Shown piece by piece: positions 1-64,000 of a stretch of DNA of 64,000 nt; the stretch's first letter is position 1, and every line of letters starts with the position of its first letter. The stretch lies in contig NZ_JAUZEE010000003.1 of assembly GCF_030705305.1 (NCBI RefSeq), positions 62,001-126,000 on the forward strand, read 5' to 3'. The notes beneath the pieces are model-generated. The model was not told the DNA's origin, made no database searches, and saw nothing but the letters and a program-made list of their open reading frames with translations. Source of the stretch: Leptothrix discophora (lineage in GTDB: Bacteria > Pseudomonadota > Gammaproteobacteria > Burkholderiales > Burkholderiaceae_C). A program made the position numbers and the translations under genes.

Positions 1-763
1 GTTCCTGCAGCTGGGCGAGGAAATGGCTGCGGTTGGACAGGCCGGTCAGCGCATCCTCGTTGGCGACACGGCGCAGATGCTCGAGGGCGGTCGCCTGCTC
101 GTTGAACTGCGCATGCACCCGCTCGACCATGGTGTTCATCGCGCGGGCCAGCGCACCCAGCTCGGGCGTGCGCGGCTCGACGGTGGTGACGTAGCGGCGC
201 TGGCTCAGCGCCTCGGCCTGGGCGACGACCGCGTCGAGCGGCCGGCGCAGGCGCAGCACCGCGAGGTGCGAGATCAAGCCGCCGGCCAGTCCCAGCAGCA
301 GCATCCAGACCGTGGTGCGCAACGCGCCGCTCCACAGGTCGGCATAGGCGAAGACCGGCTGGCTGATCACCTCGACGCGGCCGATCGGGGCCCAGCCGGA
401 GGTCACCTCGGCATGACCGGGGATGGACTCGATCGGCACCAGCCGCTCGAACCAGGCCGGCACGTCGGCCAATCGCGGCGGCGCCTGGCGGGCGAACAGC
501 TCCTGGCCCTCGGGCGACAGCAGCCGGATCGACTGGTAATGGCCGATGTCGAACTGCGAGGCGATCGCCAGCTCGATCAGGCCGCGGTCGCCGCCCTGCT
601 GCGTCAGCGTCAGGGCCAGCGCCTGGGCGTTGTCGCTGTTCTTCAGGGCCAGCTGGGTCTGCAGATAACTGCGGGCGGTCCAGGTCGTCACCAGCACGCT
701 GCCGACCAGTGCAAACAGGATCAGGGTCGCCACCAAGGCACGCACCTGGCGTATCAACGACAT
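1..763 (-). CDS. lapD: LapD-type c-di-GMP receptor (partial, N-terminal 254 codons)
   Basis: The gene runs off the left edge. The visible part starts MSLIRQVRALVATL and has an N-terminal membrane helix, a periplasmic domain of about 130 residues (LapD/MoxY type), a second membrane helix ending in GGLISHLAVLRL, a HAMP-like segment, and the opening of a GGDEF domain (DALTGLSNRSHF, near residues 240-252). In the Lap system LapD is an inner-membrane receptor that, when it binds c-di-GMP, sequesters the periplasmic protease LapG so that a large adhesin stays on the cell surface. The lapG-like gene lies immediately upstream on the same strand with a 25-nt gap, so the two are probably co-transcribed. 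I cannot see whether the GGDEF and EAL active sites are degenerate, as expected for LapD, because that part is outside the window. A generic GGDEF/EAL protein is the alternative, made unlikely by the neighbours. Confidence 0.85.
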   Translation of the reverse strand, partial: MSLIRQVRALVATLILFALVGSVLVTTWTARSYLQTQLALKNSDNAQALALTLTQQGGDRGLIELAIASQFDIGHYQSIRLLSPEGQELFARQAPPRLADVPAWFERLVPIESIPGHAEVTSGWAPIGRVEVISQPVFAYADLWSGALRTTVWMLLLGLAGGLISHLAVLRLRRPLDAVVAQAEALSQRRYVTTVEPRTPELGALARAMNTMVERVHAQFNEQATALEHLRRVANEDALTGLSNRSHFLAQLQE

Positions 764-788
764 AAGGCACCCATCGAGTTACAGGAGA

Positions 789-1547
789 TCACAGAAAACC
801 CTGGTCACGGGCCCGCGCCAGCAAATCGCGCCAGCGCGACAGACGCGCCAGCGGGTCACCGGCGCCGGGACCCTGAGTTCCGGTCCAGAGCCCTTCGGCA
901 TTGAAACTGAATACCGGCGCCAGATCCGGCCGGCGCGACGCCGGGCGAATTTCGGCGACGAGATTGTCGAGAATGGCCGGGTCGCTCGCGCCCGGCACCG
1001 GATAGTAGGCCAGCACCATGTGGGCCTGCTGGCTCGAACCACCTGGCCCGGCCAGCGTGGCCTTGACATACACCAGCCGCAGGCGCGCCGGCTGGACCCC
1101 GGCGGCGATCAGGCTGAAGTACTTGGCGATCGCATAGTCCTCGCAATCGCCGGCGCCGCGTCCGAGCATCTCGATGGGTGTCGCCCAATAATCGATCTGG
1201 CCCCACACGTCGATATCGTCACGGAAGGTCACGCGGCGATTGAAGAACTGGTTGAGCTGCTGCAGCCGGGTCTCGTCGTCCTGGCTGGCGAGCTGACCGA
1301 CCAGATCGACCAGCTGGCGGATCGAATCGGGTGCCTGTCCCGCCTGGCGCGCCGCCGACTGTCGCAGGCGGTCGACATCCCAGGCCGCCGAATCCCGCAC
1401 CGCCAGCAGCAGCACGGCCATCACGCCAAGTCCACAGGCACCCGCCAGGGTGCGGACCGAGCGTTGCAGAAAAATGCCGAAAACCGCCCAGCAGGTCACA
1501 AGGTGTGACCGCTTGGCGGTTTTGAAGGACGGCAGGAATCTCGGCAT
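789..1547 (-). CDS. lapG: LapG-type periplasmic cysteine protease
   Basis: 252 aa. A hydrophobic segment near residues 33-51 exports or anchors the protein, and the rest is a bacterial transglutaminase-like cysteine proteinase domain. The catalytic triad is visible: Cys135 in GRGAGDCEDYA, His176 in AHMVLAYY and Asp194 in ILDNL. The family cuts the N-terminal retention module of giant RTX adhesins after a di-alanine motif and so releases biofilm cells; LapD inhibits it when c-di-GMP is high. It lies directly upstream of lapD on the same strand and is divergent from a TolC-like channel gene, which matches lap loci. The adhesin and the LapB/LapC pump are not in the window. The start codon could be slightly downstream; the one chosen gives a basic N-terminus before the membrane helix. 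Confidence 0.9.
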   Translation of the reverse strand: MPRFLPSFKTAKRSHLVTCWAVFGIFLQRSVRTLAGACGLGVMAVLLLAVRDSAAWDVDRLRQSAARQAGQAPDSIRQLVDLVGQLASQDDETRLQQLNQFFNRRVTFRDDIDVWGQIDYWATPIEMLGRGAGDCEDYAIAKYFSLIAAGVQPARLRLVYVKATLAGPGGSSQQAHMVLAYYPVPGASDPAILDNLVAEIRPASRRPDLAPVFSFNAEGLWTGTQGPGAGDPLARLSRWRDLLARARDQGFL

Positions 1548-1923
1548 CGCTACCTTATCGGTCGGCAGTCCTGCGAGTTGACCATGACCCGATGACAGGC
1601 AACCGGCACAGCTGGCCGGAAAACGCCCCGCTTATCGGGCCAATCGCCTGGGTTGTCTTGCCCGATCGGACCGCCCTGTGGGATACTGAAGAAAATCTAT
1701 TATCAAACGATCGGCGGCCACCTGCCCGGGTGTTCGACCCAGATCCGCGCGATGCCGCCGCCGCTGTCCGACCGCCCGGTCGTTCATGTCGGCAACGCCC
1801 CGGACCGCCGGCCGTGAACGTTCTTTTCCGCTGCATCTCCAACCGCCGTTGACGTACTTGCCGGGTTGCCTTTGGGCATTTTGGCGACACGGCCCGAAAC
1901 GGCTTGACAGGATATCGATCACC
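1548..1923. other. 376-nt divergent intergenic region between lapG and lapE
   Basis: There is no convincing gene here. It separates two divergently transcribed lap genes and should hold both promoters. One sigma-70-like candidate towards lapE is TTGCCC (1658-1663), an 18-nt spacer and GATACT (1682-1687), each box matching 4 of 6. No clear palindromic operator or rho-independent terminator was seen. Confidence 0.4.
1658..1687 (+). promoter_or_regulatory. Candidate sigma-70 promoter for the lapE-type gene
   Basis: TTGCCC, 18 nt, GATACT. Both boxes match the consensus at 4 of 6 positions, and the promoter would give a leader of about 230 nt. It is weak evidence without transcript data. Confidence 0.25.
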
Positions 1924-3804
1924 ATGTCCAAGGTGTCTCTCCCGATGATTGGAAGACTGGCTCTGGCCAGCCAGCTCGCCCTGGTTTTCCCGGCCTGGTC
2001 GCAGGCACCCGTGGCCGATCCGCTGAAGGACGCGGCACAGCGTGCGATTTCCTCGAATCCAGAAGTGACCGCCCGCCTGAATGCCTTTCGGGCATCGGTC
2101 GACGAAGTCGGCGTGGCGCGCGGCTCCTATTTGCCCAAGGTCGATCTGAGTGCCGATGCGGCGCGTATCCGCGACCGTTTCGACAACCGCACGCCGCAGT
2201 CCACCTCGATGACCAGTACCGGCATCGCGCTGACCGCGACGCAGTTGCTGTGGGACGGCCTGTCGACCGTGAACCAGGTCCAGCGACTCGACCATGCCCG
2301 GCTGGTGCGGTATTTCGAGTTCATCGACGCGAGCGAACAGACCGCGCTCGAAAGCGCGCGGGCCTATTTCGACGTGTCGCGCGCACGCAAGCTGGTCCAG
2401 CTGGCCGAGGACAACTACGTGCAGCACCGCCAGGTCTACGAGCAGATCCAGTCGCGCGTGAAGGCCGGTGTCGGCCGTGGCGTCGACCTGGAACAGGTCG
2501 GCGCCCGCCTGGCCCTGGCCGAGTCCAACCTGGCCACCGAGACCGCCAACCTGCACGACGTGACCGAGCGCTACCGCCGCGTGGTCGGCGCACTGCCGCC
2601 GGCCCAGCTGCCGATGGTCGGCTCGCTGGACCGCAGCCTGCCGGGCACGGCTGGCCAGGCGGTCGAGCAGAGCGTCAAGCGCAACGCGGTCGTCGCCGCA
2701 GCGGTCGAGAACTACCGCTCCTCGCAGTCGCAGAGCAAGGAACGCGACGGCCTGTGGCACCCGCGCGTCGAAGCCCGCCTGCGCACCGGCGCGGGCAACA
2801 ACTTCGACGGCGTGCCCGACCAGCGGCGCGAGACCTCCGCAGGTGTCTACCTCAACTGGAACCTGTTCAACGGCGGCGCCGACCAGTCGCGCATCCGCCA
2901 GTCGGCCAACCTGCTGAACCAGGCCGCCGACCAGCGCGACAAGGCCTGCCGTGACGCCCGCCAGACCGCCGCGATCGCCTTCAACGACGTGCGCACGCAG
3001 GCCGAGCAGATCGGCTACCTCGACCGCAACGTGCAGGCGACCACGAAGGCGCGCGATGCCTATCGCCAGCAGTTCGACATCGGCCAGCGCAGCCTGCTGG
3101 ACGTGCTCAACGCCGACAACGAGCTCTACGTCGCGCGCCGCGCATTGACCTCGGCCGAGCACGACCTCGCCATCGCGAAGGCCCGCACGCATGCGTCGGC
3201 CAGCACGCTGGTCGCGGTGCTCGGCCTGGTGCGCGCGAGCGACGCCAACGAGGAACCGGAAGACGGCCGCTTCTGGCAGGCCGGCGACGATGCGGCGACA
3301 CGCTGCCCGATCAGCGCGACCGAACTCGCGCTGACCACGAAGACCGACCTCGACACCCGTGCCCGCCAGACCGCACCGGTCGAGGTCTCGGCCGTCACGG
3401 CCGCACCCGCCGCCGCACCGCTGCCGTCTGCCCGCGCCCTGCCGCCGGCTGAACGGGCCGAAGCGCCGCTCAGCTCCTCGGTCTCGCAACGCCTGCTGGA
3501 CTGGGCCGCCGCCTGGTCGACCAAGGACGTGACGCGCTACCTGAGCTTCTACGACGCCAAGTTCCAGCCCACGGCGGTGTCGCGCAAGAAGTGGTTTGAC
3601 AACCGCACCAAGCTGCTGCGCAAGGCCGGCCCGATTGACCTGCGCATCAGCAACGTGCAGCGCAAGACGATCTCGCCGACGCAGGTCGAGACCCGCTTCG
3701 ACCAGGCCTACAGCTCGGGCTCGGTCAAGGACAACAGCCAGAAGGTCCTGACCTGGCAGCGTCGCGGCACCGAGTGGTACATCGTCAAGGAATCTTCCCG
3801 CTGA
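1924..3804 (+). CDS. lapE: TolC-family outer-membrane channel (LapE-like) with C-terminal NTF2-like domain
   Basis: 626 aa. The start at ATG 1924 is chosen because it begins a signal peptide (MSKVSLPMIGRLALASQLAL, cleaved near PAWSQA); an open frame extends further upstream but would bury it. Residues of about 30-440 are a TolC/outer-membrane efflux domain of the type I secretion class, with typical motifs such as SYLPKVDLSADA, LTATQLLWDG and GQRSLLDVLNADNEL. A Pro/Ala-rich linker (about 440-518) leads to a C-terminal domain from about residue 519 (QRLLDWAAAWSTKDVTRYLSFY) that looks like the SnoaL/NTF2-like domain found at the C-terminus of some envelope proteins. Divergent position to lapG and lapD supports a role as the outer-membrane pore for a Lap-type giant adhesin. 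The appended domain is unusual for TolC proteins and its role is unknown. The stop codon sits inside a tandem duplication. Confidence 0.85.
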   Translation: MSKVSLPMIGRLALASQLALVFPAWSQAPVADPLKDAAQRAISSNPEVTARLNAFRASVDEVGVARGSYLPKVDLSADAARIRDRFDNRTPQSTSMTSTGIALTATQLLWDGLSTVNQVQRLDHARLVRYFEFIDASEQTALESARAYFDVSRARKLVQLAEDNYVQHRQVYEQIQSRVKAGVGRGVDLEQVGARLALAESNLATETANLHDVTERYRRVVGALPPAQLPMVGSLDRSLPGTAGQAVEQSVKRNAVVAAAVENYRSSQSQSKERDGLWHPRVEARLRTGAGNNFDGVPDQRRETSAGVYLNWNLFNGGADQSRIRQSANLLNQAADQRDKACRDARQTAAIAFNDVRTQAEQIGYLDRNVQATTKARDAYRQQFDIGQRSLLDVLNADNELYVARRALTSAEHDLAIAKARTHASASTLVAVLGLVRASDANEEPEDGRFWQAGDDAATRCPISATELALTTKTDLDTRARQTAPVEVSAVTAAPAAAPLPSARALPPAERAEAPLSSSVSQRLLDWAAAWSTKDVTRYLSFYDAKFQPTAVSRKKWFDNRTKLLRKAGPIDLRISNVQRKTISPTQVETRFDQAYSSGSVKDNSQKVLTWQRRGTEWYIVKESSR

Positions 3805-3828
3805 CCCATCGACGCTGACCCATCGACG
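3801..3828. repeat. 14-bp x2 tandem duplication over the lapE stop codon
   Basis: Two perfect copies of CTGACCCATCGACG are adjacent. The lapE stop (TGA, 3802-3804) is in the first copy. The second copy abuts the terminator hairpin. Confidence 0.9.
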
Positions 3829-3871
3829 CAGAACGACGAAGCCGCCCTCGAGGCGGCTTCGTCGTTCTGCG
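3827..3871. terminator. Bidirectional hairpin between lapE and rocF
   Basis: A perfect 20-bp stem (3827-3846 pairs with 3852-3871) closes a 5-nt loop, in the gap between two convergent genes. There is no U-tract, as is common in GC-rich genomes; stem length and position make a shared terminator the best reading. Confidence 0.8.
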
Positions 3872-3889
3872 CACCGCGCGTCCCTGTCC

Positions 3890-4825
3890 CTACTTGCGCA
3901 TCAAGGTGCTCTTGCCGAACAGGCTTTCGACCAGGTCAACGGCGAGTTCGGCGGTCTGGTTGCGCAGGTCGAAGGCGGGGTTCAGTTCCACCACGTCCAG
4001 CGAGGCCAGCCGGCCGGTGTCGGCAATCATCTCCATGCACAGCTGGGCTTCGCGGTAGGTCGGGCCACCGGGGACGGTGGTCGCCACGCCCGGGGCGATG
4101 CCGGGGTCGAGGAAGTCGACGTCGAAGCTGACGTGCAGGTGGGTGCGGTCATCGAGCGTGGCCAGCGCCAGTTCCATCGCGTGGCGCATGCCCATCTCGT
4201 CGATGTAGCGCATGTCGAAGACCTCGATGTCCTGCTCGTGCACCAGGCGCTTCTCGCCCGCATCGACGCTGCGGATGCCGATCTGGCGGATGGCCTTCGA
4301 CGGGATCGCCGGCACCTCGCCGGACATGCCGGTCAGGGACTGCGGACCGAGCCCGCACAGGCACGCCACCGGCATGCCGTGGATGTTGCCGCTGGGCGTG
4401 ATCGCCGAGGTGTTGAAGTCCGCATGCGCATCGAGCCACAGCACGCGCAGCTTGCGGCCGACCTCCCGGCAATGGCGCGCCACCGCGCTGATCGAGCCCA
4501 CGCCCAGGCAATGGTCACCGCCCAGCATGATGGGCAGGTGGCCGGCCTTGAGGCTCGCATGCACGGCGTCATGCGCCAGCTGGTTCCAGGCCACGACCTC
4601 GTCGAGGTGCCGATAGCCGTCGACCGGCGGCTGCCACGGGTTGGCCGGGCCGGCGACGTTGCCGAGGTCGTGAACGACCAGGTCATGGGCCTCCAGGCGC
4701 TGGCGGATGCCGGCCACCCGCAAGGCCTCCGGACCCATCGAGGCGCCGCGTGCGGACGCCCCGACGTCGGTGGGAACGCCGATCAGGTCGACGATGCGGG
4801 GCGGTTGGCTTGCGCTGGGATTCAT
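3890..4825 (-). CDS. rocF: Arginase
   Basis: 311 aa. Hydrolyses L-arginine to ornithine and urea with a binuclear Mn centre. All three ureohydrolase signatures are present: GGDHCLG (His105), DAHADFN (Asp132, His134, Asp136) and SFDVDFLDP (Asp235, Asp237). The SGNIHGMP segment after the second signature and overall similarity favour arginase over agmatinase. I chose ATG 4825 rather than the in-frame ATG 4843 because an AGAGGA ribosome-binding site lies 8 nt upstream of 4825, and because that start leaves 1 nt after the stop of the upstream LOG gene instead of an overlap. Co-transcription with the LOG-family gene is likely, though a functional link is not evident. It ends at the strong hairpin shared with lapE. 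Confidence 0.93.
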   Translation of the reverse strand: MNPSASQPPRIVDLIGVPTDVGASARGASMGPEALRVAGIRQRLEAHDLVVHDLGNVAGPANPWQPPVDGYRHLDEVVAWNQLAHDAVHASLKAGHLPIMLGGDHCLGVGSISAVARHCREVGRKLRVLWLDAHADFNTSAITPSGNIHGMPVACLCGLGPQSLTGMSGEVPAIPSKAIRQIGIRSVDAGEKRLVHEQDIEVFDMRYIDEMGMRHAMELALATLDDRTHLHVSFDVDFLDPGIAPGVATTVPGGPTYREAQLCMEMIADTGRLASLDVVELNPAFDLRNQTAELAVDLVESLFGKSTLMRK

Positions 4826-4826
4826 C

Positions 4827-5747
4827 TCAGACGTCCTCTGCATGGGCGCCGCCGGGCTGCTCGGAACGGTCCAGGTCGTAGTAGGCGGACAGGTGCGCCC
4901 AGGCGTCCTCGGCGCTCTCGACGAACTGGAACAGGTGAACGTCGTCGGCGCCGATCATGCCGGTCTCGATCAAGGCATCGAAGTTCAGCAACCGGGTCCA
5001 GAACGCGCGCCCGAACAGCAGGATGGGCCGCCGGCGCGACTTGCCGGTCTGGATCAGCGTGAGCGTCTCGAACAGCTCATCGAGCGTGCCGAAACCGCCC
5101 GGGAAACACACCAGCGCGATGCTGCGCATCACGAAGTGCATCTTGCGCAGTGCGAAGTAGTGGAACTGGAAACACAGCTCCGGCGTGATGTAGGCGTTGG
5201 GCTCCTGCTCGTGCGGCAGCACGATGTTCAGGCCGATGCTGCGGCCCTGGGCCTCGTGGGCACCGCGGTTGCCCGCCTCCATGATGCCGGGCCCGCCACC
5301 GGTGACCACATAGATCGGCGTCTCCAGCCGCCGCGACTTCTCGGTGACGATGGCCGCGAAGCGGCGCGCCTCCTCGTAGTAGCGGCTCATCTGCAGCTGC
5401 ATGCGCGCTCGCGCAAGTGCTGCGGGATCGCCGCTGGCCTCGGCCTCGGCGACGTTCGCCAGGGCCGTGTCGGCCGGCACGATGCGCGCGCTGCCGAAGA
5501 TCACGATGGTCTGCTCGATGCCCTGTTCCTGCTGGATCAGCTCGGGCTTGAGCAGTTCCAGCTGCATGCGCACCGGGCGCAGCTCCTCTCGGAGCAGGAA
5601 GTCGGTGTCGGAGAAGGCCAGGCTGTAGGCGCTTTCCGGACCGCTGTAGCGTGACGGCAGCTTGAGCGCCTGCGCTTCCTCTTCGGCACTGGGGAAGTTG
5701 CGCACGGTGGCGCGTCCGGGCGCGGTCTTGGGGTGGTGCATGTCCAT
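4827..5747 (-). CDS. LOG-family protein (Rossmann fold nucleotide-binding)
   Basis: 306 aa. Carries the family hallmarks GGGPGIMEA (about 150-158) and PGGFGTLDE (216-224), which in LOG proteins bind and cleave cytokinin ribotides or, more generally in bacteria, purine nucleoside 5'-monophosphates. It has a longer N-terminus (about 80 residues before the first strand IVIFGSAR) than plant-type LOG proteins of about 190-220 aa, so it belongs to the long bacterial subclass, for which a real cytokinin role is not established. ATG 5747 opens the recognisable protein; the same frame stays open further upstream into moeB, but that part is antisense noise with no homology. The stop lies 1 nt before the arginase start. 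Confidence 0.85.
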   Translation of the reverse strand: MDMHHPKTAPGRATVRNFPSAEEEAQALKLPSRYSGPESAYSLAFSDTDFLLREELRPVRMQLELLKPELIQQEQGIEQTIVIFGSARIVPADTALANVAEAEASGDPAALARARMQLQMSRYYEEARRFAAIVTEKSRRLETPIYVVTGGGPGIMEAGNRGAHEAQGRSIGLNIVLPHEQEPNAYITPELCFQFHYFALRKMHFVMRSIALVCFPGGFGTLDELFETLTLIQTGKSRRRPILLFGRAFWTRLLNFDALIETGMIGADDVHLFQFVESAEDAWAHLSAYYDLDRSEQPGGAHAEDV

Positions 5748-5790
5748 GGCGCCAGCATACCGGCGGCCGGTGTCAAGACAAGCGCGAGCC

Positions 5791-6585
5791 TCAGTGACGC
5801 TTGCCACAGACCGGGCAGGCGGCATCACGGCCGACGCGGATCTCGGTCCATTCGAGCGTGCGGCCGTCGAGCATCTGCAGCCGGCCGGCCAGCGAGGTGC
5901 CGATGCCGGCCAGCAGCTTGAGCGCCTCGGCTGCCTGCATCGTGCCGATGATGCCGACCAGCGGCGCGAACACGCCCATCGTGGCGCAGCGCACCACCTC
6001 CATGCCGGCATCCGGCGGGAAGACGCAGGCGTAGCAGGGATGGGCCTCGCCGCGGCTGTCCCACACCGAGATCTGGCCGTCGAAGCCGATCGCCGCGCCC
6101 GAGACCAGGGGCTTGCGATGCGCCACGCAGGCCGCGTTGACGGCATGGCGGGTGGCGAAGTTGTCGCTGCAGTCGAGCACCACGTCGGCCTCGGCGACCC
6201 AGGCATCGAGCAGCGCCGCGTCGGCGCGCTGCTGCAGGGCCCGCACGCGCACCTCGGGGTTGAGCGCGGCGACCGTGGCCGCCGCCGACGTCACCTTGGG
6301 CCAGCCCACGCGCGCATCGGTGTGGGCGATCTGGCGCTGCAGGTTGGTCCGGTCGACGGTGTCGTGGTCGGCCAGCGTGATCGTGCCGACACCGGCGCTC
6401 GCCAGATAGAGCAAGGCCGGCGAGCCCAGACCGCCCGCGCCGATCACCAGCGCATGCCCGCGCACGATGCGGCGCTGGCCTTCGACGCCGAGGTCGTCGA
6501 GCAGGATGTGACGGCTGTAGCGCAGCAGCTGGTCGTCGTTCAGGTCGTCCTGCGGATCGGCGGGGCGGGGCGTGTTCGTGTCCAT
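5791..6585 (-). CDS. moeB: Molybdopterin-synthase adenylyltransferase MoeB / ThiF-family E1-like enzyme
   Basis: 264 aa. Adenylates the C-terminal glycine of a small sulfur carrier (MoaD or ThiS) for molybdopterin or thiamine synthesis. Visible are the nucleotide-binding GAGGLGS (49-55), the substrate segment with DNFATRHAVN, a structural zinc site made by CYAC (183-186) and CPVC (257-260), and Cys199 in RCATMGVFAP. Length matches the short MoeB form without a rhodanese domain. It follows the ctp protease gene on the same strand, but a hairpin between them suggests separate transcription. ThiF cannot be excluded from sequence alone, because one enzyme often serves both pathways. Confidence 0.85.
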   Translation of the reverse strand: MDTNTPRPADPQDDLNDDQLLRYSRHILLDDLGVEGQRRIVRGHALVIGAGGLGSPALLYLASAGVGTITLADHDTVDRTNLQRQIAHTDARVGWPKVTSAAATVAALNPEVRVRALQQRADAALLDAWVAEADVVLDCSDNFATRHAVNAACVAHRKPLVSGAAIGFDGQISVWDSRGEAHPCYACVFPPDAGMEVVRCATMGVFAPLVGIIGTMQAAEALKLLAGIGTSLAGRLQMLDGRTLEWTEIRVGRDAACPVCGKRH

Positions 6586-6634
6586 GCCGCAAGGATAGTC
6601 AGTGACGGCGGGCCATCGTGTGGACAGGAACGAC

Positions 6635-6656
6635 CGAGGGGCCCGCAGGCCCCTCG
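6635..6656. terminator. Hairpin downstream of ctp
   Basis: A 9-bp perfect stem (CGAGGGGCC, 6635-6643, pairs with 6648-6656) with a 4-nt loop, 27 nt past the ctp stop. No U-run follows. It could end the ctp transcript or attenuate read-through into moeB. Confidence 0.6.
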
Positions 6657-6682
6657 TGTCATGGCGCGGCGCGTGCGGCCGG

Positions 6683-8146
6683 TCAGTTCGTCGCGGCCTC
6701 GCCGGGCTTGCGCTCGACCTGGGTCTTGCTCACCTGGACCGGCTTGCCCTTGAGGCGATTGAGCGCCTGCTGGAGCTGGAAGTCCTCGTTGGAGCCGAAC
6801 TCGGGCAGGCGCGGCGGCGCCTTGTCCTTGTCCTTGCCGGCGGCGTTGCTGGCTTCCTCGAGCTTGCGCAGGGCTTCCTCGCGGGCCTTCTCGCGGGCCG
6901 CATCCTTCTTCGCGTCGCTGGCACCGGCGGCCGCACCCAGGTGGCGGTCGAGGTCGGCCTCGCGCATGCGCAGCACGGCGTAGGGGCTGCCCTCGGCCGT
7001 CTCGTCGACCAGCACGTCCGGCACGATGCCCTTGGCCTGGATCGACTGGCCCGACGGCGTGTAGTAGCGCGCCGTGGTGATCTTCAGCGAGGTGTTGGGC
7101 ATCGGCAGGCGGGTCAGCTCGCTCTGCACCGAGCCCTTGCCGAAGGTCTGCGAGCCCATGATCACCGCGCGCTTGTGGTCCTTCAGCGCGCCAGCCACGA
7201 TCTCGCTGGCCGAGGCCGAACCCTCGTTGACCAGCACCACCACCGGCACGTTCTTGATCAGCGCCGGGATGCTGGCCAGCACGTCGTTGCCATCACGCGA
7301 GTAATAGGCCGGCGCCGCACGCAGCGAACTGCGCGACTCGGCGATCTGGCCGTTGGTCGTGACGACCACCGCATCGCGCGGCAGGAAGGCCGCCGACACG
7401 CCCACCGCGACGTCGAGCAGGCCGCCCGGGTCGTTGCGCAGGTCGAGCACCAGGCCCTTCAGGCCGGGCTCCTGCTTGAAGATGTCCTTGAGCTGCTCGG
7501 CGAAGTCGCGCAGCGTCGGCTCCTGGAACTGGTTGATGCGGATCCACGCATAGCCCGGCTCGACCACCCGCGAGCGCACGCTCTTGGTCTTGATCTCCTC
7601 GCGGACGATGCTGACCGGGAAGGTGCGGTTCTCGGCCTTGCGCAGGATGGTCAGCATCACCTTGGTGTTGCTCGGACCGCGCATGCGCTTGATCGCCTGG
7701 TCCATCGTCAGGCCCTTGACGGCCGTGTCGTCGATGCGGGTGATCAGGTCGCCGGTCTTGACGCCAGCGCGGTCGGCTGGCGAGCCCTCGATCGGCGAGA
7801 CCACCTTGACCAGGCCGTCTTCCATCTCGATCTGGATGCCCACGCCGGTGAACTTGCCGCTGATGCCCTCGTGGAATTCCTTGAAGGCCTGGCCCTCGAA
7901 GTAGGCCGAGTGCGGATCCAGCCCGGCAACCATGCCGCCGATGGCGTCACGGATCAGCTTCTTCTCGTCGACCGGCTCGACGTAGGAGCGCTTGACGAGG
8001 TCGAAGACCGCCGCGAGCTGCTGCATGTCCTCGATGGGCAGCGGCGACATCGCGCTGCGCGCGGTGGCCTGCAACTGCATCGTCGCCAGCGCTCCGGCCA
8101 CCGCACCTGCCAGGACCCAGCCTGCCACCTTCAACTTGCTACCCAT
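6683..8146 (-). CDS. ctpA: Carboxy-terminal processing protease (S41 family)
   Basis: 487 aa. A serine protease with a Ser-Lys dyad acting in the periplasm on C-termini of envelope proteins. An N-terminal membrane/signal segment (about 7-25) is followed by a PDZ domain (about 95-170) and the S41 protease core. The nucleophile lies in NEGSASASE (307-315) and the general base is Lys337 in GSQTFGKGSVQ. A charged, Ala/Lys/Glu-rich linker (about 410-455) and a conserved tail LQQALNRLKGKP complete it. Length is normal for proteobacterial CtpA. A good -10-like hexamer (TATACT on the minus strand, 8198-8203) lies about 50 nt upstream of the start, but no matching -35 box is evident. Confidence 0.93.
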   Translation of the reverse strand: MGSKLKVAGWVLAGAVAGALATMQLQATARSAMSPLPIEDMQQLAAVFDLVKRSYVEPVDEKKLIRDAIGGMVAGLDPHSAYFEGQAFKEFHEGISGKFTGVGIQIEMEDGLVKVVSPIEGSPADRAGVKTGDLITRIDDTAVKGLTMDQAIKRMRGPSNTKVMLTILRKAENRTFPVSIVREEIKTKSVRSRVVEPGYAWIRINQFQEPTLRDFAEQLKDIFKQEPGLKGLVLDLRNDPGGLLDVAVGVSAAFLPRDAVVVTTNGQIAESRSSLRAAPAYYSRDGNDVLASIPALIKNVPVVVLVNEGSASASEIVAGALKDHKRAVIMGSQTFGKGSVQSELTRLPMPNTSLKITTARYYTPSGQSIQAKGIVPDVLVDETAEGSPYAVLRMREADLDRHLGAAAGASDAKKDAAREKAREEALRKLEEASNAAGKDKDKAPPRLPEFGSNEDFQLQQALNRLKGKPVQVSKTQVERKPGEAATN

Positions 8147-8336
8147 GATTTCCGTCCTCGCCGGGCCTGACGTCAGACCCCTTCTGCATGGCTGGCGAGT
8201 ATAGGTGTCGGTCCCAACCCCGGCATGCCATGCGGGGCTCTGGGAAGGTCGATCAGCACGGCCTTTCCGGCTGTTTCATGCTGTTTCCGTGGCAGTTTTC
8301 ACCCCCCGGTTCATGGGGCTGCACCGCCCGGCCGGT

Positions 8337-9410
8337 TCAGGCAGCTGGCGCGGGCGGAAACGTCACCACGTGATCGACCTGGGCGCGCACGCCGATCCAT
8401 TCGCCGATCGCATGGTCGTGGTGCGACGGCACATGCGCCAGCACCTGTTCGCCGCTGGCGAGTTCGAGCGTGTAGAGGAACTCCGAGCCGCGGAAGGCCT
8501 TGGCCTGGATGCGGGCCTTCACCGGGCTGTCGTCGTCGTGAACGATGTCGTCGGCCCGCAGCAGCACCTCGCAACGGCCGGACGCGTCGGGCAGCGGGCA
8601 TTCCTGCGGATCGGCGAGTTCGCCCAGCGGCGTCAGCACGCGCGAGCCGCTGGCGTCGACGCGGACCTGGCCGGGCGTGAACACGCCATGGCCGACGAAG
8701 GTGGCGACGAAGCGTGTCGCCGGCCGGTGGTAGAGCGCATAGGGCTCGTCCCACTGGTCGAGCTGGCCGTGCTGCATGACGCCGATCTCGTCGGCCACCG
8801 CGAAGGCCTCGAGCTGGTCATGGGTGACGAACAGCGCGGTCGTGCCGGTCTGCTTGAGGATGGCACGGACCTCCTGCGCCAGCCGCTCGCGCAGGTCGAC
8901 GTCGAGGCTCGAGAACGGCTCGTCCATCAGCAGCAGGCTGGGCTGCGGTGCCAGCGCCCGGGCCAGCGCGATGCGCTGCTGCTGGCCGCCCGACAGCTGG
9001 TGCGGATAGCGCCTGGATGCGCCGCCCAGGCCGACCAGATCGAGCATCTGCGTGACCCGGTCGCGCTGCTCGGCGCGCGGCAGGCCATGCAGCCCGAAGG
9101 CGATGTTCTGGGCCGCCGTCATGTGCGGAAACAACGCGTAGTCCTGGAAGACCATGCCGACGCGGCGCTCGCGGGCGTCCAGGTGCAGGCCGGTGGCGGC
9201 CTCGCTGACCAGCCGCCCATCCAGCGTGATGCGCCCGCCGTGCAGGCGTTCCAGGCCGGCCACCGCGCGCAGCAGCGTCGTCTTGCCGCAGCCCGAAGGG
9301 CCGAGCAAGGCGCCGATCTGGCCGCGCCGCAGGCCCAGCGAGACGCGGTTCAGCGCCGGTCGGCCTGCGCCGCTGTACTGGACGGAAATCTGGTCGAGCT
9401 GGAGGTACAT
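8337..9410 (-). CDS. fbpC: Iron(III) ABC transporter ATP-binding protein FbpC-like
   Basis: 357 aa. Nucleotide-binding subunit of a binding-protein-dependent importer. Walker A GPSGCGKTT (37-45), Q-loop VFQDYALFPHM, signature LSGGQQQR, Walker B LLLMDEPFSSLD and the H-loop FVTHDQLEAF are all intact. A C-terminal TOBE-type domain (about 240-350) is typical of the FbpC/PotA class. It is divergent from the matching permease gene, with a Fur box in between, which fits ferric iron as substrate. No periplasmic binding protein gene is adjacent; it must be encoded elsewhere or have been lost. Sulfate or thiosulfate transport is the main alternative and is made less likely by the Fur box. Confidence 0.85.
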   Translation of the reverse strand: MYLQLDQISVQYSGAGRPALNRVSLGLRRGQIGALLGPSGCGKTTLLRAVAGLERLHGGRITLDGRLVSEAATGLHLDARERRVGMVFQDYALFPHMTAAQNIAFGLHGLPRAEQRDRVTQMLDLVGLGGASRRYPHQLSGGQQQRIALARALAPQPSLLLMDEPFSSLDVDLRERLAQEVRAILKQTGTTALFVTHDQLEAFAVADEIGVMQHGQLDQWDEPYALYHRPATRFVATFVGHGVFTPGQVRVDASGSRVLTPLGELADPQECPLPDASGRCEVLLRADDIVHDDDSPVKARIQAKAFRGSEFLYTLELASGEQVLAHVPSHHDHAIGEWIGVRAQVDHVVTFPPAPAA

Positions 9411-9463
9411 CGCAAGGTGCCTGGAAACCCCGATCGGCGCCGGTCTGCCGGTGGTCTCGCCCT

Positions 9464-9469
9464 ATCATA
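9464..9469 (-). promoter_or_regulatory. Candidate -10 box of fbpC
   Basis: On the minus strand TATGAT (5 of 6 matches) lies about 55 nt before fbpC. A -35-like TTTGCA, 16 nt upstream, falls inside the Fur box, so Fur binding would block RNA polymerase. Confidence 0.45.
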
Positions 9470-9480
9470 GCGACGGCGAT

Positions 9481-9499
9481 GTCAATGCAAATCATTCTC
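9481..9499. promoter_or_regulatory. Fur box in the fbpC-fbpB divergent promoter region
   Basis: GTCAATGCAAATCATTCTC matches the 19-bp consensus Fur site at 14 positions, including the AAT-G and ATCATT core. It lies between the two divergent iron-transport genes, predicting joint repression in iron-replete cells. Confidence 0.8.
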
Positions 9500-9549
9500 G
9501 ATCACTCAACTTGCCGTCCGTCAAGGTCGGCGCGAAGAGGCCGCCGGCC

Positions 9550-11166
9550 ATGAGGCAGGCGGGCATCCTTCTGGGCCTCCTGTGCCTGCTGCTGGCCTTG
9601 CCGGTGATCAGCCTGGCAAGCGCCTGGCTGGCGCTGGACAGCGCGGCACTGGAGGTGCTGCGCCACCAGCTCGCCACCGTCCTGCCCGACTACACGCGCG
9701 GCTCGCTGCTGCTGGCGCTGGCGGTCGGCGTCGGCGTGGCGATGGTCGGGACCGGTGCGGCCGTCGCGGTCACGCTGTTCGACTTCCCCGGCCGACGCCT
9801 GTTCGAGCTGACGCTGCTGCTGCCGCTGGCGATGCCGGCCTACGTGCTGGCCTACGTCTACACCGACACGCTGCAGTCCAGCGGCGCGCTGCAGATCTGG
9901 CTGCGCGAGCAGACCGGCCTGCGCGGCGCGCTCTGGCCGGACGTGCGCAGCCTGTGGGGCGCCGTGGTGCTGTTCGTGCTGGCGCTCTACCCCTACGTCT
10001 ACCTGCTGACCCGCACGGCGCTGGCTGGACGCGGCTCGACGCTGCTGGAGGCCGCCCGTCTGCTGGGTGCCGGACTGGTGCGCCGCATCGTCACGATCGC
10101 GCTGCCGCTGGCCCGGCCGGCGATCGCGGCGGGTGTCTCGCTGGCGTTGATGGAGACGCTGGCCGACTACGGCGTCGGCGCGTACTTCGGCCTGCAGACC
10201 TACACCACCGGCATCTACCGCGCCTGGCTGTCGTTCGGCGACCGGCTGGCCGCCGCCCAGCTGGCGACCCTGCTGCTGGTCGTCGTCGGCCTGCTGGCCT
10301 GGGCTGAACAACGCGCCCAGGCGCGCCTGCGCTACGCCACCGCACGACCATCCGGGCGGGCTGCCGATGCCCAGCCGCTGCGCCTGCGCGGCCTGAGCGC
10401 GGCCATCGCGGTGGTCGTCTGCGCCCTGCCGGTGCTGGCCGGCTTCGTCGTGCCGGTCGTGCTGCTGCTGCGGCTGGTCGTGCGCGAAGCCCTCTACGGC
10501 GAGTTCGGCCTGCCCTGGGAGCGCTTCCTCGGCTGGTCCTGGACAACGCTGCAGCTCGCCGGCGGTGCCGCCCTGCTGGCCGCCGCGCTGGCCCTGGCCC
10601 TGGCGCTGACGCTGCGCTGGCGACCCAGTCCCGTTCTGCAGACCGGCGTGCGGGTGGTCTCGCTGGGCTATGCGGTGCCGGGCGCGGTGATCGCCATCGG
10701 CCTGCTGCTGCCGGCCGGCTGGCTGCAGCAGCGCTTCCCGGAATCGACCTGGGGCACGCTGCTGACCAGCACGACGCTGGGCCTGGTCTACGCCTACCTG
10801 GTGCGCTTCTCGGCGGTCGCGCTGCAGTCGGTGCAGGCCGGCCTGTCACGCCTGCCGGCCAGCCTGGACGAGACGGGCCGCATGCTGGGCGCCGGGCCGC
10901 TGCGGCTGTTCCTGCAGGTCCACGGGCCGCTGCTGCTGCCGTCGGTCCTGGGCGCGGCGCTGCTGGTCTTCGTCGACGTGATGAAGGAGCTGCCCGCCAC
11001 GCTGGTGCTGCGGCCCTTCGACAGCGACACGCTGGCCGTCGTCGCCTACCAGCTGGCGCGCGACGAGCGCCTGGCCGAAGCCGCCCTGCCCTCGCTGGCG
11101 ATCGTCGCGGTCGGCCTGCTGCCGGTGCTGATGCTGGCCCGCGCGATCCGCCGCGCCGACGCCTGA
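9550..11166 (+). CDS. fbpB: Iron(III) ABC transporter permease FbpB-like
   Basis: 538 aa. Inner-membrane permease with two fused copies of the binding-protein-dependent transport domain, about 12 transmembrane helices in total, the architecture of FbpB/SfuB ferric permeases. The EAA-type loop for docking the ATPase is seen twice (LLEAARLLGAG in the first half and LDETGRMLGAG in the second). ATG 9550 is chosen because it opens the first hydrophobic helix (GILLGLLCLLLALPVISLAS); the frame stays open far upstream through the Fur box, which cannot be coding. It is divergent from its ATPase gene fbpC. The exonuclease gene follows after 13 nt and might be co-transcribed. Confidence 0.87.
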   Translation: MRQAGILLGLLCLLLALPVISLASAWLALDSAALEVLRHQLATVLPDYTRGSLLLALAVGVGVAMVGTGAAVAVTLFDFPGRRLFELTLLLPLAMPAYVLAYVYTDTLQSSGALQIWLREQTGLRGALWPDVRSLWGAVVLFVLALYPYVYLLTRTALAGRGSTLLEAARLLGAGLVRRIVTIALPLARPAIAAGVSLALMETLADYGVGAYFGLQTYTTGIYRAWLSFGDRLAAAQLATLLLVVVGLLAWAEQRAQARLRYATARPSGRAADAQPLRLRGLSAAIAVVVCALPVLAGFVVPVVLLLRLVVREALYGEFGLPWERFLGWSWTTLQLAGGAALLAAALALALALTLRWRPSPVLQTGVRVVSLGYAVPGAVIAIGLLLPAGWLQQRFPESTWGTLLTSTTLGLVYAYLVRFSAVALQSVQAGLSRLPASLDETGRMLGAGPLRLFLQVHGPLLLPSVLGAALLVFVDVMKELPATLVLRPFDSDTLAVVAYQLARDERLAEAALPSLAIVAVGLLPVLMLARAIRRADA

Positions 11167-11179
11167 TCCGGCCCGCACC

Positions 11180-12256
11180 ATGGCCGACGACCTGGTCGTG
11201 CTGCGCCCGCAGGGGCTCTACTGCCCACCGGGCGACTTCTGGATCGACCCCTGGCGCAAGGTCGACCGGGCCGTCATCACCCATGCCCATGCCGACCATG
11301 CGCGCAGCGGCCACGGCCACTACCTGGCCACCGCGATCAGCGCCGGCGTGCTGCGCGCCCGGCTCGGCGACATCCGCCTGCAGGGCCTGGCCTACGGCGA
11401 GTCCGTCGAGCACCACGGCGTGCGCATCAGCCTGCACCCGGCCGGCCATGTGCTCGGCTCGGCCCAGGTGCGGCTCGAACACGGCGGCCGCGTCTGGGTC
11501 GCCTCGGGCGACTACTACCTGCGCGGCGACGCCGCACCCGGCGAGCCGGCCAACCCGACCTGCGCGGCCTTCGAGCCGGTGCGCTGCGACACCTTCATCA
11601 CCGAATCGACCTTCGGCCTGCCGATCTACCGCTGGCGCCCGGAGGCCGAGGTCTTCGCCCAGATCGACGCCTGGTGGCGCGCCCAGGCCGACATCGGCCG
11701 GCCCTGCCTGTTGCAGGCCTACAGCTTCGGCAAGGCGCAGCGCCTGCTGGCCGGTGTGGACGCCTCGATCGGGCCGATCGTGGTTCACCCGACCGTCGAG
11801 GCCATCAACCGGGCCTACCGCGAGGCCGGCATCGAGCTGCCCGTCACGCGTCGCATGGAAGACCTGTCCCCGGCCGAGCGCGGCCGGGCGCTGCTGGTGA
11901 TGCCGCCGTCGGCCCGGCCCGGCCTGTGGCTGGGCGACGAGCCGACGGCGCTTGCCGAGCCGGCCGTCGCCTTCGCCAGCGGCTGGATGCAGGTCCGGTC
12001 CGCCCGTCGACGGCCCGGCCTGGACCGCGGCTTCGTGCTCAGCGACCACGCCGACTGGCCCGGCCTGCAGCGCGCCATCGCGGCGACCGGCTGCCAGCGC
12101 GTCATCGTCACCCACGGCCAGGAGGCGGTGATGGTGCGCTGGCTGCGCGAGCAGGGCCTGGACGCCGGCAGTTTCCCCACGCCCTTCGGCCAGGACGAGG
12201 CGTCCGACAATGCGGCCCATGAACGATCCGATCATGAACGACCCGATCCCGCCTGA
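11180..12256 (+). CDS. Ligase-associated-type DNA exonuclease (metallo-beta-lactamase fold)
   Basis: 358 aa. Contains the MBL metal motif HAHADHA (about residues 35-41), a second histidine in [12 protein letters not shown], and downstream beta-CASP-like motifs ([40 protein letters not shown]). This combination is that of the exonuclease family usually encoded beside an ATP-dependent DNA ligase and an Lhr-like helicase. Neither partner is next to it here; it sits behind fbpB and overlaps queF by 47 nt. The family is predicted to act in DNA end processing; activity here is inferred. A 15-bp tandem duplication encodes its last residues and also the first codons of queF. Confidence 0.8.
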
Positions 12257-13097
12257 CCACGCCCAGCCCCACGCCGACCCGGCGGCCTCGCCGCTGGGCC
12301 GCGTCTCGGCCTACCGCGACACCTACGCGCCCGAGCTGCTCTACCCGATCGCCCGCCAGCCCAAGCGCGAGGAGATCGGCATCGCCGGCGCCCTGCCCTT
12401 CATGGGCTGCGACCTCTGGACCGCCTACGAGCTGTCCTGGCTCAACCTGCGTGGCAAGCCGCAGGTGGCGCTCGCCCAGATCACGGTGCCGTGCGAGTCG
12501 CCGGCCATCGTGGAGAGCAAGTCCTTCAAGCTCTACCTCAACAGCTTCAACATGAGCCGCTTCGAATCGGCCGATGCGGTGCGCGAGGTGCTGCAGCGCG
12601 ACCTCAGCGCCGCCTTCGGCCAGCGCGTGGGCGTCAAGGTCCTGAGCGCGCACGACTTCGCGGCCCAGCGCATCGAGGAACTCGACGGCGTCGACCTGGA
12701 CCGGCTGGACCTCGACTGCGATGCCTACACGCCCTCGCCCGAGCTGCTGGGCGCGAACTTCGACGAGAAGCCCGTCACCGAGACCCTGACCTCCGGCCTG
12801 CTCAAGAGCAACTGCCTCGTCACCGGCCAGCCCGACTGGGGCAGCGTCCAGATCCGCTACAGCGGCCCGCAGATCGACCAGGCGGGGCTGCTGCGCTACC
12901 TCGTCAGCTTCCGCCAGCACAACGAATTCCATGAGCAGTGCGTCGAGCGCATCTACATGGACGTGCTGACGCGCTGCAAGCCGGTCCAGTTGCAGGTCTA
13001 CGCCCGCTACACCCGGCGCGGCGGTCTGGACATCAACCCCTGGCGCACCAGCCACCCGGACACGCCGCCGCGCAACCTGCGCACCGCGCGCCAGTGA
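12210..13097 (+). CDS. queF: NADPH-dependent 7-cyano-7-deazaguanine reductase
   Basis: Up to 295 aa. Reduces preQ0 to preQ1 in queuosine synthesis. This is the long, bimodular QueF: the N-terminal half holds the family motif ESKSFKLY (102-109), the C-terminal half the catalytic Cys202 in [12 protein letters not shown] with Asp209 nearby. Three in-frame ATG codons (12210, 12219, 12234) are possible starts; the last two were created by a 15-bp duplication. 12210 has a GACGAGG ribosome-binding site about 8-10 nt upstream and is kept, but it overlaps the upstream exonuclease by 47 nt. The first ~30 residues are poorly conserved and Pro/Asp-rich, so a later start is also plausible. Confidence 0.93.
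12219..12248. repeat. 15-bp x2 tandem duplication at the exonuclease/queF junction
   Basis: ATGAACGATCCGATC followed by ATGAACGACCCGATC, with one mismatch. It duplicates a start codon and adds five residues to both overlapping proteins. Confidence 0.9.
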
Positions 13098-13135
13098 CCG
13101 CCGCCTCATCCACGCATCCCGCAGGAGACCCCGAC

Positions 13136-13495
13136 GTGATCACGCTGCACGGCATCCCCAACTGCGACACCGTCAAGAAGGCCCGTGCCTGGCTGGAGGA
13201 ACAGGGCTTGCCCTATGCCTTCCACGACTTCAGGAAGGCGGGCGTGCCCGAGACCGAGATCGACGGCTGGATCGCCGCCGTCGGCTGGGAGAAGCTGGTC
13301 AACCGCGCCGGCACCACCTGGCGCAAGCTCGACGAGCCGACCCGCGCGGCCGTGGTCGACGCGGCCAGTGCCCGGGCCCTGATGCTGGCCCAGGCCAGCG
13401 TCATCAAGCGCCCGGTGACGCGCTGGCCGGACGGCCGCATCAGCGTCGGGTTCAGCGCCGATGCCTACGCGCAGCGCGTCACCGGACAGGCCTGA
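13136..13495 (+). CDS. Spx/ArsC-fold protein, YffB-like
   Basis: 119 aa. Thioredoxin-fold ArsC/Spx family. The N-terminus ITLHGIPNCDTVKKARAWL is that of the YffB subgroup, with a single Cys in the CXXT arrangement instead of CXXC, and the RPVT segment (about 98-101) is conserved. YffB proteins are often annotated as arsenate reductase, but true glutaredoxin-linked arsenate reductase activity has not been the rule for this group. GTG 13136 is the start because GCAGGAGA lies 8 nt upstream and the protein begins on the first beta strand there. It is close to, but convergent with, the arsenic operon, so a link to arsenic is tempting but unproven. Confidence 0.8.
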   Translation: MITLHGIPNCDTVKKARAWLEEQGLPYAFHDFRKAGVPETEIDGWIAAVGWEKLVNRAGTTWRKLDEPTRAAVVDAASARALMLAQASVIKRPVTRWPDGRISVGFSADAYAQRVTGQA

Positions 13496-13510
13496 GCCCG
13501 GCCGTCCGGG

Positions 13511-13555
13511 CCGGCGTGCAGCGGGCCGGCATGCAGCGGGCCGGCATGCAGCGGG
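13511..13555. repeat. 15-bp x3 tandem repeat between yffB-like gene and arsC
   Basis: Three adjacent copies of CCGGC(G/A)TGCAGCGGG lie in the 64-nt gap between convergent genes; the only difference is G versus A in copy one. Confidence 0.9.
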
Positions 13556-13559
13556 CCGA

Positions 13560-14054
13560 TCAGCGTGTGCCGATCGCGTGCATCTCGCGCTGCCGGTGGT
13601 CGGCGTCCAGCGCGGCCAGCGGCAGGGCCAGCATCAGCTCGATGCGGCGCTTGAGCAGCAGGGCGGTGTCGTAGAAGGCCCGCGCGCGGTGCGCGTCGTC
13701 GCCCTCGACCCTGGACGGATCGGCCACGCCCCAGTGCGCCCGAACCGGATGACCCGGCCAGACCGGGCATTCCTCGCCGGCCGCGTCGTCGCAGACCGTG
13801 ACGATGAAGTCGAAGGCCGGCGCACCGGTCCGCGCAAACTCGTCCCAGCTCTTGCTGTGCAGGCCCTCGGTCGGCAGGTGCATGCCCTGCAGCGTGCGCA
13901 AGGCCAGCGGATGGACCTGACCCGAGGGCTGGCTGCCCGCGGACCAGCCCTTGAAACGGCCGTGGCCCAGTCCGTTCAGAAGGCTTTCCGCGAGGATGGA
14001 CCGGGCCGAGTTGTGGGTGCAGAGGAAGAGGACGTGGTGAACCGGATCAGACAC
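13560..14054 (-). CDS. arsC: Arsenate reductase, low-molecular-weight phosphatase type
   Basis: 164 aa. Reduces As(V) to As(III). The LMW-PTPase P-loop CTHNSARS (Cys12, Arg18) is near the N-terminus, and Cys88 (VTVCDD) and Cys96 (EECPVWPG) are placed as the resolving pair of thioredoxin-coupled ArsC. Last gene of the arsR-arsI-arsC operon, 46 nt after arsI. There is no adjacent arsB, acr3 or arsP export pump, so As(III) must leave by a transporter encoded elsewhere. Confidence 0.9.
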   Translation of the reverse strand: MSDPVHHVLFLCTHNSARSILAESLLNGLGHGRFKGWSAGSQPSGQVHPLALRTLQGMHLPTEGLHSKSWDEFARTGAPAFDFIVTVCDDAAGEECPVWPGHPVRAHWGVADPSRVEGDDAHRARAFYDTALLLKRRIELMLALPLAALDADHRQREMHAIGTR

Positions 14055-14100
14055 GTGAGGGCTCCAGAGGTGCGCGAGGTCGGGGACGGGACATCGGGTT

Positions 14101-14595
14101 TCAGCAGCAGCTGCCGCCCGACTTGACCGCGATGGCGATGGGCTTGCCGCGGGTCGGCGACACCGGCCGCGCAGCCTGCGGCGGGCAGCAGGCCGAGGCC
14201 GGCTCCGCGGCAGCCGCCTTCTCGCTGAACACCGGGATGCTGTCGAGCGTGTGGTAGTGCTCCCAGGCGATGCCCTGCGGATCCGTCAGCCAGTGCTTGT
14301 CGCTGCGGGCATAGCAGCAGGTCGTCTCGCCGACGTCGTGCAGCGCCAGGTCGGCCGACTCGGCACGTGCCTTCAGCTCGGCGAGTTCCTCGGCGCTGTC
14401 GGTCTGGATGCCCAGGTGGTCGATGCCCGGCGTGCTGCCGCGGGTCGAGATCGCGAAGTTGATGCGCGGGTCCTCGATCATCCACTTGGCGTAGTCCGAC
14501 TCGACCCGGGTCGGCTCGGCGCCGAACATCCGGCTGTAGAAGGCGATGCTGGCCGTCAGGTCGTCGACGTGGGCATGGACGTGGAAGCGCTTCAT
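14101..14595 (-). CDS. arsI: ArsI/CadI-family vicinal-oxygen-chelate protein
   Basis: 164 aa. VOC (glyoxalase/bleomycin-resistance) fold. In ArsI this fold makes an Fe(II)-dependent C-As lyase that demethylates organoarsenicals such as MAs(III). Candidate metal ligands are His5, His60 (GIDHLGI) and Glu112 (IAWEHYH); the vicinal Cys93-Cys94 pair (ETTCCYAR) needed for binding trivalent arsenicals is present, and the C-terminus has two further Cys pairs (ACC near residue 136 and the terminal SCC). Many such genes are called cadmium-induced CadI; the CC pair and the ars context favour ArsI. Start at ATG 14595, with the longer frame rejected because it runs back into arsR. Confidence 0.82.
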   Translation of the reverse strand: MKRFHVHAHVDDLTASIAFYSRMFGAEPTRVESDYAKWMIEDPRINFAISTRGSTPGIDHLGIQTDSAEELAELKARAESADLALHDVGETTCCYARSDKHWLTDPQGIAWEHYHTLDSIPVFSEKAAAAEPASACCPPQAARPVSPTRGKPIAIAVKSGGSCC

Positions 14596-14612
14596 GGGGT
14601 GTCCTCGGGGGT

Positions 14613-14942
14613 TCAGCAGGGGCAGGAAGTGGCGCTGGTGTCCGGAACCGGGCAGGCGGCACCTTCGCAGCAGTGGGCGGTCAGGAAGCCGACCAGCGCA
14701 TTCATGCGCTCGTAGGCCGCCCGGTAGATCAGGTTGCGGCCATCGCGTGACTGGGTGATGAGCCCGGCCTGCGTCAGCTCCTTCAGGTGGAAGGACAGCG
14801 TGTTGGCCGGCAGTGCCAGTTGCGCGGCCAGCACGCCCGGCGTCAGGCCGCCCGGGCCGGCGACCACCAGCGCGCGGAACAGCCGCAGCCGGTGGGCCTG
14901 GGCCAGCGCGGTCAGGGCGCGGACGACGTCTTGATCTTCCAT
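14613..14942 (-). CDS. arsR: ArsR-family transcriptional repressor
   Basis: 109 aa. Winged-helix repressor ([19 protein letters not shown] is the recognition region, about 45-63). There is no classical ELCVCDL site in the DNA-reading helix; instead five cysteines cluster at the C-terminus (Cys91, 92, 97, 107, 109), so the As(III) sensor is of the C-terminal type known from other ArsR branches. An inverted repeat starts 3 nt before its ATG, indicating tight autoregulation. No good Shine-Dalgarno is seen; the transcript may be leaderless. It heads the operon arsR-arsI-arsC and is divergent from hoxK. Confidence 0.9.
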
Positions 14943-14944
14943 TG

Positions 14945-14960
14945 TTCAATCATCGTTGAA
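14945..14960. promoter_or_regulatory. ArsR operator
   Basis: Inverted repeat TTCAA-N6-TTGAA, immediately upstream of the arsR start. It resembles known ArsR sites in arm sequence and spacing. Confidence 0.65.
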
Positions 14961-15098
14961 GGATGGAATCGGCGTCAAGTCGGCCAGCCCGTGCTGGTCA
15001 CGGCGCTTCCAGTCCGGCTGCCAGGGCGGAAGGCGTCCGACCAGCCGGCGCCAGCGCTGCGGCCGCGGCCAGATCGATCGCGCCAAAAAACCACGTCG

Positions 15099-15111
15099 GA
15101 TCAAGCACTTG
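15099..15111 (+). promoter_or_regulatory. Candidate IHF site upstream of hoxK
   Basis: GATCAAGCACTTG matches the IHF core WATCAA-N4-TTR except at the first base, and a 6-A tract (15085-15090) lies upstream as in many strong IHF sites. It is centred about 70 nt before the predicted start of transcription, a usual place for bending DNA at sigma-54 promoters. Confidence 0.5.
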
Positions 15112-15150
15112 GCGCGCACGCCCCGGACTTACCCGCAGGCCGTGACTTCC

Positions 15151-15164
15151 GGCACGGCTCTTGT
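15151..15164 (+). promoter_or_regulatory. Sigma-54 promoter of the hox operon
   Basis: GGCACG-N4-TTGT, preceded by C, matches the -24/-12 consensus (TGGCACG-N4-TTGC) with the required 10-nt spacing between the GG and GT/GC doublets; the one important deviation is T for C at -12. Predicted transcription start near 15175, leader about 38 nt. The operon encodes its own sigma-54 activator (HoxA with GAFTGA), which supports the call. Confidence 0.72.
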
Positions 15165-15212
15165 GACTGGCAGGTCGGCACACCCCGGAGCGGTGAGCGA
15201 GGAGACAAGACG

Positions 15213-16286
15213 ATGGAGACCTTCTACGAGGTGATGCGGCGCCAGGGCATCTCGCGGCGCAGCTTTCTCAAATACTGTTCGCTGACCGCGACGTCGCTGG
15301 GGCTGTCGCCGGCCTTCGTGCCGCAGATCGCCCATGCGATGGAAACCAAGCCGCGCACCCCGGTGCTGTGGCTGCACGGGCTGGAATGCACCTGCTGCTC
15401 GGAGAGCTTCATCCGCAGCGCGCATCCGCTGGCCAAGGACGTCGTGCTGTCGATGATCTCGCTCGACTACGACGACACGCTGATGGCCAGCGCGGGTCAC
15501 CAGGCCGAGGCCATCCTCGAGGAGGTGATGACCCGGTACAAGGGCAACTACATCCTCGCCGTCGAGGGCAACCCGCCGCTCAACCAGGACGGCATGAGCT
15601 GCATCATCGGCGGGCGCCCCTTCGTCGACCAGCTGCGCCACGTCGCCAAGGACGCCAAGGCGATCATCAGCTGGGGCTCCTGCGCCAGCTGGGGCTGCGT
15701 GCAGGCGGCCAAGCCGAACCCGACGCGGGCCACGCCGGTCCATCAGGTGATCACCGACAAGCCCATCATCAAGGTGCCCGGCTGCCCGCCGATCGCCGAG
15801 GTGATGACCGGCGTCATCACCTACATGCTGACCTTCGACCGCATCCCCGAGCTCGACCGCCAGGGCCGGCCGAAGATGTTCTACAGCCAGCGCATCCACG
15901 ACAAGTGCTACCGCCGGCCGCACTTCGACGCCGGCCAGTTCGTCGAGCACTTCGACGACGAGTCCGCCCGCCGCGGCTACTGCCTCTACAAGGTCGGCTG
16001 CAAGGGCCCGACCACCTACAACGCCTGCTCCACGGTGATGTGGAACGAGGGCACCAGCTTCCCGATCAAGGCCGGCCACGGCTGCATCGGCTGCAGCGAG
16101 GACGGCTTCTGGGACAAGGGCTCGTTCTACGACCGCCTGACCCACATCCACGCCTTCGGCGTCGAGGCCAACGCCGACCAGGTCGGCGGCACCGCGGCCG
16201 GCGTGGTGGGCGCCGCAGCGGTGGCGCATGCCGCCGTCTCGGCCATCCGGCGGGCCGGCTCGGGCCGCACCGACGCGCCGCGCTGA
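15213..16286 (+). CDS. hoxK: Oxygen-tolerant membrane-bound [NiFe] hydrogenase, small subunit
   Basis: 357 aa. Electron-transfer subunit of the H2-oxidising enzyme on the periplasmic face. A twin-arginine signal (SRRSFLKY, 14-21) is followed by a cleavage site near AHA-METK (42/43). With mature numbering the proximal-cluster cysteines are 17, 19, 20, 115, 120 and 149, the six-cysteine set of the 4Fe-3S cluster that gives Ralstonia MBH its O2 tolerance; sensitive enzymes have Gly at two of these. A C-terminal hydrophobic helix (about 325-345) anchors the protein to the cytochrome b subunit HoxZ. ATG 15213 has AGGAGA about 7 nt upstream. First gene of the operon. Confidence 0.97.
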
Positions 16287-16323
16287 GCGGGCCTCGAACC
16301 ACACGATCTGGAGACACCACGCC

Positions 16324-18180
<1,857 letters not shown>

Positions 18181-18215
18181 GCGCGCGCCCCGATCGACAC
18201 CCCAAGGAGACACGC

Positions 18216-18422
18216 ATGACACGCAACAAGACCTGGGCCGCCGCAGTGGGCCTGATGCTGGCCGGCGGAGCCTCGGCGCATGGCGGCCACGGCACCGAGA
18301 ACCCTGTGCACGACCTGGGCGCCGAGCTGCTGCGCACGCTGCAGGGCGAACCATCGCTGACGCTGTGGCTGGCGTCCGCCGCCGTCGTCGTCGGCCTGGC
18401 CCTGGCCAGGCTCAGCCGCTGA
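18216..18422 (+). CDS. Small exported/membrane protein of unknown function between hoxG and hoxZ
   Basis: 68 aa, not recognised. It has a strong ribosome-binding site (AAGGAGA) 5 nt before ATG 18216, a signal peptide with predicted cleavage ASA-HGGHG (21/22), a short mature part with three histidines in the first 11 residues (22, 25 and 32), an amphipathic stretch (LGAELLRTLQ), and one C-terminal membrane helix (about 49-65) ending in Arg-Leu-Ser-Arg. Spacing is 35 nt from hoxG and 17 nt to hoxZ, so it belongs to the operon and should be made in amounts close to the structural subunits. I know of no counterpart at this place in the Ralstonia hox or Rhodobacter hup operons. It could be an accessory subunit of the HoxKGZ complex or a periplasmic metal-handling peptide; both are guesses. 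Confidence 0.75.
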   Translation: MTRNKTWAAAVGLMLAGGASAHGGHGTENPVHDLGAELLRTLQGEPSLTLWLASAAVVVGLALARLSR

Positions 18423-18439
18423 GCCACCGGGGAGAACCC

Positions 18440-19174
18440 ATGAGCCCCACCACGCTCGAACGCCGCCTGGCCGATGCCACCGGCATCGACGACGCGGCCG
18501 TCGCCGCCGCGCCGTCGATCAAGTCGGTCTACGTCTATGAAGCGCCGGTGCGCATCTGGCACTGGGTCAACGCGCTGGCCATCACGGTGCTGGCCGTCAC
18601 CGGCTACGTCATCGGCGCACCGCTGCCGACGATGCCCGGCGAGGCCAGCGACCATTTCCTGATGGGCTACATCCGCTTCGCCCACTTCGCCTCCGGCTAC
18701 GTGCTGGCGGTCGGCCTGCTGGGCCGGATCTACTGGGCCTTCGTCGGCAACGCCCATGCCCGCGAGCTGTTCACGCTGCCGGTCCTCAGCCGGGCCTACT
18801 GGCGCGAGGTGCTGACCATGCTCCGGTGGTACGCCTTCCTGGTGCCGCAGCCCAACCAGTACGTCGGCCACAACCCGATGGCGCGGCTGGCGATGTTCTT
18901 CGGCTACTTCCTGGTCACGCTGTTCATGGTCTGCACCGGCTTCGCGCTGTACGGCGAAGGCGCGCAGGCCGGCTCCTGGCAGAGCCGCCTGTTCGGCTGG
19001 GTCATCCCGCTGATGGGCCAGAGCCAGGACGTTCACACCTGGCACCGCCTGGGCATGTGGTCGCTGGTGGTCTTCGTGATCCTGCATGTGTACGCGGCCA
19101 TCCGCGAGGACATCATGGGTCGGCAGAGCATCGTCAGCACGATGATCTCGGGTCACCGGACCTTCAGGAAATGA
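18440..19174 (+). CDS. hoxZ: Hydrogenase-anchoring cytochrome b subunit
   Basis: 244 aa. Di-heme b-type cytochrome that anchors HoxKG and passes electrons to the quinone pool. Four transmembrane helices are visible (about 37-60, 75-100, 150-171, 203-222). Histidines suitable as heme ligands are His41 (RIWHW), His82 (RFAHF), His202 (HTWHR) and His216 (ILHVY). The ~25-residue hydrophilic N-terminus (ERRLADATGIDD) is longer than in E. coli HyaC. A GGGGAGAA ribosome-binding site precedes ATG 18440. The stop overlaps the hoxM start in ATGA, so the two are translationally coupled. Confidence 0.95.
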   Translation: MSPTTLERRLADATGIDDAAVAAAPSIKSVYVYEAPVRIWHWVNALAITVLAVTGYVIGAPLPTMPGEASDHFLMGYIRFAHFASGYVLAVGLLGRIYWAFVGNAHARELFTLPVLSRAYWREVLTMLRWYAFLVPQPNQYVGHNPMARLAMFFGYFLVTLFMVCTGFALYGEGAQAGSWQSRLFGWVIPLMGQSQDVHTWHRLGMWSLVVFVILHVYAAIREDIMGRQSIVSTMISGHRTFRK

Positions 19175-19797
19175 CCGGCCGGACCACCACCGTGCTCGGC
19201 ATCGGCAACGTCCTGTGGGCCGACGAAGGCTTTGGCGTGCGCTGCGTCGAATCCCTCCAGCAGCGCTGGGACTTCGCGCCCGAGGTCGGGCTGATCGACG
19301 GCGGCACCCAGGGCCTCTACCTGATCCAGCATGTCCAGTCGGCCCGCCAGCTGCTGATCTTCGACGCGATCGACTACGGCCTGCCGCCCGGCACGCTGAA
19401 GGTGGTCGACGACGACGAGGTGCCGCGCTTCCTGGGTGCCCGGAAGATGAGCCTGCACCAGACCGGCTTCCAGGAGGTGCTGATGCTGGCGCAGCTGACC
19501 GGCCACTACCCGCAGCGCATCCGCCTGATCGGCTGCCAGCCGGAGGAACTCGAGGACTACGGCGGCAGCCTGCGCCCGGTCGTGCGCGCCGCGATGGCTC
19601 CGGCGCTCGAACTCGGCCTGCAGACCCTGCGCGACTGGGGCCATGTCGCGCTCGCCCGGGCAACACCACTGGCCGAAGACGACGCCGTGACGGTGCCGAC
19701 GCTGGCGCTCGGTGCCTACGAGGCCGGCCGGCCGCCGGCCGAACAGGCCTGCCGGGTCGGCGACGAGCGTTTCCTGGCCCGTGCGCCGACCCGCTGA
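19171..19797 (+). CDS. hoxM: HoxM/HupD-type hydrogenase maturation endopeptidase
   Basis: 208 aa. Cuts the C-terminal 15 residues from HoxG once nickel is inserted. The nickel-recognising triad is Glu19 (WADEGFG), Asp65 (IFDAIDYG) and His96 (SLHQTGF), in the same spacing as Glu16, Asp62 and His93 of HybD. The N-terminus VLGIGNVLWADEG is the family signature. Its C-terminal ~35 residues exceed HybD in length. It starts within the hoxZ stop (ATGA overlap). Confidence 0.95.
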   Translation: MTGRTTTVLGIGNVLWADEGFGVRCVESLQQRWDFAPEVGLIDGGTQGLYLIQHVQSARQLLIFDAIDYGLPPGTLKVVDDDEVPRFLGARKMSLHQTGFQEVLMLAQLTGHYPQRIRLIGCQPEELEDYGGSLRPVVRAAMAPALELGLQTLRDWGHVALARATPLAEDDAVTVPTLALGAYEAGRPPAEQACRVGDERFLARAPTR

Positions 19798-19808
19798 AGG
19801 ACCTTGTC

Positions 19809-20129
19809 ATGTGCATCGGACTGCCCCTGCAGGTGCTGGCCACGCGGCCGGGCCTTGCCCAGGTCGCCGGCAGCGGCGCGCGCGCCACGCCGCGCGAGGT
19901 CGGCACGCTGCTGATCGACCCGCCGAAGCCGGGCGACTGGCTGCTGGTCTTCCTCGACCAGGCCCGCGAGGCCATCAGCGCCGAACGGGCGGCGGAGGTC
20001 GGTGCGCTGCTGGACCAGCTCGACGCGCTGATGCAGGGCCGGTCGACCGACGGCTGGGCCGACTTCGAGATGCCGTCCACCCTCGATACCCACGCGCTGG
20101 CCGCCCTCACCGGTCAGTCACCTGCCTGA
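19809..20129 (+). CDS. hoxL: HypC-family chaperone specific to the MBH operon
   Basis: 106 aa. HypC/HupF paralogue with the essential N-terminal Cys2 (MCIGLPLQVL) that holds the Fe(CN)2CO unit or the large-subunit precursor. Longer than HypC (about 80 aa) by an acidic C-terminal tail. A second HypC lies in the hyp part of the same locus; in Ralstonia HoxL is required specifically for the MBH, mostly under oxygen. Confidence 0.92.
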   Translation: MCIGLPLQVLATRPGLAQVAGSGARATPREVGTLLIDPPKPGDWLLVFLDQAREAISAERAAEVGALLDQLDALMQGRSTDGWADFEMPSTLDTHALAALTGQSPA

Positions 20130-20150
20130 ACTGCCAGCCCGAAAGCCACC

Positions 20151-20633
20151 ATGCGCACCGACATCCTTGAGGCACCGCCGACCGCCGATCCCGCCGAAGG
20201 CAGCGCGCCGCTGGTCACCCGGCTGGTGACGCAGCACGGCGCCGTCTGGGCCAGTGCCGCGACGCTCGATGCCGTGCTGGCCCGGCCGGGCGACCAGGTG
20301 CTGTTCTTCCACGGCGACCCGGTGCGCTTTCCCGAGGTGCTGGATGTCGCCGTCGTGCTGCCCGAGCTGCAGCGCGCCGCGCCGCGCGCCTTCGGCATCG
20401 CCGTCGTCACCCGGGCCGACGAGGACGGCATCGCCCGCCGCTACGGCAGCACGCGCTGGCCGGCGCTGGTCTTCCTGCGCGACGGCCAGTACGTCGGCGT
20501 GCTCGCCGGCATGCACGACTGGACCGACTACCTGGTCCAGGTGGCTCATCTGCTGAGCCAGCCGACCCGGCGCGTGCCGGGTGTCGGCATCCCGCTGGTC
20601 GCCGCCGATGGCGGCAGCGCGGGCTGCCATTGA
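20151..20633 (+). CDS. hoxO: HoxO/HyaE-type small-subunit chaperone
   Basis: 160 aa. HupG/HyaE family with a thioredoxin-like fold lacking the CXXC motif (YGSTRWPALVFLRDGQYVGV is the recognisable region, about 97-116). In related systems it binds the HoxK precursor with its Tat signal until the iron-sulfur clusters are in place. It ends 15 nt before hoxQ, its functional partner. Confidence 0.9.
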   Translation: MRTDILEAPPTADPAEGSAPLVTRLVTQHGAVWASAATLDAVLARPGDQVLFFHGDPVRFPEVLDVAVVLPELQRAAPRAFGIAVVTRADEDGIARRYGSTRWPALVFLRDGQYVGVLAGMHDWTDYLVQVAHLLSQPTRRVPGVGIPLVAADGGSAGCH

Positions 20634-20648
20634 TCCGAGGAACCTGCC

Positions 20649-21575
20649 ATGACAACGCCGCTGAAAGAGCCGATGAACCCACGCCCCTTCCCGATCCCGG
20701 TGGTCGCCGAGGTCCTGCCCATCGGCCCCGGCAGCCAGATCGACGACGAGGACGGCACGCTGGACTACCTCGTGATGCCACAGGGCATGAGCACCTGGTC
20801 GCCGCCGCGCCTGCCCGAGCCGGAAGACCTGGCCGGCCACGACGGCGCGATCCGCGTGCTCGATGCGGTGCTGGACGCTGCCCGCGCCGCGGTCGCCGGT
20901 GCGGTGGTCGAGCCGGTCATGCTGCAGGGCCTGAACGCGGCCGACCTGGCCCTGCTCAACCAGGTGCTGGGCGAGGGCGAGGTCAGCGCCCAGGTGCTGC
21001 CCGACCCGGACCTGCCGGACGCGCCGGTGGCGCAGATCCAGGAATCGGTCTACCCCGGCGTCTGGCGCGTCATCGGCCGTGACGCGGCCGGCCAGCCCTT
21101 CGACCAGGTCGAGGTCGGCGACGTGCCCCAGGTGCTGCGCGAGGCCGCCTGGACCGACGGCCTGCGTCCCGCGCCGGTCGAGCTGGCCGCCCCGCCCGGC
21201 GTGGTCAACGCACCGGCCCTGCGGGTCGAGCTGGACGAGCAGCGCCTGCGCCGCGCCGGCCTCGCGGCCGATGAACCGCCGCATGTCGTCAACCTCACGC
21301 TGCTGCCCGTCACGCCCGAGGACATCGGCTGGCTGGACCACCACCTCGGCACCGGCCGGGTCGTGATCCTGTCGCGCGGCTACGGCAACTGCCGCATCAC
21401 CAACTGCCTGGCGGCCGGCACCTGGCGGCTCGTCTACTACAACTCGCAGGACCAGGTGATCCTCAACACCGTCGAGATCGGCCGCCTGCCGGAGGTCGCC
21501 TGCGCCGCGCCGGAAGACCTGCACGACAGCGTCGAGCGGCTGGCCGACGTGCTGCACTGGGTGAGGCAGTCGTGA
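20649..21575 (+). CDS. hoxQ: HoxQ/HyaF-type hydrogenase expression/formation protein
   Basis: 308 aa. HupH/HyaF family; forms a complex with HoxO and the HoxK precursor during cluster assembly and controls its export. Conserved features are the C-terminal VILSRGYGNCRITNC motif and the following NTWRLVYYN-like segment (here GTWRLVYYN). Starts at ATG 20649; a second ATG eight codons later is possible. Its stop overlaps the GTG start of hoxR. Confidence 0.92.
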   Translation: MTTPLKEPMNPRPFPIPVVAEVLPIGPGSQIDDEDGTLDYLVMPQGMSTWSPPRLPEPEDLAGHDGAIRVLDAVLDAARAAVAGAVVEPVMLQGLNAADLALLNQVLGEGEVSAQVLPDPDLPDAPVAQIQESVYPGVWRVIGRDAAGQPFDQVEVGDVPQVLREAAWTDGLRPAPVELAAPPGVVNAPALRVELDEQRLRRAGLAADEPPHVVNLTLLPVTPEDIGWLDHHLGTGRVVILSRGYGNCRITNCLAAGTWRLVYYNSQDQVILNTVEIGRLPEVACAAPEDLHDSVERLADVLHWVRQS

Positions 21576-21838
21576 GCGCCCTGGGCACACCGGACCGCAT
21601 GGCCGCGTCGCAAGCGGCCGCCGACGCCGCCCGCTTCGAGGGCAGCTACCTCGGCGATGCCGCCCGCCTACCGGCCGAGGCCCGGCTCGAATGCAAGATC
21701 TGCTGGTGGGTCTACGACCCGGCGCTGGGCGACGCGGTCTGGCAGGTCGCGCCGGGTACCGCCTTCGCCGCCCTGCCCTCGCACTGGCGCTGCCCGACCT
21801 GCGACGGCGCGGCCGACCAGTTCATGGTCCTCACATGA
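21572..21838 (+). CDS. hoxR: Rubredoxin HoxR
   Basis: 88 aa. One-iron rubredoxin with CKICWWVYDP and CPTCDGAADQF supplying the four Cys ligands. An N-terminal extension of about 35 residues separates HupI/HoxR proteins from plain rubredoxins of about 54 aa. In Ralstonia HoxR is needed for correct MBH formation at high oxygen, consistent with the O2-tolerant HoxK here. GTG 21572 overlaps the hoxQ stop (GTGA); ATG 21599 is an alternative. The stop overlaps hoxT in ATGA. Confidence 0.92.
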   Translation: MSALGTPDRMAASQAAADAARFEGSYLGDAARLPAEARLECKICWWVYDPALGDAVWQVAPGTAFAALPSHWRCPTCDGAADQFMVLT

Positions 21839-22347
21839 AGCCGGACCGCCACACCGAACGGGTCGAGCTGCTGCAGGCACGCTTCCGTGCCATCGCGGCC
21901 GGGCCGATGCGCGACCTGCCGATCAGCCACCCCGGCCTGCCGGTCGAGGCGATCGGGTTCGCGCCCGACGACCTCGATCCGGCCTGGGCGATGGGCGTGC
22001 TGCTGACGCCGTGGTGCCTGAACCTTGTGCGCCTGCCGCTGGATCCGGCCGCCGCGACGCTGCCGGTCGGTCACCCTGCCAGCCGTCGCGTCAGCCACGA
22101 CGAGGCCGAAGGCGAGCTGGCCTTCATCGGCGCGCACGACGACAACCTGGGCGGCTACGAGACCTGCTCGCTGTTCTCGCCGATGCAGGCCTTTGCCGAT
22201 GCCGACACGGCCCGCGCCACCGCCCGCGAGGTGCTGGCGCAGCTGCGCCGGCCGGTGTCGACGACCCGGCCCGTGAAGTCGAGCCCGGACGAAGGACCCG
22301 CCGCACCGGGTCGCCGCGGCTTCCTCTTCGGCCTGCGCGGGACCTGA
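21835..22347 (+). CDS. hoxT: HoxT/HybE-family hydrogenase assembly chaperone
   Basis: 170 aa. HybE/HupJ family, recognised by PISHPGLPVEAIGF, the segment around LTPWCLNLVRLP and the motif YETCSLFSPMQAF. Related proteins help small-subunit maturation under oxygen. The last ~25 residues (from about 145) are low-complexity and end in RRGFLFGLRGT, a tail often seen in the family. ATGA overlap with hoxR and a 4-nt gap to hoxV. Confidence 0.88.
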   Translation: MKPDRHTERVELLQARFRAIAAGPMRDLPISHPGLPVEAIGFAPDDLDPAWAMGVLLTPWCLNLVRLPLDPAAATLPVGHPASRRVSHDEAEGELAFIGAHDDNLGGYETCSLFSPMQAFADADTARATAREVLAQLRRPVSTTRPVKSSPDEGPAAPGRRGFLFGLRGT

Positions 22348-22351
22348 GGCG

Positions 22352-23488
22352 ATGCACGCTGGCAGCCCGCTCCTCGGAACGCTGCGCCTGCGGCCCGGCG
22401 TCGCCCTGCCCGACGGCATCCGTGGCGGACGGCCGGATCTGGCCGGCGTGCTGCTGCGCGGACAGACCTCCGAGGTCGCGGTCGAACGCGTGGCGCTGCT
22501 GCACACGCTGTGCGCGATGGCGCACCGGCTGGTGGCGCAACGGGCCGTGGCCGTGGCCATCACCGGCGTGGACCAACCCCTGGCGTCCGGACAACTGGCC
22601 GCGCTGGCCGCCGACATCGCCCGCGAGCACGCCCGCCGCATCGGCCACGACTGGCCGCTGGCCTGGGGCCAGCCGTCGCAGGCGCCGGCGCTGTCGCGGC
22701 TGCCGCGCCAGGCCGACGCGGCGGCGCTGGGCGACTGGCTGGCGCGCGAGTGGCTGGGCGTCACGCCCGCGCAGTGGCTGCGGCAGGCCAGCGATGCGGA
22801 CGGCGAGATCGGCCTCGATCGCGCAATCGCCGCCCTGCAGCGCAGCGCGCAGGCCCGCCCGGACGGCATCGCGGCCACGCTGGCGCAGGCGCTGCACCTC
22901 AGCCGGGCGTTGCCTTTCGAGCCCGGTCCAGCGGTCGAGCCGCTGCGTCCTGAGCAGCCCGACCAGGCCCGCGCGCTCGGCCAGGCGATGGCCGAGGCGG
23001 GCTACACCCGGGCCCCGCACTGGCGCGGCGGCGTGCCCGACACCGGGCCGTGGAACCGGCTGGCACGGTCCGCCACGCCGAAGCCGGCCGGCCTGCCCCA
23101 GCGCCTGCTGGCGCGCTGGACCGAGCTGTTGAGCCTGGCCTTGCCGGCCGGCGGCTGGCGGCCGGCCCACGGTGCGGTCGCGCTCGGGCCGCATCAGGCG
23201 CTGGCCTGGGTCGAGACGGCACGCGGCCTGCTGGCTCATCGGGTGAGCCTGGATCGCCCCGGTGCCGACGCCGTGATGGCCGACTGGCAGGTCCTGGCCC
23301 CGACCGAATGGAACTTCCACCCGCGAGGCACCCTGGCCCGGGCGCTGGCTGCCCTGCCGGCCGACACGGCCTCGAACGCCGAGGTGGCCCGTGGCATGGC
23401 CTGCGCCTACGATCCCTGCATGGCCTGCGAGATCGAGACCCTTGTGACGAAGCGCATCGGCGATGCGGCACGCCCATGCATGAGCTGA
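22352..23488 (+). CDS. hoxV: HoxV/HupK, large-subunit-like assembly scaffold
   Basis: 378 aa. A degenerate relative of the hydrogenase large subunit thought to carry the Fe(CN)2CO unit to HoxG. It has lost the N-terminal RxCGxC pair but keeps the C-terminal DPCMACEIE (about 357-365) and the preceding [12 protein letters not shown] block equivalent to the large-subunit APTTWN segment. It overlaps hypA by 13 nt, linking the hox structural and hyp parts in one transcript. Confidence 0.9.
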
Positions 23489-23817
23489 GCCTGGCAGGCG
23501 GCATCCTGCGGCTGGTCGAGCAGACCGCCGAGCGCGACCCCTTCGAGCGGGTCCGCGTGCTGCGCCTGAGCGTGCCGGCGCTGGCCGGCGTGGAGGTCCG
23601 TGCGCTGCGTTTCGCGCTCGAATCCATCGCACCCGGCACGCTGATCGAGGGCGCGACCATCGACATCGACGAGCCGCCCGGCCAGGCCTGGTGCCTGGGC
23701 TGCTCGACCTCGGTGACGCTGCAACGGCGTGTCGATCCCTGCCCGCATTGCGGCGGCCATCGGCTGCACGTCACCGGCGGCACCGAGCTGAAGCTGGTCG
23801 ACCTGCAGGTCGACTGA
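23476..23817 (+). CDS. hypA: Nickel metallochaperone HypA
   Basis: 113 aa. Delivers nickel with HypB. The N-terminal MHEL contains the His2 nickel ligand; the zinc site is CLGC (73-76 region) and CPHC. Length is canonical. The ATG lies within the end of hoxV. Confidence 0.96.
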
Positions 23818-23867
23818 GCAGCCCACCCCCCGGAACACCGAACCGAGAACAACAGGAGTCCCTCACC

Positions 23868-24830
23868 ATGTGTGTCGTCTGTGGCTGCGCCGGCCTGACC
23901 CGCGGCGAACAACCGGCTGTCGCCGCCAATGGCGACCTGCACTTCGGTGCCGGCGCGGCGCGGGTGTCCGTGCCCGGCATGAGCATGAGCCGCACCATTG
24001 CGCTCGAAGTCGACGTGCTGGGCGAGAACCAGCGCCAGGCCAACGCCAACCGGGCCCACTTCGCGGCCCACGGCGTGCGGGCGCTGAACCTGGTCTCCAG
24101 CCCCGGATCGGGCAAGACCACGCTGCTGTGCGCGACCATCGCCGCGCTCCGGCAGCGCGCGCCGCAACGCACCCTCGCCGTCATCGAGGGCGACCAGCAG
24201 ACCGCCCACGACGCCGACCGCATCCGCGCCACCGGCGTGCCGGCCATCCAGGTCAACACCGGCAAGGGCTGCCACCTGGATGCGCCGATGGTGTCGGCCG
24301 CGTTCGCGCGGCTGCATGGGCATGAACACCACCAGCATCCTCACGACCACGTCCATGCCCCTGCGGACCAGGCCGGCTCGCTGCTCTTCATCGAGAACGT
24401 CGGCAACCTCGTCTGCCCGGCGATGTGGGACCTCGGCGAGGCCGCGAAGGTCGCGATCCTGTCGGTCACCGAAGGCGAGGACAAGCCGCTGAAGTACCCC
24501 GACCTGTTCGCCGCCGCCTCGCTGATGGTCATCAACAAGGTCGACCTGCTGCCGCACCTGGACTTCGACGTCGCCGCCTGCATCGCGGCTGCGCGGCAGG
24601 TCAACCCGGCCATCGAGGTGCTGCTGGTCTCGGCGACGACCGGCCAGGGCCTGGACGCCTGGCTGGACTGGCTGCTGGACGAGGATGTCGACAGCGCCGC
24701 GCCGACCCCTTCGATGCACCCTGCAACGGCCACGCCGCCCCACCCGCGCAGCGACAGCCCGACCGCGCGGCTGGCGCGCATCGCCGTGCTGGAAGCCGAA
24801 CTCGCCGCGCTGCGCGCCGGACTGGCCTGA
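23868..24830 (+). CDS. hypB: Hydrogenase nickel-insertion GTPase HypB
   Basis: 320 aa. SIMIBI-class GTPase. The N-terminal metal motif CVVCGC (Cys2, 5, 7), P-loop SSPGSGKTT (77-85), dimer metal site Cys135-His136 (GKGCHL) with Cys183 (NLVCPAMW), and the guanine-specificity NKVD (223-226) are all present. The His-rich stretch, eight His between residues 150 and 163, is not in the N-terminal region between CXXCXC and the G domain as in most HypB proteins but lies inside the G domain just before [10 protein letters not shown] Pro-rich linker and a C-terminal coiled-coil-like helix ([19 protein letters not shown]) extend the protein by some 50 residues. CAGGAG ribosome-binding site before ATG 23868. 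Confidence 0.95.
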
Positions 24831-24831
24831 C

Positions 24832-26055
24832 ATGCCACGCGTGCTCGCCACCGGCGCCTACCTGAAGAACGCCGCCGGCCTGTGGCTGGACGGCGCCTGG
24901 CTGCCCTCGCCCGACCATGGCGACCTCGTTACGCCGCAGGCCTGCCGGGCGCTGGAAGACTCGCTGGAGCGGCTGCTGGCGCGTGCCGGGCACCACCTGG
25001 ACGGCCTGGCGCATGACCTGCACCCGGACTTCCACAGCACCCGCCTGGCCCAGGCCCTGGCCGAACGGCTTGGCCTGCCGGCGCTGAGCGTGCAGCACCA
25101 CCTGGCCCATGTCGGCGTGGTGCTGGCCGAACAGGCCCTGGCCGGCACGCCGGTCGAAGGTCCGGTGATCGGCATCGTGCTGGACGGCTACGGCCGCGGT
25201 GCCGACGGCGGGGCCTGGGGCGGCGAGCTGCTGTGGGTCGACGGCCCGCACTGGCTGCGGGTCGGCCACCTGGCCCACCTGGCACTGCCCGGGGGCGATC
25301 GCGCCGCGCGCGAGCCCTGGCGCATGGCCAGCGCGGCGCTGCATGCGCTGGGCCGGGCCGACGAGATCACCCGCCGCCATGCCGGCGCGGTCGGCATCGA
25401 GCGGGCCCACGGCCTGCGCGCCATGCTCGAGCGCGGCCTGAACTGCCCGCCCACCTCCAGCGCCGGCCGCTGGTTCGACGCCGCCGCCGCCGCGCTGGGC
25501 CTGTGCTGGCAGCAGCAGCACGAGGCCGAGGCCGCGCAGGCACTGGAGGCGCTCGCCACCCAGCACGACGACGATGGCCGCCTGACCGGCTTCGAGCCCG
25601 ACCCGCGCCTCGCCCCGGCCACGCTGCGCGACGGCCGCATCGACCTCGGCCCCGTCGTGGCCGAGCTGTTCGACGCCTGGAGCGATGCCACCCAGGCGCC
25701 CCAGCGGGCCCGCCTGGCACACCACTTCCACCTCGCGATGGCCGACGGCCTGGCCCAGGCCGCCGCACGCGCCGCCGCCCAGGACGGCTGCGACACCGTC
25801 GTGCTGGCCGGCGGTTGCCTGTTCAACCGGCTGCTGTCGCAGGCCCTGCACGCCCGCCTCTCGCTGCTTGGCCTGCGGGTGCTGCGCCCGGTCGCCCACA
25901 GCTGCGGCGACGCGGCGCTGGCGCTCGGCCAGGCCTGGATCGCCCGCCAGCGCCTGGCTGCCGGCATGACCCAGGGCCATGCCGCCACGCCATCCCTGCC
26001 CGTGCGGTCCGCCCGGCCGTCGCCTCGTTTCCCGGAGCCCCAGCCATGTGCCTAG
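24832..26055 (+). CDS. hypF: Short HypF (Kae1-like carbamoyltransferase domain only)
   Basis: 407 aa, against about 750 for full HypF. HypF makes the CN ligands by carbamoylating HypE. Only the C-terminal Kae1/HypF-C part is here, starting YLKNAAGLWLDGAWL, with HDLHPDFHSTR, VQHHLAHVGVVLAE, GIVLDGYGRGADGGAWGGE and VLAGGCLFNRLLS intact. Missing are the acylphosphatase domain, the zinc-finger region and the YrdC-like carbamoyl-adenylate domain. Ralstonia hypF1 in the equivalent position is a comparable shortened form. Whether it works alone, or with a second full HypF elsewhere in the genome, is open. ATG 24832 follows the hypB stop by 1 nt; the stop overlaps hypC by 10 nt. Confidence 0.9.
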   Translation: MPRVLATGAYLKNAAGLWLDGAWLPSPDHGDLVTPQACRALEDSLERLLARAGHHLDGLAHDLHPDFHSTRLAQALAERLGLPALSVQHHLAHVGVVLAEQALAGTPVEGPVIGIVLDGYGRGADGGAWGGELLWVDGPHWLRVGHLAHLALPGGDRAAREPWRMASAALHALGRADEITRRHAGAVGIERAHGLRAMLERGLNCPPTSSAGRWFDAAAAALGLCWQQQHEAEAAQALEALATQHDDDGRLTGFEPDPRLAPATLRDGRIDLGPVVAELFDAWSDATQAPQRARLAHHFHLAMADGLAQAAARAAAQDGCDTVVLAGGCLFNRLLSQALHARLSLLGLRVLRPVAHSCGDAALALGQAWIARQRLAAGMTQGHAATPSLPVRSARPSPRFPEPQPCA

Positions 26056-26291
26056 CCCTGCCCGCGCGCGTCGTCGCGCTGCTGCCCGACCAGCAGGCCC
26101 TGGTCGAACTCGGCGGGGTGCGCAAGCCCGTCGACATCGCCCTGGTGCCCGAGGCCCGGGTCGGCGACCACGTGGTCGTCCACGTCGGCCACGCGATCGG
26201 CCTGATTGACCCGGAAGAAGCCGCGCGCACGCTGGCGCTGTTCGCCGAGCTGGACGCCCTCGGCCAGGACACCGCCGGAGACCGGCCATGA
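26046..26291 (+). CDS. hypC: Hydrogenase maturation chaperone HypC
   Basis: 81 aa. Starts MCLALPARVV with the essential Cys2 and has the conserved VGDHVVVHVGHAIGLIDPEEA (about 39-59). Carries the Fe(CN)2CO precursor between HypD and the large subunit. Overlaps hypF by 10 nt and hypD by 4 nt (ATGA). Confidence 0.96.
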   Translation: MCLALPARVVALLPDQQALVELGGVRKPVDIALVPEARVGDHVVVHVGHAIGLIDPEEAARTLALFAELDALGQDTAGDRP

Positions 26292-27457
26292 AATACGTCG
26301 ACGAGTTCCGCGACGGCGAGCTGGCCCGCCAGATCGCCGGGCGCATCGCCCGCGAGGCCGACCCGGCGCGCGACTACCGCTTCATGGAGTTCTGCGGCGG
26401 CCACACCCACGCCATCGCCCGCTACGGCATCGCCGAGCTGCTGCCGCCGCAGGTGCGCATGATCCACGGCCCCGGCTGTCCGGTCTGCGTGCTGCCGATC
26501 GGGCGGGTCGACCAGGCGATCGACCTGGCGCTGAACCGCGGCGCCATCGTCTGCACCTACGGCGACACGATGCGGGTGCCGGCCTCCGGCGGGCTGTCGA
26601 TGATCAAGGCCAAGGCCCGCGGTGCCGACATCCGCATGGTCTATTCGCCAGCCGATGCGCTGGCCGTGGCCCGCCAGCATCCGGACCGCGAGGTGGTGTT
26701 CTTCGCCATCGGCTTCGAGACCACCACGCCACCCACGGCGCTGACCCTGAAGCGGGCCCAGGCCGAAGGGCTGGACAACTTCAGCGTGCTGGCCTGCCAT
26801 GTGCTCACGCCGGCCGCGATCACCCACCTGCTCGATGCGGCCGAGGCACGCGACATCCGCGACACGCTCGGCGCGGTGCCGCTGGACGGCTTCGTCGGTC
26901 CGGCCCACGTCAGCATCCTGATCGGCTCGCGGCCCTACGAGGGCTTCGCGGCCGACTACCGCAAGCCGGTGGTCATCGCCGGCTTCGAGCCGCTGGACGT
27001 GATGCAGGCCATCCTGATGCTGGTGCGCCAGGTCAACGACGGCCGCGGCGTGGTCGAGAACGAGTTCACCCGCGCCGTCAGCCGTGACGGCAACCGGGCC
27101 GCGCAGGCGCTGGTCGCCGAGGTCTTCGAGCCGCGCGAGACCTTCGAATGGCGCGGCCTCGGCGAGGTGCCGATGAGCGCGCTGCGGCTGCGCCCGGCGC
27201 TGGTCCGCTTCGACGCCGAACGGCGCTTCGGGCTGCGCTACCAGCCCGTGCCCGACCACAGGCAGTGCGCCTGCGGCCAGATCCTGCGCGGCGTCAAGCG
27301 GCCAACCGACTGCACGCTGTTCGGCAACGTCTGCACGCCCGATCACCCGATCGGCTCGTGCATGGTCTCCAGCGAAGGCGCCTGCGCCGCGCACTACAGC
27401 TACGGCCGCTTCCGCGACATCCCCATCCGGGTCGAGCGCGGACCGGTCGTGGCCTGA
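26288..27457 (+). CDS. hypD: Hydrogenase maturation scaffold HypD
   Basis: 389 aa. Iron-sulfur protein on which the Fe(CN)2CO group is assembled. Contains FCGGHTHAI, HGPGCPVCVLP, FETTTPPTA and the C-terminal cluster cysteines in CACGQILRGVKRPTDC, NVCTPDHPIGSCMVSSEGAC. Full length and typical. It starts within the hypC stop. Confidence 0.96.
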   Translation: MKYVDEFRDGELARQIAGRIAREADPARDYRFMEFCGGHTHAIARYGIAELLPPQVRMIHGPGCPVCVLPIGRVDQAIDLALNRGAIVCTYGDTMRVPASGGLSMIKAKARGADIRMVYSPADALAVARQHPDREVVFFAIGFETTTPPTALTLKRAQAEGLDNFSVLACHVLTPAAITHLLDAAEARDIRDTLGAVPLDGFVGPAHVSILIGSRPYEGFAADYRKPVVIAGFEPLDVMQAILMLVRQVNDGRGVVENEFTRAVSRDGNRAAQALVAEVFEPRETFEWRGLGEVPMSALRLRPALVRFDAERRFGLRYQPVPDHRQCACGQILRGVKRPTDCTLFGNVCTPDHPIGSCMVSSEGACAAHYSYGRFRDIPIRVERGPVVA

Positions 27458-27474
27458 CACCCGAGGACAGCCCC

Positions 27475-28533
27475 ATGGCCATCAGAAGTGACTACATCCG
27501 GCCGCTGGACCTGCGCCACGGCCGCATCGACATGAACCACGGTGCCGGCGGCCGGGCCAGCCTGCAGCTGATCGAGGAGGTCTTCGCGCCCGCCTTCGAC
27601 AACGAGTTCCTGCGCCAGGGCGACGACGGCGCGCGCCTGCCCGCGCCACCGGCCGGCCACGGCCTGGTCATGGCAACCGACGGCCACGTGATCTCGCCGC
27701 TGTTCTTCCCTGGCGGCGACATCGGCTCGCTGGCCGTACACGGCACCGTCAACGACGTGGCGATGCTGGGCGCGACGCCGCTCTACCTGGCCGCCAGCTT
27801 CATCCTGGAAGAGGGCCTGGCGCTGGTCGACCTGGTGAAGATCGTGCAGTCCATGGCGGCGGCCTCGCGGGCGGCCGGCGTGCCGGTCGTCACCGGCGAC
27901 ACCAAGGTGGTCGAGCAGGGCAAGGGCGACGGCGTGTTCATCGCCACCACCGGCATCGGCGCCTTGCCGCCGGGCCGGCGCATCGGCGGCGCGCTGGCCC
28001 GGCCGGGCGACGTGGTGCTGGTCTCAGGCACCCTCGGCGACCATGGCGTGGCGGTGCTGTCGCGGCGCGAGTCACTGGCCTTCGAGACCACGATCGAGAG
28101 CGACAGCGCCGCCCTGCACGGCCTGGTCGCCACGCTGCTGGAAAGCGTGCCGGAAGGTGCGGTGCGCACGCTGCGCGACCCGACCCGCGGCGGCCTGGCC
28201 AGCACGCTCAACGAGATCGCCCGCCAGTCGCGCGCCGGCATCACGCTGGACGAGGCCGCGCTGCCGATCAGGCCCCAGGTCGAGGCCGCCTGCGAGCTGC
28301 TGGGCCTGGACCCGCTCTACATGGCCAACGAGGGCAAGCTGGTGGCCATCGTCGCGCCCGAGTCGGCCGATGACGCACTGGCCGCGCTGCGCAGCCACCC
28401 GCTGGGCACGCAGGCCGCGCGCATCGGCACGGTCGGTGTCGATGCCCAGCACTTCGTGCAGATGAAGACCCGCTTCGGCGGCCGGCGCATGGTCGACTGG
28501 CTCAGCGGCGAGCCGCTGCCGCGCATCTGCTGA
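27475..28533 (+). CDS. hypE: Hydrogenase maturation protein HypE
   Basis: 352 aa. PurM-like ATPase that dehydrates the carbamoyl group on its last residue to a cyanide. The C-terminal PRIC with terminal Cys352 is intact, as are [30 protein letters not shown] and DPTRGGLAS. Start ATG 27475; the frame is open further upstream inside hypD but without homology. In Ralstonia hypX follows; here hoxA follows directly. Confidence 0.96.
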
Positions 28534-28585
28534 TGTGGGCCGAGCAGGCCACGCCGAGAATGCAGCCTCGCCCCGACGTGATCCG

Positions 28586-30139
28586 ATGACCTTGCCGTCC
28601 GACCCCGCCACCTTCGCCACCAGCGCCACCGACATCGACCTGCCCAGCGTGCTGCTGGTCGATGACGAGCCGCGCTCGCTCGACGCCATGCGCCGCACGC
28701 TGGAGGAAGACTTCCGCGTGCTCAGCGCCGGCAGCGCCGCCGAGGCCCGCCGGCTGTTGGCGTCCGAGCCGGTCGACGTGATCCTGTGCGACCAGCGCAT
28801 GCCCGGCCAGAGCGGCGTCGACTTCCTCAAGGTAGCCCGCCAGCAATGGCCGGAGGCGGTCCGCATCGTCATCTCGGGCTACACCGACAGCGAGGACATC
28901 ATTGCCGGCATCAACGACGCCGGCATCTTCCAGTACCTGCTCAAGCCCTGGGTACCCGACCACCTGCTGGCCACCGTGCGGCAGGCCGTCGAGGCCCGCG
29001 CGCTGCGCCACGGCCTGGACCGGCTCGAACTGGACCTGCGCGCCGGCAACCCGGCCCTGCGCGCCCGCCGCGCCGAGCGCCAGCGCGAGGTCCGCGAGTC
29101 CTTCGACTTCCAGCGCATCGAGCGTGCGCCCGGCAGCCCGCTGGACGGCATCTGCGACCTGGCCGCGCGGGTCGCCCACTACGACCTGCCGGTGCTGGTG
29201 CTGGGCGAATCGGGCACCGGCAAGGAACTGCTGGCGCGCGCCATCCACGTCGCCTCGCCGCGCGCGGCCGGGCCCTTCGTGGTCGAGAACTGCGCCGCGC
29301 TGGCCGACACGCTGCTGGAGAGCGAACTGTTCGGCCACAAGCGCGGCGCCTTCACCGGCGCCTTCGAGGACCATGTCGGCCTGTTCCAGCGCGCCCACGG
29401 CGGCACCGTCTTCCTCGACGAGATCGGCGAGACCTCGCCGGCCTTCCAGGTCAAGCTGCTGCGGGTGCTGCAGGAGGGCGAGGTCCGCCCGGTCGGTGCG
29501 GCACGCGCCGTGCCGGTGGACGTGCGGGTGGTCGCCGCGACGCACCGCCAGCTCGCCGACGAGGTCCGCGCCGGCCGCTTCCGGCAGGACCTGTACTACC
29601 GCATCGCCGGCGTCACGCTGCAGGTGCCGCCGCTGCGCGAACGGCCCGGCGACATCGCGCCCATCGCGATCCGCCTGCTGCATGCGGTCGGCACCGAGCT
29701 GGGTCGCAGCGGCCTGTCCTTCGGGCCGGATGCGCTGGCCTGCCTGCTGGCCTACCCCTGGCCCGGCAACATCCGCGAGCTGCGCAACGAGATCGCCCGC
29801 GCCATCGCGCTGAGCGACGCCGACACCATCGACGCGACGGCCTTCTCGCCGGCTGTGCTGCACGGCCAGGCCGGGCCGTCGCAGGCCAGCCGCGCCGATG
29901 GACTGCCCGCCGTCGGCACGCTGCAGGAACGCCTCGATGCGATCGAGGCCCGGCTGCTGCGCGAGGCCCTGCTGCGCCAGCGCTGGAACCGGACCCGGGT
30001 GGCCGACGAGCTGGGGCTGTCGCGGGTCGGCCTGCGCGCCAAGATGCTGCGCTTCGGGCTGGGCGACAAGCCCGCGCGGGCCGGCGACGAGCCCGCCGAC
30101 CCCCACGAGGCGCAGCCCTCGGAAGGCCCCGCGCCATGA
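28586..30139 (+). CDS. hoxA: NtrC-family response regulator HoxA/HupR
   Basis: 517 aa. Transcription activator of the hox operon. Order of domains: receiver (about 20-140, [10 protein letters not shown] with phosphoryl-acceptor candidate Asp69 in CDQRMPG, and KPW), AAA+ domain with Walker A GESGTGKE and the sigma-54 contact loop GAFTGA intact, and a C-terminal Fis-type helix-turn-helix ([19 protein letters not shown]). The intact GAFTGA predicts sigma-54 use, unlike Rhodobacter capsulatus HupR. In the HoxA group the unphosphorylated form activates. Start uncertain: ATG 28586, or GTG 28535, which nearly touches the hypE stop. The stop overlaps hoxB. Confidence 0.92.
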
Positions 30140-31140
30140 CCCGCCTGAACGTGCTCTGGCTGCAATCGGGCGGCTGCGGTGGCTGCAGCATGTCGCTGCT
30201 GTGCGCCGACACGCCCGACTTCCAGGCCACGCTGCGGCAGGCCGGCATCGAGCTGCTGTGGCACCCGTCGCTGTCGCTGGACGGCGGCATCGAGCTGCAG
30301 ACACTGCTGGCCGATTGCCTGTCCGGCCGCTTCCGGCTGGACGCGCTGTGCGTCGAAGGCGCGCTGCTGCGCGGCCCGCACGGCAGCGGCCGCTTCCATG
30401 TGCTGGCCGGCACCGACGTCGCCATGATCGACTGGGTGCGCCAGCTCGCGGCGGTCGCCCGCCACGTCGTCGCCATCGGCAGCTGCGCGGCCTGGGGCGG
30501 CGTCACCGCCAGTGGCCCGAACCCGACCGATGCCTGCGGCCTGCAGTTCGAGGACGAGCACAGGGGCGGCCTGCTGGGCGCCGGCTTCGTCGCCCGCGGC
30601 GGCCTGCCGGTCGTCAACGTGGCCGGCTGCCCGACCCACCCCGGCTGGGTCATCGACAGCCTGTCGGCACTGGCCGCCGGGCTGCTCGGTCCGGTCGACC
30701 TCGATGCGCTGGGCCGGCCGCGCTTCTACGCCGACCAGCTGGTCCACCACGGCTGCACCCGCAACGAGTTCTACGAGTTCAAGGCCAGCGCCGACAAGCC
30801 GTCCGACCTCGGCTGCATGATGGAACACATGGGCTGCAAGGGCACCCAGGCGCATGCCGACTGCAACACCCGGCTGTGGAACGGTGAAGGCTCCTGCACC
30901 CGGGGTGGTTATGCCTGCGTGAGCTGCACCGAGCCGGGCTTCCAGGACCCCGGCCACGCCTTCCACCAGACGCCCAAGCTGGCCGGCATCCCGATCGGCC
31001 TGCCGACCGACATGCCCAAGGCCTGGTTCGTCGCGCTGGCCTCGCTGTCCAAGAGCGCGACGCCGAAGCGGGTCCGTCAGAACGCCAACGCCGACCATGT
31101 GGTCGTGCCGCCGGTGGCGCGCAAGACCCGCCTGAAGTGA
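30136..31140 (+). CDS. hoxB: Regulatory (H2-sensing) hydrogenase, small subunit
   Basis: 334 aa. HupU/HoxB family, group 2b. No Tat signal, so it stays in the cytoplasm. The proximal-cluster cysteines start at SGGCGGCS (14 and 17) with Gly rather than the extra Cys of HoxK, followed by GSCAAWGG and AGCPTHPGW; medial and distal cluster residues are in [28 protein letters not shown] and [11 protein letters not shown]. It has a basic C-terminal tail ([13 protein letters not shown]) used in related proteins for contact with the kinase. ATGA overlap with hoxA. Confidence 0.95.
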
Positions 31141-31150
31141 ACGGGATGCC

Positions 31151-32641
31151 ATGACCCGCACGCTCGTCGTCGGACCCTTCAACCGCGTCGAGGGTGACCT
31201 GGAGGTGCGCCTGGACGTGGTCGACGGCCGGGTGCGCTCGGCCCGCGTCAACGCGCCGATGTACCGCGGCTTCGAGCAGATGCTGGTCGGCCGCGACCCG
31301 ATGGACGCGCTGTTCATCGTGCCGCGCATCTGCGGCATCTGCTCGGTCTCCCAGAGCGTGGCGGCGGCGCGGGCGCTGGCCGACCTGGCCGGCGTCGAGG
31401 TGCCGCCCAACGGCCTGATCGCGACCAACCTGATGCTGGCCTGCGAGAACCTGGCCGACCACCTGACCCATTTCCACCTGTTCTTCATGCCCGACTTCGC
31501 GCGGCCAGCCTATGCCGCGCAGCCGTGGTTCGGCGAGGTCGAGCGGCGCTTCGCCGCCGGCCGGGGCGAGCATGCCCGGGCTGCCACCGCCGCGCGCCAG
31601 CGCTGGTTCACGGTGATGGGCACGCTGGGCGGCAAGTGGCCGCACACGCAGAGCATCCACCCCGGCGGCAGCAGCCGGGCGATCGACGCGGCCGAGCGGC
31701 TGCGCCTGATCGCCAAGGTGCGCGAGCTGCAGGCCTTCTGCGAACAGACCCTGTTCGGCGCGCCGCTGGAGGCCATCGCCGCGCTGGCCGACGACGCGGC
31801 GCTGAGTGCCTGGGCCGACGGACCCGGCGCGGCCAGCGACCTGGCGCTGTTCCTGCGCTGCGCCGACTCGCTGGACCTGGCGCAGGCCGGCATCGGTCCG
31901 GGCCGCACGCTCAGCGTCGGCGCCTACCGCCAGCCCGATGGCAGCCACCTGCTGGCCGCCGGCGTCTGGACGGCCGATGCCGGGCCGCAGGCCATCGACG
32001 CGGCCCGCTACAGCGCCGACCTCACCGAGGACGCCACCCACGCCTGGCTGGCCACACGCCCCGGCGACGAGCCCGATGCCGCGCCGGCCCGCTCACCGCT
32101 GCGCGGCCACACCCAGCCAGAGCCCGACAAGCCCGGTGCCTACACCTGGAACAAGGCGCCCCGGCTGGCCGGCCAGGTGGTCGAGACCGGCGCGCTGGCC
32201 CGCCAGCTGGCCAGTGGCCAGCCGCTGATCACCCAGGCCGTGCGCCGCGACGGTGCCAGCGTGCGCACCCGCGTGCTGGCCCGCCTGGTCGAGATCGCGC
32301 GGGTGCTGCCCGAGATGGTCGGCTGGCTGTCCGCGCTGCGTCCGGGCGAGCCCTGGAGCGCCCCGTTCCAGCTGCCCGAGGACGGCACCGGCGTCGGCCT
32401 GACCGAGGCCGCGCGCGGTGCGCTGGGCCATTGGGCGGTGGTGCGCGACGGCCGCATCGCGAGCTGGCAGATCGTCGCGCCGACCAGCATCAACTTCTCG
32501 CCGCGCGACGCGGCCGGCACGCCCGGTGCGCTGGAAGCCGCGCTGGTCGGCGCACGGGTCGAACCGGGCGAGACCACGCCGGTGTCGGTCCAGCACATCG
32601 TCCGGTCGTTCGACCCCTGCATGGTCTGCACCGTCCATTGA
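31151..32641 (+). CDS. hoxC: Regulatory (H2-sensing) hydrogenase, large subunit
   Basis: 496 aa. HupV/HoxC family. Active-site ligands are in RICGICSVSQS (Cys61, Cys64) and the C-terminal DPCMVCTVH, where the protein ends: there is no cleavable tail, as expected for sensory hydrogenases that mature without the endopeptidase. The bulky Ile63 and Phe111 (near HFHLFF) correspond to the Ile/Phe pair that narrows the gas channel in Ralstonia RH and makes it insensitive to O2. Cytoplasmic, works with HoxB and HoxJ. Confidence 0.95.
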   Translation: MTRTLVVGPFNRVEGDLEVRLDVVDGRVRSARVNAPMYRGFEQMLVGRDPMDALFIVPRICGICSVSQSVAAARALADLAGVEVPPNGLIATNLMLACENLADHLTHFHLFFMPDFARPAYAAQPWFGEVERRFAAGRGEHARAATAARQRWFTVMGTLGGKWPHTQSIHPGGSSRAIDAAERLRLIAKVRELQAFCEQTLFGAPLEAIAALADDAALSAWADGPGAASDLALFLRCADSLDLAQAGIGPGRTLSVGAYRQPDGSHLLAAGVWTADAGPQAIDAARYSADLTEDATHAWLATRPGDEPDAAPARSPLRGHTQPEPDKPGAYTWNKAPRLAGQVVETGALARQLASGQPLITQAVRRDGASVRTRVLARLVEIARVLPEMVGWLSALRPGEPWSAPFQLPEDGTGVGLTEAARGALGHWAVVRDGRIASWQIVAPTSINFSPRDAAGTPGALEAALVGARVEPGETTPVSVQHIVRSFDPCMVCTVH

Positions 32642-32654
32642 ACGCCCCCGTGTC

Positions 32655-34064
32655 ATGAGCGACAGCCCACGCCCTCGCCCGCTGCCTCCGGACATGCCCG
32701 CAGGCGCCGAAGGCATCGACGAGTCGACCTGGCTGGACGTGATCCAGAAGATGGACGAGGTCTATTCGCAGCTGGTCGCCGACGAGGTCGCTCTGGAGGA
32801 GAAGAACGCGCAGCTGGAGCAGTCGCAGCGCTTCATCTTCAGCCTGCTGGCCTCGATGAGCGACGTGCTGCTGGCCTGCAGCGAGGACGGCCGCATCGAG
32901 GAGACCAACGCCGCCCTGTGCACGCTGGTCGGCCGTCGCGATGCCGAGCTGCGCGGCCGGCCGATGGCCGAGCTGATGGCCGGCCCGGCACGCCCGGACC
33001 CGCTCGACGCGACCGCGCCGGCCGAGCGCCTGGGCGCGCTGACGCGGGCGGTGCAGGCCCGCCGCGATGCGCTGTCGGTCGAACTGGAACTGGTCGACGC
33101 ACAGGGCCAGTCGGTGCCGGTGGACTTCAACTGCACCGCCCGCTTCGACGCCACCGGGCGGCGCGTCGGCCATGTCTGGGTCGGCCGCCCGATGGGCGAG
33201 ATCAAGCGCGCTTACCGCGAGCTGCAGGAAGCCCACGAAGCCCTCAAGCGGACCCAGCAGCAGCTGCTGCATGCCGAGAAGATGGCCTCGCTGGGCCGGC
33301 TGGTCGCGGGCGTCGCGCACGAGCTGAACAACCCGATCAGCTTCGTGCTGGCCAACGTTCACGCGCTGCAGCGCTACAGCGAGCGGCTGGGCCGCTACCT
33401 CGACCAGGTCCATGCGGGTGCCGCGCCCGAGGCCCTGGCCGAGCAGCGCCGCGCGCTGCGCATCGACCCGATCCTGAAGGACCTGCCCTCGCTGATGGAG
33501 GGCACGCTCGAAGGCGCGCAGCGCACCGCCGACATCGTGCAGGGCCTGCGTCGCTTCTCGGCCATGGACCGCGAGGAACGCCAGGCCGTCGACCTGCACG
33601 CCGTCATCGAACGGGCGCTGCACTGGGTCGCCAAGGCCAGCGCCAGCGTGCTGACGGTGCACCGCGACCTGGGACCGCCGGTGACGGTCAGCGGCAGCGC
33701 CGGCCGGCTCCAGCAGGTGCTGATGAACCTGGTCCAGAACGCGCTGGACGCCGCCACCGCCGCCCATCCCGACGGACGCCCCAACGCCCACGACCCGCCC
33801 GAGCTGTGGATCAGCAGCCGCGTCGATGCGGCCCACCGCCGCGTCGAGATCCGCCTGCGCGACAACGGCCCCGGCATCCCGCAGGAGCACCTGCCGCGCG
33901 TCTTCGATCCCTTCTTCACCACCAAGCCGGTCGGCCAGGGCACCGGCCTGGGCCTGTCGATCAGCTACGCCATCGTCGAGCAGCACGGCGGCGAGCTGCG
34001 CGCCGAGAACGCGCCCGAAGGCGGGGCGGTGTTCGTGCTGGGGCTGCCGCTGGACCCTGCCTGA
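32655..34064 (+). CDS. hoxJ: H2-signalling histidine kinase HoxJ/HupT
   Basis: 469 aa. Soluble kinase with no membrane helices. An N-terminal coiled coil (about 30-58), a PAS domain (about 60-180), a HisKA dimerisation helix with the phospho-accepting His in GVAHELNNPISF, and an HATPase_c domain (NLVQNALDA N-box, RDNGPGIP, FFTTKPVGQGTGLGLS). The glycine-rich ATP lid is intact, in contrast to the reported Gly-to-Ser change that inactivates HoxJ in Ralstonia H16. Predicted role: in the absence of H2 it phosphorylates and so silences HoxA. Last gene of the locus. Confidence 0.93.
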   Translation: MSDSPRPRPLPPDMPAGAEGIDESTWLDVIQKMDEVYSQLVADEVALEEKNAQLEQSQRFIFSLLASMSDVLLACSEDGRIEETNAALCTLVGRRDAELRGRPMAELMAGPARPDPLDATAPAERLGALTRAVQARRDALSVELELVDAQGQSVPVDFNCTARFDATGRRVGHVWVGRPMGEIKRAYRELQEAHEALKRTQQQLLHAEKMASLGRLVAGVAHELNNPISFVLANVHALQRYSERLGRYLDQVHAGAAPEALAEQRRALRIDPILKDLPSLMEGTLEGAQRTADIVQGLRRFSAMDREERQAVDLHAVIERALHWVAKASASVLTVHRDLGPPVTVSGSAGRLQQVLMNLVQNALDAATAAHPDGRPNAHDPPELWISSRVDAAHRRVEIRLRDNGPGIPQEHLPRVFDPFFTTKPVGQGTGLGLSISYAIVEQHGGELRAENAPEGGAVFVLGLPLDPA

Positions 34065-34089
34065 TGGACCGTTCCCGGAGACACGGACT

Positions 34090-34512
34090 TCATGCCCGCG
34101 CGGCTGCGAAGGGATTGAACACCGTCAATCCGAGTGCCTCGAAATCGGCGACGTTGCGCGTGGCCACCTGCAAGCCGTGAATCTGCGCGGTCGCGCCGAT
34201 CATCGCGTCCTCGAACAGGGTGTCGGACTTGCGATGCATCAGCCGCGCCCAGGCGCTGAAGGCACGGGCATCCATCGGCAGGACGTTGAAGGCACCGGCC
34301 ACCTGCTCCAGCCAGGCTTCGATTTCGGCGGCCTTTTCAGGATCCTGTTCGCGCGTGATCTCGATGCCGGCCTGGATTTCTCCGAGGGTGACGGCGGACA
34401 GGTGGAGTTGGGCGTTGTCGAGCGTCTGGAGCCACGCAAGAACGCCACCATGCGGCCGTGGCTTGCGCAACTCGGACACCACGTTGGTGTCGAGCAGGTA
34501 GCCGCCGGTCAT
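34090..34512 (-). CDS. vapC: VapC-type PIN-domain toxin
   Basis: 140 aa. Type II toxin, an RNase of the PIN fold. Acidic Mg-binding residues are in YLLDTNVVSELRK (Asp9), GEIQAGIE, the FEDAMIGATA block and the ATRNVADF end. FitB-like in its overall pattern. The ATG (34512) overlaps the antitoxin stop (ATGA), the usual coupling. The longer upstream frame crosses the antitoxin gene and is rejected. Confidence 0.9.
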   Translation of the reverse strand: MTGGYLLDTNVVSELRKPRPHGGVLAWLQTLDNAQLHLSAVTLGEIQAGIEITREQDPEKAAEIEAWLEQVAGAFNVLPMDARAFSAWARLMHRKSDTLFEDAMIGATAQIHGLQVATRNVADFEALGLTVFNPFAAARA

Positions 34513-34766
34513 TTCAGTCGCTCCACGGCTCGCCTCCTCGCCTGACCGCGTGCAGGGAGGACCAGTTCCGCGCGGGCCTCGTCGCTCAGCAGCAGGTCCT
34601 TCAACGAAGGACGGGCAGAGGACTGGAGCCGACGCCACTCCTGCACCGGCACCAGCACGGCGGCCTCGGTACCGCGACGCGTGACCATCTGCGGCCCTTC
34701 GTTGAGACAGGCATCGAGGAACTCGCTGAATCGCGCCTTCGCGTCTTGAACGGGCCAAGCATTCAT
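34509..34766 (-). CDS. PhD/YefM-family antitoxin
   Basis: 85 aa. The N-terminus WPVQDAKARFSEFLDACLNEGPQMVTRRG is split here across the PhD fold: DNA-binding half first, toxin-neutralising C-terminal tail last (LKDLLLSDEARAELVLP). ATG 34766 has a GGGGGTT stretch upstream; an in-frame TTG at 34778 is less likely. Directly upstream are two near-identical direct repeats that may serve as its operator. Confidence 0.88.
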   Translation of the reverse strand: MNAWPVQDAKARFSEFLDACLNEGPQMVTRRGTEAAVLVPVQEWRRLQSSARPSLKDLLLSDEARAELVLPARGQARRRAVERLK

Positions 34767-34779
34767 CGGAACCCCCAAA

Positions 34780-34802
34780 ACTAGTCAGATAACTAGTCTG
34801 AT
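34780..34802. promoter_or_regulatory. Direct-repeat operator candidate of the PhD-VapC module
   Basis: ACTAGTCAGAT and ACTAGTCTGAT, 12 nt apart start to start, each with the palindromic core ACTAGT. AT-richer than its surroundings and placed 14 nt upstream of the antitoxin start, as expected for conditional co-operative repression. Confidence 0.55.
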
Positions 34803-34857
34803 GACAAGTGGATCCGGTGTCAATCTCCCTTGGGCGCTCAGGCTTGGACCACGTTCA

Positions 34858-36000
34858 TCACCCCAACATGAACCCACCCTCCGCCACCGCCTGGCCGTTG
34901 ACCTGCACCGTGATGCGGTGCCAGCCGGGGTGGTAGGTCCGGGTCGTGATCGGCTTGACGGCGTGGCGCTTGAGCATGGCGCGGTGTTCGCCGGCGGCGA
35001 GCTCCAGGTTCCAGCCCTTGAAGACCTTGGGCGAGCTGCTGCCGTTGGCCTTGACGTGGTGGACGGCGTAGTCGATGACCAGGCGCTGCGGCTGCGGCGA
35101 GGTCGAGACCAGCATCAGGTTCAGGTCGACCGACTCGCCCAGCCGGATCGAGGCCGGCGTGACGCGCAGCACCGCGCGGCCCTGCAGCGGCTGGCCGAGG
35201 CCCCAGGCCGCAAGAACGGCCACGTCACCCTGCTTGACCAGCGTGCGGCTGGCATGGCGCAGCAGCGCACGGCGCTGGGCGCTGGCCTCCGGCAGGTGGC
35301 GCTGCAGCCAGTCGGCCACGCGGGCTGGATGGTCCTTGGCGATGTCGTTGAGGTGGTTGGCGACCGACCGGCGCACGTAGCCGCTCGGGTCGTCCTGCAG
35401 GGCTTCGAGCAGGGGCAGCGTCGGCGACGGGTCGGCGATCAGGGCCTTGAGCTGCAGGCCCCAGGGCAGGCGCGGCCGGCTGCCCTCGCTGACCAGGCGG
35501 CGCACATGCGCGCTGCGATCGGTGGTCCAGCGCTGCAGCGTGGCGATCACGCGCGCCGGGTGGCGGACGATGAAGGGGCGGATGGCGAACTCGGCACTGA
35601 AGCGCTGGGTCAGCGCATGCAGCGCGGCCAGCGCACGATCGGGCAGGTCTTGGCCGCGCCGGGCGACATACTCGCCCATCGCCCAGACCGGCCAGCCGGC
35701 CAGCCCCAGCGCGTGGGTGCGCAGCTCGCCGGGCTCGTCGAAGTCGTGTGCCGTGACCGGCGCCAGCGACGCCTCCAGCGCGTCGGCGGCACGGTCGAAG
35801 TCGGCCGGCAGGGCCACCTCCAGCGCATCGGCCAGCTGCATGGCGCGGGCCTTGAACGCGAGCGCGTCGAGGCCCGGACGGGCGCGGGCGACGAAGGCCT
35901 CGCGGTCGAATTCATGACAGACGCGCGACAGGTGCGCGGCCATCGCGTCGACCTGGCTGCCGTCGAGCAGGTTCTTGAGGGGTTCGGCCATGCCCTGCAT
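34858..36000 (-). CDS. alkC: AlkC-type DNA alkylation repair glycosylase
   Basis: 380 aa. HEAT-like-repeat DNA glycosylase that removes alkylated bases such as 3-methylcytosine and 3-methyladenine without base flipping. The AlkC-subgroup motif VRRLVSEGSRPRLPWG is present (about 166-181), followed by a HEAT repeat with YVRRSVANHLNDIAKDHP. The last ~95 residues (from PASIRLGESVDLNL) form a beta-rich Ig-like domain as in the longer AlkC proteins. ATG 36000 is used; ATG 35991 is equally possible. It is divergent from phoX. Confidence 0.85.
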   Translation of the reverse strand: MQGMAEPLKNLLDGSQVDAMAAHLSRVCHEFDREAFVARARPGLDALAFKARAMQLADALEVALPADFDRAADALEASLAPVTAHDFDEPGELRTHALGLAGWPVWAMGEYVARRGQDLPDRALAALHALTQRFSAEFAIRPFIVRHPARVIATLQRWTTDRSAHVRRLVSEGSRPRLPWGLQLKALIADPSPTLPLLEALQDDPSGYVRRSVANHLNDIAKDHPARVADWLQRHLPEASAQRRALLRHASRTLVKQGDVAVLAAWGLGQPLQGRAVLRVTPASIRLGESVDLNLMLVSTSPQPQRLVIDYAVHHVKANGSSSPKVFKGWNLELAAGEHRAMLKRHAVKPITTRTYHPGWHRITVQVNGQAVAEGGFMLG

Positions 36001-36027
36001 TCTGGCGGTGCAGCAATCGTGTGCGAT

Positions 36028-36045
36028 CCGTCACAACACGGTCAC
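36028..36045 (+). promoter_or_regulatory. Pho box upstream of phoX
   Basis: CCGTCAC-AACA-CGGTCAC: two 7-bp direct repeats separated by 4 nt (11-nt period), the architecture of a PhoB site, 53 nt upstream of the phoX start. Confidence 0.72.
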
Positions 36046-36097
36046 AGACTGCTGCGAGCCTCGCGCGCTGTTTGCAACGACCCCAGCAGGAGCCCCC

Positions 36098-38026
36098 ATG
36101 GCCAAAGACTTCGACACGATGGAAGACAGCAACCGCTCGAACAACCCGAGCATCCACGAGGTGTCCGACCCGTCACGCCGCGTGATGCTGCGCGGCGGCT
36201 TGGGCGCGCTGCTCGGTGGCTCGCTGGGCCTGGGCGCGCTCACCGGCTGCGCCAGCGTCGGTGGCCTGATGGGCGGCAAGCTCATCGGCTTCGAGAGCGT
36301 GCCGGTCGGCACCGCCGACGCGATCGCCGTGCCCAAGGGCTATGTGGCGCAGGCCATCGCCGCCTGGGGTGAGCCGGTCGGCCTGTCGGGCGAGACCCCG
36401 GCCTTCAAGTTCGACGGCAAGAACACCGCCGCCGAACAGGCCGCGCAGCTGGGCATGCACCACGACGGCATCCACTTCTACGCCCAGGAAGGCTCGGCCG
36501 ACGCCACCAAGAGCGGCCTGCTGGTGATGAACCACGAGTACGTCGACGACGGCCTGCTGCATGCCGACGGCATGGCCACCTGGACGGCCGAGAAGGTGAA
36601 GAAGTCGCAGGCCGCGCACGGCGTGTCGGTCATCGAGGTCGAGTTCAAGGACGGCAAGTGGACGCAGGTCACGCCCTCGCCCTGGGCCCGCCGCATCACC
36701 GCCACCACGCCGATGGCCGTGGGTGGCCCGGCCGCCGGCCACAAGCTGATGCAGACCGCCGCCGACCCGAAGGGCATGAAGATCCTCGGCACCTTCAACA
36801 ACTGCGGTTCGGGCAAGACGCCGTGGGGCACCTACCTGACCTGCGAAGAGAACTTCATCAACTACTTCAACGGTCCGTCCACGCCCGATGCGCACCAGAA
36901 GCGCTGGGGCCTGCAGAAGGTCGACGCGAAGCTGTACCGCTGGCATGAGCATGACGAGCGCTTCGATGCCGTCAAGCATCCCAACGAGATCAACCGCCAC
37001 GGCTGGGTCGTCGAGATCGACCCGATGGACGCCAGCTCGACCCCGGTCAAGCGCACCGCCCTGGGCCGTGCCGCGCACGAAGGTGCCACGGTGGCCGTCA
37101 CGCGTGAACAGCGTGCCGTCATCTACATGGGCGAGGACTCGCGCTTCGAGTACATCTACAAGTTCGTCAGCCGCGACGCGATCAAGCCGGGCGGTGCCCG
37201 CGCCAACGCCACGCTGCTGGACCACGGCACGCTCTACGTCGCCCGCTTCGATGCCGATGGCAAGGGCGCGTGGCTGCCGCTGGTGCATGGCCAGGGTCCG
37301 CTGACGGCGGCCAACGGCTTTGCCGACCAGGGCGAGGTGCTGATCAAGTCGCGCCAGGCCAGCGACCTGCTGGGCGCCACCAAGATGGACCGCCCGGAAT
37401 GGACGGCGGTCGACCAGAAGACCCGCAAGGTCTACTGCACCCTGACCAACAACAGCAACCGCGGCGTGGGCAGCAACCCCGGCGTGGACGCCGCCAACCC
37501 GCGTGCCAACAACACGATGGGCAACATCATCGAGTGGCAGGACAGCGGCGACTTCGACGGCACCACCTTCGCGTGGAAGCACTTCGTCATGGCCGGTGAC
37601 AAGAGCCTGGAGCGCGCCGACGCCAAGGGCAACATCAAGGGCGACGCCTTCGCCTGCCCGGACGGCCTCTGGGTCGATGCCCGCGGCACGCTCTGGATCC
37701 AGTGCGACATGTCGACCTCGGCCATGGGCAAGGGTGACCTCGTCAACCTGGGCAACAACATGATGCTGGCGGCCGACCCCGCGACGGGCGAGATCCGCCG
37801 CTTCCTGGTCGGCCCGAAGGGCTGCGAGATCACCGGCGTGACCATGACGCCGGACGGCCGCACGATGTTCCTGAACGTCCAGCACCCCGGCGAGCCGGCC
37901 AGCGAACGCAACGACCCGGCCAACCCGCGTGCCGTGTCGAACTGGCCCGACCAGCGTGCCGATGGCCGCCCGCGTTCGGCCACGGTCGTGGTGCGCAAGG
38001 CCGACGGCGGCCTCATCGGTACCTGA
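36098..38026 (+). CDS. phoX: PhoX-family alkaline phosphatase
   Basis: 642 aa. Ca/Fe-dependent phosphatase releasing phosphate from organic esters in the periplasm. Tat signal SRRVMLRGGLGALLGG near residues 27-42, followed by a Cys (LTGCAS) that might also be a lipobox. The DUF839/PhoX region contains LVMNHEYVDDG, NNCGSGKTPWGTYLTCEEN, AHEGATVAV, YMGEDSRFEYIYKFV and CPDGLWVD, which hold the metal ligands and the substrate cysteine region. ATG 36098 with AGCAGGAG upstream. The Pho box upstream predicts induction by phosphate starvation. Stop lies in a hairpin. Confidence 0.92.
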   Translation: MAKDFDTMEDSNRSNNPSIHEVSDPSRRVMLRGGLGALLGGSLGLGALTGCASVGGLMGGKLIGFESVPVGTADAIAVPKGYVAQAIAAWGEPVGLSGETPAFKFDGKNTAAEQAAQLGMHHDGIHFYAQEGSADATKSGLLVMNHEYVDDGLLHADGMATWTAEKVKKSQAAHGVSVIEVEFKDGKWTQVTPSPWARRITATTPMAVGGPAAGHKLMQTAADPKGMKILGTFNNCGSGKTPWGTYLTCEENFINYFNGPSTPDAHQKRWGLQKVDAKLYRWHEHDERFDAVKHPNEINRHGWVVEIDPMDASSTPVKRTALGRAAHEGATVAVTREQRAVIYMGEDSRFEYIYKFVSRDAIKPGGARANATLLDHGTLYVARFDADGKGAWLPLVHGQGPLTAANGFADQGEVLIKSRQASDLLGATKMDRPEWTAVDQKTRKVYCTLTNNSNRGVGSNPGVDAANPRANNTMGNIIEWQDSGDFDGTTFAWKHFVMAGDKSLERADAKGNIKGDAFACPDGLWVDARGTLWIQCDMSTSAMGKGDLVNLGNNMMLAADPATGEIRRFLVGPKGCEITGVTMTPDGRTMFLNVQHPGEPASERNDPANPRAVSNWPDQRADGRPRSATVVVRKADGGLIGT

Positions 38027-38042
38027 TCCGGCACCGGATCAG
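38023..38042. terminator. Hairpin at the 3' end of phoX
   Basis: CTGATCCGG-CA-CCGGATCAG, a perfect 9-bp inverted repeat that includes the phoX stop. A second GC-rich hairpin (about 38050-38073) follows before the convergent caspase gene. No U-tract. Confidence 0.5.
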
Positions 38043-38075
38043 GCGCCTGGCCGGGCGGCGGCGCTGCCCGGTCGC

Positions 38076-39968
38076 TCAGGCCATCAGCGGCACGGTCATG
38101 TCCTTGACCACCTGCGGCGCGATCAGGCTGGGCGACTGGGCATAGCCCAGCTCGGCCAGCTCGCGCCCGACCGCCTCGACCAGCTGGGCGAAGGTCAACC
38201 TCGCCGCCTTGCCGCGGCGGGCACCACCGGCCTCGCGACGGTCGCGCCGCAGCGTCTTGACCAGGCTGTAGGTGAAGGCGCCGTGCGAGATCGGGCCGTG
38301 CTCGTACTCGTGCGCGAACTGCTGGTCGCTGCAGGCATAGATCAGCGTCGGCAGGTAGGGCCCGAGGTGGCCGCGCTGCTGCGCCGTGCCGGCCTTGCCG
38401 GCGCGGACCGGCTCGTAGCCCCCACGCAGGTCCATGGCCTGGCCGAGCCGGTGCGTGGCGCGCAGCGGCTGGTCCTGGCCGCCGGCCGAGCGGGTCGCGG
38501 GCTTGCCGTTGAATCGCTCGTCGTAGGCCTTGCTCGGGGCGTCGAAGCGGCGCGGCAACCACATCTCGCGCGCGCCGTCCCAGCGCAGCATGCGGTGGCG
38601 GATGTCGTCGGGCGGGTTGAGCCCGCGCACCCGCTGCGCCGCCGCGCGGGTCATGCCGCCGGCATGGCAGCAGTCGAACATGCAGACCAGGCGCAGGTCA
38701 TACGGCAGCTGGCTGTAGAGCGCATGGAACTGCACGTCGCTGAAGGCCTTGCCGGCCGACCAGTCGAAGTCGTGCAGCACCAGCGACTCGTTGATGCGGT
38801 CGACCTTGCCGTCCGGCCCATAGGTCGGCACCTGCGCGCCGTGGCCGCTGTAGTAGAAGAAGCAGGTGTCGCCACCCCGCGCGTCGTCGAGCAGCCAGTC
38901 CATGCGCTCGACCACGCCGGCGGTGGTGGCGCGGTCGTTCAGCACGATGCGGATGTCCTCGGGCGCGTAGCCGGACTCCTGCAGCAGCGCGCTCACCAGC
39001 CAGACGTCGTTGACGCAGCCCGACAGGTTGGCGGCCGGATCGGCGTACTCGTTGATGCCCACCAGCAACGCGCGCTGGCGCGGCGGACGTGCCGGCGTGG
39101 CGGTGGCCTTCAAGGCTTTCACGGCCTTCTCGGCTTTCACGGCTTTCACGGCTTCTACGGCCTCGGCGGCAGGTTCTGCCCTGTCGTGTGTCGCACCCGT
39201 GGCGACGGCCTGCGCGGCCAGCGTCGCCCAGACCGCATCGACCGTCAGGCGGTGGCCCATGTACTGCTCGACGTCGTGATCGGCGATGCCGTCGATGTCG
39301 AAGCGGGTCGTGAGCGGGGTGTAGTTGTCGGCCTCGGCCAGCCGGATCGGCGCGGTGAAGACGTCGTCCTCGGGGTTGTAGAGGTGGAACCAGCGCGTGG
39401 CCTGCGGCAGCGGCATCAGCCGCCCAGCCGCGAACTGGCCGACCACGAAAGGGTTGCCGATCTGCGAGCCGCAGGTGACCAGCGTGCGGCCCGCCAGCAA
39501 GGGGGCCGTCTTCGCCTGCGTGAAGGTGTCGTAGGCGACCAGCGTGCCCAGGCTGTGGGCGACCACCACATCGGGCTGGAAGCTGCGCAGCCGGGCCGCC
39601 AGCGTGGCGCGGGTGTCGCGCCGCAGGGCCGCGTCCTCGACCCATTGCACGACCATGCCGGCGGTCCAGCGCACCCGGTCGATGACGTTGCCGAGCAGGC
39701 CACGTTCGCGCGGCAACGCCGCCGCGCCGGTGCCGCCGAGCGAGCCCAGGCCGCTGCCGAGCAGCTTGCCGACCGCCCGCGCGACGTCCAGGGCGCCGGC
39801 CTGCCGGGCGCCGAACTCCGCGTCCAGGTGCACGAAGGCGATCTCCACGGCCAGCTCCGGCGCGACCCGTGCCAGCGGCGCGCGGATGGCCTCGCGCCAG
39901 CTCGTCTCCCAGGCCGCGCCGGGCTCGTGCTTGCCGATACCGTGCACGCAGAGGATCTTCAGGGTCAT
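38076..39968 (-). CDS. Alpha/beta-hydrolase-caspase (peptidase C14) fusion protein
   Basis: 630 aa, no signal peptide. Residues 1-250 are an alpha/beta hydrolase: VHGIG (8-12) as oxyanion segment, nucleophile Ser139 in VVAHSLGTL, with NPEDDVF and GHRLTVDAVW as likely acid and His positions. Residues 262-292 are a repetitive Ala/Val/Lys/Glu linker. Residues 298-630 are a caspase-hemoglobinase fold: ALLVGINEY, the catalytic His376 in YYSGHGAQ and Cys434 in FDCCHAGG, so both halves look active. It starts in the stop of the NUDIX-DUF1993 gene (ATGA). Prokaryotic caspases often act as proteases in cell-suicide or signalling, and the hydrolase half resembles SGNH/lipase-like proteins only in fold. 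Substrate and trigger are unknown. Confidence 0.8.
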   Translation of the reverse strand: MTLKILCVHGIGKHEPGAAWETSWREAIRAPLARVAPELAVEIAFVHLDAEFGARQAGALDVARAVGKLLGSGLGSLGGTGAAALPRERGLLGNVIDRVRWTAGMVVQWVEDAALRRDTRATLAARLRSFQPDVVVAHSLGTLVAYDTFTQAKTAPLLAGRTLVTCGSQIGNPFVVGQFAAGRLMPLPQATRWFHLYNPEDDVFTAPIRLAEADNYTPLTTRFDIDGIADHDVEQYMGHRLTVDAVWATLAAQAVATGATHDRAEPAAEAVEAVKAVKAEKAVKALKATATPARPPRQRALLVGINEYADPAANLSGCVNDVWLVSALLQESGYAPEDIRIVLNDRATTAGVVERMDWLLDDARGGDTCFFYYSGHGAQVPTYGPDGKVDRINESLVLHDFDWSAGKAFSDVQFHALYSQLPYDLRLVCMFDCCHAGGMTRAAAQRVRGLNPPDDIRHRMLRWDGAREMWLPRRFDAPSKAYDERFNGKPATRSAGGQDQPLRATHRLGQAMDLRGGYEPVRAGKAGTAQQRGHLGPYLPTLIYACSDQQFAHEYEHGPISHGAFTYSLVKTLRRDRREAGGARRGKAARLTFAQLVEAVGRELAELGYAQSPSLIAPQVVKDMTVPLMA

Positions 39969-40957
39969 GGGGCGCTCCAGGTCATGCCGGGTGGCGGATA
40001 GGCGTGGTAGCCGTCGAAGTCGGCCTTGCCCAGTGGCAGGCCGCGCTGCCGGGCGATGGCGTAGACCATCGCCAGGTGGAAGAAGAAGTTGGGCAGCAGG
40101 TGGCGCTGCAGGAACTCGCCGGCCGGCAGGTCCAGCTCGGCATCGCCGGCCCTGCTGCGGATGCGGCGGGCGTCGGCACCGGCGTAGTCTTGCGGCCGGA
40201 ACGAGGCCACGCGGGACCGCACACGTGCGATGCGCCCGCGCAGGCCCGTCAGGCCCTGCGGCGACTCGCCCGGCGGCACCGGCAAGCCGGCCAGCGGGCA
40301 GCAGCCACGCAAGGCGAAGTTGGCAGCGATCTCCACCTGCACCGCCCAGGGCAGCATGTCCGGCGCCAGGCGCGCGGCCAGCCAGCCGGCCTCGGCCGCG
40401 GCCGCGTCGGGCGCCGCGCGGCAGGCCCGCTCGACCTTGGCGACCAGGCCGTCCAGCCGGTCGAGGTAGTGCAGGAAGACCGGCACGGAGGCGTCGAACA
40501 ACGCGGGCACGGGGCCCCGTCCCAGTGGCATCCAGCCCGACGCCTTCAGGCTCGCCAGCGGCGCGAACAGCGGCTGCGGCAGCGCCTCCCAGTCGAACCA
40601 GGCCCAGGCCTCGCACTTGTCCGGCTCCAGCCGTTGCGGCTCGCCGCCGGGGTGGCGGGCCAGCATCACGACAGTAGCGTAGTGGCGACCTTCGGCTGCG
40701 AAGACATCGTTGGTGACCGGGCCGGCCCGCAACTCGCCGATCACCAGGCCGGTCTCCTCGGCCACCTCGCGGCGGGCGCAGTCCTCGAAGGACTCGCCCC
40801 ATTCGAGGTGTCCGCCCGGCGCCGACCAGGTGCCCGCACCATGTGCCCCGCGTCGCAGCCCCAGCAACACGCGACCGGCATCGTCCTGGACCAGCACGCC
40901 CACGCCGACGCGCGGGTGCTGGTGGGCGCTGTCGCGCGGGCCGGCCGGCGTGCTCAT
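39965..40957 (-). CDS. NUDIX hydrolase-DUF1993 fusion protein
   Basis: 330 aa. Residues about 15-145 are a NUDIX domain with a complete box (GGHLEWGESFEDC followed by ARREVAEETG, 48-70), closest to the 8-oxo-dGTP/nucleotide pyrophosphatase type by pattern. Residues about 165-325 match DUF1993, a helical family of the DinB/YfiT-like superfamily (VPVFLHYLDRLDGLV, LLPNFFFHLAMVYAIARQRG, GKADFDGY). I know both only as separate proteins, so the fusion is unusual. There is no stop or frameshift between them. It is translationally coupled to the caspase fusion gene and 8 nt behind the lipoprotein gene. Confidence 0.82.
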   Translation of the reverse strand: MSTPAGPRDSAHQHPRVGVGVLVQDDAGRVLLGLRRGAHGAGTWSAPGGHLEWGESFEDCARREVAEETGLVIGELRAGPVTNDVFAAEGRHYATVVMLARHPGGEPQRLEPDKCEAWAWFDWEALPQPLFAPLASLKASGWMPLGRGPVPALFDASVPVFLHYLDRLDGLVAKVERACRAAPDAAAAEAGWLAARLAPDMLPWAVQVEIAANFALRGCCPLAGLPVPPGESPQGLTGLRGRIARVRSRVASFRPQDYAGADARRIRSRAGDAELDLPAGEFLQRHLLPNFFFHLAMVYAIARQRGLPLGKADFDGYHAYPPPGMTWSAP

Positions 40958-40965
40958 CGCGGCGT

Positions 40966-41427
40966 TCAGCGTGCGGCCGGCACGACGTAGGTCGCGCCCT
41001 TCACGCAGGCCTGGGCCTGCGCGTCGGAGCGGAAGTAGTCGATCGTGTAGGTGCCGAAACCGCCTCCGTTGACGCCCATCCAGAGGTAGGCCAGCGCACC
41101 GGCCTGGGTCTCGATGTCGATGGCCGGGTTGTAGACGCCGGCGATGCCGTCGTTGCGCATCTGGACCTTGTGCGCGCCGGGCTCGATCACCGCATGCACG
41201 AAGGTGTTGGGCTTGACGGTGCCGATGTCGCGGCCGTCGACCAGCACGGTGGTCTTGACGCCGGCGGCGACCAGCATCGCGTCCTCGCGGCAGACGTAGA
41301 GGCTGGTCTTGCCGGCCACCGGCTGGAAGCTCTTGAGCGTCTGCTCGACGCCCTTGTCGCCGGTCTGGATCGAGGCGCAGCCGCTCAGCAAGGTGGCGGC
41401 AGCGAAGGTCAGCAGGGTCTTGCGCAT
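40966..41427 (-). CDS. Lipoprotein with DUF2846-like domain
   Basis: 153 aa. Signal peptide with lipobox LLSGC (Cys at about residue 18), then a small beta-rich domain (TSLYVCREDAMLVAAGVKTTVLVDGRDIG) that resembles DUF2846. Acts presumably on the periplasmic side of a membrane. ATG 41427 starts the signal peptide; the upstream frame is not coding. It is the first gene of the three-gene operon with the NUDIX and caspase fusions, although the periplasmic localisation makes a direct partnership with two cytosolic proteins doubtful. Confidence 0.78.
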   Translation of the reverse strand: MRKTLLTFAAATLLSGCASIQTGDKGVEQTLKSFQPVAGKTSLYVCREDAMLVAAGVKTTVLVDGRDIGTVKPNTFVHAVIEPGAHKVQMRNDGIAGVYNPAIDIETQAGALAYLWMGVNGGGFGTYTIDYFRSDAQAQACVKGATYVVPAAR

Positions 41428-41620
41428 GGTGTGGTTCTCCAGGAGTCGTGAGGCCGCAAAGGTTAGCGGCAGACGCCTGCGCCCGGCTTGATCCAGGGCC
41501 ACGGGAAGAACCCCGACGTGGCGGCCGCGCCGCAGCGCATGACACCGCCGCGTCACCGAATCACCGATCATTGCGGCTTCGCGCACCGTCCCGGTGACGC
41601 ATCGCCCGAAAGCATCCGCC

Positions 41621-43123
41621 GTGATCGAACTCATCATCCTCGTCGACTACGAGAACGTGCAGCCCGCCGCCGAGGACCTGGCCGACCTGGAAGTCGGCAA
41701 GCACCTGCTGAAGGTCTTCCACGGACCGGGCCAGAACTCGATGCCGATCAAGCTGGCGACGACGCTGATGCCGGTCGGCGCGGCGGTCGAGTTCATCCAG
41801 TGCGAGAAGGCCGGCAAGGACGCGCTGGACTTCCACCTGTCCTTCCACTTCGGCCGGCTGTCGATCCAGCATCCGCAGGCCCAGTACGTCATCGTCTCGC
41901 GTGACCGCAAGGGCTTCTCTCAGCTGATCGAGCACGGCGGCAAGCTGGGCATCAAGGTCACGCTGGTGCCTTCGCTGCGCGACGAGGACATGAACGACGA
42001 CGGCACGCCGGTGGTCAAGCCCGAGTCGAGCGCGCCGGCCAGCACCGGCCGCCAGCCCCGCGCGCCGCGCACGTCACGCAGCCGCAGTGGCGGTGGCGGT
42101 GGCGGTGGCGGTGGCGGTGGCGGCGGCGGCAGTGGTGGCGGCAAGTCCGGTTCCAGTCGCGGCACCGCGTCCGCCCAGGCCCCTGCGGCAACAGGCCAGC
42201 GTCGCGGTGGCGGCCGCGACGGCTCGCGCCGCGATGCGCCTCGTTCGGCTCCGCAGCCCAACGTCCAGACCACCGCAGCGGTCACCGTGCCGGTGGTCAC
42301 GAACGCGCTGGCGCCTGCTGCCTCGCCGACACCGATGGCCCCGCCGCCCCAGGTCGACGACGACGTGCGCGATGCGGTCGAGCAGCTGATGGCCGACATC
42401 GTCGCCTCGGATGACGAGGACGCGCCGGCTGCCGCGCCCGTCGACGTCGCCGCGCCGGAACCGGCACCCGCTCCCGCAGCGAAGAAGGCCGCCGCCAAGA
42501 AAGCGCCCGCCAAGAAGGCTGCGGCGAAGAAGGCGCCGGCCAGGAAGGCCGCTGCGAAGGCCGAAGACGCGGCACCGGTCGTGCCGGTCCAAGAGGTCGA
42601 GGCCACACCTGCCCCCGCCCCTGCCAAGAAGGCCGCCAAGAAGACCGCTCGCAACGCCGCCGCGAAGAAGACGGCGAAGGCCGACGCGGTGAGCGCCGCG
42701 GCCGAGCCTGTCGTACCCGCACCCGCACCCGCACCCGCACCCGCTCCGGAAGCAGCACAGGAAGCGGCACCGGCCAAGAAGGCCGCGCGCAAGTCGGCCG
42801 GCCGCAAGCCGGCAGCGGTGGCCGAGTTGGCGGCTGAGCCGGCACCCGCTCCGGCTCCGGTGCCCGCCCCCGCGCCGGCCCCGTCCGGCCGCCAGCTGCG
42901 CGACGAGCCGATGCCGTCGGACACCCGAAAGGCGCTCGACAGCCTCAAGCGCCTGGGCGACGGCAAGCGGCCGGTCAAGGTCGCCTCGCTGCGCGCCCAC
43001 CTGCGCTCGCACCTGCGCGCCGACCTGAGCGAGGCCGGCGTCGAGGCGCTGCTGGAGAACATGCTCGCGCAGGGCTGGATCAGCGAGCTGGACCACGGCA
43101 AGGTCGCCTACCAGCTGCCCTGA
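41621..43123 (+). CDS. PIN/NYN-like domain protein with low-complexity Gly and Lys/Ala/Pro tracts
   Basis: 500 aa. Residues 1-125 form a PIN-like nuclease fold (LIILVDYENVQPA with a likely catalytic Asp, CEKAGKDALDFHLSFHFG and VIVSRDRKGFSQLIEHG), similar to NYN proteins that act on RNA. The middle is disordered: a 14-Gly run, an Arg/Ser/Gly-rich stretch, then histone-H1-like KKAAAKKAPAKKA repeats and Pro-Ala repeats (PAPAPAPAPAP). The last ~65 residues (from about 436) look like a winged helix (ALDSLKRLGDGKRPVKVASL and AQGWISELDHGKVAYQLP). The basic tail suggests nucleic-acid binding. GTG 41621 begins the first beta strand; GTG 41594 is an alternative. Function not known. Confidence 0.72.
   Translation: MIELIILVDYENVQPAAEDLADLEVGKHLLKVFHGPGQNSMPIKLATTLMPVGAAVEFIQCEKAGKDALDFHLSFHFGRLSIQHPQAQYVIVSRDRKGFSQLIEHGGKLGIKVTLVPSLRDEDMNDDGTPVVKPESSAPASTGRQPRAPRTSRSRSGGGGGGGGGGGGGGSGGGKSGSSRGTASAQAPAATGQRRGGGRDGSRRDAPRSAPQPNVQTTAAVTVPVVTNALAPAASPTPMAPPPQVDDDVRDAVEQLMADIVASDDEDAPAAAPVDVAAPEPAPAPAAKKAAAKKAPAKKAAAKKAPARKAAAKAEDAAPVVPVQEVEATPAPAPAKKAAKKTARNAAAKKTAKADAVSAAAEPVVPAPAPAPAPAPEAAQEAAPAKKAARKSAGRKPAAVAELAAEPAPAPAPVPAPAPAPSGRQLRDEPMPSDTRKALDSLKRLGDGKRPVKVASLRAHLRSHLRADLSEAGVEALLENMLAQGWISELDHGKVAYQLP
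42089..42141. repeat. GGTGGC microsatellite-like tract encoding a polyglycine run
   Basis: GGTGGC-type hexamers repeat about five times with GGC variants and keep frame. A tract like this can gain or lose units by slippage; changes in steps of 3 or 6 would only alter linker length. Confidence 0.75.
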
Positions 43124-43174
43124 ACGCCCGCCGACCCAAGACACCAGGACCACGACCCCACGCACCGACCGCCC

Positions 43175-43903
43175 ATGTTCACCGGCATCGTCCAATCCAT
43201 CGCCACCGTCGTCGCCATCGACGACCGGCCCGGCCTGCGCAGCTTCACGCTCGAGTTCCCGCCCGGCTTCCTCGACGGCCAGGAGATCGGCGCCAGCGTC
43301 GCCTGCGACGGCTGCTGCCTGACCGTCACGCGCCACCTGGGCCCGCAGCGGGCCGACTTCGACGTGATGCAGCAAAGCCTGAACCTCACCACGCTGGGCA
43401 CGCTGCAGGTCGGCAGCCGCATCAACGTCGAACGCGCCGCGCGCGATGGCGTCGAGATCGGCGGCCATCCGATCTCCGGCCACATCGACTGCCAGGCCCG
43501 CGTCGCGTCGGTCCGCAAGCCCGAGAACAACCACGTGCTGCGCATCTCGGTGCCGCCGGCCTGGATGCGCTATGTCTTCCCCAAGGGCTACATCGCCGTC
43601 AACGGCGCGAGCCTGACGGTGGCCGAGGCCGACCGCGCGGCCGGCTGGTTCGAGGTCTGGCTGATCCCCGAGACGCTGCGCCAGACCACCTTCGGCGACA
43701 AGCGGCCGGGCGACGCGCTCAACCTCGAGATCGAGCGCGGCACCCAGGTCATGGTCGACACCGTGCGCGACACGATCGACGAGCGCCTCGGCCCGCTGCT
43801 GCCGGCGCTGGCCGCGCTGCTGTCCGAGCCCGACATCGCCGCACGCCTGCAGGCCCGCGGCATCGACGTGGCCGCCGCCACCGCCACGCTGCAACTGCGT
43901 TGA
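43175..43903 (+). CDS. ribE: Riboflavin synthase alpha chain
   Basis: 242 aa, slightly longer than the usual 200-220. Dismutates two molecules of 6,7-dimethyl-8-ribityllumazine to riboflavin. It has two lumazine-binding repeats: MFTGIVQSIATV with ACDGCCLTVT in the first and GGHPISGHIDCQAR with NGASLTVAEAD in the second. No other rib genes are adjacent, so this is either a stand-alone ribE or a second copy. The stop lies in a 9-bp duplication shared with the start of the next gene. Confidence 0.88.
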   Translation: MFTGIVQSIATVVAIDDRPGLRSFTLEFPPGFLDGQEIGASVACDGCCLTVTRHLGPQRADFDVMQQSLNLTTLGTLQVGSRINVERAARDGVEIGGHPISGHIDCQARVASVRKPENNHVLRISVPPAWMRYVFPKGYIAVNGASLTVAEADRAAGWFEVWLIPETLRQTTFGDKRPGDALNLEIERGTQVMVDTVRDTIDERLGPLLPALAALLSEPDIAARLQARGIDVAAATATLQLR

Positions 43904-43917
43904 ACACGATGAACACG
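43900..43917. repeat. 9-bp x2 duplication at the ribE/DUF1415 junction
   Basis: TTGAACACG followed by ATGAACACG. The ribE stop (TGA 43901-43903) is in copy one and the ATG of the next gene begins copy two. Confidence 0.85.
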
Positions 43918-44502
43918 CCCCAAGCTGCCCTGCCCGCCATGCCCGCCCTGCCCGTGCCGACCGATGGCGAGGTCCTGGCCGCCACCCGCCGCTGGCTCGA
44001 ACGCGCCGTCATCGGCCTGAACCTCTGCCCCTTCGCCAAGGCCGTGCATGTCAAGGACCAGATCCGCTGGGTCGTCAGCCAGGCCACCACGCCCGAGGCG
44101 CTGCAGGCCGAACTCGCCATCGAACTGCACCGGCTGGCCGAGACCGACCCGGAACAGATCGAGACCACGCTGCTGATCCACCCGCAGGTGCTGACCGACT
44201 TCCTCGACTACAACGACTTCCTCGAAGTGGCCGACGCCACCGTCGAGGAGCTGGGCTACGAGGGCGAGCTGCAGGTCGCGAGCTTCCACCCCGACTACCA
44301 GTTCGACGGCACCGAGCCCGACGACGTCGACAACGCCAGCAACCGCTCGCCCTGGCCGACGCTGCACCTGCTGCGCGAGGCCAGCATCGAGGCGGCGGTC
44401 GAGGCATTCCCCGACGCGGCCGACATCTACGACCGCAACATCGAGACGCTGCGCCAGCTCGGCGCCGCAGGCTGGCGCCGGCTGCTGACCGACCCAAGCT
44501 GA
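43909..44502 (+). CDS. DUF1415 family protein
   Basis: 197 aa. Recognised by WLERAVIGLNLCPFAKAVHV (near 28-47) and YNDFLEVADATVEELGYEGE with ASFHPDYQFDGT. Function of the family is not established; conserved Cys and His residues (LNLCPFA, FHPDYQF) suggest an enzyme. ATG 43909 preferred; an in-frame TTG is at 43900. Confidence 0.82.
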   Translation: MNTPQAALPAMPALPVPTDGEVLAATRRWLERAVIGLNLCPFAKAVHVKDQIRWVVSQATTPEALQAELAIELHRLAETDPEQIETTLLIHPQVLTDFLDYNDFLEVADATVEELGYEGELQVASFHPDYQFDGTEPDDVDNASNRSPWPTLHLLREASIEAAVEAFPDAADIYDRNIETLRQLGAAGWRRLLTDPS

Positions 44503-44538
44503 GCCGACGCCCGTCCTCGCTGCTGGAGACCCCGCACC

Positions 44539-45003
44539 ATGCCCGACGACGACATCGCCACGCTGCGCCGCATCCTCAGGACCTGCCGCACGATCGCGGT
44601 GGTCGGCCTGTCGGCGGAGTGGCACCGGCCGAGCTTTTTCGCGGCCAAGTACTTGCAGGCCAAGGGCTACCGCATCGTGCCGGTCAACCCGCGCTACCCG
44701 GAGATCCTCGGCGAGACCAGCTACGCGCGGCTGGAGGACATCCCGTTTCCCGTCGACATGGTGGACGTCTTCCGCAAGCCGGCCGACGTGCTGCCGATCG
44801 CACACAGCGCCGTCGCCATCGGCGCCAGCTGCCTGTGGCAGCAACTCGGCGTGATCAACCGCGAGGCCGACGCCGCAGCCCGCGCCGCCGGGCTGATCAG
44901 CGTGATGGACCGCTGCGTGAAGATCGAGCATGCACGCCTGTACGGCGGCCTGAACTGGGCCGGCGTCAACACCGGCGTGATCTCGGCGCAGCGGCCGATC
45001 TGA
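44539..45003 (+). CDS. CoA-binding domain protein (YccU-like)
   Basis: 154 aa. Rossmann-type CoA-binding fold as in the succinyl-CoA ligase alpha-subunit N-terminus (IAVVGLSAEWHRPSFFAAKYL, VPVNPRYPEILGE, MVDVFRKPADVL, SLW-like CLWQQLGVINREA). Stand-alone form of unknown role. 36 nt after DUF1415 and 37 nt before metY, so probably one operon. Confidence 0.85.
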   Translation: MPDDDIATLRRILRTCRTIAVVGLSAEWHRPSFFAAKYLQAKGYRIVPVNPRYPEILGETSYARLEDIPFPVDMVDVFRKPADVLPIAHSAVAIGASCLWQQLGVINREADAAARAAGLISVMDRCVKIEHARLYGGLNWAGVNTGVISAQRPI

Positions 45004-45040
45004 GCGGCCAGAGCCGCCCCCCACGAACACCGGACCCGCC

Positions 45041-46330
45041 ATGGCCGACCACGCCTACCAGCCCGAGACCCTGGCGATCCATGCCGGCCAGATCCCCGAC
45101 GCGGCCACCGGCGCACGCGCGCTGCCGATCTACCAGACCACCAGCTTCGTGTTCGACAGCGCCGAGCATGCGGCCAGCCTGTTCAACCTGCAGACCTTCG
45201 GCAACGTCTACTCGCGGCTGTCGAACCCGACGGTCGCGGCGCTGGAGGAGCGCGTCGCCGCGCTCGAGAACGGCCGCGCCGCGCTGGCCGTGTCCTCGGG
45301 CATGGCGGCCGAGGCGACCGCGCTGATGACCCTGCTGCAGGCCGGCGACCATGTCGTCGCGGCCGGCGCGCTGTACGGCGGCACCGTCACCATGCTGGCG
45401 GTCAACCTGAAGAAGTTCGGCATCGAGACCACCTTCGTTGACGCCACCGACCCGCAGGCCTTCGCCGCCGCGATGCGGCCGAACACGCGTGCGGTCTATG
45501 CCGAGAGCCTGGGCAACCCCAGCCTGGTCGTGCTGGACATCGCCGCCGTGGCCGAGGTGGCGCATGCGCACGGCGTGCCGCTGATCATCGACAACACCGT
45601 GCCCTCGCCGGCGCTGTGCAACCCGCTGGACCTGGGCGCGGACATCGTCATCCACAGCGTGACCAAGTACCTCGGCGGCCACGGCACCACGCTGGGCGGC
45701 GTGATCGTCGAGGCCGGCCGTTTCCCCTGGGACAACGGCAAGTTCCCCGGCATGACCGAACCGTCACCGGGCTACCACGGCGTCAAGTTCTACGAAACGT
45801 TTGGCGACTTCGGCTTCTCGATGCGCTGCCGCATGGAGACCCTGCGCGTGCAGGGCGCCGCGCTGGCACCGACCAGCGCCTGGCAGCTGCTGCAGGGCAT
45901 CGAGACCCTGCACCTGCGCATGGAACGCCACACCGCCAACGCCCTCGCGCTGGCCCGCCACCTGCGCGACGACCCGCGCGTGGCCTGGGTCAACTACCCC
46001 GGCCTGGAAGACCACCCGCAACACGCGCTGATGCGCCGCCAGATGCGCGGCGCCTCCGGCCTGCTCGCCTTCGGCGTCAAGGGCGGCGCGGCAGCCGGCG
46101 TGCGCTTCATCGAGGGGGCCCAGTTCATGAGCCACCTGGTCAACATCGGCGACACCCGCACCCTCATCAGCCACCCGGCCAGCACGACCCACCGCCAGCT
46201 CGACGAATCCCAGCAACGCGCCGCCGGCGTGCTGCCGGACATGGTCCGCATCTCGGTGGGGATCGAGCACATCGACGACATCCTGTGGGATGTGGATCAG
46301 GCCTTGGGGAAGGCGGTCGGGGACAGCTGA
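45041..46330 (+). CDS. metY: O-acetylhomoserine sulfhydrylase MetY
   Basis: 429 aa. PLP enzyme of the Cys/Met-metabolism family making homocysteine from O-acetylhomoserine and sulfide. Features: ETLAIHAGQIPD at the N-terminus, TTSFVFDSAEHAA, SRLSNPT, SSGMAAEATAL, PLP-binding Lys209 in HSVTKYLGGHGT and SHPASTTHRQLDESQ. The long form (about 430 aa) with VYSRLSNPT and WDNGKFPGMTEPS favours MetY over MetZ or MetB. Only 37 nt precede it, so there is no room for a SAM riboswitch directly upstream. Confidence 0.93.
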   Translation: MADHAYQPETLAIHAGQIPDAATGARALPIYQTTSFVFDSAEHAASLFNLQTFGNVYSRLSNPTVAALEERVAALENGRAALAVSSGMAAEATALMTLLQAGDHVVAAGALYGGTVTMLAVNLKKFGIETTFVDATDPQAFAAAMRPNTRAVYAESLGNPSLVVLDIAAVAEVAHAHGVPLIIDNTVPSPALCNPLDLGADIVIHSVTKYLGGHGTTLGGVIVEAGRFPWDNGKFPGMTEPSPGYHGVKFYETFGDFGFSMRCRMETLRVQGAALAPTSAWQLLQGIETLHLRMERHTANALALARHLRDDPRVAWVNYPGLEDHPQHALMRRQMRGASGLLAFGVKGGAAAGVRFIEGAQFMSHLVNIGDTRTLISHPASTTHRQLDESQQRAAGVLPDMVRISVGIEHIDDILWDVDQALGKAVGDS

Positions 46331-46363
46331 GGTCCGGGTTGTGAGTCCTGACGCAAGCCGCCG

Positions 46364-47053
46364 CTAGGCGCCCGGCAACCTCGGCACCGCCGACGCCGGC
46401 GACACGCCCTGCGCGATCGCCGCATCTCGTTCGGCCTGCCGGGCGCGCTGGAAGGCCGGGCGCTGTTGCAGGGCCTGCCAGTAGGCCGCGACCGCCGGCT
46501 TGAAGCGGGCCGACAGGCCCAGCTCGTCGGCCAGCAGCAGGGCGTAGCCGAGCGAGGCGTCGGCGGCGGTGAAACGGCCGGCGCAGACGTGGTCGGTGCC
46601 GGCGCCGGGTTGCTGCAGCGCGGCGTCGAGCGTGCGCAAGCGCGAGAAGAACCACTGGGTGTAGTCGGCCACGACCTGCGGCTGGCGGCGCTCGGGCGGC
46701 TCGAAGCAGGCGTAGCGCAGCAGCAGCGTCTGCGGAAAGGTCAGCGTGGCCTCGCCGAAATGCAGCCATTGCAGCCAGGCGCCGAAGGCCGGCTCGTCGG
46801 GCCGCACCGCCAGCGGCGTGTTGCCGCCGTGACGGGCGACCAGGTATTCGCAGATCGCGGCCGATTCGGCCAGGCGGGTCTCGCCGTCGATCAGCAGCGG
46901 CACCGTCCCCTGCGGATGGACCTCCAGGTAGCCGGCCGCCTGCACGCGCGGCGGGAAGGGCCAGACGGTCAGCTGGTACGACAGGCCCAGCTCCTCCAGC
47001 ATCCAGAAGGCCCGGAAGGACCGGGCGGCGACACAGTGGTGCAGGTGGATCAT
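46364..47053 (-). CDS. Glutathione S-transferase family protein
   Basis: 229 aa. N-terminal thioredoxin-like domain (MIHLHHCVAARSFRAFWMLE, with cis-Pro in QGTVPLLIDGE and the GSH-binding ESAAICEYL), C-terminal helical domain with GRFTAADASLGYALL. ATG 47053 begins the first strand; a longer frame to 47110 would add poorly conserved residues. Convergent with metY. Substrate unknown. Confidence 0.88.
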   Translation of the reverse strand: MIHLHHCVAARSFRAFWMLEELGLSYQLTVWPFPPRVQAAGYLEVHPQGTVPLLIDGETRLAESAAICEYLVARHGGNTPLAVRPDEPAFGAWLQWLHFGEATLTFPQTLLLRYACFEPPERRQPQVVADYTQWFFSRLRTLDAALQQPGAGTDHVCAGRFTAADASLGYALLLADELGLSARFKPAVAAYWQALQQRPAFQRARQAERDAAIAQGVSPASAVPRLPGA

Positions 47054-47088
47054 CGAATGAGCCTGTGGGTGTTCGGTTTGCGTGGCGA

Positions 47089-47127
47089 CCCGTTCATGCG
47101 GCCTGTTCATGCGACCTGTTCATGCGG
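47089..47127. repeat. 13-bp x3 tandem repeat over the liuE stop codon
   Basis: Three adjacent 13-mers of the form CC(C/T)GTTCATGCG(G/A). The stop of liuE (TCA on the + strand, 47120-47122) is in the last copy; on the minus strand each unit contains CATGAAC. Confidence 0.9.
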
Positions 47128-48040
47128 CGCGCTTGGCGAGCAGCGCGCGCGCCACGCGCGAGCCGTTGGGCTGGCCCAGCGCGGCGCGGATGGCCTGGCC
47201 GGCATCGATCAGGCGGTCCAGGTCGATGCCGGTCTCGATGCCCAGGCCGTGCAGCAGCCAGACCACGTCCTCGGTGGCGACGTTGCCGGTCGCGCCCTTG
47301 GCATAGGGACAGCCGCCCAGGCCGCTGACGCTGGTGTCGAAGGTCGCGATGCCGACCTCCAGGCTGGCGTAGACGTTGGCCAGCGCCATGCCGTAGGTGT
47401 CGTGGAAATGGCCGCTGACCTGCTCAATCGGGTAATGGCGCAGGGCCGCTTCCAGCGCGGCGCGGACCCGGCCGGGCGTGCCCACGCCGATGGTGTCGGC
47501 CACGCCGACGTGTTCGACACCGATCTGGCGCATCAGGCGCGCCACCAGCTCGACCCGCCCCGGCGCGATCTCGCCCTCGTAGGGACAGCCGACGGCGCAG
47601 GAGATCGCGCCACGGACCTTGACGCCGGCCGCCCGGGCGGACGCGACCACCGGCGCGAAGCGCTCGATGGATTCGGCGATCGAGCAGTTGATGTTGCGCT
47701 GGCTGAAGGCCTCGCTGGCCGCGCCGAAGACGACGATCTCGTCGGGCCGGTCCTGCCGAGCCGCTTCCCAGCCCTTCAGGTTGGGCGTCAGCACCGAATA
47801 GCGCACGCCCGGCTGGCGGGTGATCCCGGCCATGACCTCGGTGTTGTCGGCCATCTGCGGCACCCACTTCGGGCTGACGTAGCTGGTGACCTCGATCTCG
47901 CGCAGGCCGGCGGCCTGCAGCGCATGGACCAGGGCGATCTTGTCGGCGGCGGCAACGGCCTGCTTCTCGTTCTGCAGGCCGTCGCGCGGGCCGACCTCGA
48001 CGATCGTGACGAGGGCGGGCAGGTTCATCGATGGCTTCAT
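47120..48040 (-). CDS. liuE: Hydroxymethylglutaryl-CoA lyase
   Basis: 306 aa. Splits HMG-CoA into acetyl-CoA and acetoacetate, the last step of leucine degradation. TIM-barrel motifs VEVGPRDGLQNE (with Arg and Asp of the active site), FHDTYGMALAN (metal His) and the signature GLGGCPYAKGATGNVATED with the catalytic Cys are present. ATG 48040 has GGAG 7 nt upstream. Last gene of the liu operon. Confidence 0.95.
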   Translation of the reverse strand: MKPSMNLPALVTIVEVGPRDGLQNEKQAVAAADKIALVHALQAAGLREIEVTSYVSPKWVPQMADNTEVMAGITRQPGVRYSVLTPNLKGWEAARQDRPDEIVVFGAASEAFSQRNINCSIAESIERFAPVVASARAAGVKVRGAISCAVGCPYEGEIAPGRVELVARLMRQIGVEHVGVADTIGVGTPGRVRAALEAALRHYPIEQVSGHFHDTYGMALANVYASLEVGIATFDTSVSGLGGCPYAKGATGNVATEDVVWLLHGLGIETGIDLDRLIDAGQAIRAALGQPNGSRVARALLAKRAA

Positions 48041-48070
48041 GGCAGGGCTCCGTGTCGGGTTCAGCGTCGC

Positions 48071-50095
48071 TCAGTCTTCCAGGCGCAGCAGCTCGGCGCC
48101 CTCGCCCACCTGGTCGCCGACCGCGTACAGCAGCTCGGCGACGACGCCGTCGCGCGGCGCGGCGATGGTGTGTTCCATCTTCATCGCCTCCATGACCGCC
48201 AGCGGCTGGCCGCGCTCGACCCGGTCGCCGGCCCGGGCCAGCAGCGCGACGACCTTGCCGGGCATGGGCGCGGTCAGGCGTCCACCGCCATCGGCGCCGT
48301 CGCCGGCATGGGCGATCGGGTCGAAGTCCTGCAGCTCGACCGAACCCTGCGCGCCGAACACGGCCACGGTCTCGCCGACCGCGTGAACGTGCAGCGTGCG
48401 TCGTTCGCTGCCCAGCGTGATGTCGTGGCGGGACTCGCCGAGCGCCTGCACGACCAACGGCCAGGACGACCCACCCAGCGCCAGCTGCAGCCGGCCGTCG
48501 TGGTGGCGTTCAAGCGTGACGATGTGGTGGACCTCGCCCTGCTTGAGGTCGAAGCGCCGCCGCGCGCCGCCGTGGAGGCGCCAGCCGTCGCGGCGCGACC
48601 AGGGGTCCGTGCCTTCGAGCGCTACCTCGGCCTGCAGCGACTGGGCGATGACGCCGGCGGCGGCCCATTCGAGCGGCATGCCTTGCTGGTCGAACAGCAC
48701 GGCGCGCTCGCGCTCGATCAACGCGGTGTCGAGGTCGGCCTCGGCGAAGGACCGGCTGGCGACGACGCGGCGCAGGAAGGCGACGTTGGTCTGCAGGCCG
48801 ACGATGCGGGTCTGCGCGAGCGCGGCATCCAGCCTGGCCAGCGCCTGGGCGCGGTCCTCGCCCCAGACGAGGAGCTTGGCGACCATCGAGTCGTAGTGCG
48901 GGCTGATCGCGTCGCCCTCGCGCACGCCGGCATCGACGCGCAAGGCGGCCGCAGGCTCATCGCCCGAGCCACTGGCGTTGCGCATGAAGGCGACGTGGGC
49001 GGGCCAGCGCAGCACGTCCAGCGAGCCGGTGGCGGGCAGGAAGCCGGCGTCGGGGTTCTCGGCGCAGAGGCGGGCCTCGATCGCATGGCCGCGGATGCGC
49101 AGCGCGTCCTGCGTCGCGGGCAGGCGCTCGCCACCGGCCACGCGCAGCTGCCACTCGACCAGGTCGTGGCCGGTGATGGCCTCGGTCACCGGATGCTCGA
49201 CCTGCAGCCGCGTGTTCATCTCCATGAAAAAAAACCGCAGGTCACCGTCTGCCGTCGGCTCGGCGATGAACTCGACCGTGCCCGCGCCCACATAGCCCAC
49301 CGCCTGCGCCGCCGCCACCGCCGCCGCGCCCATCTCGGCACGGCGTGCGGCGCTCATGCCGGGCGCGGGCGCTTCTTCGAGCACCTTCTGGTGGCGGCGC
49401 TGGACCGAGCAGTCCCGCTCGAACAGGTAGACGCACTGCCCGTGGCCGTCGGCGAAGACCTGGATCTCGATGTGGCGCGGCCGGGTCACGTAGCGCTCGA
49501 CCAGCACGTGGTCGTCGCCGAAGCTGGCCTGGGCCTCGCGCTGGCAGGAGGCCAGCGCGGCGGCGAAGTCCTCGGCCCGGTCGACCCGTCGCATGCCCCG
49601 GCCGCCACCGCCGGCGCTGGCCTTGATCAGCACTGGGTAGCCGATGCGATCGGCCTCGCGCTGCAGCAGCGCGGGATCGTTGTCGCGGCCGTGGTAGCCG
49701 GGCACCAGCGGCACGCCGGCACGTTCCATCAGCGACTTGGCGGCCGACTTGCTGCCCATCGCGGCGATGGCCTCGGCCGGCGGGCCGATGAACACGAGGC
49801 CGGCGGCGGCGCAGGCCCGCGCGAAGTCCTCGTTCTCGCTCAGGAAGCCGTAGCCGGGGTGGATGGCCTGGGCGCCGGTCGCCTTCGCGGCATCGAGGAT
49901 GCGCTGCCACTGCAGGTAGCTGTCGCGCGCGGCCGCGCCGCCGATGTGGACCGCCTCGTCGCAGGCCCGGACGTGGGCGGCCTGCGCATCGGCGTCGGAG
50001 TACACCGCGACGGTCTGCACGCCCAGGCGGCGCGCGGTGGTCGCGACACGGCAGGCGATCTCGCCCCGGTTGGCGATCAGGATCTTCTTGAACAT
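48071..50095 (-). CDS. liuD: Methylcrotonyl-CoA carboxylase, biotin-containing subunit
   Basis: 674 aa. ATP-dependent carboxylation of biotin for conversion of 3-methylcrotonyl-CoA to 3-methylglutaconyl-CoA. Biotin carboxylase domain (FKKILIANRGEIACRV start; ATP loop KASAGGGGRGMR; FMEMNTRLQVEHPVTE) through about residue 450, BT domain, and a C-terminal biotinyl domain with AMKMEHT, the Lys being biotinylated. The partner carboxyltransferase is liuB. Context settles methylcrotonyl-CoA over propionyl- or acetyl-CoA. Confidence 0.94.
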   Translation of the reverse strand: MFKKILIANRGEIACRVATTARRLGVQTVAVYSDADAQAAHVRACDEAVHIGGAAARDSYLQWQRILDAAKATGAQAIHPGYGFLSENEDFARACAAAGLVFIGPPAEAIAAMGSKSAAKSLMERAGVPLVPGYHGRDNDPALLQREADRIGYPVLIKASAGGGGRGMRRVDRAEDFAAALASCQREAQASFGDDHVLVERYVTRPRHIEIQVFADGHGQCVYLFERDCSVQRRHQKVLEEAPAPGMSAARRAEMGAAAVAAAQAVGYVGAGTVEFIAEPTADGDLRFFFMEMNTRLQVEHPVTEAITGHDLVEWQLRVAGGERLPATQDALRIRGHAIEARLCAENPDAGFLPATGSLDVLRWPAHVAFMRNASGSGDEPAAALRVDAGVREGDAISPHYDSMVAKLLVWGEDRAQALARLDAALAQTRIVGLQTNVAFLRRVVASRSFAEADLDTALIERERAVLFDQQGMPLEWAAAGVIAQSLQAEVALEGTDPWSRRDGWRLHGGARRRFDLKQGEVHHIVTLERHHDGRLQLALGGSSWPLVVQALGESRHDITLGSERRTLHVHAVGETVAVFGAQGSVELQDFDPIAHAGDGADGGGRLTAPMPGKVVALLARAGDRVERGQPLAVMEAMKMEHTIAAPRDGVVAELLYAVGDQVGEGAELLRLED

Positions 50096-50130
50096 GGTGT
50101 CTCCAGGATGCGGTGCGATCGGGGTCGTTC

Positions 50131-50166
50131 GGGGCTGGCTCAGGGGCTGGCTCGGGGGGTGGCTCA
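50131..50166. repeat. 12-bp x3 tandem repeat at the liuC/liuD junction
   Basis: GGGGCTGGCTCA, GGGGCTGGCTCG, GGGGGTGGCTCA. The liuC stop (TCA, 50164-50166) ends the last copy. Confidence 0.9.
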
Positions 50167-50964
50167 GGCGCTGAGCCAGCCGGGGCTGCGCTTGCCGAGG
50201 AAGGCCGAGACGCCCTCCTTGCCCTCGGCGCTGCCGCGGATGTCGGCGATGCGGCGGGCGGTGTCGGCGCGCAGCTCCGCGGTGAGGGGCTGGCCGGCGA
50301 GGTCCTGCACCAGCCGCTTGCAGGCGCGCACCGCCGCCGGGCCGTTGGCCACCAGCGCGTCGAGCAGGGCCTGCACGCGGGCATCGAGCGCATCGGCCGC
50401 GCAGGTCTCGTGGACCAGGCCGATGCGGCGGGCCTCGGCGGCGTCGAAGCGTTCGGCGGTCGTGAAGTAGCGCTGCGCCGACCTCACGCCGATGGCCTGC
50501 ACGACGTAGGGGCCGATGGTGGCGGGCAGCAGGCCGAGCTTCGCCTCGCTCAGGCAGAAGCCGACCGTCTCGGCCGCCACCGCGATGTCGCAGACGGCGG
50601 CCAGGCCGACGCCGCCGGCATAGCAGTCGCCGTGGATGCAGCCGACCACCGGCACGGGGCAGCGGTGGATCGTCCACAGCATGTCGGCCAGGGCCTGCGC
50701 GTCGGCACGGTTCTGGTCCCAGCTGTAGTCGGCCATGGCCCGCATCCAGTTCAGGTCGGCACCGGCGCAGAAGGCCTTGCCGTGGCCGGCCAGGACGACG
50801 GCGCGCAGGTCACCGCCCTGCTCGACCTCGGCGGCGAAGCCGGCGAAGGCGGCGTCCAGTTCGGCGATCACCGCGTCGTTGAAGGCGTTGCGGACCTCCG
50901 GGCGGTTGAGCCAGACCTCGGCGACGTGGGGGCGGGGGCGGCGGATGTCGAGGGTGGTGGTCAT
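50164..50964 (-). CDS. liuC: Methylglutaconyl-CoA hydratase (enoyl-CoA hydratase family)
   Basis: 266 aa. Hydrates 3-methylglutaconyl-CoA to HMG-CoA. Crotonase fold with AFCAGADLNWM and CYAGGVGLAAVCDIAVA forming the oxyanion hole, and SEAKLGLLPATIGPYV. The specific substrate is inferred from the liu context. It is separated from liuB by an inserted vapBC module. Confidence 0.92.
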   Translation of the reverse strand: MTTTLDIRRPRPHVAEVWLNRPEVRNAFNDAVIAELDAAFAGFAAEVEQGGDLRAVVLAGHGKAFCAGADLNWMRAMADYSWDQNRADAQALADMLWTIHRCPVPVVGCIHGDCYAGGVGLAAVCDIAVAAETVGFCLSEAKLGLLPATIGPYVVQAIGVRSAQRYFTTAERFDAAEARRIGLVHETCAADALDARVQALLDALVANGPAAVRACKRLVQDLAGQPLTAELRADTARRIADIRGSAEGKEGVSAFLGKRSPGWLSA

Positions 50965-51031
50965 GGACAGGTGTCCTCCTGGTGCCACGAATGGACGAAA
51001 CCGGCCCCAGGCGCAGGCTGGCCTAGCGGGT

Positions 51032-51445
51032 TCAGTGCGGCCATGTGTCGAGTCCGCCCAATGTCTTGAGGGCATCGAAATCCGCGTCACGGTGCAGCAA
51101 CGTATGGCCCTGGGTGATGCAGTAGCTCGCCAGCAGCACGTCGACGGGGCTGCGCACGGTGCGGCCCGACCTGCGCAAGCGCTGGTACAGCGCAGCCGCG
51201 TGCAGCGCGTTGTCCAGTCCGCCGATGTCCACGACTTCCAGGGCCAACAACAGGTCACGGGCCCGGATCTGTGCCTGGACGGTGGGGAAGCCGCGCACCA
51301 CCTCGAACACCACCAGGTCCGCCACGCCGAGGTCCGGTGCACCGTCCAGGCCGGCGAGCCAGCGCCCAAACTGGTCGGACTGCCGGTTGGCAGTGCCCCG
51401 GAAGTGATCGATCAGGACGCTGGCGTCGACCAGGATCATGTTCAC
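51032..51445 (-). CDS. vapC: VapC-type PIN-domain toxin in the liu operon
   Basis: 137 aa. Starts MNMILVDASVLIDHFRG with the first catalytic Asp; further acidic residues in VVFEVVRG, SPVDVLLASY and HRDADFDAL. GTG 51445 overlaps the antitoxin stop (GTGA) and is used; ATG 51439 is also possible. Predicted RNase, perhaps on tRNA as in other VapC. Not related closely to the VapC at 34.1 kb. Confidence 0.9.
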   Translation of the reverse strand: MNMILVDASVLIDHFRGTANRQSDQFGRWLAGLDGAPDLGVADLVVFEVVRGFPTVQAQIRARDLLLALEVVDIGGLDNALHAAALYQRLRRSGRTVRSPVDVLLASYCITQGHTLLHRDADFDALKTLGGLDTWPH

Positions 51446-51735
51446 CGACTCCGGGCACGCCGCGGGGTGCTCCTGGCGGGCGGCGTCACCGTGTACGGCG
51501 CAGCCACTTCCTGCACGGCCTCGGGCGCGAGAGGCTGCTCCGCCTGCGCACGTGCCCAGGCCTCGTCGGAATCGTCCCAGAAGAGGGTGCCACGGGCCGC
51601 CAGCAAGGCCGCATACGCCTTCTTGCGCTTGAGCAGGCGCAGGCCCTCCTCGACGGCTTCCTTCTTGGTCTTGTAGTCGCCGCTGGCCATCACGTCGGCC
51701 ATGAGCTGGTCGTCGATCACGATGTTGGTCCGCAT
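51442..51735 (-). CDS. vapB: VapB-type antitoxin
   Basis: 97 aa. N-terminal ribbon-helix-helix MRTNIVIDDQLMADVMA, then a helix (KEAVEEGLRLLKRKKAYAAL) and a toxin-binding segment with ARGTLFWDDSDE. A Pro/Ala/Arg-rich C-terminal extension of about 35 residues is longer than usual. ATG 51735 has AGAGGG upstream and follows a perfect palindrome. The upstream open frame (to 51777) runs through that palindrome and is rejected. Confidence 0.9.
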   Translation of the reverse strand: MRTNIVIDDQLMADVMASGDYKTKKEAVEEGLRLLKRKKAYAALLAARGTLFWDDSDEAWARAQAEQPLAPEAVQEVAAPYTVTPPARSTPRRARSR

Positions 51736-51750
51736 GGCTGTTGCCCTCTT

Positions 51751-51778
51751 TGTGTATGAAAAAATGAAATCATACACA
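51751..51778. promoter_or_regulatory. VapBC operator palindrome
   Basis: TGTGTATGA-N10-TCATACACA, perfect 9-bp arms, AT-rich in a GC-rich region. It contains a TATGAT -10-like box on the minus strand and ends right at the liuB stop (51779). Expected binding site of the VapB RHH dimers. Confidence 0.85.
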
Positions 51779-53401
51779 TCACATCCGGAACACGCCGAAC
51801 CTCGCCTCCGGGATCGGCGCGTTCAGGCTGGCCGACAGGCCCAGCGCCAGCACGCGGCGGGTATCGGCCGGGTCGATCACGCCGTCGTCCCACAGGCGGG
51901 CGCTGGCGTAGTAGGGATGGCCCTGGACCTCGTACTGCTGGCGGATCGGGGACTTGAAGGCCTCTTCCTCCGCCGCCGACCAGCTGCCGCCCTTGGCCTC
52001 GATGCCGTCGCGCTTGACGGTGGCCAGCACGCTGGCGGCCTGCTCGCCGCCCATCACGCTGATGCGCGCGTTCGGCCACATCCACAGGAAGCGCGGGCTG
52101 TAGGCCCGGCCGCACATGCCGTAGTTCCCGGCCCCGAAGCTGCCGCCGATGATCACGGTGAACTTGGGCACGTTCGCGCAGGCCACCGCCGTCACCATCT
52201 TGGCGCCGGCTCGGGCGATGCCCTCGTTCTCGACCTTCTGGCCGACCATGAAGCCGGTGATGTTCTGCAGGAAGACCAGCGGCACCTTGCGCTGGCAGCA
52301 CAGTTCGATGAAGTGGGCGCCCTTGTTGGCGCTCTCGGTGAACAGGATGCCGTTGTTGGCGACGATGCCCACCGGCATGCCCTCGATGTGGGCGAAGCCG
52401 CAGACCAGGGTGCTGCCGTAGCGGGCCTTGAACTCGTCGAACTCGCTCGCATCGACGATGCGGGCGATGATCTCGCGCACGTCGAAGGGCTTGCGGGTGT
52501 CGGTCGGGATGACCGCCAGCAGCTCGGCCGGATCGTGTTTCGGCGCCCGCGGCGGCACGGTGCGCAGCGCGATGTCCTTGCGCCAGTTCAGGTTGGCGAC
52601 GATCTGGCGGGCCAGCGCCAGTGCGTGCAGGTCGTTGTCGGCCAGGTGGTCGGCCACGCCGGACAGGCGGGTGTGGACGTCGCCGCCGCCCAGGTCCTCG
52701 GCGCTGACGACCTCGCCGGTGGCGGCCTTCACCAGCGGCGGACCGCCCAGGAAGATCGTGCCCTGGTTCTTGACGATGATGGTCTCGTCGCTCATCGCCG
52801 GCACGTAGGCACCGCCTGCCGTGCAGGAACCCATCACCACGGCCACCTGCGGCACGCCCTGGGCGCTCAGGTTGGCCTGGTTGTAGAAGATGCGGCCGAA
52901 GTGGTCGCGGTCCGGGAAGACATCGTCCTGGTTGGGCAGGTTGGCCCCGCCGGAGTCGACCAGGTAGATGCAGGGCAGGCGGTTCTGCTGCGCGATCTCC
53001 TGCGCCCGCAGGTGCTTCTTGACCGTCAGCGGGTAGTAGGTGCCGCCCTTGACGGTGGCGTCGTTGCAGACGATCACGCATTCGACGCCACTGACGCGGC
53101 CGATGCCGGCGATGACGCCCGCCGCCGGCGCGGCGTCCGAGCCGTCCTTCTCGGCGTAGACGCCCATCGCGGCCAGCGGGGCGATCTCCAGGAAGGGCGT
53201 GTCCGGGTCGAGCAGGCCCTCGACGCGGTCGCGCGGCAGCAGCTTGCCGCGGGCCAGGTGCTTGGCCCGCGCGGCCTCGCCGCCGCCCAGCGCGATGCGC
53301 GCGAGCTGCCGGTTCAGGTCATCGACCAGCGCACGCATCGCGGCGGCATTGGCCTGCGCTTCGGCCGAGCGGGGGTTGAGCTTGCTGAAGAGGGTGGCCA
53401 T
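51779..53401 (-). CDS. liuB: Methylcrotonyl-CoA carboxylase, carboxyltransferase subunit
   Basis: 540 aa. Two crotonase-like halves. Motifs include [58 protein letters not shown] and [19 protein letters not shown]. Transfers CO2 from the biotin of LiuD to 3-methylcrotonyl-CoA. ATG 53401 is 1 nt after the liuA stop, so the genes are coupled. Its stop abuts the VapBC operator, so insertion of the toxin module was precise. Confidence 0.95.
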
Positions 53402-53402
53402 C

Positions 53403-54575
53403 TCAGCAGGTCTCGGCAAACAGCTCGCGGCCGATCAGCATGCGGCGGATCTCGCTGGTGCCCGCGCCGATCTCGTAGAGCTTGGCATCGCGCCAGAGCC
53501 GGCCGGTGGGGTATTCGTTGGTGTAGCCCACGCCACCGAGCGCCTGGATCGCCTCGCCGGCCATCCAGGTCGCCTTCTCGGCGGTGTAGAGGATGACGCC
53601 GGCGGCGTCCTTGCGCAGCGTGCGGGCATGGTCGCCACGGTCGCAGGCCTGCGCCACAGCGTAGGCATAGGCGCGGCAGGCCTGGTAGGTGCTGTACAGG
53701 TCGGCCAGCTTGCCCTGCATCAGCTGGAACTCGCCGATGCTCTGGCCGAACTGCTTGCGCTCATGCACGAAGGGCACGACCACGTCGAGGCAGGCGGCCA
53801 TGATGCCCAGCGGGCCGCCGCTGAGCACGACGCGCTCGTAGTCCAGGCCGCTCATCAGCACCTTGGCGCCGTTGCCCTCCCCGCCCAGCACGTTGTCGAC
53901 CGGCACCTCGCAGTTGTCGAAGAACAGCGGGTAGGTGTTGGAGCCGCGCATGCCGAGCTTGTCGAGGTGCTCGCCGCGGCTGAAGCCCGCAAAGGACTTC
54001 TCGATCAGGAAGGCGGTCATGCCGCGCGCGCCCATCTCCGGGTCGGTCTTGGCATAGACCACCAGCGTGTCGGCGTCGCCGCCGTTGGTGATCCACATCT
54101 TGCTGCCGTTGAGCACATAGCGGTCGCCGCGGCGCTCGGCCCGCAGCTTCATGCTGACGACGTCGGAGCCGGCGCCGGGCTCGCTCATGGCGAGCGCGCC
54201 GACCTGGGTGCCGGCGATCAGGCCTGGCAGGTAGCGGCGCTTCTGGTCCTCGGTGCCGTTGCGGTTGATCTGGTTGATGCACAGGTTGCTGTGCGCGCCG
54301 TAGCTCAGGCCGACCGAGGCGCTGGCGCGGCTGATCTCCTCCATCGCAACCATGTGGGCCAGGTAGCCCATGCCGGTGCCGCCGTGCGACTCGGGCACGG
54401 TCAGGCCGTGCACGCCGAGGTCGCCGAGCTTCTTCCACATGTCGGCCGGGAACAGGTTGTCGCGGTCGATCTGCGCGGCACGCGGGGCCAGCTCGTGCTG
54501 GGCGAAGTCGCGCACGGCCTCGCGCAGCGCGGCGATGTCCTCGCCATGGTTGAACTGGAACGTGGACTCGAACAT
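53403..54575 (-). CDS. liuA: Isovaleryl-CoA dehydrogenase
   Basis: 390 aa. Flavin acyl-CoA dehydrogenase that oxidises isovaleryl-CoA to 3-methylcrotonyl-CoA. Motifs [43 protein letters not shown] (with the catalytic Glu region of the isovaleryl type) and [25 protein letters not shown] 54575 with AGGAGAC upstream. First gene of the operon, facing a TetR-type regulator. Confidence 0.95.
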
Positions 54576-54614
54576 GCGGTGTCTCCTGTGCGCCAGCGGC
54601 GGTGATCGCCAAAC

Positions 54615-54629
54615 TTGAGCATGACTCAA
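54615..54629. promoter_or_regulatory. Palindromic operator, liuA side
   Basis: TTGAGC-ATG-ACTCAA, 15 bp with one arm mismatch, 40 nt upstream of liuA. Same architecture as the perfect site at 54708. Confidence 0.7.
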
Positions 54630-54707
54630 TACAAACCCTGATGCCGCAACCCAAGAGCCTGCAGCGGTCGCCAATCTAGCAGCAGGACGGATGCCGCACA
54701 AGCATTT

Positions 54708-54722
54708 TTGAGTGATACTCAA
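54708..54722. promoter_or_regulatory. Palindromic operator, regulator side
   Basis: TTGAGT-GAT-ACTCAA, a perfect 6-3-6 palindrome ending 3 nt before the regulator's ATG. It contains a GATACT -10-like box, so binding would shut off the regulator's own promoter. Confidence 0.75.
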
Positions 54723-54725
54723 TTC

Positions 54726-55442
54726 ATGCCGGACGACAGCCCCACCACCGCCCAGCGTGCGACCCGTCGTGCGCCGGCCAGCGCCAAGAGCGAGCAGCGC
54801 ATCCGCGACATCCTCCGCGTGGGCCGCGAGGTCTTCGCCGAGAAGGGCTACGAGCGCGCCACGACCACCGAGATCGCGCAGCGCCTGGGCATCAGCGAGG
54901 CCACCGTCTTCACCTACTTCCGCGGCAAGCGCGAGCTGTGCGTGCGCGTCATCAGCGACTGGTACGACGAGATCATCGCGGCGATGGAAACCGGCCTGCC
55001 GCGCGACGAGCCGATCCGCGTGCAGCTGCATTTCCTGATCCGCACCCACCTGCACCTGTTTCTGGTGCAGGGCACGGGGCTGTGCGCGCTGGTGCTGTCC
55101 GAAGGCCGCTCGAAGGGCGGACCGGGCCAGGAGCTGGCCGACAGCTTCCTGCCGCTGCAGCGCCGCTACACCGCGCCGCTGATGGACCTGCTGGCGCGCG
55201 GCCAGGTCAGCGGCGAGGTCCGCGCCGACATGCCGTTGCGCACGCTGCGCGCGCTGGTGCTCGGTCCGATGGAGCACCTGCTGTGGGAGGTCATCGCCCA
55301 GGGCCGCACGCCCGACATCGACCGGGCCGCCGCGCAGCTGGTCGACCTGCTGTGGTCGGCGCTGGCCGCCCCGGAAGCCGAGCTGGCCGCACTGCGCCAG
55401 TTGAGGGCCGACCTGGCGGCTGCGCTGGCACGCGCCGCCTGA
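54726..55442 (+). CDS. TetR-family regulator, probably of the liu operon (LiuQ-like)
   Basis: 238 aa. N-terminal HTH ([37 protein letters not shown], split between helix 1 and the recognition helix), helical ligand domain after residue 75. Divergent from liuA with two matching palindromes between, which fits the TetR-type LiuQ regulators described for leucine/isovalerate degradation in beta-proteobacteria; the inducer would be an acyl-CoA. ATG 54726 has no Shine-Dalgarno; either the mRNA is leaderless or translation starts at TTG 54708 inside the palindrome. Confidence 0.82.
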
Positions 55443-55553
55443 GTCGACAGGCCGCCACAGACCCGACCACGGGCAGGGTTAAGCCACCGGTCCTTGCCGC
55501 CCTTGCCGGGCGGTGGCAACCATGCGCGACTACCCGCACAGGAGGACCTCCGC

Positions 55554-55796
55554 ATGGAAGCGCACCACCACACCCTGGGTCAGCTGTTCGCGCAGCTGGG
55601 CCTGCCCGAAGACGCCGCCTCGATCGACGCCTTCATCGCCCGCCACGCGCCCTTGCCGGGTCATGTGACGCTGGGCGAGGCGCCGTTCTGGAACGCGTCG
55701 CAGGCCGAGTTCCTGTGTGGCGAGCAGGCCCGCGATGCCGACTGGGCCGAGCTGGTGGACACGCTGGACGTGCTGCTGCGCCAGCCGGCCAGCTGA
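55554..55796 (+). CDS. DUF2789 family protein
   Basis: 80 aa. MEAHHHTLGQLFAQLGLPED and APFWNASQAEFLCGEQARDA are typical of this small helical family of unknown function. GGAGGA ribosome-binding site 8 nt before ATG 55554. Convergent with the acyltransferase gene. Confidence 0.85.
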   Translation: MEAHHHTLGQLFAQLGLPEDAASIDAFIARHAPLPGHVTLGEAPFWNASQAEFLCGEQARDADWAELVDTLDVLLRQPAS

Positions 55797-55817
55797 GCCG
55801 CTGGCCGAGGATCCATC

Positions 55818-56996
55818 TCAGCCAGCGACCGGCAGGGCGCCGCGGGCGGCCTCGGCGCGACGTTCGCGCCAGCGCCGCTGCCACAGGCCGATCTGGCGTT
55901 CGAGCGCGTGTGCGCAGGCCAGCGTCAGGGCCCAGGTGGCGATCAGGCCGAGCAGGTTGACCTCCAGCGAGTCGGGCGCCAGCGTCGTCACCAGGGCCGC
56001 CACGGCCAGGCTGAGCGGGTAGTGCAGCAGGAAGACCGCATACGACAGCCGCGCCAGCCAGGCGGTCAACGCGCGGACCGGCTGGCGGTCCAGGCCCAGC
56101 CACGACAACCAGGCCGGGCTGACCACCAGCAGCACCGCGACGGTGCCGGCCAGCGCGATGCGCGAGCGGAAGTCCACCGCCAGCGCGCCCGCGACCAGCA
56201 CGCACAGCGCCGCGACGCCCAGGCCGCGCCAGGTCGGCTGGCTCATGCGGCCCAGCCAGTGCGCCAGCACGCCCAGGCCGTAGGCGCCGAAGAAGTACGG
56301 CGCCCACGCATCCCAGCCCTGCAGTCGGTTGAAGCCGTAGAGCGAGGCGGCCACCAGCGCCGACATCGTGCAAACCACCAGCAGCGCCCGGCTGCGTTCG
56401 GAAACCCGGCCCAGCAGCGCGGTGGCGGCGCCGAACAGCGCCAGTCCGCCATAGAGCTGCAGGTCGATGGCCACATACCAGAGGCCGGCCGACAGGGCCT
56501 CATGCCCGGTCACGTCCTGCAGGAACAGCAGGTTGGCGATCAGCTGGACGGCGTGCGGCAGCGGCGGCGTGTCCGGGTCATCGAACCACACCCGCGCGAC
56601 GGCGGCGGTCACCAGCACCAGCGCGATGGCCAGCCAGTAGACCGGCGCGAGCCGCAGCACCCGCTGCCACAGCACGCGCGGCAGCGCCTGGGCGCGCACC
56701 CGACCGGCCGCGCCAGGCGTGGGCATCAGCGAGCGCGCCGCCAGGTAGCCGGCGATCACCAGGAAGACCTGCACCGCCAGCCGCGCCGGATCGGCCAGCC
56801 AGGCCCACAGGTCGGGCGCGAGCGGCTGCACCTGACGGCTCATCGGGCCGTAGATGACGAGGTGATGGGCAACGATCAGCTGGGAGGCCAGCGCCTTGGC
56901 GGTGTCGATCAGGGTCGACGGCAGGGCGGTGGCACAAGGCGCCGGTCGAGCGGAAGGCGCCGCGACCGACGGGCTCGGGGTACTGCTGAGTGACAT
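55818..56996 (-). CDS. Acyltransferase 3 family membrane protein
   Basis: 392 aa. About ten transmembrane helices; the conserved N-terminal His is in QLIVAHHLVIYG and the R-x10-H-type pattern follows with FLVIAGYLAARSL and the WYVAIDLQLYGG block. The family O-acylates sugars of polysaccharides or lipids. ATG 56996 begins the likely protein; the open frame upstream is low-complexity antisense of the neighbouring gene. Confidence 0.82.
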   Translation of the reverse strand: MSLSSTPSPSVAAPSARPAPCATALPSTLIDTAKALASQLIVAHHLVIYGPMSRQVQPLAPDLWAWLADPARLAVQVFLVIAGYLAARSLMPTPGAAGRVRAQALPRVLWQRVLRLAPVYWLAIALVLVTAAVARVWFDDPDTPPLPHAVQLIANLLFLQDVTGHEALSAGLWYVAIDLQLYGGLALFGAATALLGRVSERSRALLVVCTMSALVAASLYGFNRLQGWDAWAPYFFGAYGLGVLAHWLGRMSQPTWRGLGVAALCVLVAGALAVDFRSRIALAGTVAVLLVVSPAWLSWLGLDRQPVRALTAWLARLSYAVFLLHYPLSLAVAALVTTLAPDSLEVNLLGLIATWALTLACAHALERQIGLWQRRWRERRAEAARGALPVAG

Positions 56997-57102
56997 GACG
57001 CGGGCGGCTGGCGACCGATGCCGGCGGGATGCCAGGCTGAGACGGTTGCAACAACGGCGCTGCTGCAGAAGCGGCGGAGTGTACGAGGGTAAACACGGGG
57101 CC

Positions 57103-57125
57103 GGACCGGTGTGGCCGACCGGTCC
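57103..57125. terminator. Hairpin downstream of the Ala/Lys-rich gene
   Basis: GGACCGGT-N7-ACCGGTCC, 8-bp perfect stem, 20 nt beyond the stop of the minus-strand gene at 57145. Confidence 0.55.
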
Positions 57126-57144
57126 CCGCGTTCCGGTGGCCCGA

Positions 57145-57606
57145 TCAGCGCGGCTTGCTGCGGTCCTCGACCGGTGCGGGCGCCTGGCCGCCGCTGCTGC
57201 CGGCACCGTCACCGCTGCCGACGATCTCCTTCTTGGCCGCCCGGTAGCCCGAGCTGGCTGCCGATCCGACGGCCTTCGCGCCGTCCTTGGCCAGGCCCCA
57301 GGCCTCCTTGGCGGCGGAGGCTGCGGCACCGCCGACGCCCTTGGCGCCCTCGGCCACGGCCTTGCCGGCGGTCTTGGCGTCGCGGGCGATGGCACCGCCG
57401 GCCTCGCGGGCCTTCTCGCCAATGCCGATGCCAGGGCCGCTGGAAGCGCTGTCCGAGCCTGCGGCGGACTGGCTCCAGGCCGGCGCGGCCAGGCCCAGTC
57501 CGGCCAGACAGGCGAGCGCGGCCAGCGTGGCCCGTGCATGCCGGCCACGCCGGTGCGGGGCGGAGACGTTCGTTCGGGACGGGGTCGATCGCAGCTGGAG
57601 GTTCAT
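57145..57606 (-). CDS. Exported Ala/Gly/Lys-rich protein (LEA-like repeats)
   Basis: 153 aa, not assigned to a family. A basic N-terminus and hydrophobic core (ATLAALACLAGLGLAAPAWSQ) form a signal peptide, longer than average at about 46 residues. The mature part is a run of KxAxxAGxAxAxDAK-type 11-residue-like repeats (EKAREAGGAIARDAKTAG, EGAKGVGGAAASAAKEA) that would form amphipathic helices as in LEA proteins, with a Gly/Ser/Pro tail. ATG 57606 is used; ATG 57639 would add 11 residues. Perhaps a stress or envelope protein; function unknown. Confidence 0.65.
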   Translation of the reverse strand: MNLQLRSTPSRTNVSAPHRRGRHARATLAALACLAGLGLAAPAWSQSAAGSDSASSGPGIGIGEKAREAGGAIARDAKTAGKAVAEGAKGVGGAAASAAKEAWGLAKDGAKAVGSAASSGYRAAKKEIVGSGDGAGSSGGQAPAPVEDRSKPR

Positions 57607-57650
57607 CACGGCAGGGCTTCTTTCAGGGGACGGGATCATCGGCAGGCCGC

Positions 57651-58751
57651 TCAGGCAGCGTCAAGGCAGTCGACCGGCTGCCGCGGTGTCGGGTTGTGAC
57701 CGGTCGACCGGGCAACGGGTTCCTGCGGGCCTGCAACGGGCGGTGACGGGATCTCGCCGACCGGGCCGACGGCGCCGGCGGTTCCGAGCCAGCCGCGCCG
57801 CAGGATGGGCTCGATCGCGCGGGGGTCGGTGACGGTGCGCAGCTCGTCGAAGGCCGCCTGCGCCTCGGGGTGGACGCGGCGCAGCAGGTTGAGCCACTGC
57901 TTGAGCCGGCCGGCCCGGTGACGCGGCGCGACGCGCGGTTCGGTCAGTTGCCAATGGACACCGATCAGTGGCTCCAGCGTGGCCCAGTCGCAGCCGGCGG
58001 GCTGGCCGGCCGAGGCGTGCCATGCGGGCGCGACCGCCGCCCGCACCGCCCAGGCCAGGCCCGGGTCGGCGACGATGCCGCGGCCGAGCATCAGGTCGGC
58101 GCAGCCGCTTTCGCGCTGGCAGCGCAGGGCGTCGTCGACGTTCCAGATCTCGCCGTTGGCGACCACCGGCACGGCGACCGCCTCGCGCACCTCGGCGATG
58201 CGGTCCCACCAGGCCGGTGGCCGGTAGCCCTGCGCCTTGGTGCGGCCATGCACGACCAGTTCGCTGGCGCCGCCCGCGACCAGCGCCCGGGCGCAGTCCA
58301 GCGCCAGGCGGTCGTCGGCATAGCCCAGGCGCATCTTGGCCGACACCGGCAGGTGGGCCGGCACCGCGCGCCGCACGGCGGCCACCAGCGGGGCGAGCTG
58401 TTCGGGGTCCTGCAGCAAGGCGGCACCGCCGCCGTGGCGGTTGACGACCGCCGCCGGGCAGCCGAAGTTCAGGTCGACACCCTCGGCGCCCATCTCGGCC
58501 AGCCGACCGGCGTTGTCGGCCAGGCAGGCGGCGTCCGAACCGAGCAGCTGCGGCCGCACCGGCACGCCGGCGGTCGTCCGGCTGCCGTTGGCGAGTTCGG
58601 GCACCACCCGCAGGAAGGCCCGCTCGGGCAGCAGCGTGCCGGTCACGCGGATGAATTCGGAAACGCAGCGGTCGACCCCGCCGACGCGGGTCAGCACGTC
58701 GCGCAGCGGCGCATCCAGGAGGCCCTCCATCGGGGCGAGCAGCAGTCTCAT
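57651..58751 (-). CDS. dusC: tRNA-dihydrouridine synthase DusC
   Basis: 366 aa. FMN enzyme that reduces uridine 16 in tRNAs in the DusC subgroup. APMEGLLDAPLRDVL, VDLNFGCPAAVVNRHGGGA with the catalytic Cys region, SAKMRLGY, VVHGRTKAQGY and ANGEIWN are family motifs. The C-terminus is about 40 residues longer than E. coli DusC and Pro-rich (from about residue 325), probably disordered. Confidence 0.9.
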   Translation of the reverse strand: MRLLLAPMEGLLDAPLRDVLTRVGGVDRCVSEFIRVTGTLLPERAFLRVVPELANGSRTTAGVPVRPQLLGSDAACLADNAGRLAEMGAEGVDLNFGCPAAVVNRHGGGAALLQDPEQLAPLVAAVRRAVPAHLPVSAKMRLGYADDRLALDCARALVAGGASELVVHGRTKAQGYRPPAWWDRIAEVREAVAVPVVANGEIWNVDDALRCQRESGCADLMLGRGIVADPGLAWAVRAAVAPAWHASAGQPAGCDWATLEPLIGVHWQLTEPRVAPRHRAGRLKQWLNLLRRVHPEAQAAFDELRTVTDPRAIEPILRRGWLGTAGAVGPVGEIPSPPVAGPQEPVARSTGHNPTPRQPVDCLDAA

Positions 58752-58821
58752 CGGGAAACGTTCGGATTCATCTGAGGCGAGGCGGGATTGTCGTCGCGGG
58801 TCGGCTCGCTACAGTGCCGGC

Positions 58822-59262
58822 ATGACGAACCCCCTTCGACACCCCGTGGTCCGCCAAGGCGGCCTGATCGGCGCCCTCGCCCTGCTGCTGGGTGCCTGCG
58901 CCAGCGCGCCGGTGCGCAGCGCCGACCGGGCGGCGTCGCTGCTGCCGCGCATCGAGCAGGCCATCGGCACGCCCAGCTGCCAGCAGGACAGCGACTGCCG
59001 CACCCTGCCGATCGGCCAGAAGGCCTGCGGTGGCCCGGAAGCCTTCCTGCCGTGGTCGACCCGCACGGTCACGACCCCGGCCCGGCAGGACGCCCTGGCC
59101 GCACTGGCGCGGGAACATGCCCAGGCCCGCGAGGCCGAACACCGTGCCAGCGGCCGCATGTCGACCTGCAACGTCCTGGCCGACCCCGGCGCCAGCTGCC
59201 AGGCCCGGCGCTGCGTGCTGCGCGAGGCGCCGGCGCTCGATCCCTCGCAGATCCCGCGCTGA
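58822..59262 (+). CDS. Putative lipoprotein with conserved cysteines
   Basis: 146 aa. Signal peptide with lipobox LLGAC near residue 25. Mature part has six cysteines in pairs (PSCQQDSDCRTL, KACGGPEAFLPW, MSTCNV, ASCQARRCVL), likely disulfides. Similar small lipoproteins occur in Burkholderiales; no function known. ATG 58822 chosen for the signal peptide. Divergent from dusC. Confidence 0.75.
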   Translation: MTNPLRHPVVRQGGLIGALALLLGACASAPVRSADRAASLLPRIEQAIGTPSCQQDSDCRTLPIGQKACGGPEAFLPWSTRTVTTPARQDALAALAREHAQAREAEHRASGRMSTCNVLADPGASCQARRCVLREAPALDPSQIPR

Positions 59263-59293
59263 ACGACGTCGACTCGGACGCTCGGCAGTTGCC

Positions 59294-59917
59294 TCAGAAG
59301 CCCGAACCCGGCTGCTGGAGGAACTCGAGTTCCTCGGCCGTGCTCTGCCGGCCCAGCACGGCGTTGCGGTGCGGGAAGCGGCCAAAGCGGGCGACGATGT
59401 CGTGGTGCCGACGGGCCCAGTCGACCAGGCCGGCGAGTGCCGGCTCGTCGCGCGCCAGCTGCGTGAACAGCGCCATCGCGCAGCGCTGGGCCACCAGCGA
59501 TTCGGCGTGCTCGAAGGGCAGGTAGACGAACTGGCGCTCGACGCCCAGCAGGGCGCGGTCCAGGCCGGCACCGACCAGCCGACCGGCGATGTCCAGCGCA
59601 CGGGCATCGCCGTCGAAGGCACGCGCATCACCGCGATAGAGGTTGCGCGGGAACTGGTCCAGCACGATCAGCAAGGCCAGCGCCGGGCGGGCATCGCCGG
59701 ACTCGGTGCGTTCCCAGTCCAGCAGCCCGCCGGCCAGGGCCGCCTGCACCAGCGCGCCGAAACGCTCGGCGATCAGCGCGTCGAAGGCCGGATCCTTGCG
59801 GAACCACTCGACACGGGTCCGGCCATGCGACGGCGAATCGGGCGAGCCGAACCAGAAATCGAGCACCTCCTGGGCGGAGGCGAGGTGGGACGAGACGGGA
59901 GACATGGTGTCGAACAT
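59294..59917 (-). CDS. DUF924 family protein
   Basis: 207 aa. VLDFWFGSPDS at the N-terminus, LIVLDQFPRNLYRGDARAF, FVYLPFEHAES and HRNAVLGR are the family's conserved blocks. Helical TPR-like fold of unknown function. ATG 59917 or 59905. Confidence 0.88.
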   Translation of the reverse strand: MFDTMSPVSSHLASAQEVLDFWFGSPDSPSHGRTRVEWFRKDPAFDALIAERFGALVQAALAGGLLDWERTESGDARPALALLIVLDQFPRNLYRGDARAFDGDARALDIAGRLVGAGLDRALLGVERQFVYLPFEHAESLVAQRCAMALFTQLARDEPALAGLVDWARRHHDIVARFGRFPHRNAVLGRQSTAEELEFLQQPGSGF

Positions 59918-60109
59918 CGGGGCGCGGGGGTCGGTCGGCCGCCAGTGTGCCCAAGCCGGACCCGGGCCGTCAGCCCCGATCCGGGCGTGGGGTCAAGCGC
60001 GACGGCCCGGTCGAGAACGGTGCCACGCAGGTCGCCACGGTGACGTTACCGCTGGAAAAAGTCGTCCGGCAGACGCAGCCGGCGCGGGGCGTGATCCGCA
60101 CACCTCCAA

Positions 60110-60131
60110 GGCGTCACCGGCGTCAGCGGCG

Positions 60132-60136
<5 letters not shown>
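60110..60136. repeat. 9-bp x3 tandem repeat over the ygiQ stop codon
   Basis: GGCGTCACC, GGCGTCAGC, GGCGTCAGC; the stop of the YgiQ-type gene (TCA, 60132-60134) is in the last copy. Confidence 0.85.
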
Positions 60137-62648
<2,512 letters not shown>

Positions 62649-62754
62649 GGGCGTCGATCAGGCGAAAGGCAACCCGTGATTGTCCGCGCAGCCGCTGCGG
62701 TCGACCAAGGCCGGGTCTTGTCCCTCGCCCGTGGCGGGGATTCGCCCTCGGGGA

Positions 62755-62976
62755 TCAGTGCAGGTCGCTGAGCTGGACCGCCGGCGTCGCGTACTCGCGG
62801 CCGACCAGCGACTGGGCCCGGCGGTAGGCCAGCCGGGCGCGCTCGCTGAGGTGCTCCTCGCCGACGCGGCCCTGCGCGTCGCAGGGAAAGCTCAGGCCGC
62901 GACCGCTGTCGTACAGCGACTGGAAGCGGATCTCGTAATGGGCGCCGACGGCGGCGTCGCGGGTGGCGTGGCTCAT
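62755..62976 (-). CDS. Small conserved protein, Burkholderiales type
   Basis: 73 aa. Sequence YEIRFQSLYDSGRGLSFPCD and RARLAYRRAQSLVGREYATP is of a type I associate with short conserved proteins in Burkholderiales; function unknown. Ribosome-binding site GGAGGT 8 nt before ATG 62976. The open frame further upstream is unlikely to be coding. Confidence 0.72.
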   Translation of the reverse strand: MSHATRDAAVGAHYEIRFQSLYDSGRGLSFPCDAQGRVGEEHLSERARLAYRRAQSLVGREYATPAVQLSDLH

Positions 62977-63178
62977 GCTGAGGACCTCCGGACTGGCTTG
63001 CGGGACTGACCAGGAAACGGCTGGACGTGAAGGTTCGATGACCCATCGTGCCGCCGCACCGTCGCCGGCAAAACCCGGAAACGAGGGGTCTCCCGGCCCC
63101 AATCCGGCAAGCTCGCCGCGGTCCGTGACGCTTTGCCCGGACCTGAGCCCCGTCAAGCCGGAAGCCTGTACCGGTCGT

Positions 63179-64000
63179 TCAGCTGACCGGCGCTGCCAGG
63201 CTCGGCAAGGCCGGCTCGACGGGTTCCTCGTCGACGTCCGGCGCCAGGAAGCCGCCGCTCTGGTGCGACCACAGCCGGGCGTAGATGCCGCCGCGCGCGA
63301 GCAGCTCGTGGTGGCTGCCCTCCTCCACGATGCGCCCCTTGTCGAGCACGATCAGCCGGTCCATCGCCGCGATGGTCGACAGGCGGTGCGCAATGGCCAC
63401 CACCGTCTTGCCCTCCATCAGCTGGTAGAGCGTGGTCTGGATGGCCGCCTCGACCTCGGAGTCCAGCGCGCTGGTCGCCTCGTCGAGCAGCAGGATCGGC
63501 GCGTCCTTGAGCATCACCCGAGCGATCGCGATGCGCTGGCGCTGGCCGCCCGACAGCTTGACGCCACGCTCGCCGACATGGGCGTCGTAGCCGCGCCGGC
63601 CCTTCGGGTCGGTCAGGCTGGCGATGAACTCGTCGGCCTGCGCGCGCCTGGCCGCCGACACCATCTCGACATCGCCCGCATCCGGGCGCCCGTAGAGGAT
63701 GTTGTCGCGCACCGAGCGGTGCAGCAGCGAGGTGTCCTGCGTGACCATGCCGATGTGCTCGCGCAGGCTGTCCTGCGCCACGCCGGCGATGTCCTGGCCG
63801 TCGATCAGGATGCGCCCGCCACGCAGGTCGTGGAAGCGCAGCAGCAGGTTGACGATGGTCGACTTGCCGGCGCCCGAGCGCCCGACCAGGCCGATCTTCT
63901 CGCCCGGCCGGATGTGCAGGTCCAGGCCCTGCAGCAGCGAGGGCGAGCTGCCGTAGCCGAACTCGACCGCCTCGAAGCGGATCTCGCCGCGCGGCACGTC
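63179..64000 (-). CDS. ABC exporter (MsbA/ABCB type), C-terminal part, partial
   Basis: The 5' part lies beyond the right edge. The visible 273 residues are the ATPase domain: Walker [11 protein letters not shown]-loop [12 protein letters not shown], signature LSGGQRQR, Walker [13 protein letters not shown] and the H-loop [13 protein letters not shown]. Sequence around [16 protein letters not shown] fits the half-transporter exporters of lipids or drugs. Membrane domain not visible, substrate not assignable. Confidence 0.9.

Follow-up and report, generated by a model that had tools for sequence, protein, structure and literature searches.

A 68-aa gene, probably a reduced hupE, between hoxG and hoxZ of Leptothrix discophora

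A gene of 68 amino acids (aa) located between hoxG and hoxZ in Leptothrix discophora is very probably a real protein-coding gene under weak constraint and probably descends from a hupE that once lay between the same two genes. It was found in a stretch of 64,000 nucleotides (contig NZ_JAUZEE010000003.1, positions 62,001 to 126,000), hereafter the window. The likeliest reading of the peptide is a reduced form at a HupE locus, not a newly arisen, isolated invention; similar cut-down versions of HupE seem to have arisen several times, and the stump that is left may have its own job. The observation on which the initial annotation of this gene was built is confirmed and its interpretation is partly supported.

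Sequence features and coding status of the 68-aa gene

The gene (18216..18422, + strand) runs from an ATG at 18216 to a TGA at 18420-18422, beginning 35 nt after hoxG (16324..18180, + strand; hydrogenase large subunit, 618 aa; Pfam NiFeSe_Hases, 706 bits) and ending 17 nt before hoxZ (18440..19174, + strand; b-type cytochrome subunit, 244 aa; Pfam Ni_hydr_CYTB, 107 bits), with a Pfam-confirmed hoxK at 15213-16286. The ribosome-binding site is well placed, as annotated, with AAGGAG six bases upstream of the ATG (18204..18209, + strand), and hoxZ has a GGGGAG of its own (18429..18434, + strand). The encoded peptide consists of MTRNKTWAAAVGLMLAGGASA followed directly by HGGHGTENPVHDLGAELLRTLQGEPSLTLWLASAAVVVGLALARLSR, the inferred cleavage site (A-x-A rule only) falling between the two parts, before His22. 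The predicted signal peptide comprises residues 1-21 and ends in GASA (18216..18278, + strand). The predicted mature N-terminal peptide, HGGHGTENPVHDLGAELLR, opens with His-Gly-Gly-His-Gly (18279..18293, + strand) at the point where three HupE proteins of the same genus have HTGHG, and a hydrophobic helix at mature residues 27-43 (18357..18407, + strand; Kyte-Doolittle window and AlphaFold2) is followed by a basic C-terminus, LALARLSR. AlphaFold2, with an input of two sequences, placed helices at residues 2-21, 30-44 and 46-66 with moderate confidence (mean pLDDT 67.9). The description of a predicted exported, His-rich, one-helix peptide between hoxG and hoxZ is borne out, and the peptide is indeed unrecognised, with 0 Pfam or NCBIfam families at E ≤ 1. 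The long overlapping frame, annotated as a shadow frame, is the same frame as that of the gene, open upstream through hoxG (GTG 16476 to 18422). An inverted repeat (GGCTCAG-CCG-CTGAGCC, 18409-18425) spans the stop codon just ahead of the hoxZ Shine-Dalgarno sequence, and the corresponding 7-bp hairpin is absent from the S. mobilis fold.

The case for a gene had been made to depend on a homologue in the same position and on dN/dS. The single clear protein match among related genomes is in Sphaerotilus mobilis (L001; also L003 from G007, taken as the same genome), where a 68-aa copy, 62% identical and free of indels, occupies the hoxG-hoxZ gap and is preceded by an AAGGAG in the corresponding position. 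The occurrence of this 68-aa form in S. mobilis rules out an assembly error in the window. The two copies give a Nei-Gojobori omega (dN/dS) of 0.52 (bootstrap 0.28-0.95; P(omega ≥ 1) = 0.016), and for the mature part alone it is 0.60, with an interval that reaches 1.20 (0.28-1.20; P = 0.078), while the two other frames of the stretch give 1.06 and 1.65. In 3000 runs of a neutral simulation, 57% of frames stayed open (substitution alone), 0.7% had an omega at or below the observed value and 0.4% combined both. Taken together, the indel-free copy, the omega and the simulation make coding under weak constraint very probable. For the same pair of genomes, the omega of the neighbours is 0.11 (HoxK), 0.10 (HoxG) and 0.14 (HoxZ), and dN is 0.29 for the peptide against 0.04 for HoxZ.

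The hoxG-hoxZ junction in related genomes

Within the family, 73 of 399 genomes have a HoxG match at E ≤ 1e-60, and the best 60 of the 80 places other than the window's own were read. A full HupE/UreJ nickel permease of 189-208 aa occupies the hoxG-hoxZ gap in 38 of these 60 places (37 of the 46 best matches, L032-L077), a small form in six, and neither in 16. Gaps with a full HupE measure 623 to 1002 nt (36 of 39 between 600 and 820 nt, L104 included) and their ORFs encode a signal peptide, mostly H(P/T)GH, and then HPxGLDHLLAM; the junction protein of L048 matches PF04955 (HupE_UreJ) at 7.7e-45, and a PF04955 search locates such ORFs in place. At L105 (G446, a genome 77% complete) the junction HupE seems frame-shifted, with its N-terminal part and its C-terminal 73 aa in different frames.

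The window's genus contains all three states. HoxG is present in eight of its 13 genomes, of which four have a full HupE at the junction (G001, on contig C32, G005, G008 and G010), two the 68-aa form (the window's genome, G000, and S. mobilis) and two, G011 and G012, neither form, with gaps of 139 and 19 nt. As these last two lack the gene, the hydrogenase does not strictly need the 68-aa peptide. A second hoxG copy in G001, at a contig edge (L084, G001:C26:1123-3323), is followed by a 746-nt gap before a HoxZ-like match, with no HupE frame.

Beyond the family, neither HupE nor a small form was seen at the junction in any of the 31 places read in the order (L107-L137; 31 of 51 HoxG places, own and G142 excluded). 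In the class, HoxG occurs in 26 of 369 genomes, and the 20 of 25 non-own places that were read comprise four small forms, five full HupE, called by eye (L162, L167, L171, L173 and L176), and 11 with neither. According to the initial annotation, the known Ralstonia hox and Rhodobacter hup operons have no gene at this position, which holds for Cupriavidus necator H16, with a hoxG-hoxZ gap of 65 nt and no gene inside, but not for the 38 family places above or for two Rhodobacterales plasmids: a HupE/UreJ protein is annotated at the junction in Fuscovulum ytuae, and the unannotated record of Paracoccus denitrificans has a full HupE there by sequence reading. Likewise, a 'HupE/UreJ family protein' is annotated between the large subunit and cybH on plasmid pEP1 of Acidovorax temperans. 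No gene is annotated at the junction in Azospirillum oryzae or in Paraburkholderia aromaticivorans, and the Azospirillum HupE is located upstream of the small subunit instead. On pEP1 (L144), cybH and the gene for the maturation endopeptidase are separated by an annotated gene for a HigA-family antitoxin. No description of a gene between hoxG and hoxZ was found in the open-licence literature.

In the inspection of this gap in relatives that had been suggested, the 118 classed junctions, a sample that follows the HoxG searches and is not random, divide into 51 with HupE (one frame-shifted), 13 with a small form and 54 with neither. These are the 118 of 126 junction entries placed in the HoxZ tree, with L003 excluded as the same genome as L001, and L082, L084, L085, L087, L091 (which has a HupE-like frame), L110 and L175 excluded for a HoxZ read of 150 aa or less; the frame-shifted L105 was coded as full and L089, with an odd match order, as none. 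The fewest switches between full and small forms are nine on this tree and six on a bootstrapped tree for the family clade, which has 62 rows (range 5-7 across the 1000 bootstrap replicates), counts that horizontal transfer and the poor resolution of the HoxZ trees can inflate.

Other small forms and the relation to hupE

The 13 small forms span 65-101 residues, with one or two helices, and include, besides the window and S. mobilis, L033, L034, L081 and L106 (all of genus g131), L036 (G345), L044 (G023), L046 (G184) and four from other families of the class (L157 and L160, of one genus, L164 and L168), so that small proteins occur at the junction in three further families (f60, f125 and f191). 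A signal peptide ending in A-x-A is found in 12 of the 13 (L168 has L-S-A) and a net basic flank behind the helix in 11; all 13 have a hydrophobic helix and a His as the first residue behind the probable cleavage point, though the first small-form detector was an AHxGH-type pattern and the common N-terminal His is thus partly a selection effect. Four of the forms (L036, L157, L160 and L168) were found by three-frame reading of the gaps. Neither Pfam (window and nine other small forms) nor NCBIfam (window and six others) gave anything over the curated cut-offs, in a Pfam scan that recognised full HupE as a positive control, and tblastn of two small forms against plasmids (E ≤ 10, low-complexity filter on) returned no match.

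Several of these proteins are intermediate between HupE and the 68-aa form. L046 derives from hupE by a simple internal deletion and consists of the HupE N-terminus joined to the last two helices (0/300 and 0/2000 shuffles as good), which shows such an origin for at least one small form. L044 probably keeps both ends of HupE (0/300 and 1/2000 shuffles as good). The four g131 forms match HupE residues 1-40, that is the N-terminus and first helix (0/300 shuffles as good for each), and retain an H-x4-D/E/Q-H pattern. At L036 (G345:C1:70296-72496), the small protein is continuous with HoxZ in a stop-free frame of 326 aa that begins 26 nt after the hoxG stop and in which HoxZ retains its own AGGAG and ATG; either the two have fused naturally or a stop codon has been lost.

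Constraint on the small forms is not uniform. L157 and L160 have 78 codons each, without indels, at 42% identity and an omega of 0.53 (0.23-0.98), and the first 72 columns of L033/L034 give 0.17 (0.04-0.48). Trimmed values are 0.53 for L033/L081, 0.49 for L034/L081 and 0.45 for L081/L106, with HoxZ likewise high in two of these pairs (0.48 for L033/L081; 0.44 for L081/L106). It is the untrimmed pairs L033/L106 (0.88), L034/L106 (0.92) and L044/L046 (1.09) that argue against uniformity.

For the window peptide itself, the mature part does not score above shuffles against the HupE HMM (25/300 as good; S. mobilis, 216/300; L036, 25/300), so the case for a HupE origin rests on position, the mature N-terminus and the intermediates. 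The gene lies between hoxG and hoxZ, as hupE does, and on its sequence the peptide has a signal peptide and then a His-rich mature N-terminus in the manner of HupE/UreJ (ASA/HGGHGTE against ..A/HTGHGTE); HGGHGTE agrees with the same-genus HTGHGTE or HTGHGTD in six or five of seven residues. An anchored-split HupE score using both ends gives p = 0.010 for the window and p = 0.030 for S. mobilis, two values that are not independent. At the DNA level, the window gap matches the hupE of L090 (G001) near the N-terminus with an uncorrected p = 0.005, five HupE loci having been tried; the match to L041 (p = 0.025) is not collinear, and L048 (p = 0.305), L055 (p = 0.225) and L104 (p = 0.10) are not significant. 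The matches of the S. mobilis gap DNA are not collinear with the hupE start. The peptide does not match PF04955 and so falls outside the HupE/UreJ permease family as such, and it lacks HPxGLDH and LHGxAHGxE, metal-binding motifs of the membrane core that are present in same-genus HupE.

Proposed role, alternatives and known systems

The explanation placed first, which taken whole stands at about even chances, is that a hupE was reduced while keeping its outer metal-binding end and one helix. On this sequence evidence, the 68-aa peptide is most likely a stump that is anchored in the membrane, binds metal on the periplasmic side and is under weak selection. Removal of the signal peptide would free the N-terminal His, which with His4 and His11 would be exposed to the periplasm in a short amphipathic segment anchored by a single membrane helix, N-out and C-in, so that the outer end of HupE would be retained without the pore. 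Next to the hydrogenase, such a peptide may bind nickel or a different divalent metal at the membrane, and it may either deliver the metal to a distinct uptake system or lie against HoxZ. As the permease core is missing, it is very unlikely to transport nickel alone. HupE/UreJ-2 proteins elsewhere carry metal-binding domains with an N-terminal His, according to PMC12537917, and small exported proteins with His motifs occur beside HupE/UreJ genes, according to PMC9973294. In the initial proposal of a nickel- or copper-binding periplasmic peptide, the nickel link continues to be the best lead, the peptide itself now appearing to be a reduced HupE.

Some of the genomes have PF04955 genes away from the junction. 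Outside the hydrogenase operon, the window's genome contains one strong PF04955 match (C27:66017, 177 bits), a weaker neighbour of it and a further weak match on C22, and a PF04955 match above 170 bits lies elsewhere in six of the nine family genomes with a small form, with only a weak one (39 bits) in G023. S. mobilis (G007) and G142 have no PF04955 match at E ≤ 0.001 and no NicO, so a HupE partner cannot be general; NicO is found in none of the nine family small-form genomes and in 12 of 40 genomes overall. A second PF04955 match above 130 bits is present in nine of 26 full-HupE genomes, and no claim is made for a link between a small form and a second HupE (6/9 against 9/26). The PF04955 genes on C27 stand in tandem (L138, G000:C27:60000-72000, at about 5973-7201; 177 and 38 bits), at a locus separate from the hydrogenase, and similar tandem pairs occur in G378 and G184.

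That full copy on C27 may also have made a junction hupE redundant, in which case the 68-aa gene would be a decaying remnant, a stump open by chance or kept because translation through it aids hoxZ by coupling. The weak omega of the window pair, the untrimmed values near 1 for L033/L106, L034/L106 and L044/L046, the two of eight same-genus genomes without a gene and a 17-nt spacing to hoxZ that suits coupling are all in keeping with decay. It is nevertheless a rather unlikely account: the frame is open and indel-free in both species, a frame both open and this constrained arises neutrally with P = 0.004, and L157 and L160 have held 78 codons without indels under an omega whose interval stays below 1. 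As for coupling, the RNA across the hoxZ start shows no recurrent structure, and the groups do not differ there (mean z of 0.18 for small, -0.03 for full and -0.44 for none, with hoxZ starts set by a rough rule that put the L157 start clearly inside the small gene).

The initial annotation had also suggested a fourth subunit of the HoxKGZ complex. In that role the peptide would pack on the cytochrome b HoxZ and steady it or its quinone site, with the HupE origin as history only. CydX plays such a small-subunit role for cytochrome bd. This suggestion gains from the in-frame run into HoxZ in G345, from a compatible topology (the small protein would be C-in and the HoxZ N-terminus lies in the cytoplasm), from the similar small proteins in f60, f125 and f191, and from the two small-form genomes with no other HupE or NicO. 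It loses by the absence of the gene from C. necator and from the same-genus G011 and G012; moreover, the retained AGGAG and ATG indicate that the fusion may not be obligatory, the position beside hoxZ is inherited from hupE, and the peptide evolves far faster than HoxZ. A fourth subunit is judged unlikely. Repeated reduction, constraint on several of the frames and the HoxZ-fused frame leave room for a possible small-subunit role, and a bolder form of it, itself doubtful, would have the permease repeatedly and independently cut to a one-helix periplasmic His hook that acts as a HoxZ-bound auxiliary subunit of the O2-tolerant hydrogenase (fused in one lineage), forming an unnamed small-subunit family whose members occupy the hoxG-hoxZ junction across several families of the class. 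Highly improbable is a nascent-chain metal sensor whose export state tunes hoxZ translation to periplasmic metal, on the model of the Rhodobacter capsulatus CutF, which regulates the gene behind it according to copper and whose relatives with only His motifs adjoin HupE/UreJ genes (PMC9973294). The hairpin ahead of the hoxZ Shine-Dalgarno sequence in the window would suit such a sensor, but it is not shared by S. mobilis, structure is not a property of the group and the peptide lacks the proline-rich C-terminal motif.

If the small proteins work, a transporter has been repeatedly reduced to its outer metal-binding end and a part of a much-studied class of O2-tolerant hydrogenases has been overlooked; if they are stumps, they record the repeated loss of a permease beside the enzyme it once served. 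The full, small, fused and absent states in close relatives also form a ready comparison for the role of the HupE N-terminus.

Among known systems, the CutF-like proteins (PMC9973294) are similarly small and exported, with a metal-type motif and a place upstream of an operon gene, and their His-type members adjoin HupE/UreJ, whereas the 68-aa peptide has no proline-rich end and no conserved stem-loop and so does not group with them. The Ang-1/Ang-2 domains of HupE/UreJ-2 (PMC12537917) also expose an N-terminal His after cleavage next to a permease-type membrane part, but are folded domains ending near residue 175-184, whereas the peptide offers about 26 residues and one helix with putative metal binding. 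DUF6732 (PF20506), for which no mention was found in the open-licence literature, is likewise a small family, and L033 and L106 score 19 bits against it (E about 0.001), but this is below the curated cut-off of 27 and the window peptide has no match at E ≤ 1, which places it outside that family. Small subunits of the CydX type are short one-helix proteins encoded beside respiratory enzyme subunits; CydX, however, lacks a cleaved signal peptide and does not derive from a permease. The HupE/UreJ permease (PF04955) has about six helices where the peptide has one, together with the HPxGLDH and LHGxAHGxE motifs and the PF04955 match that the peptide lacks, but the two have in common the operon position, a signal peptide, a mature start of HxGHG and a place in the membrane.
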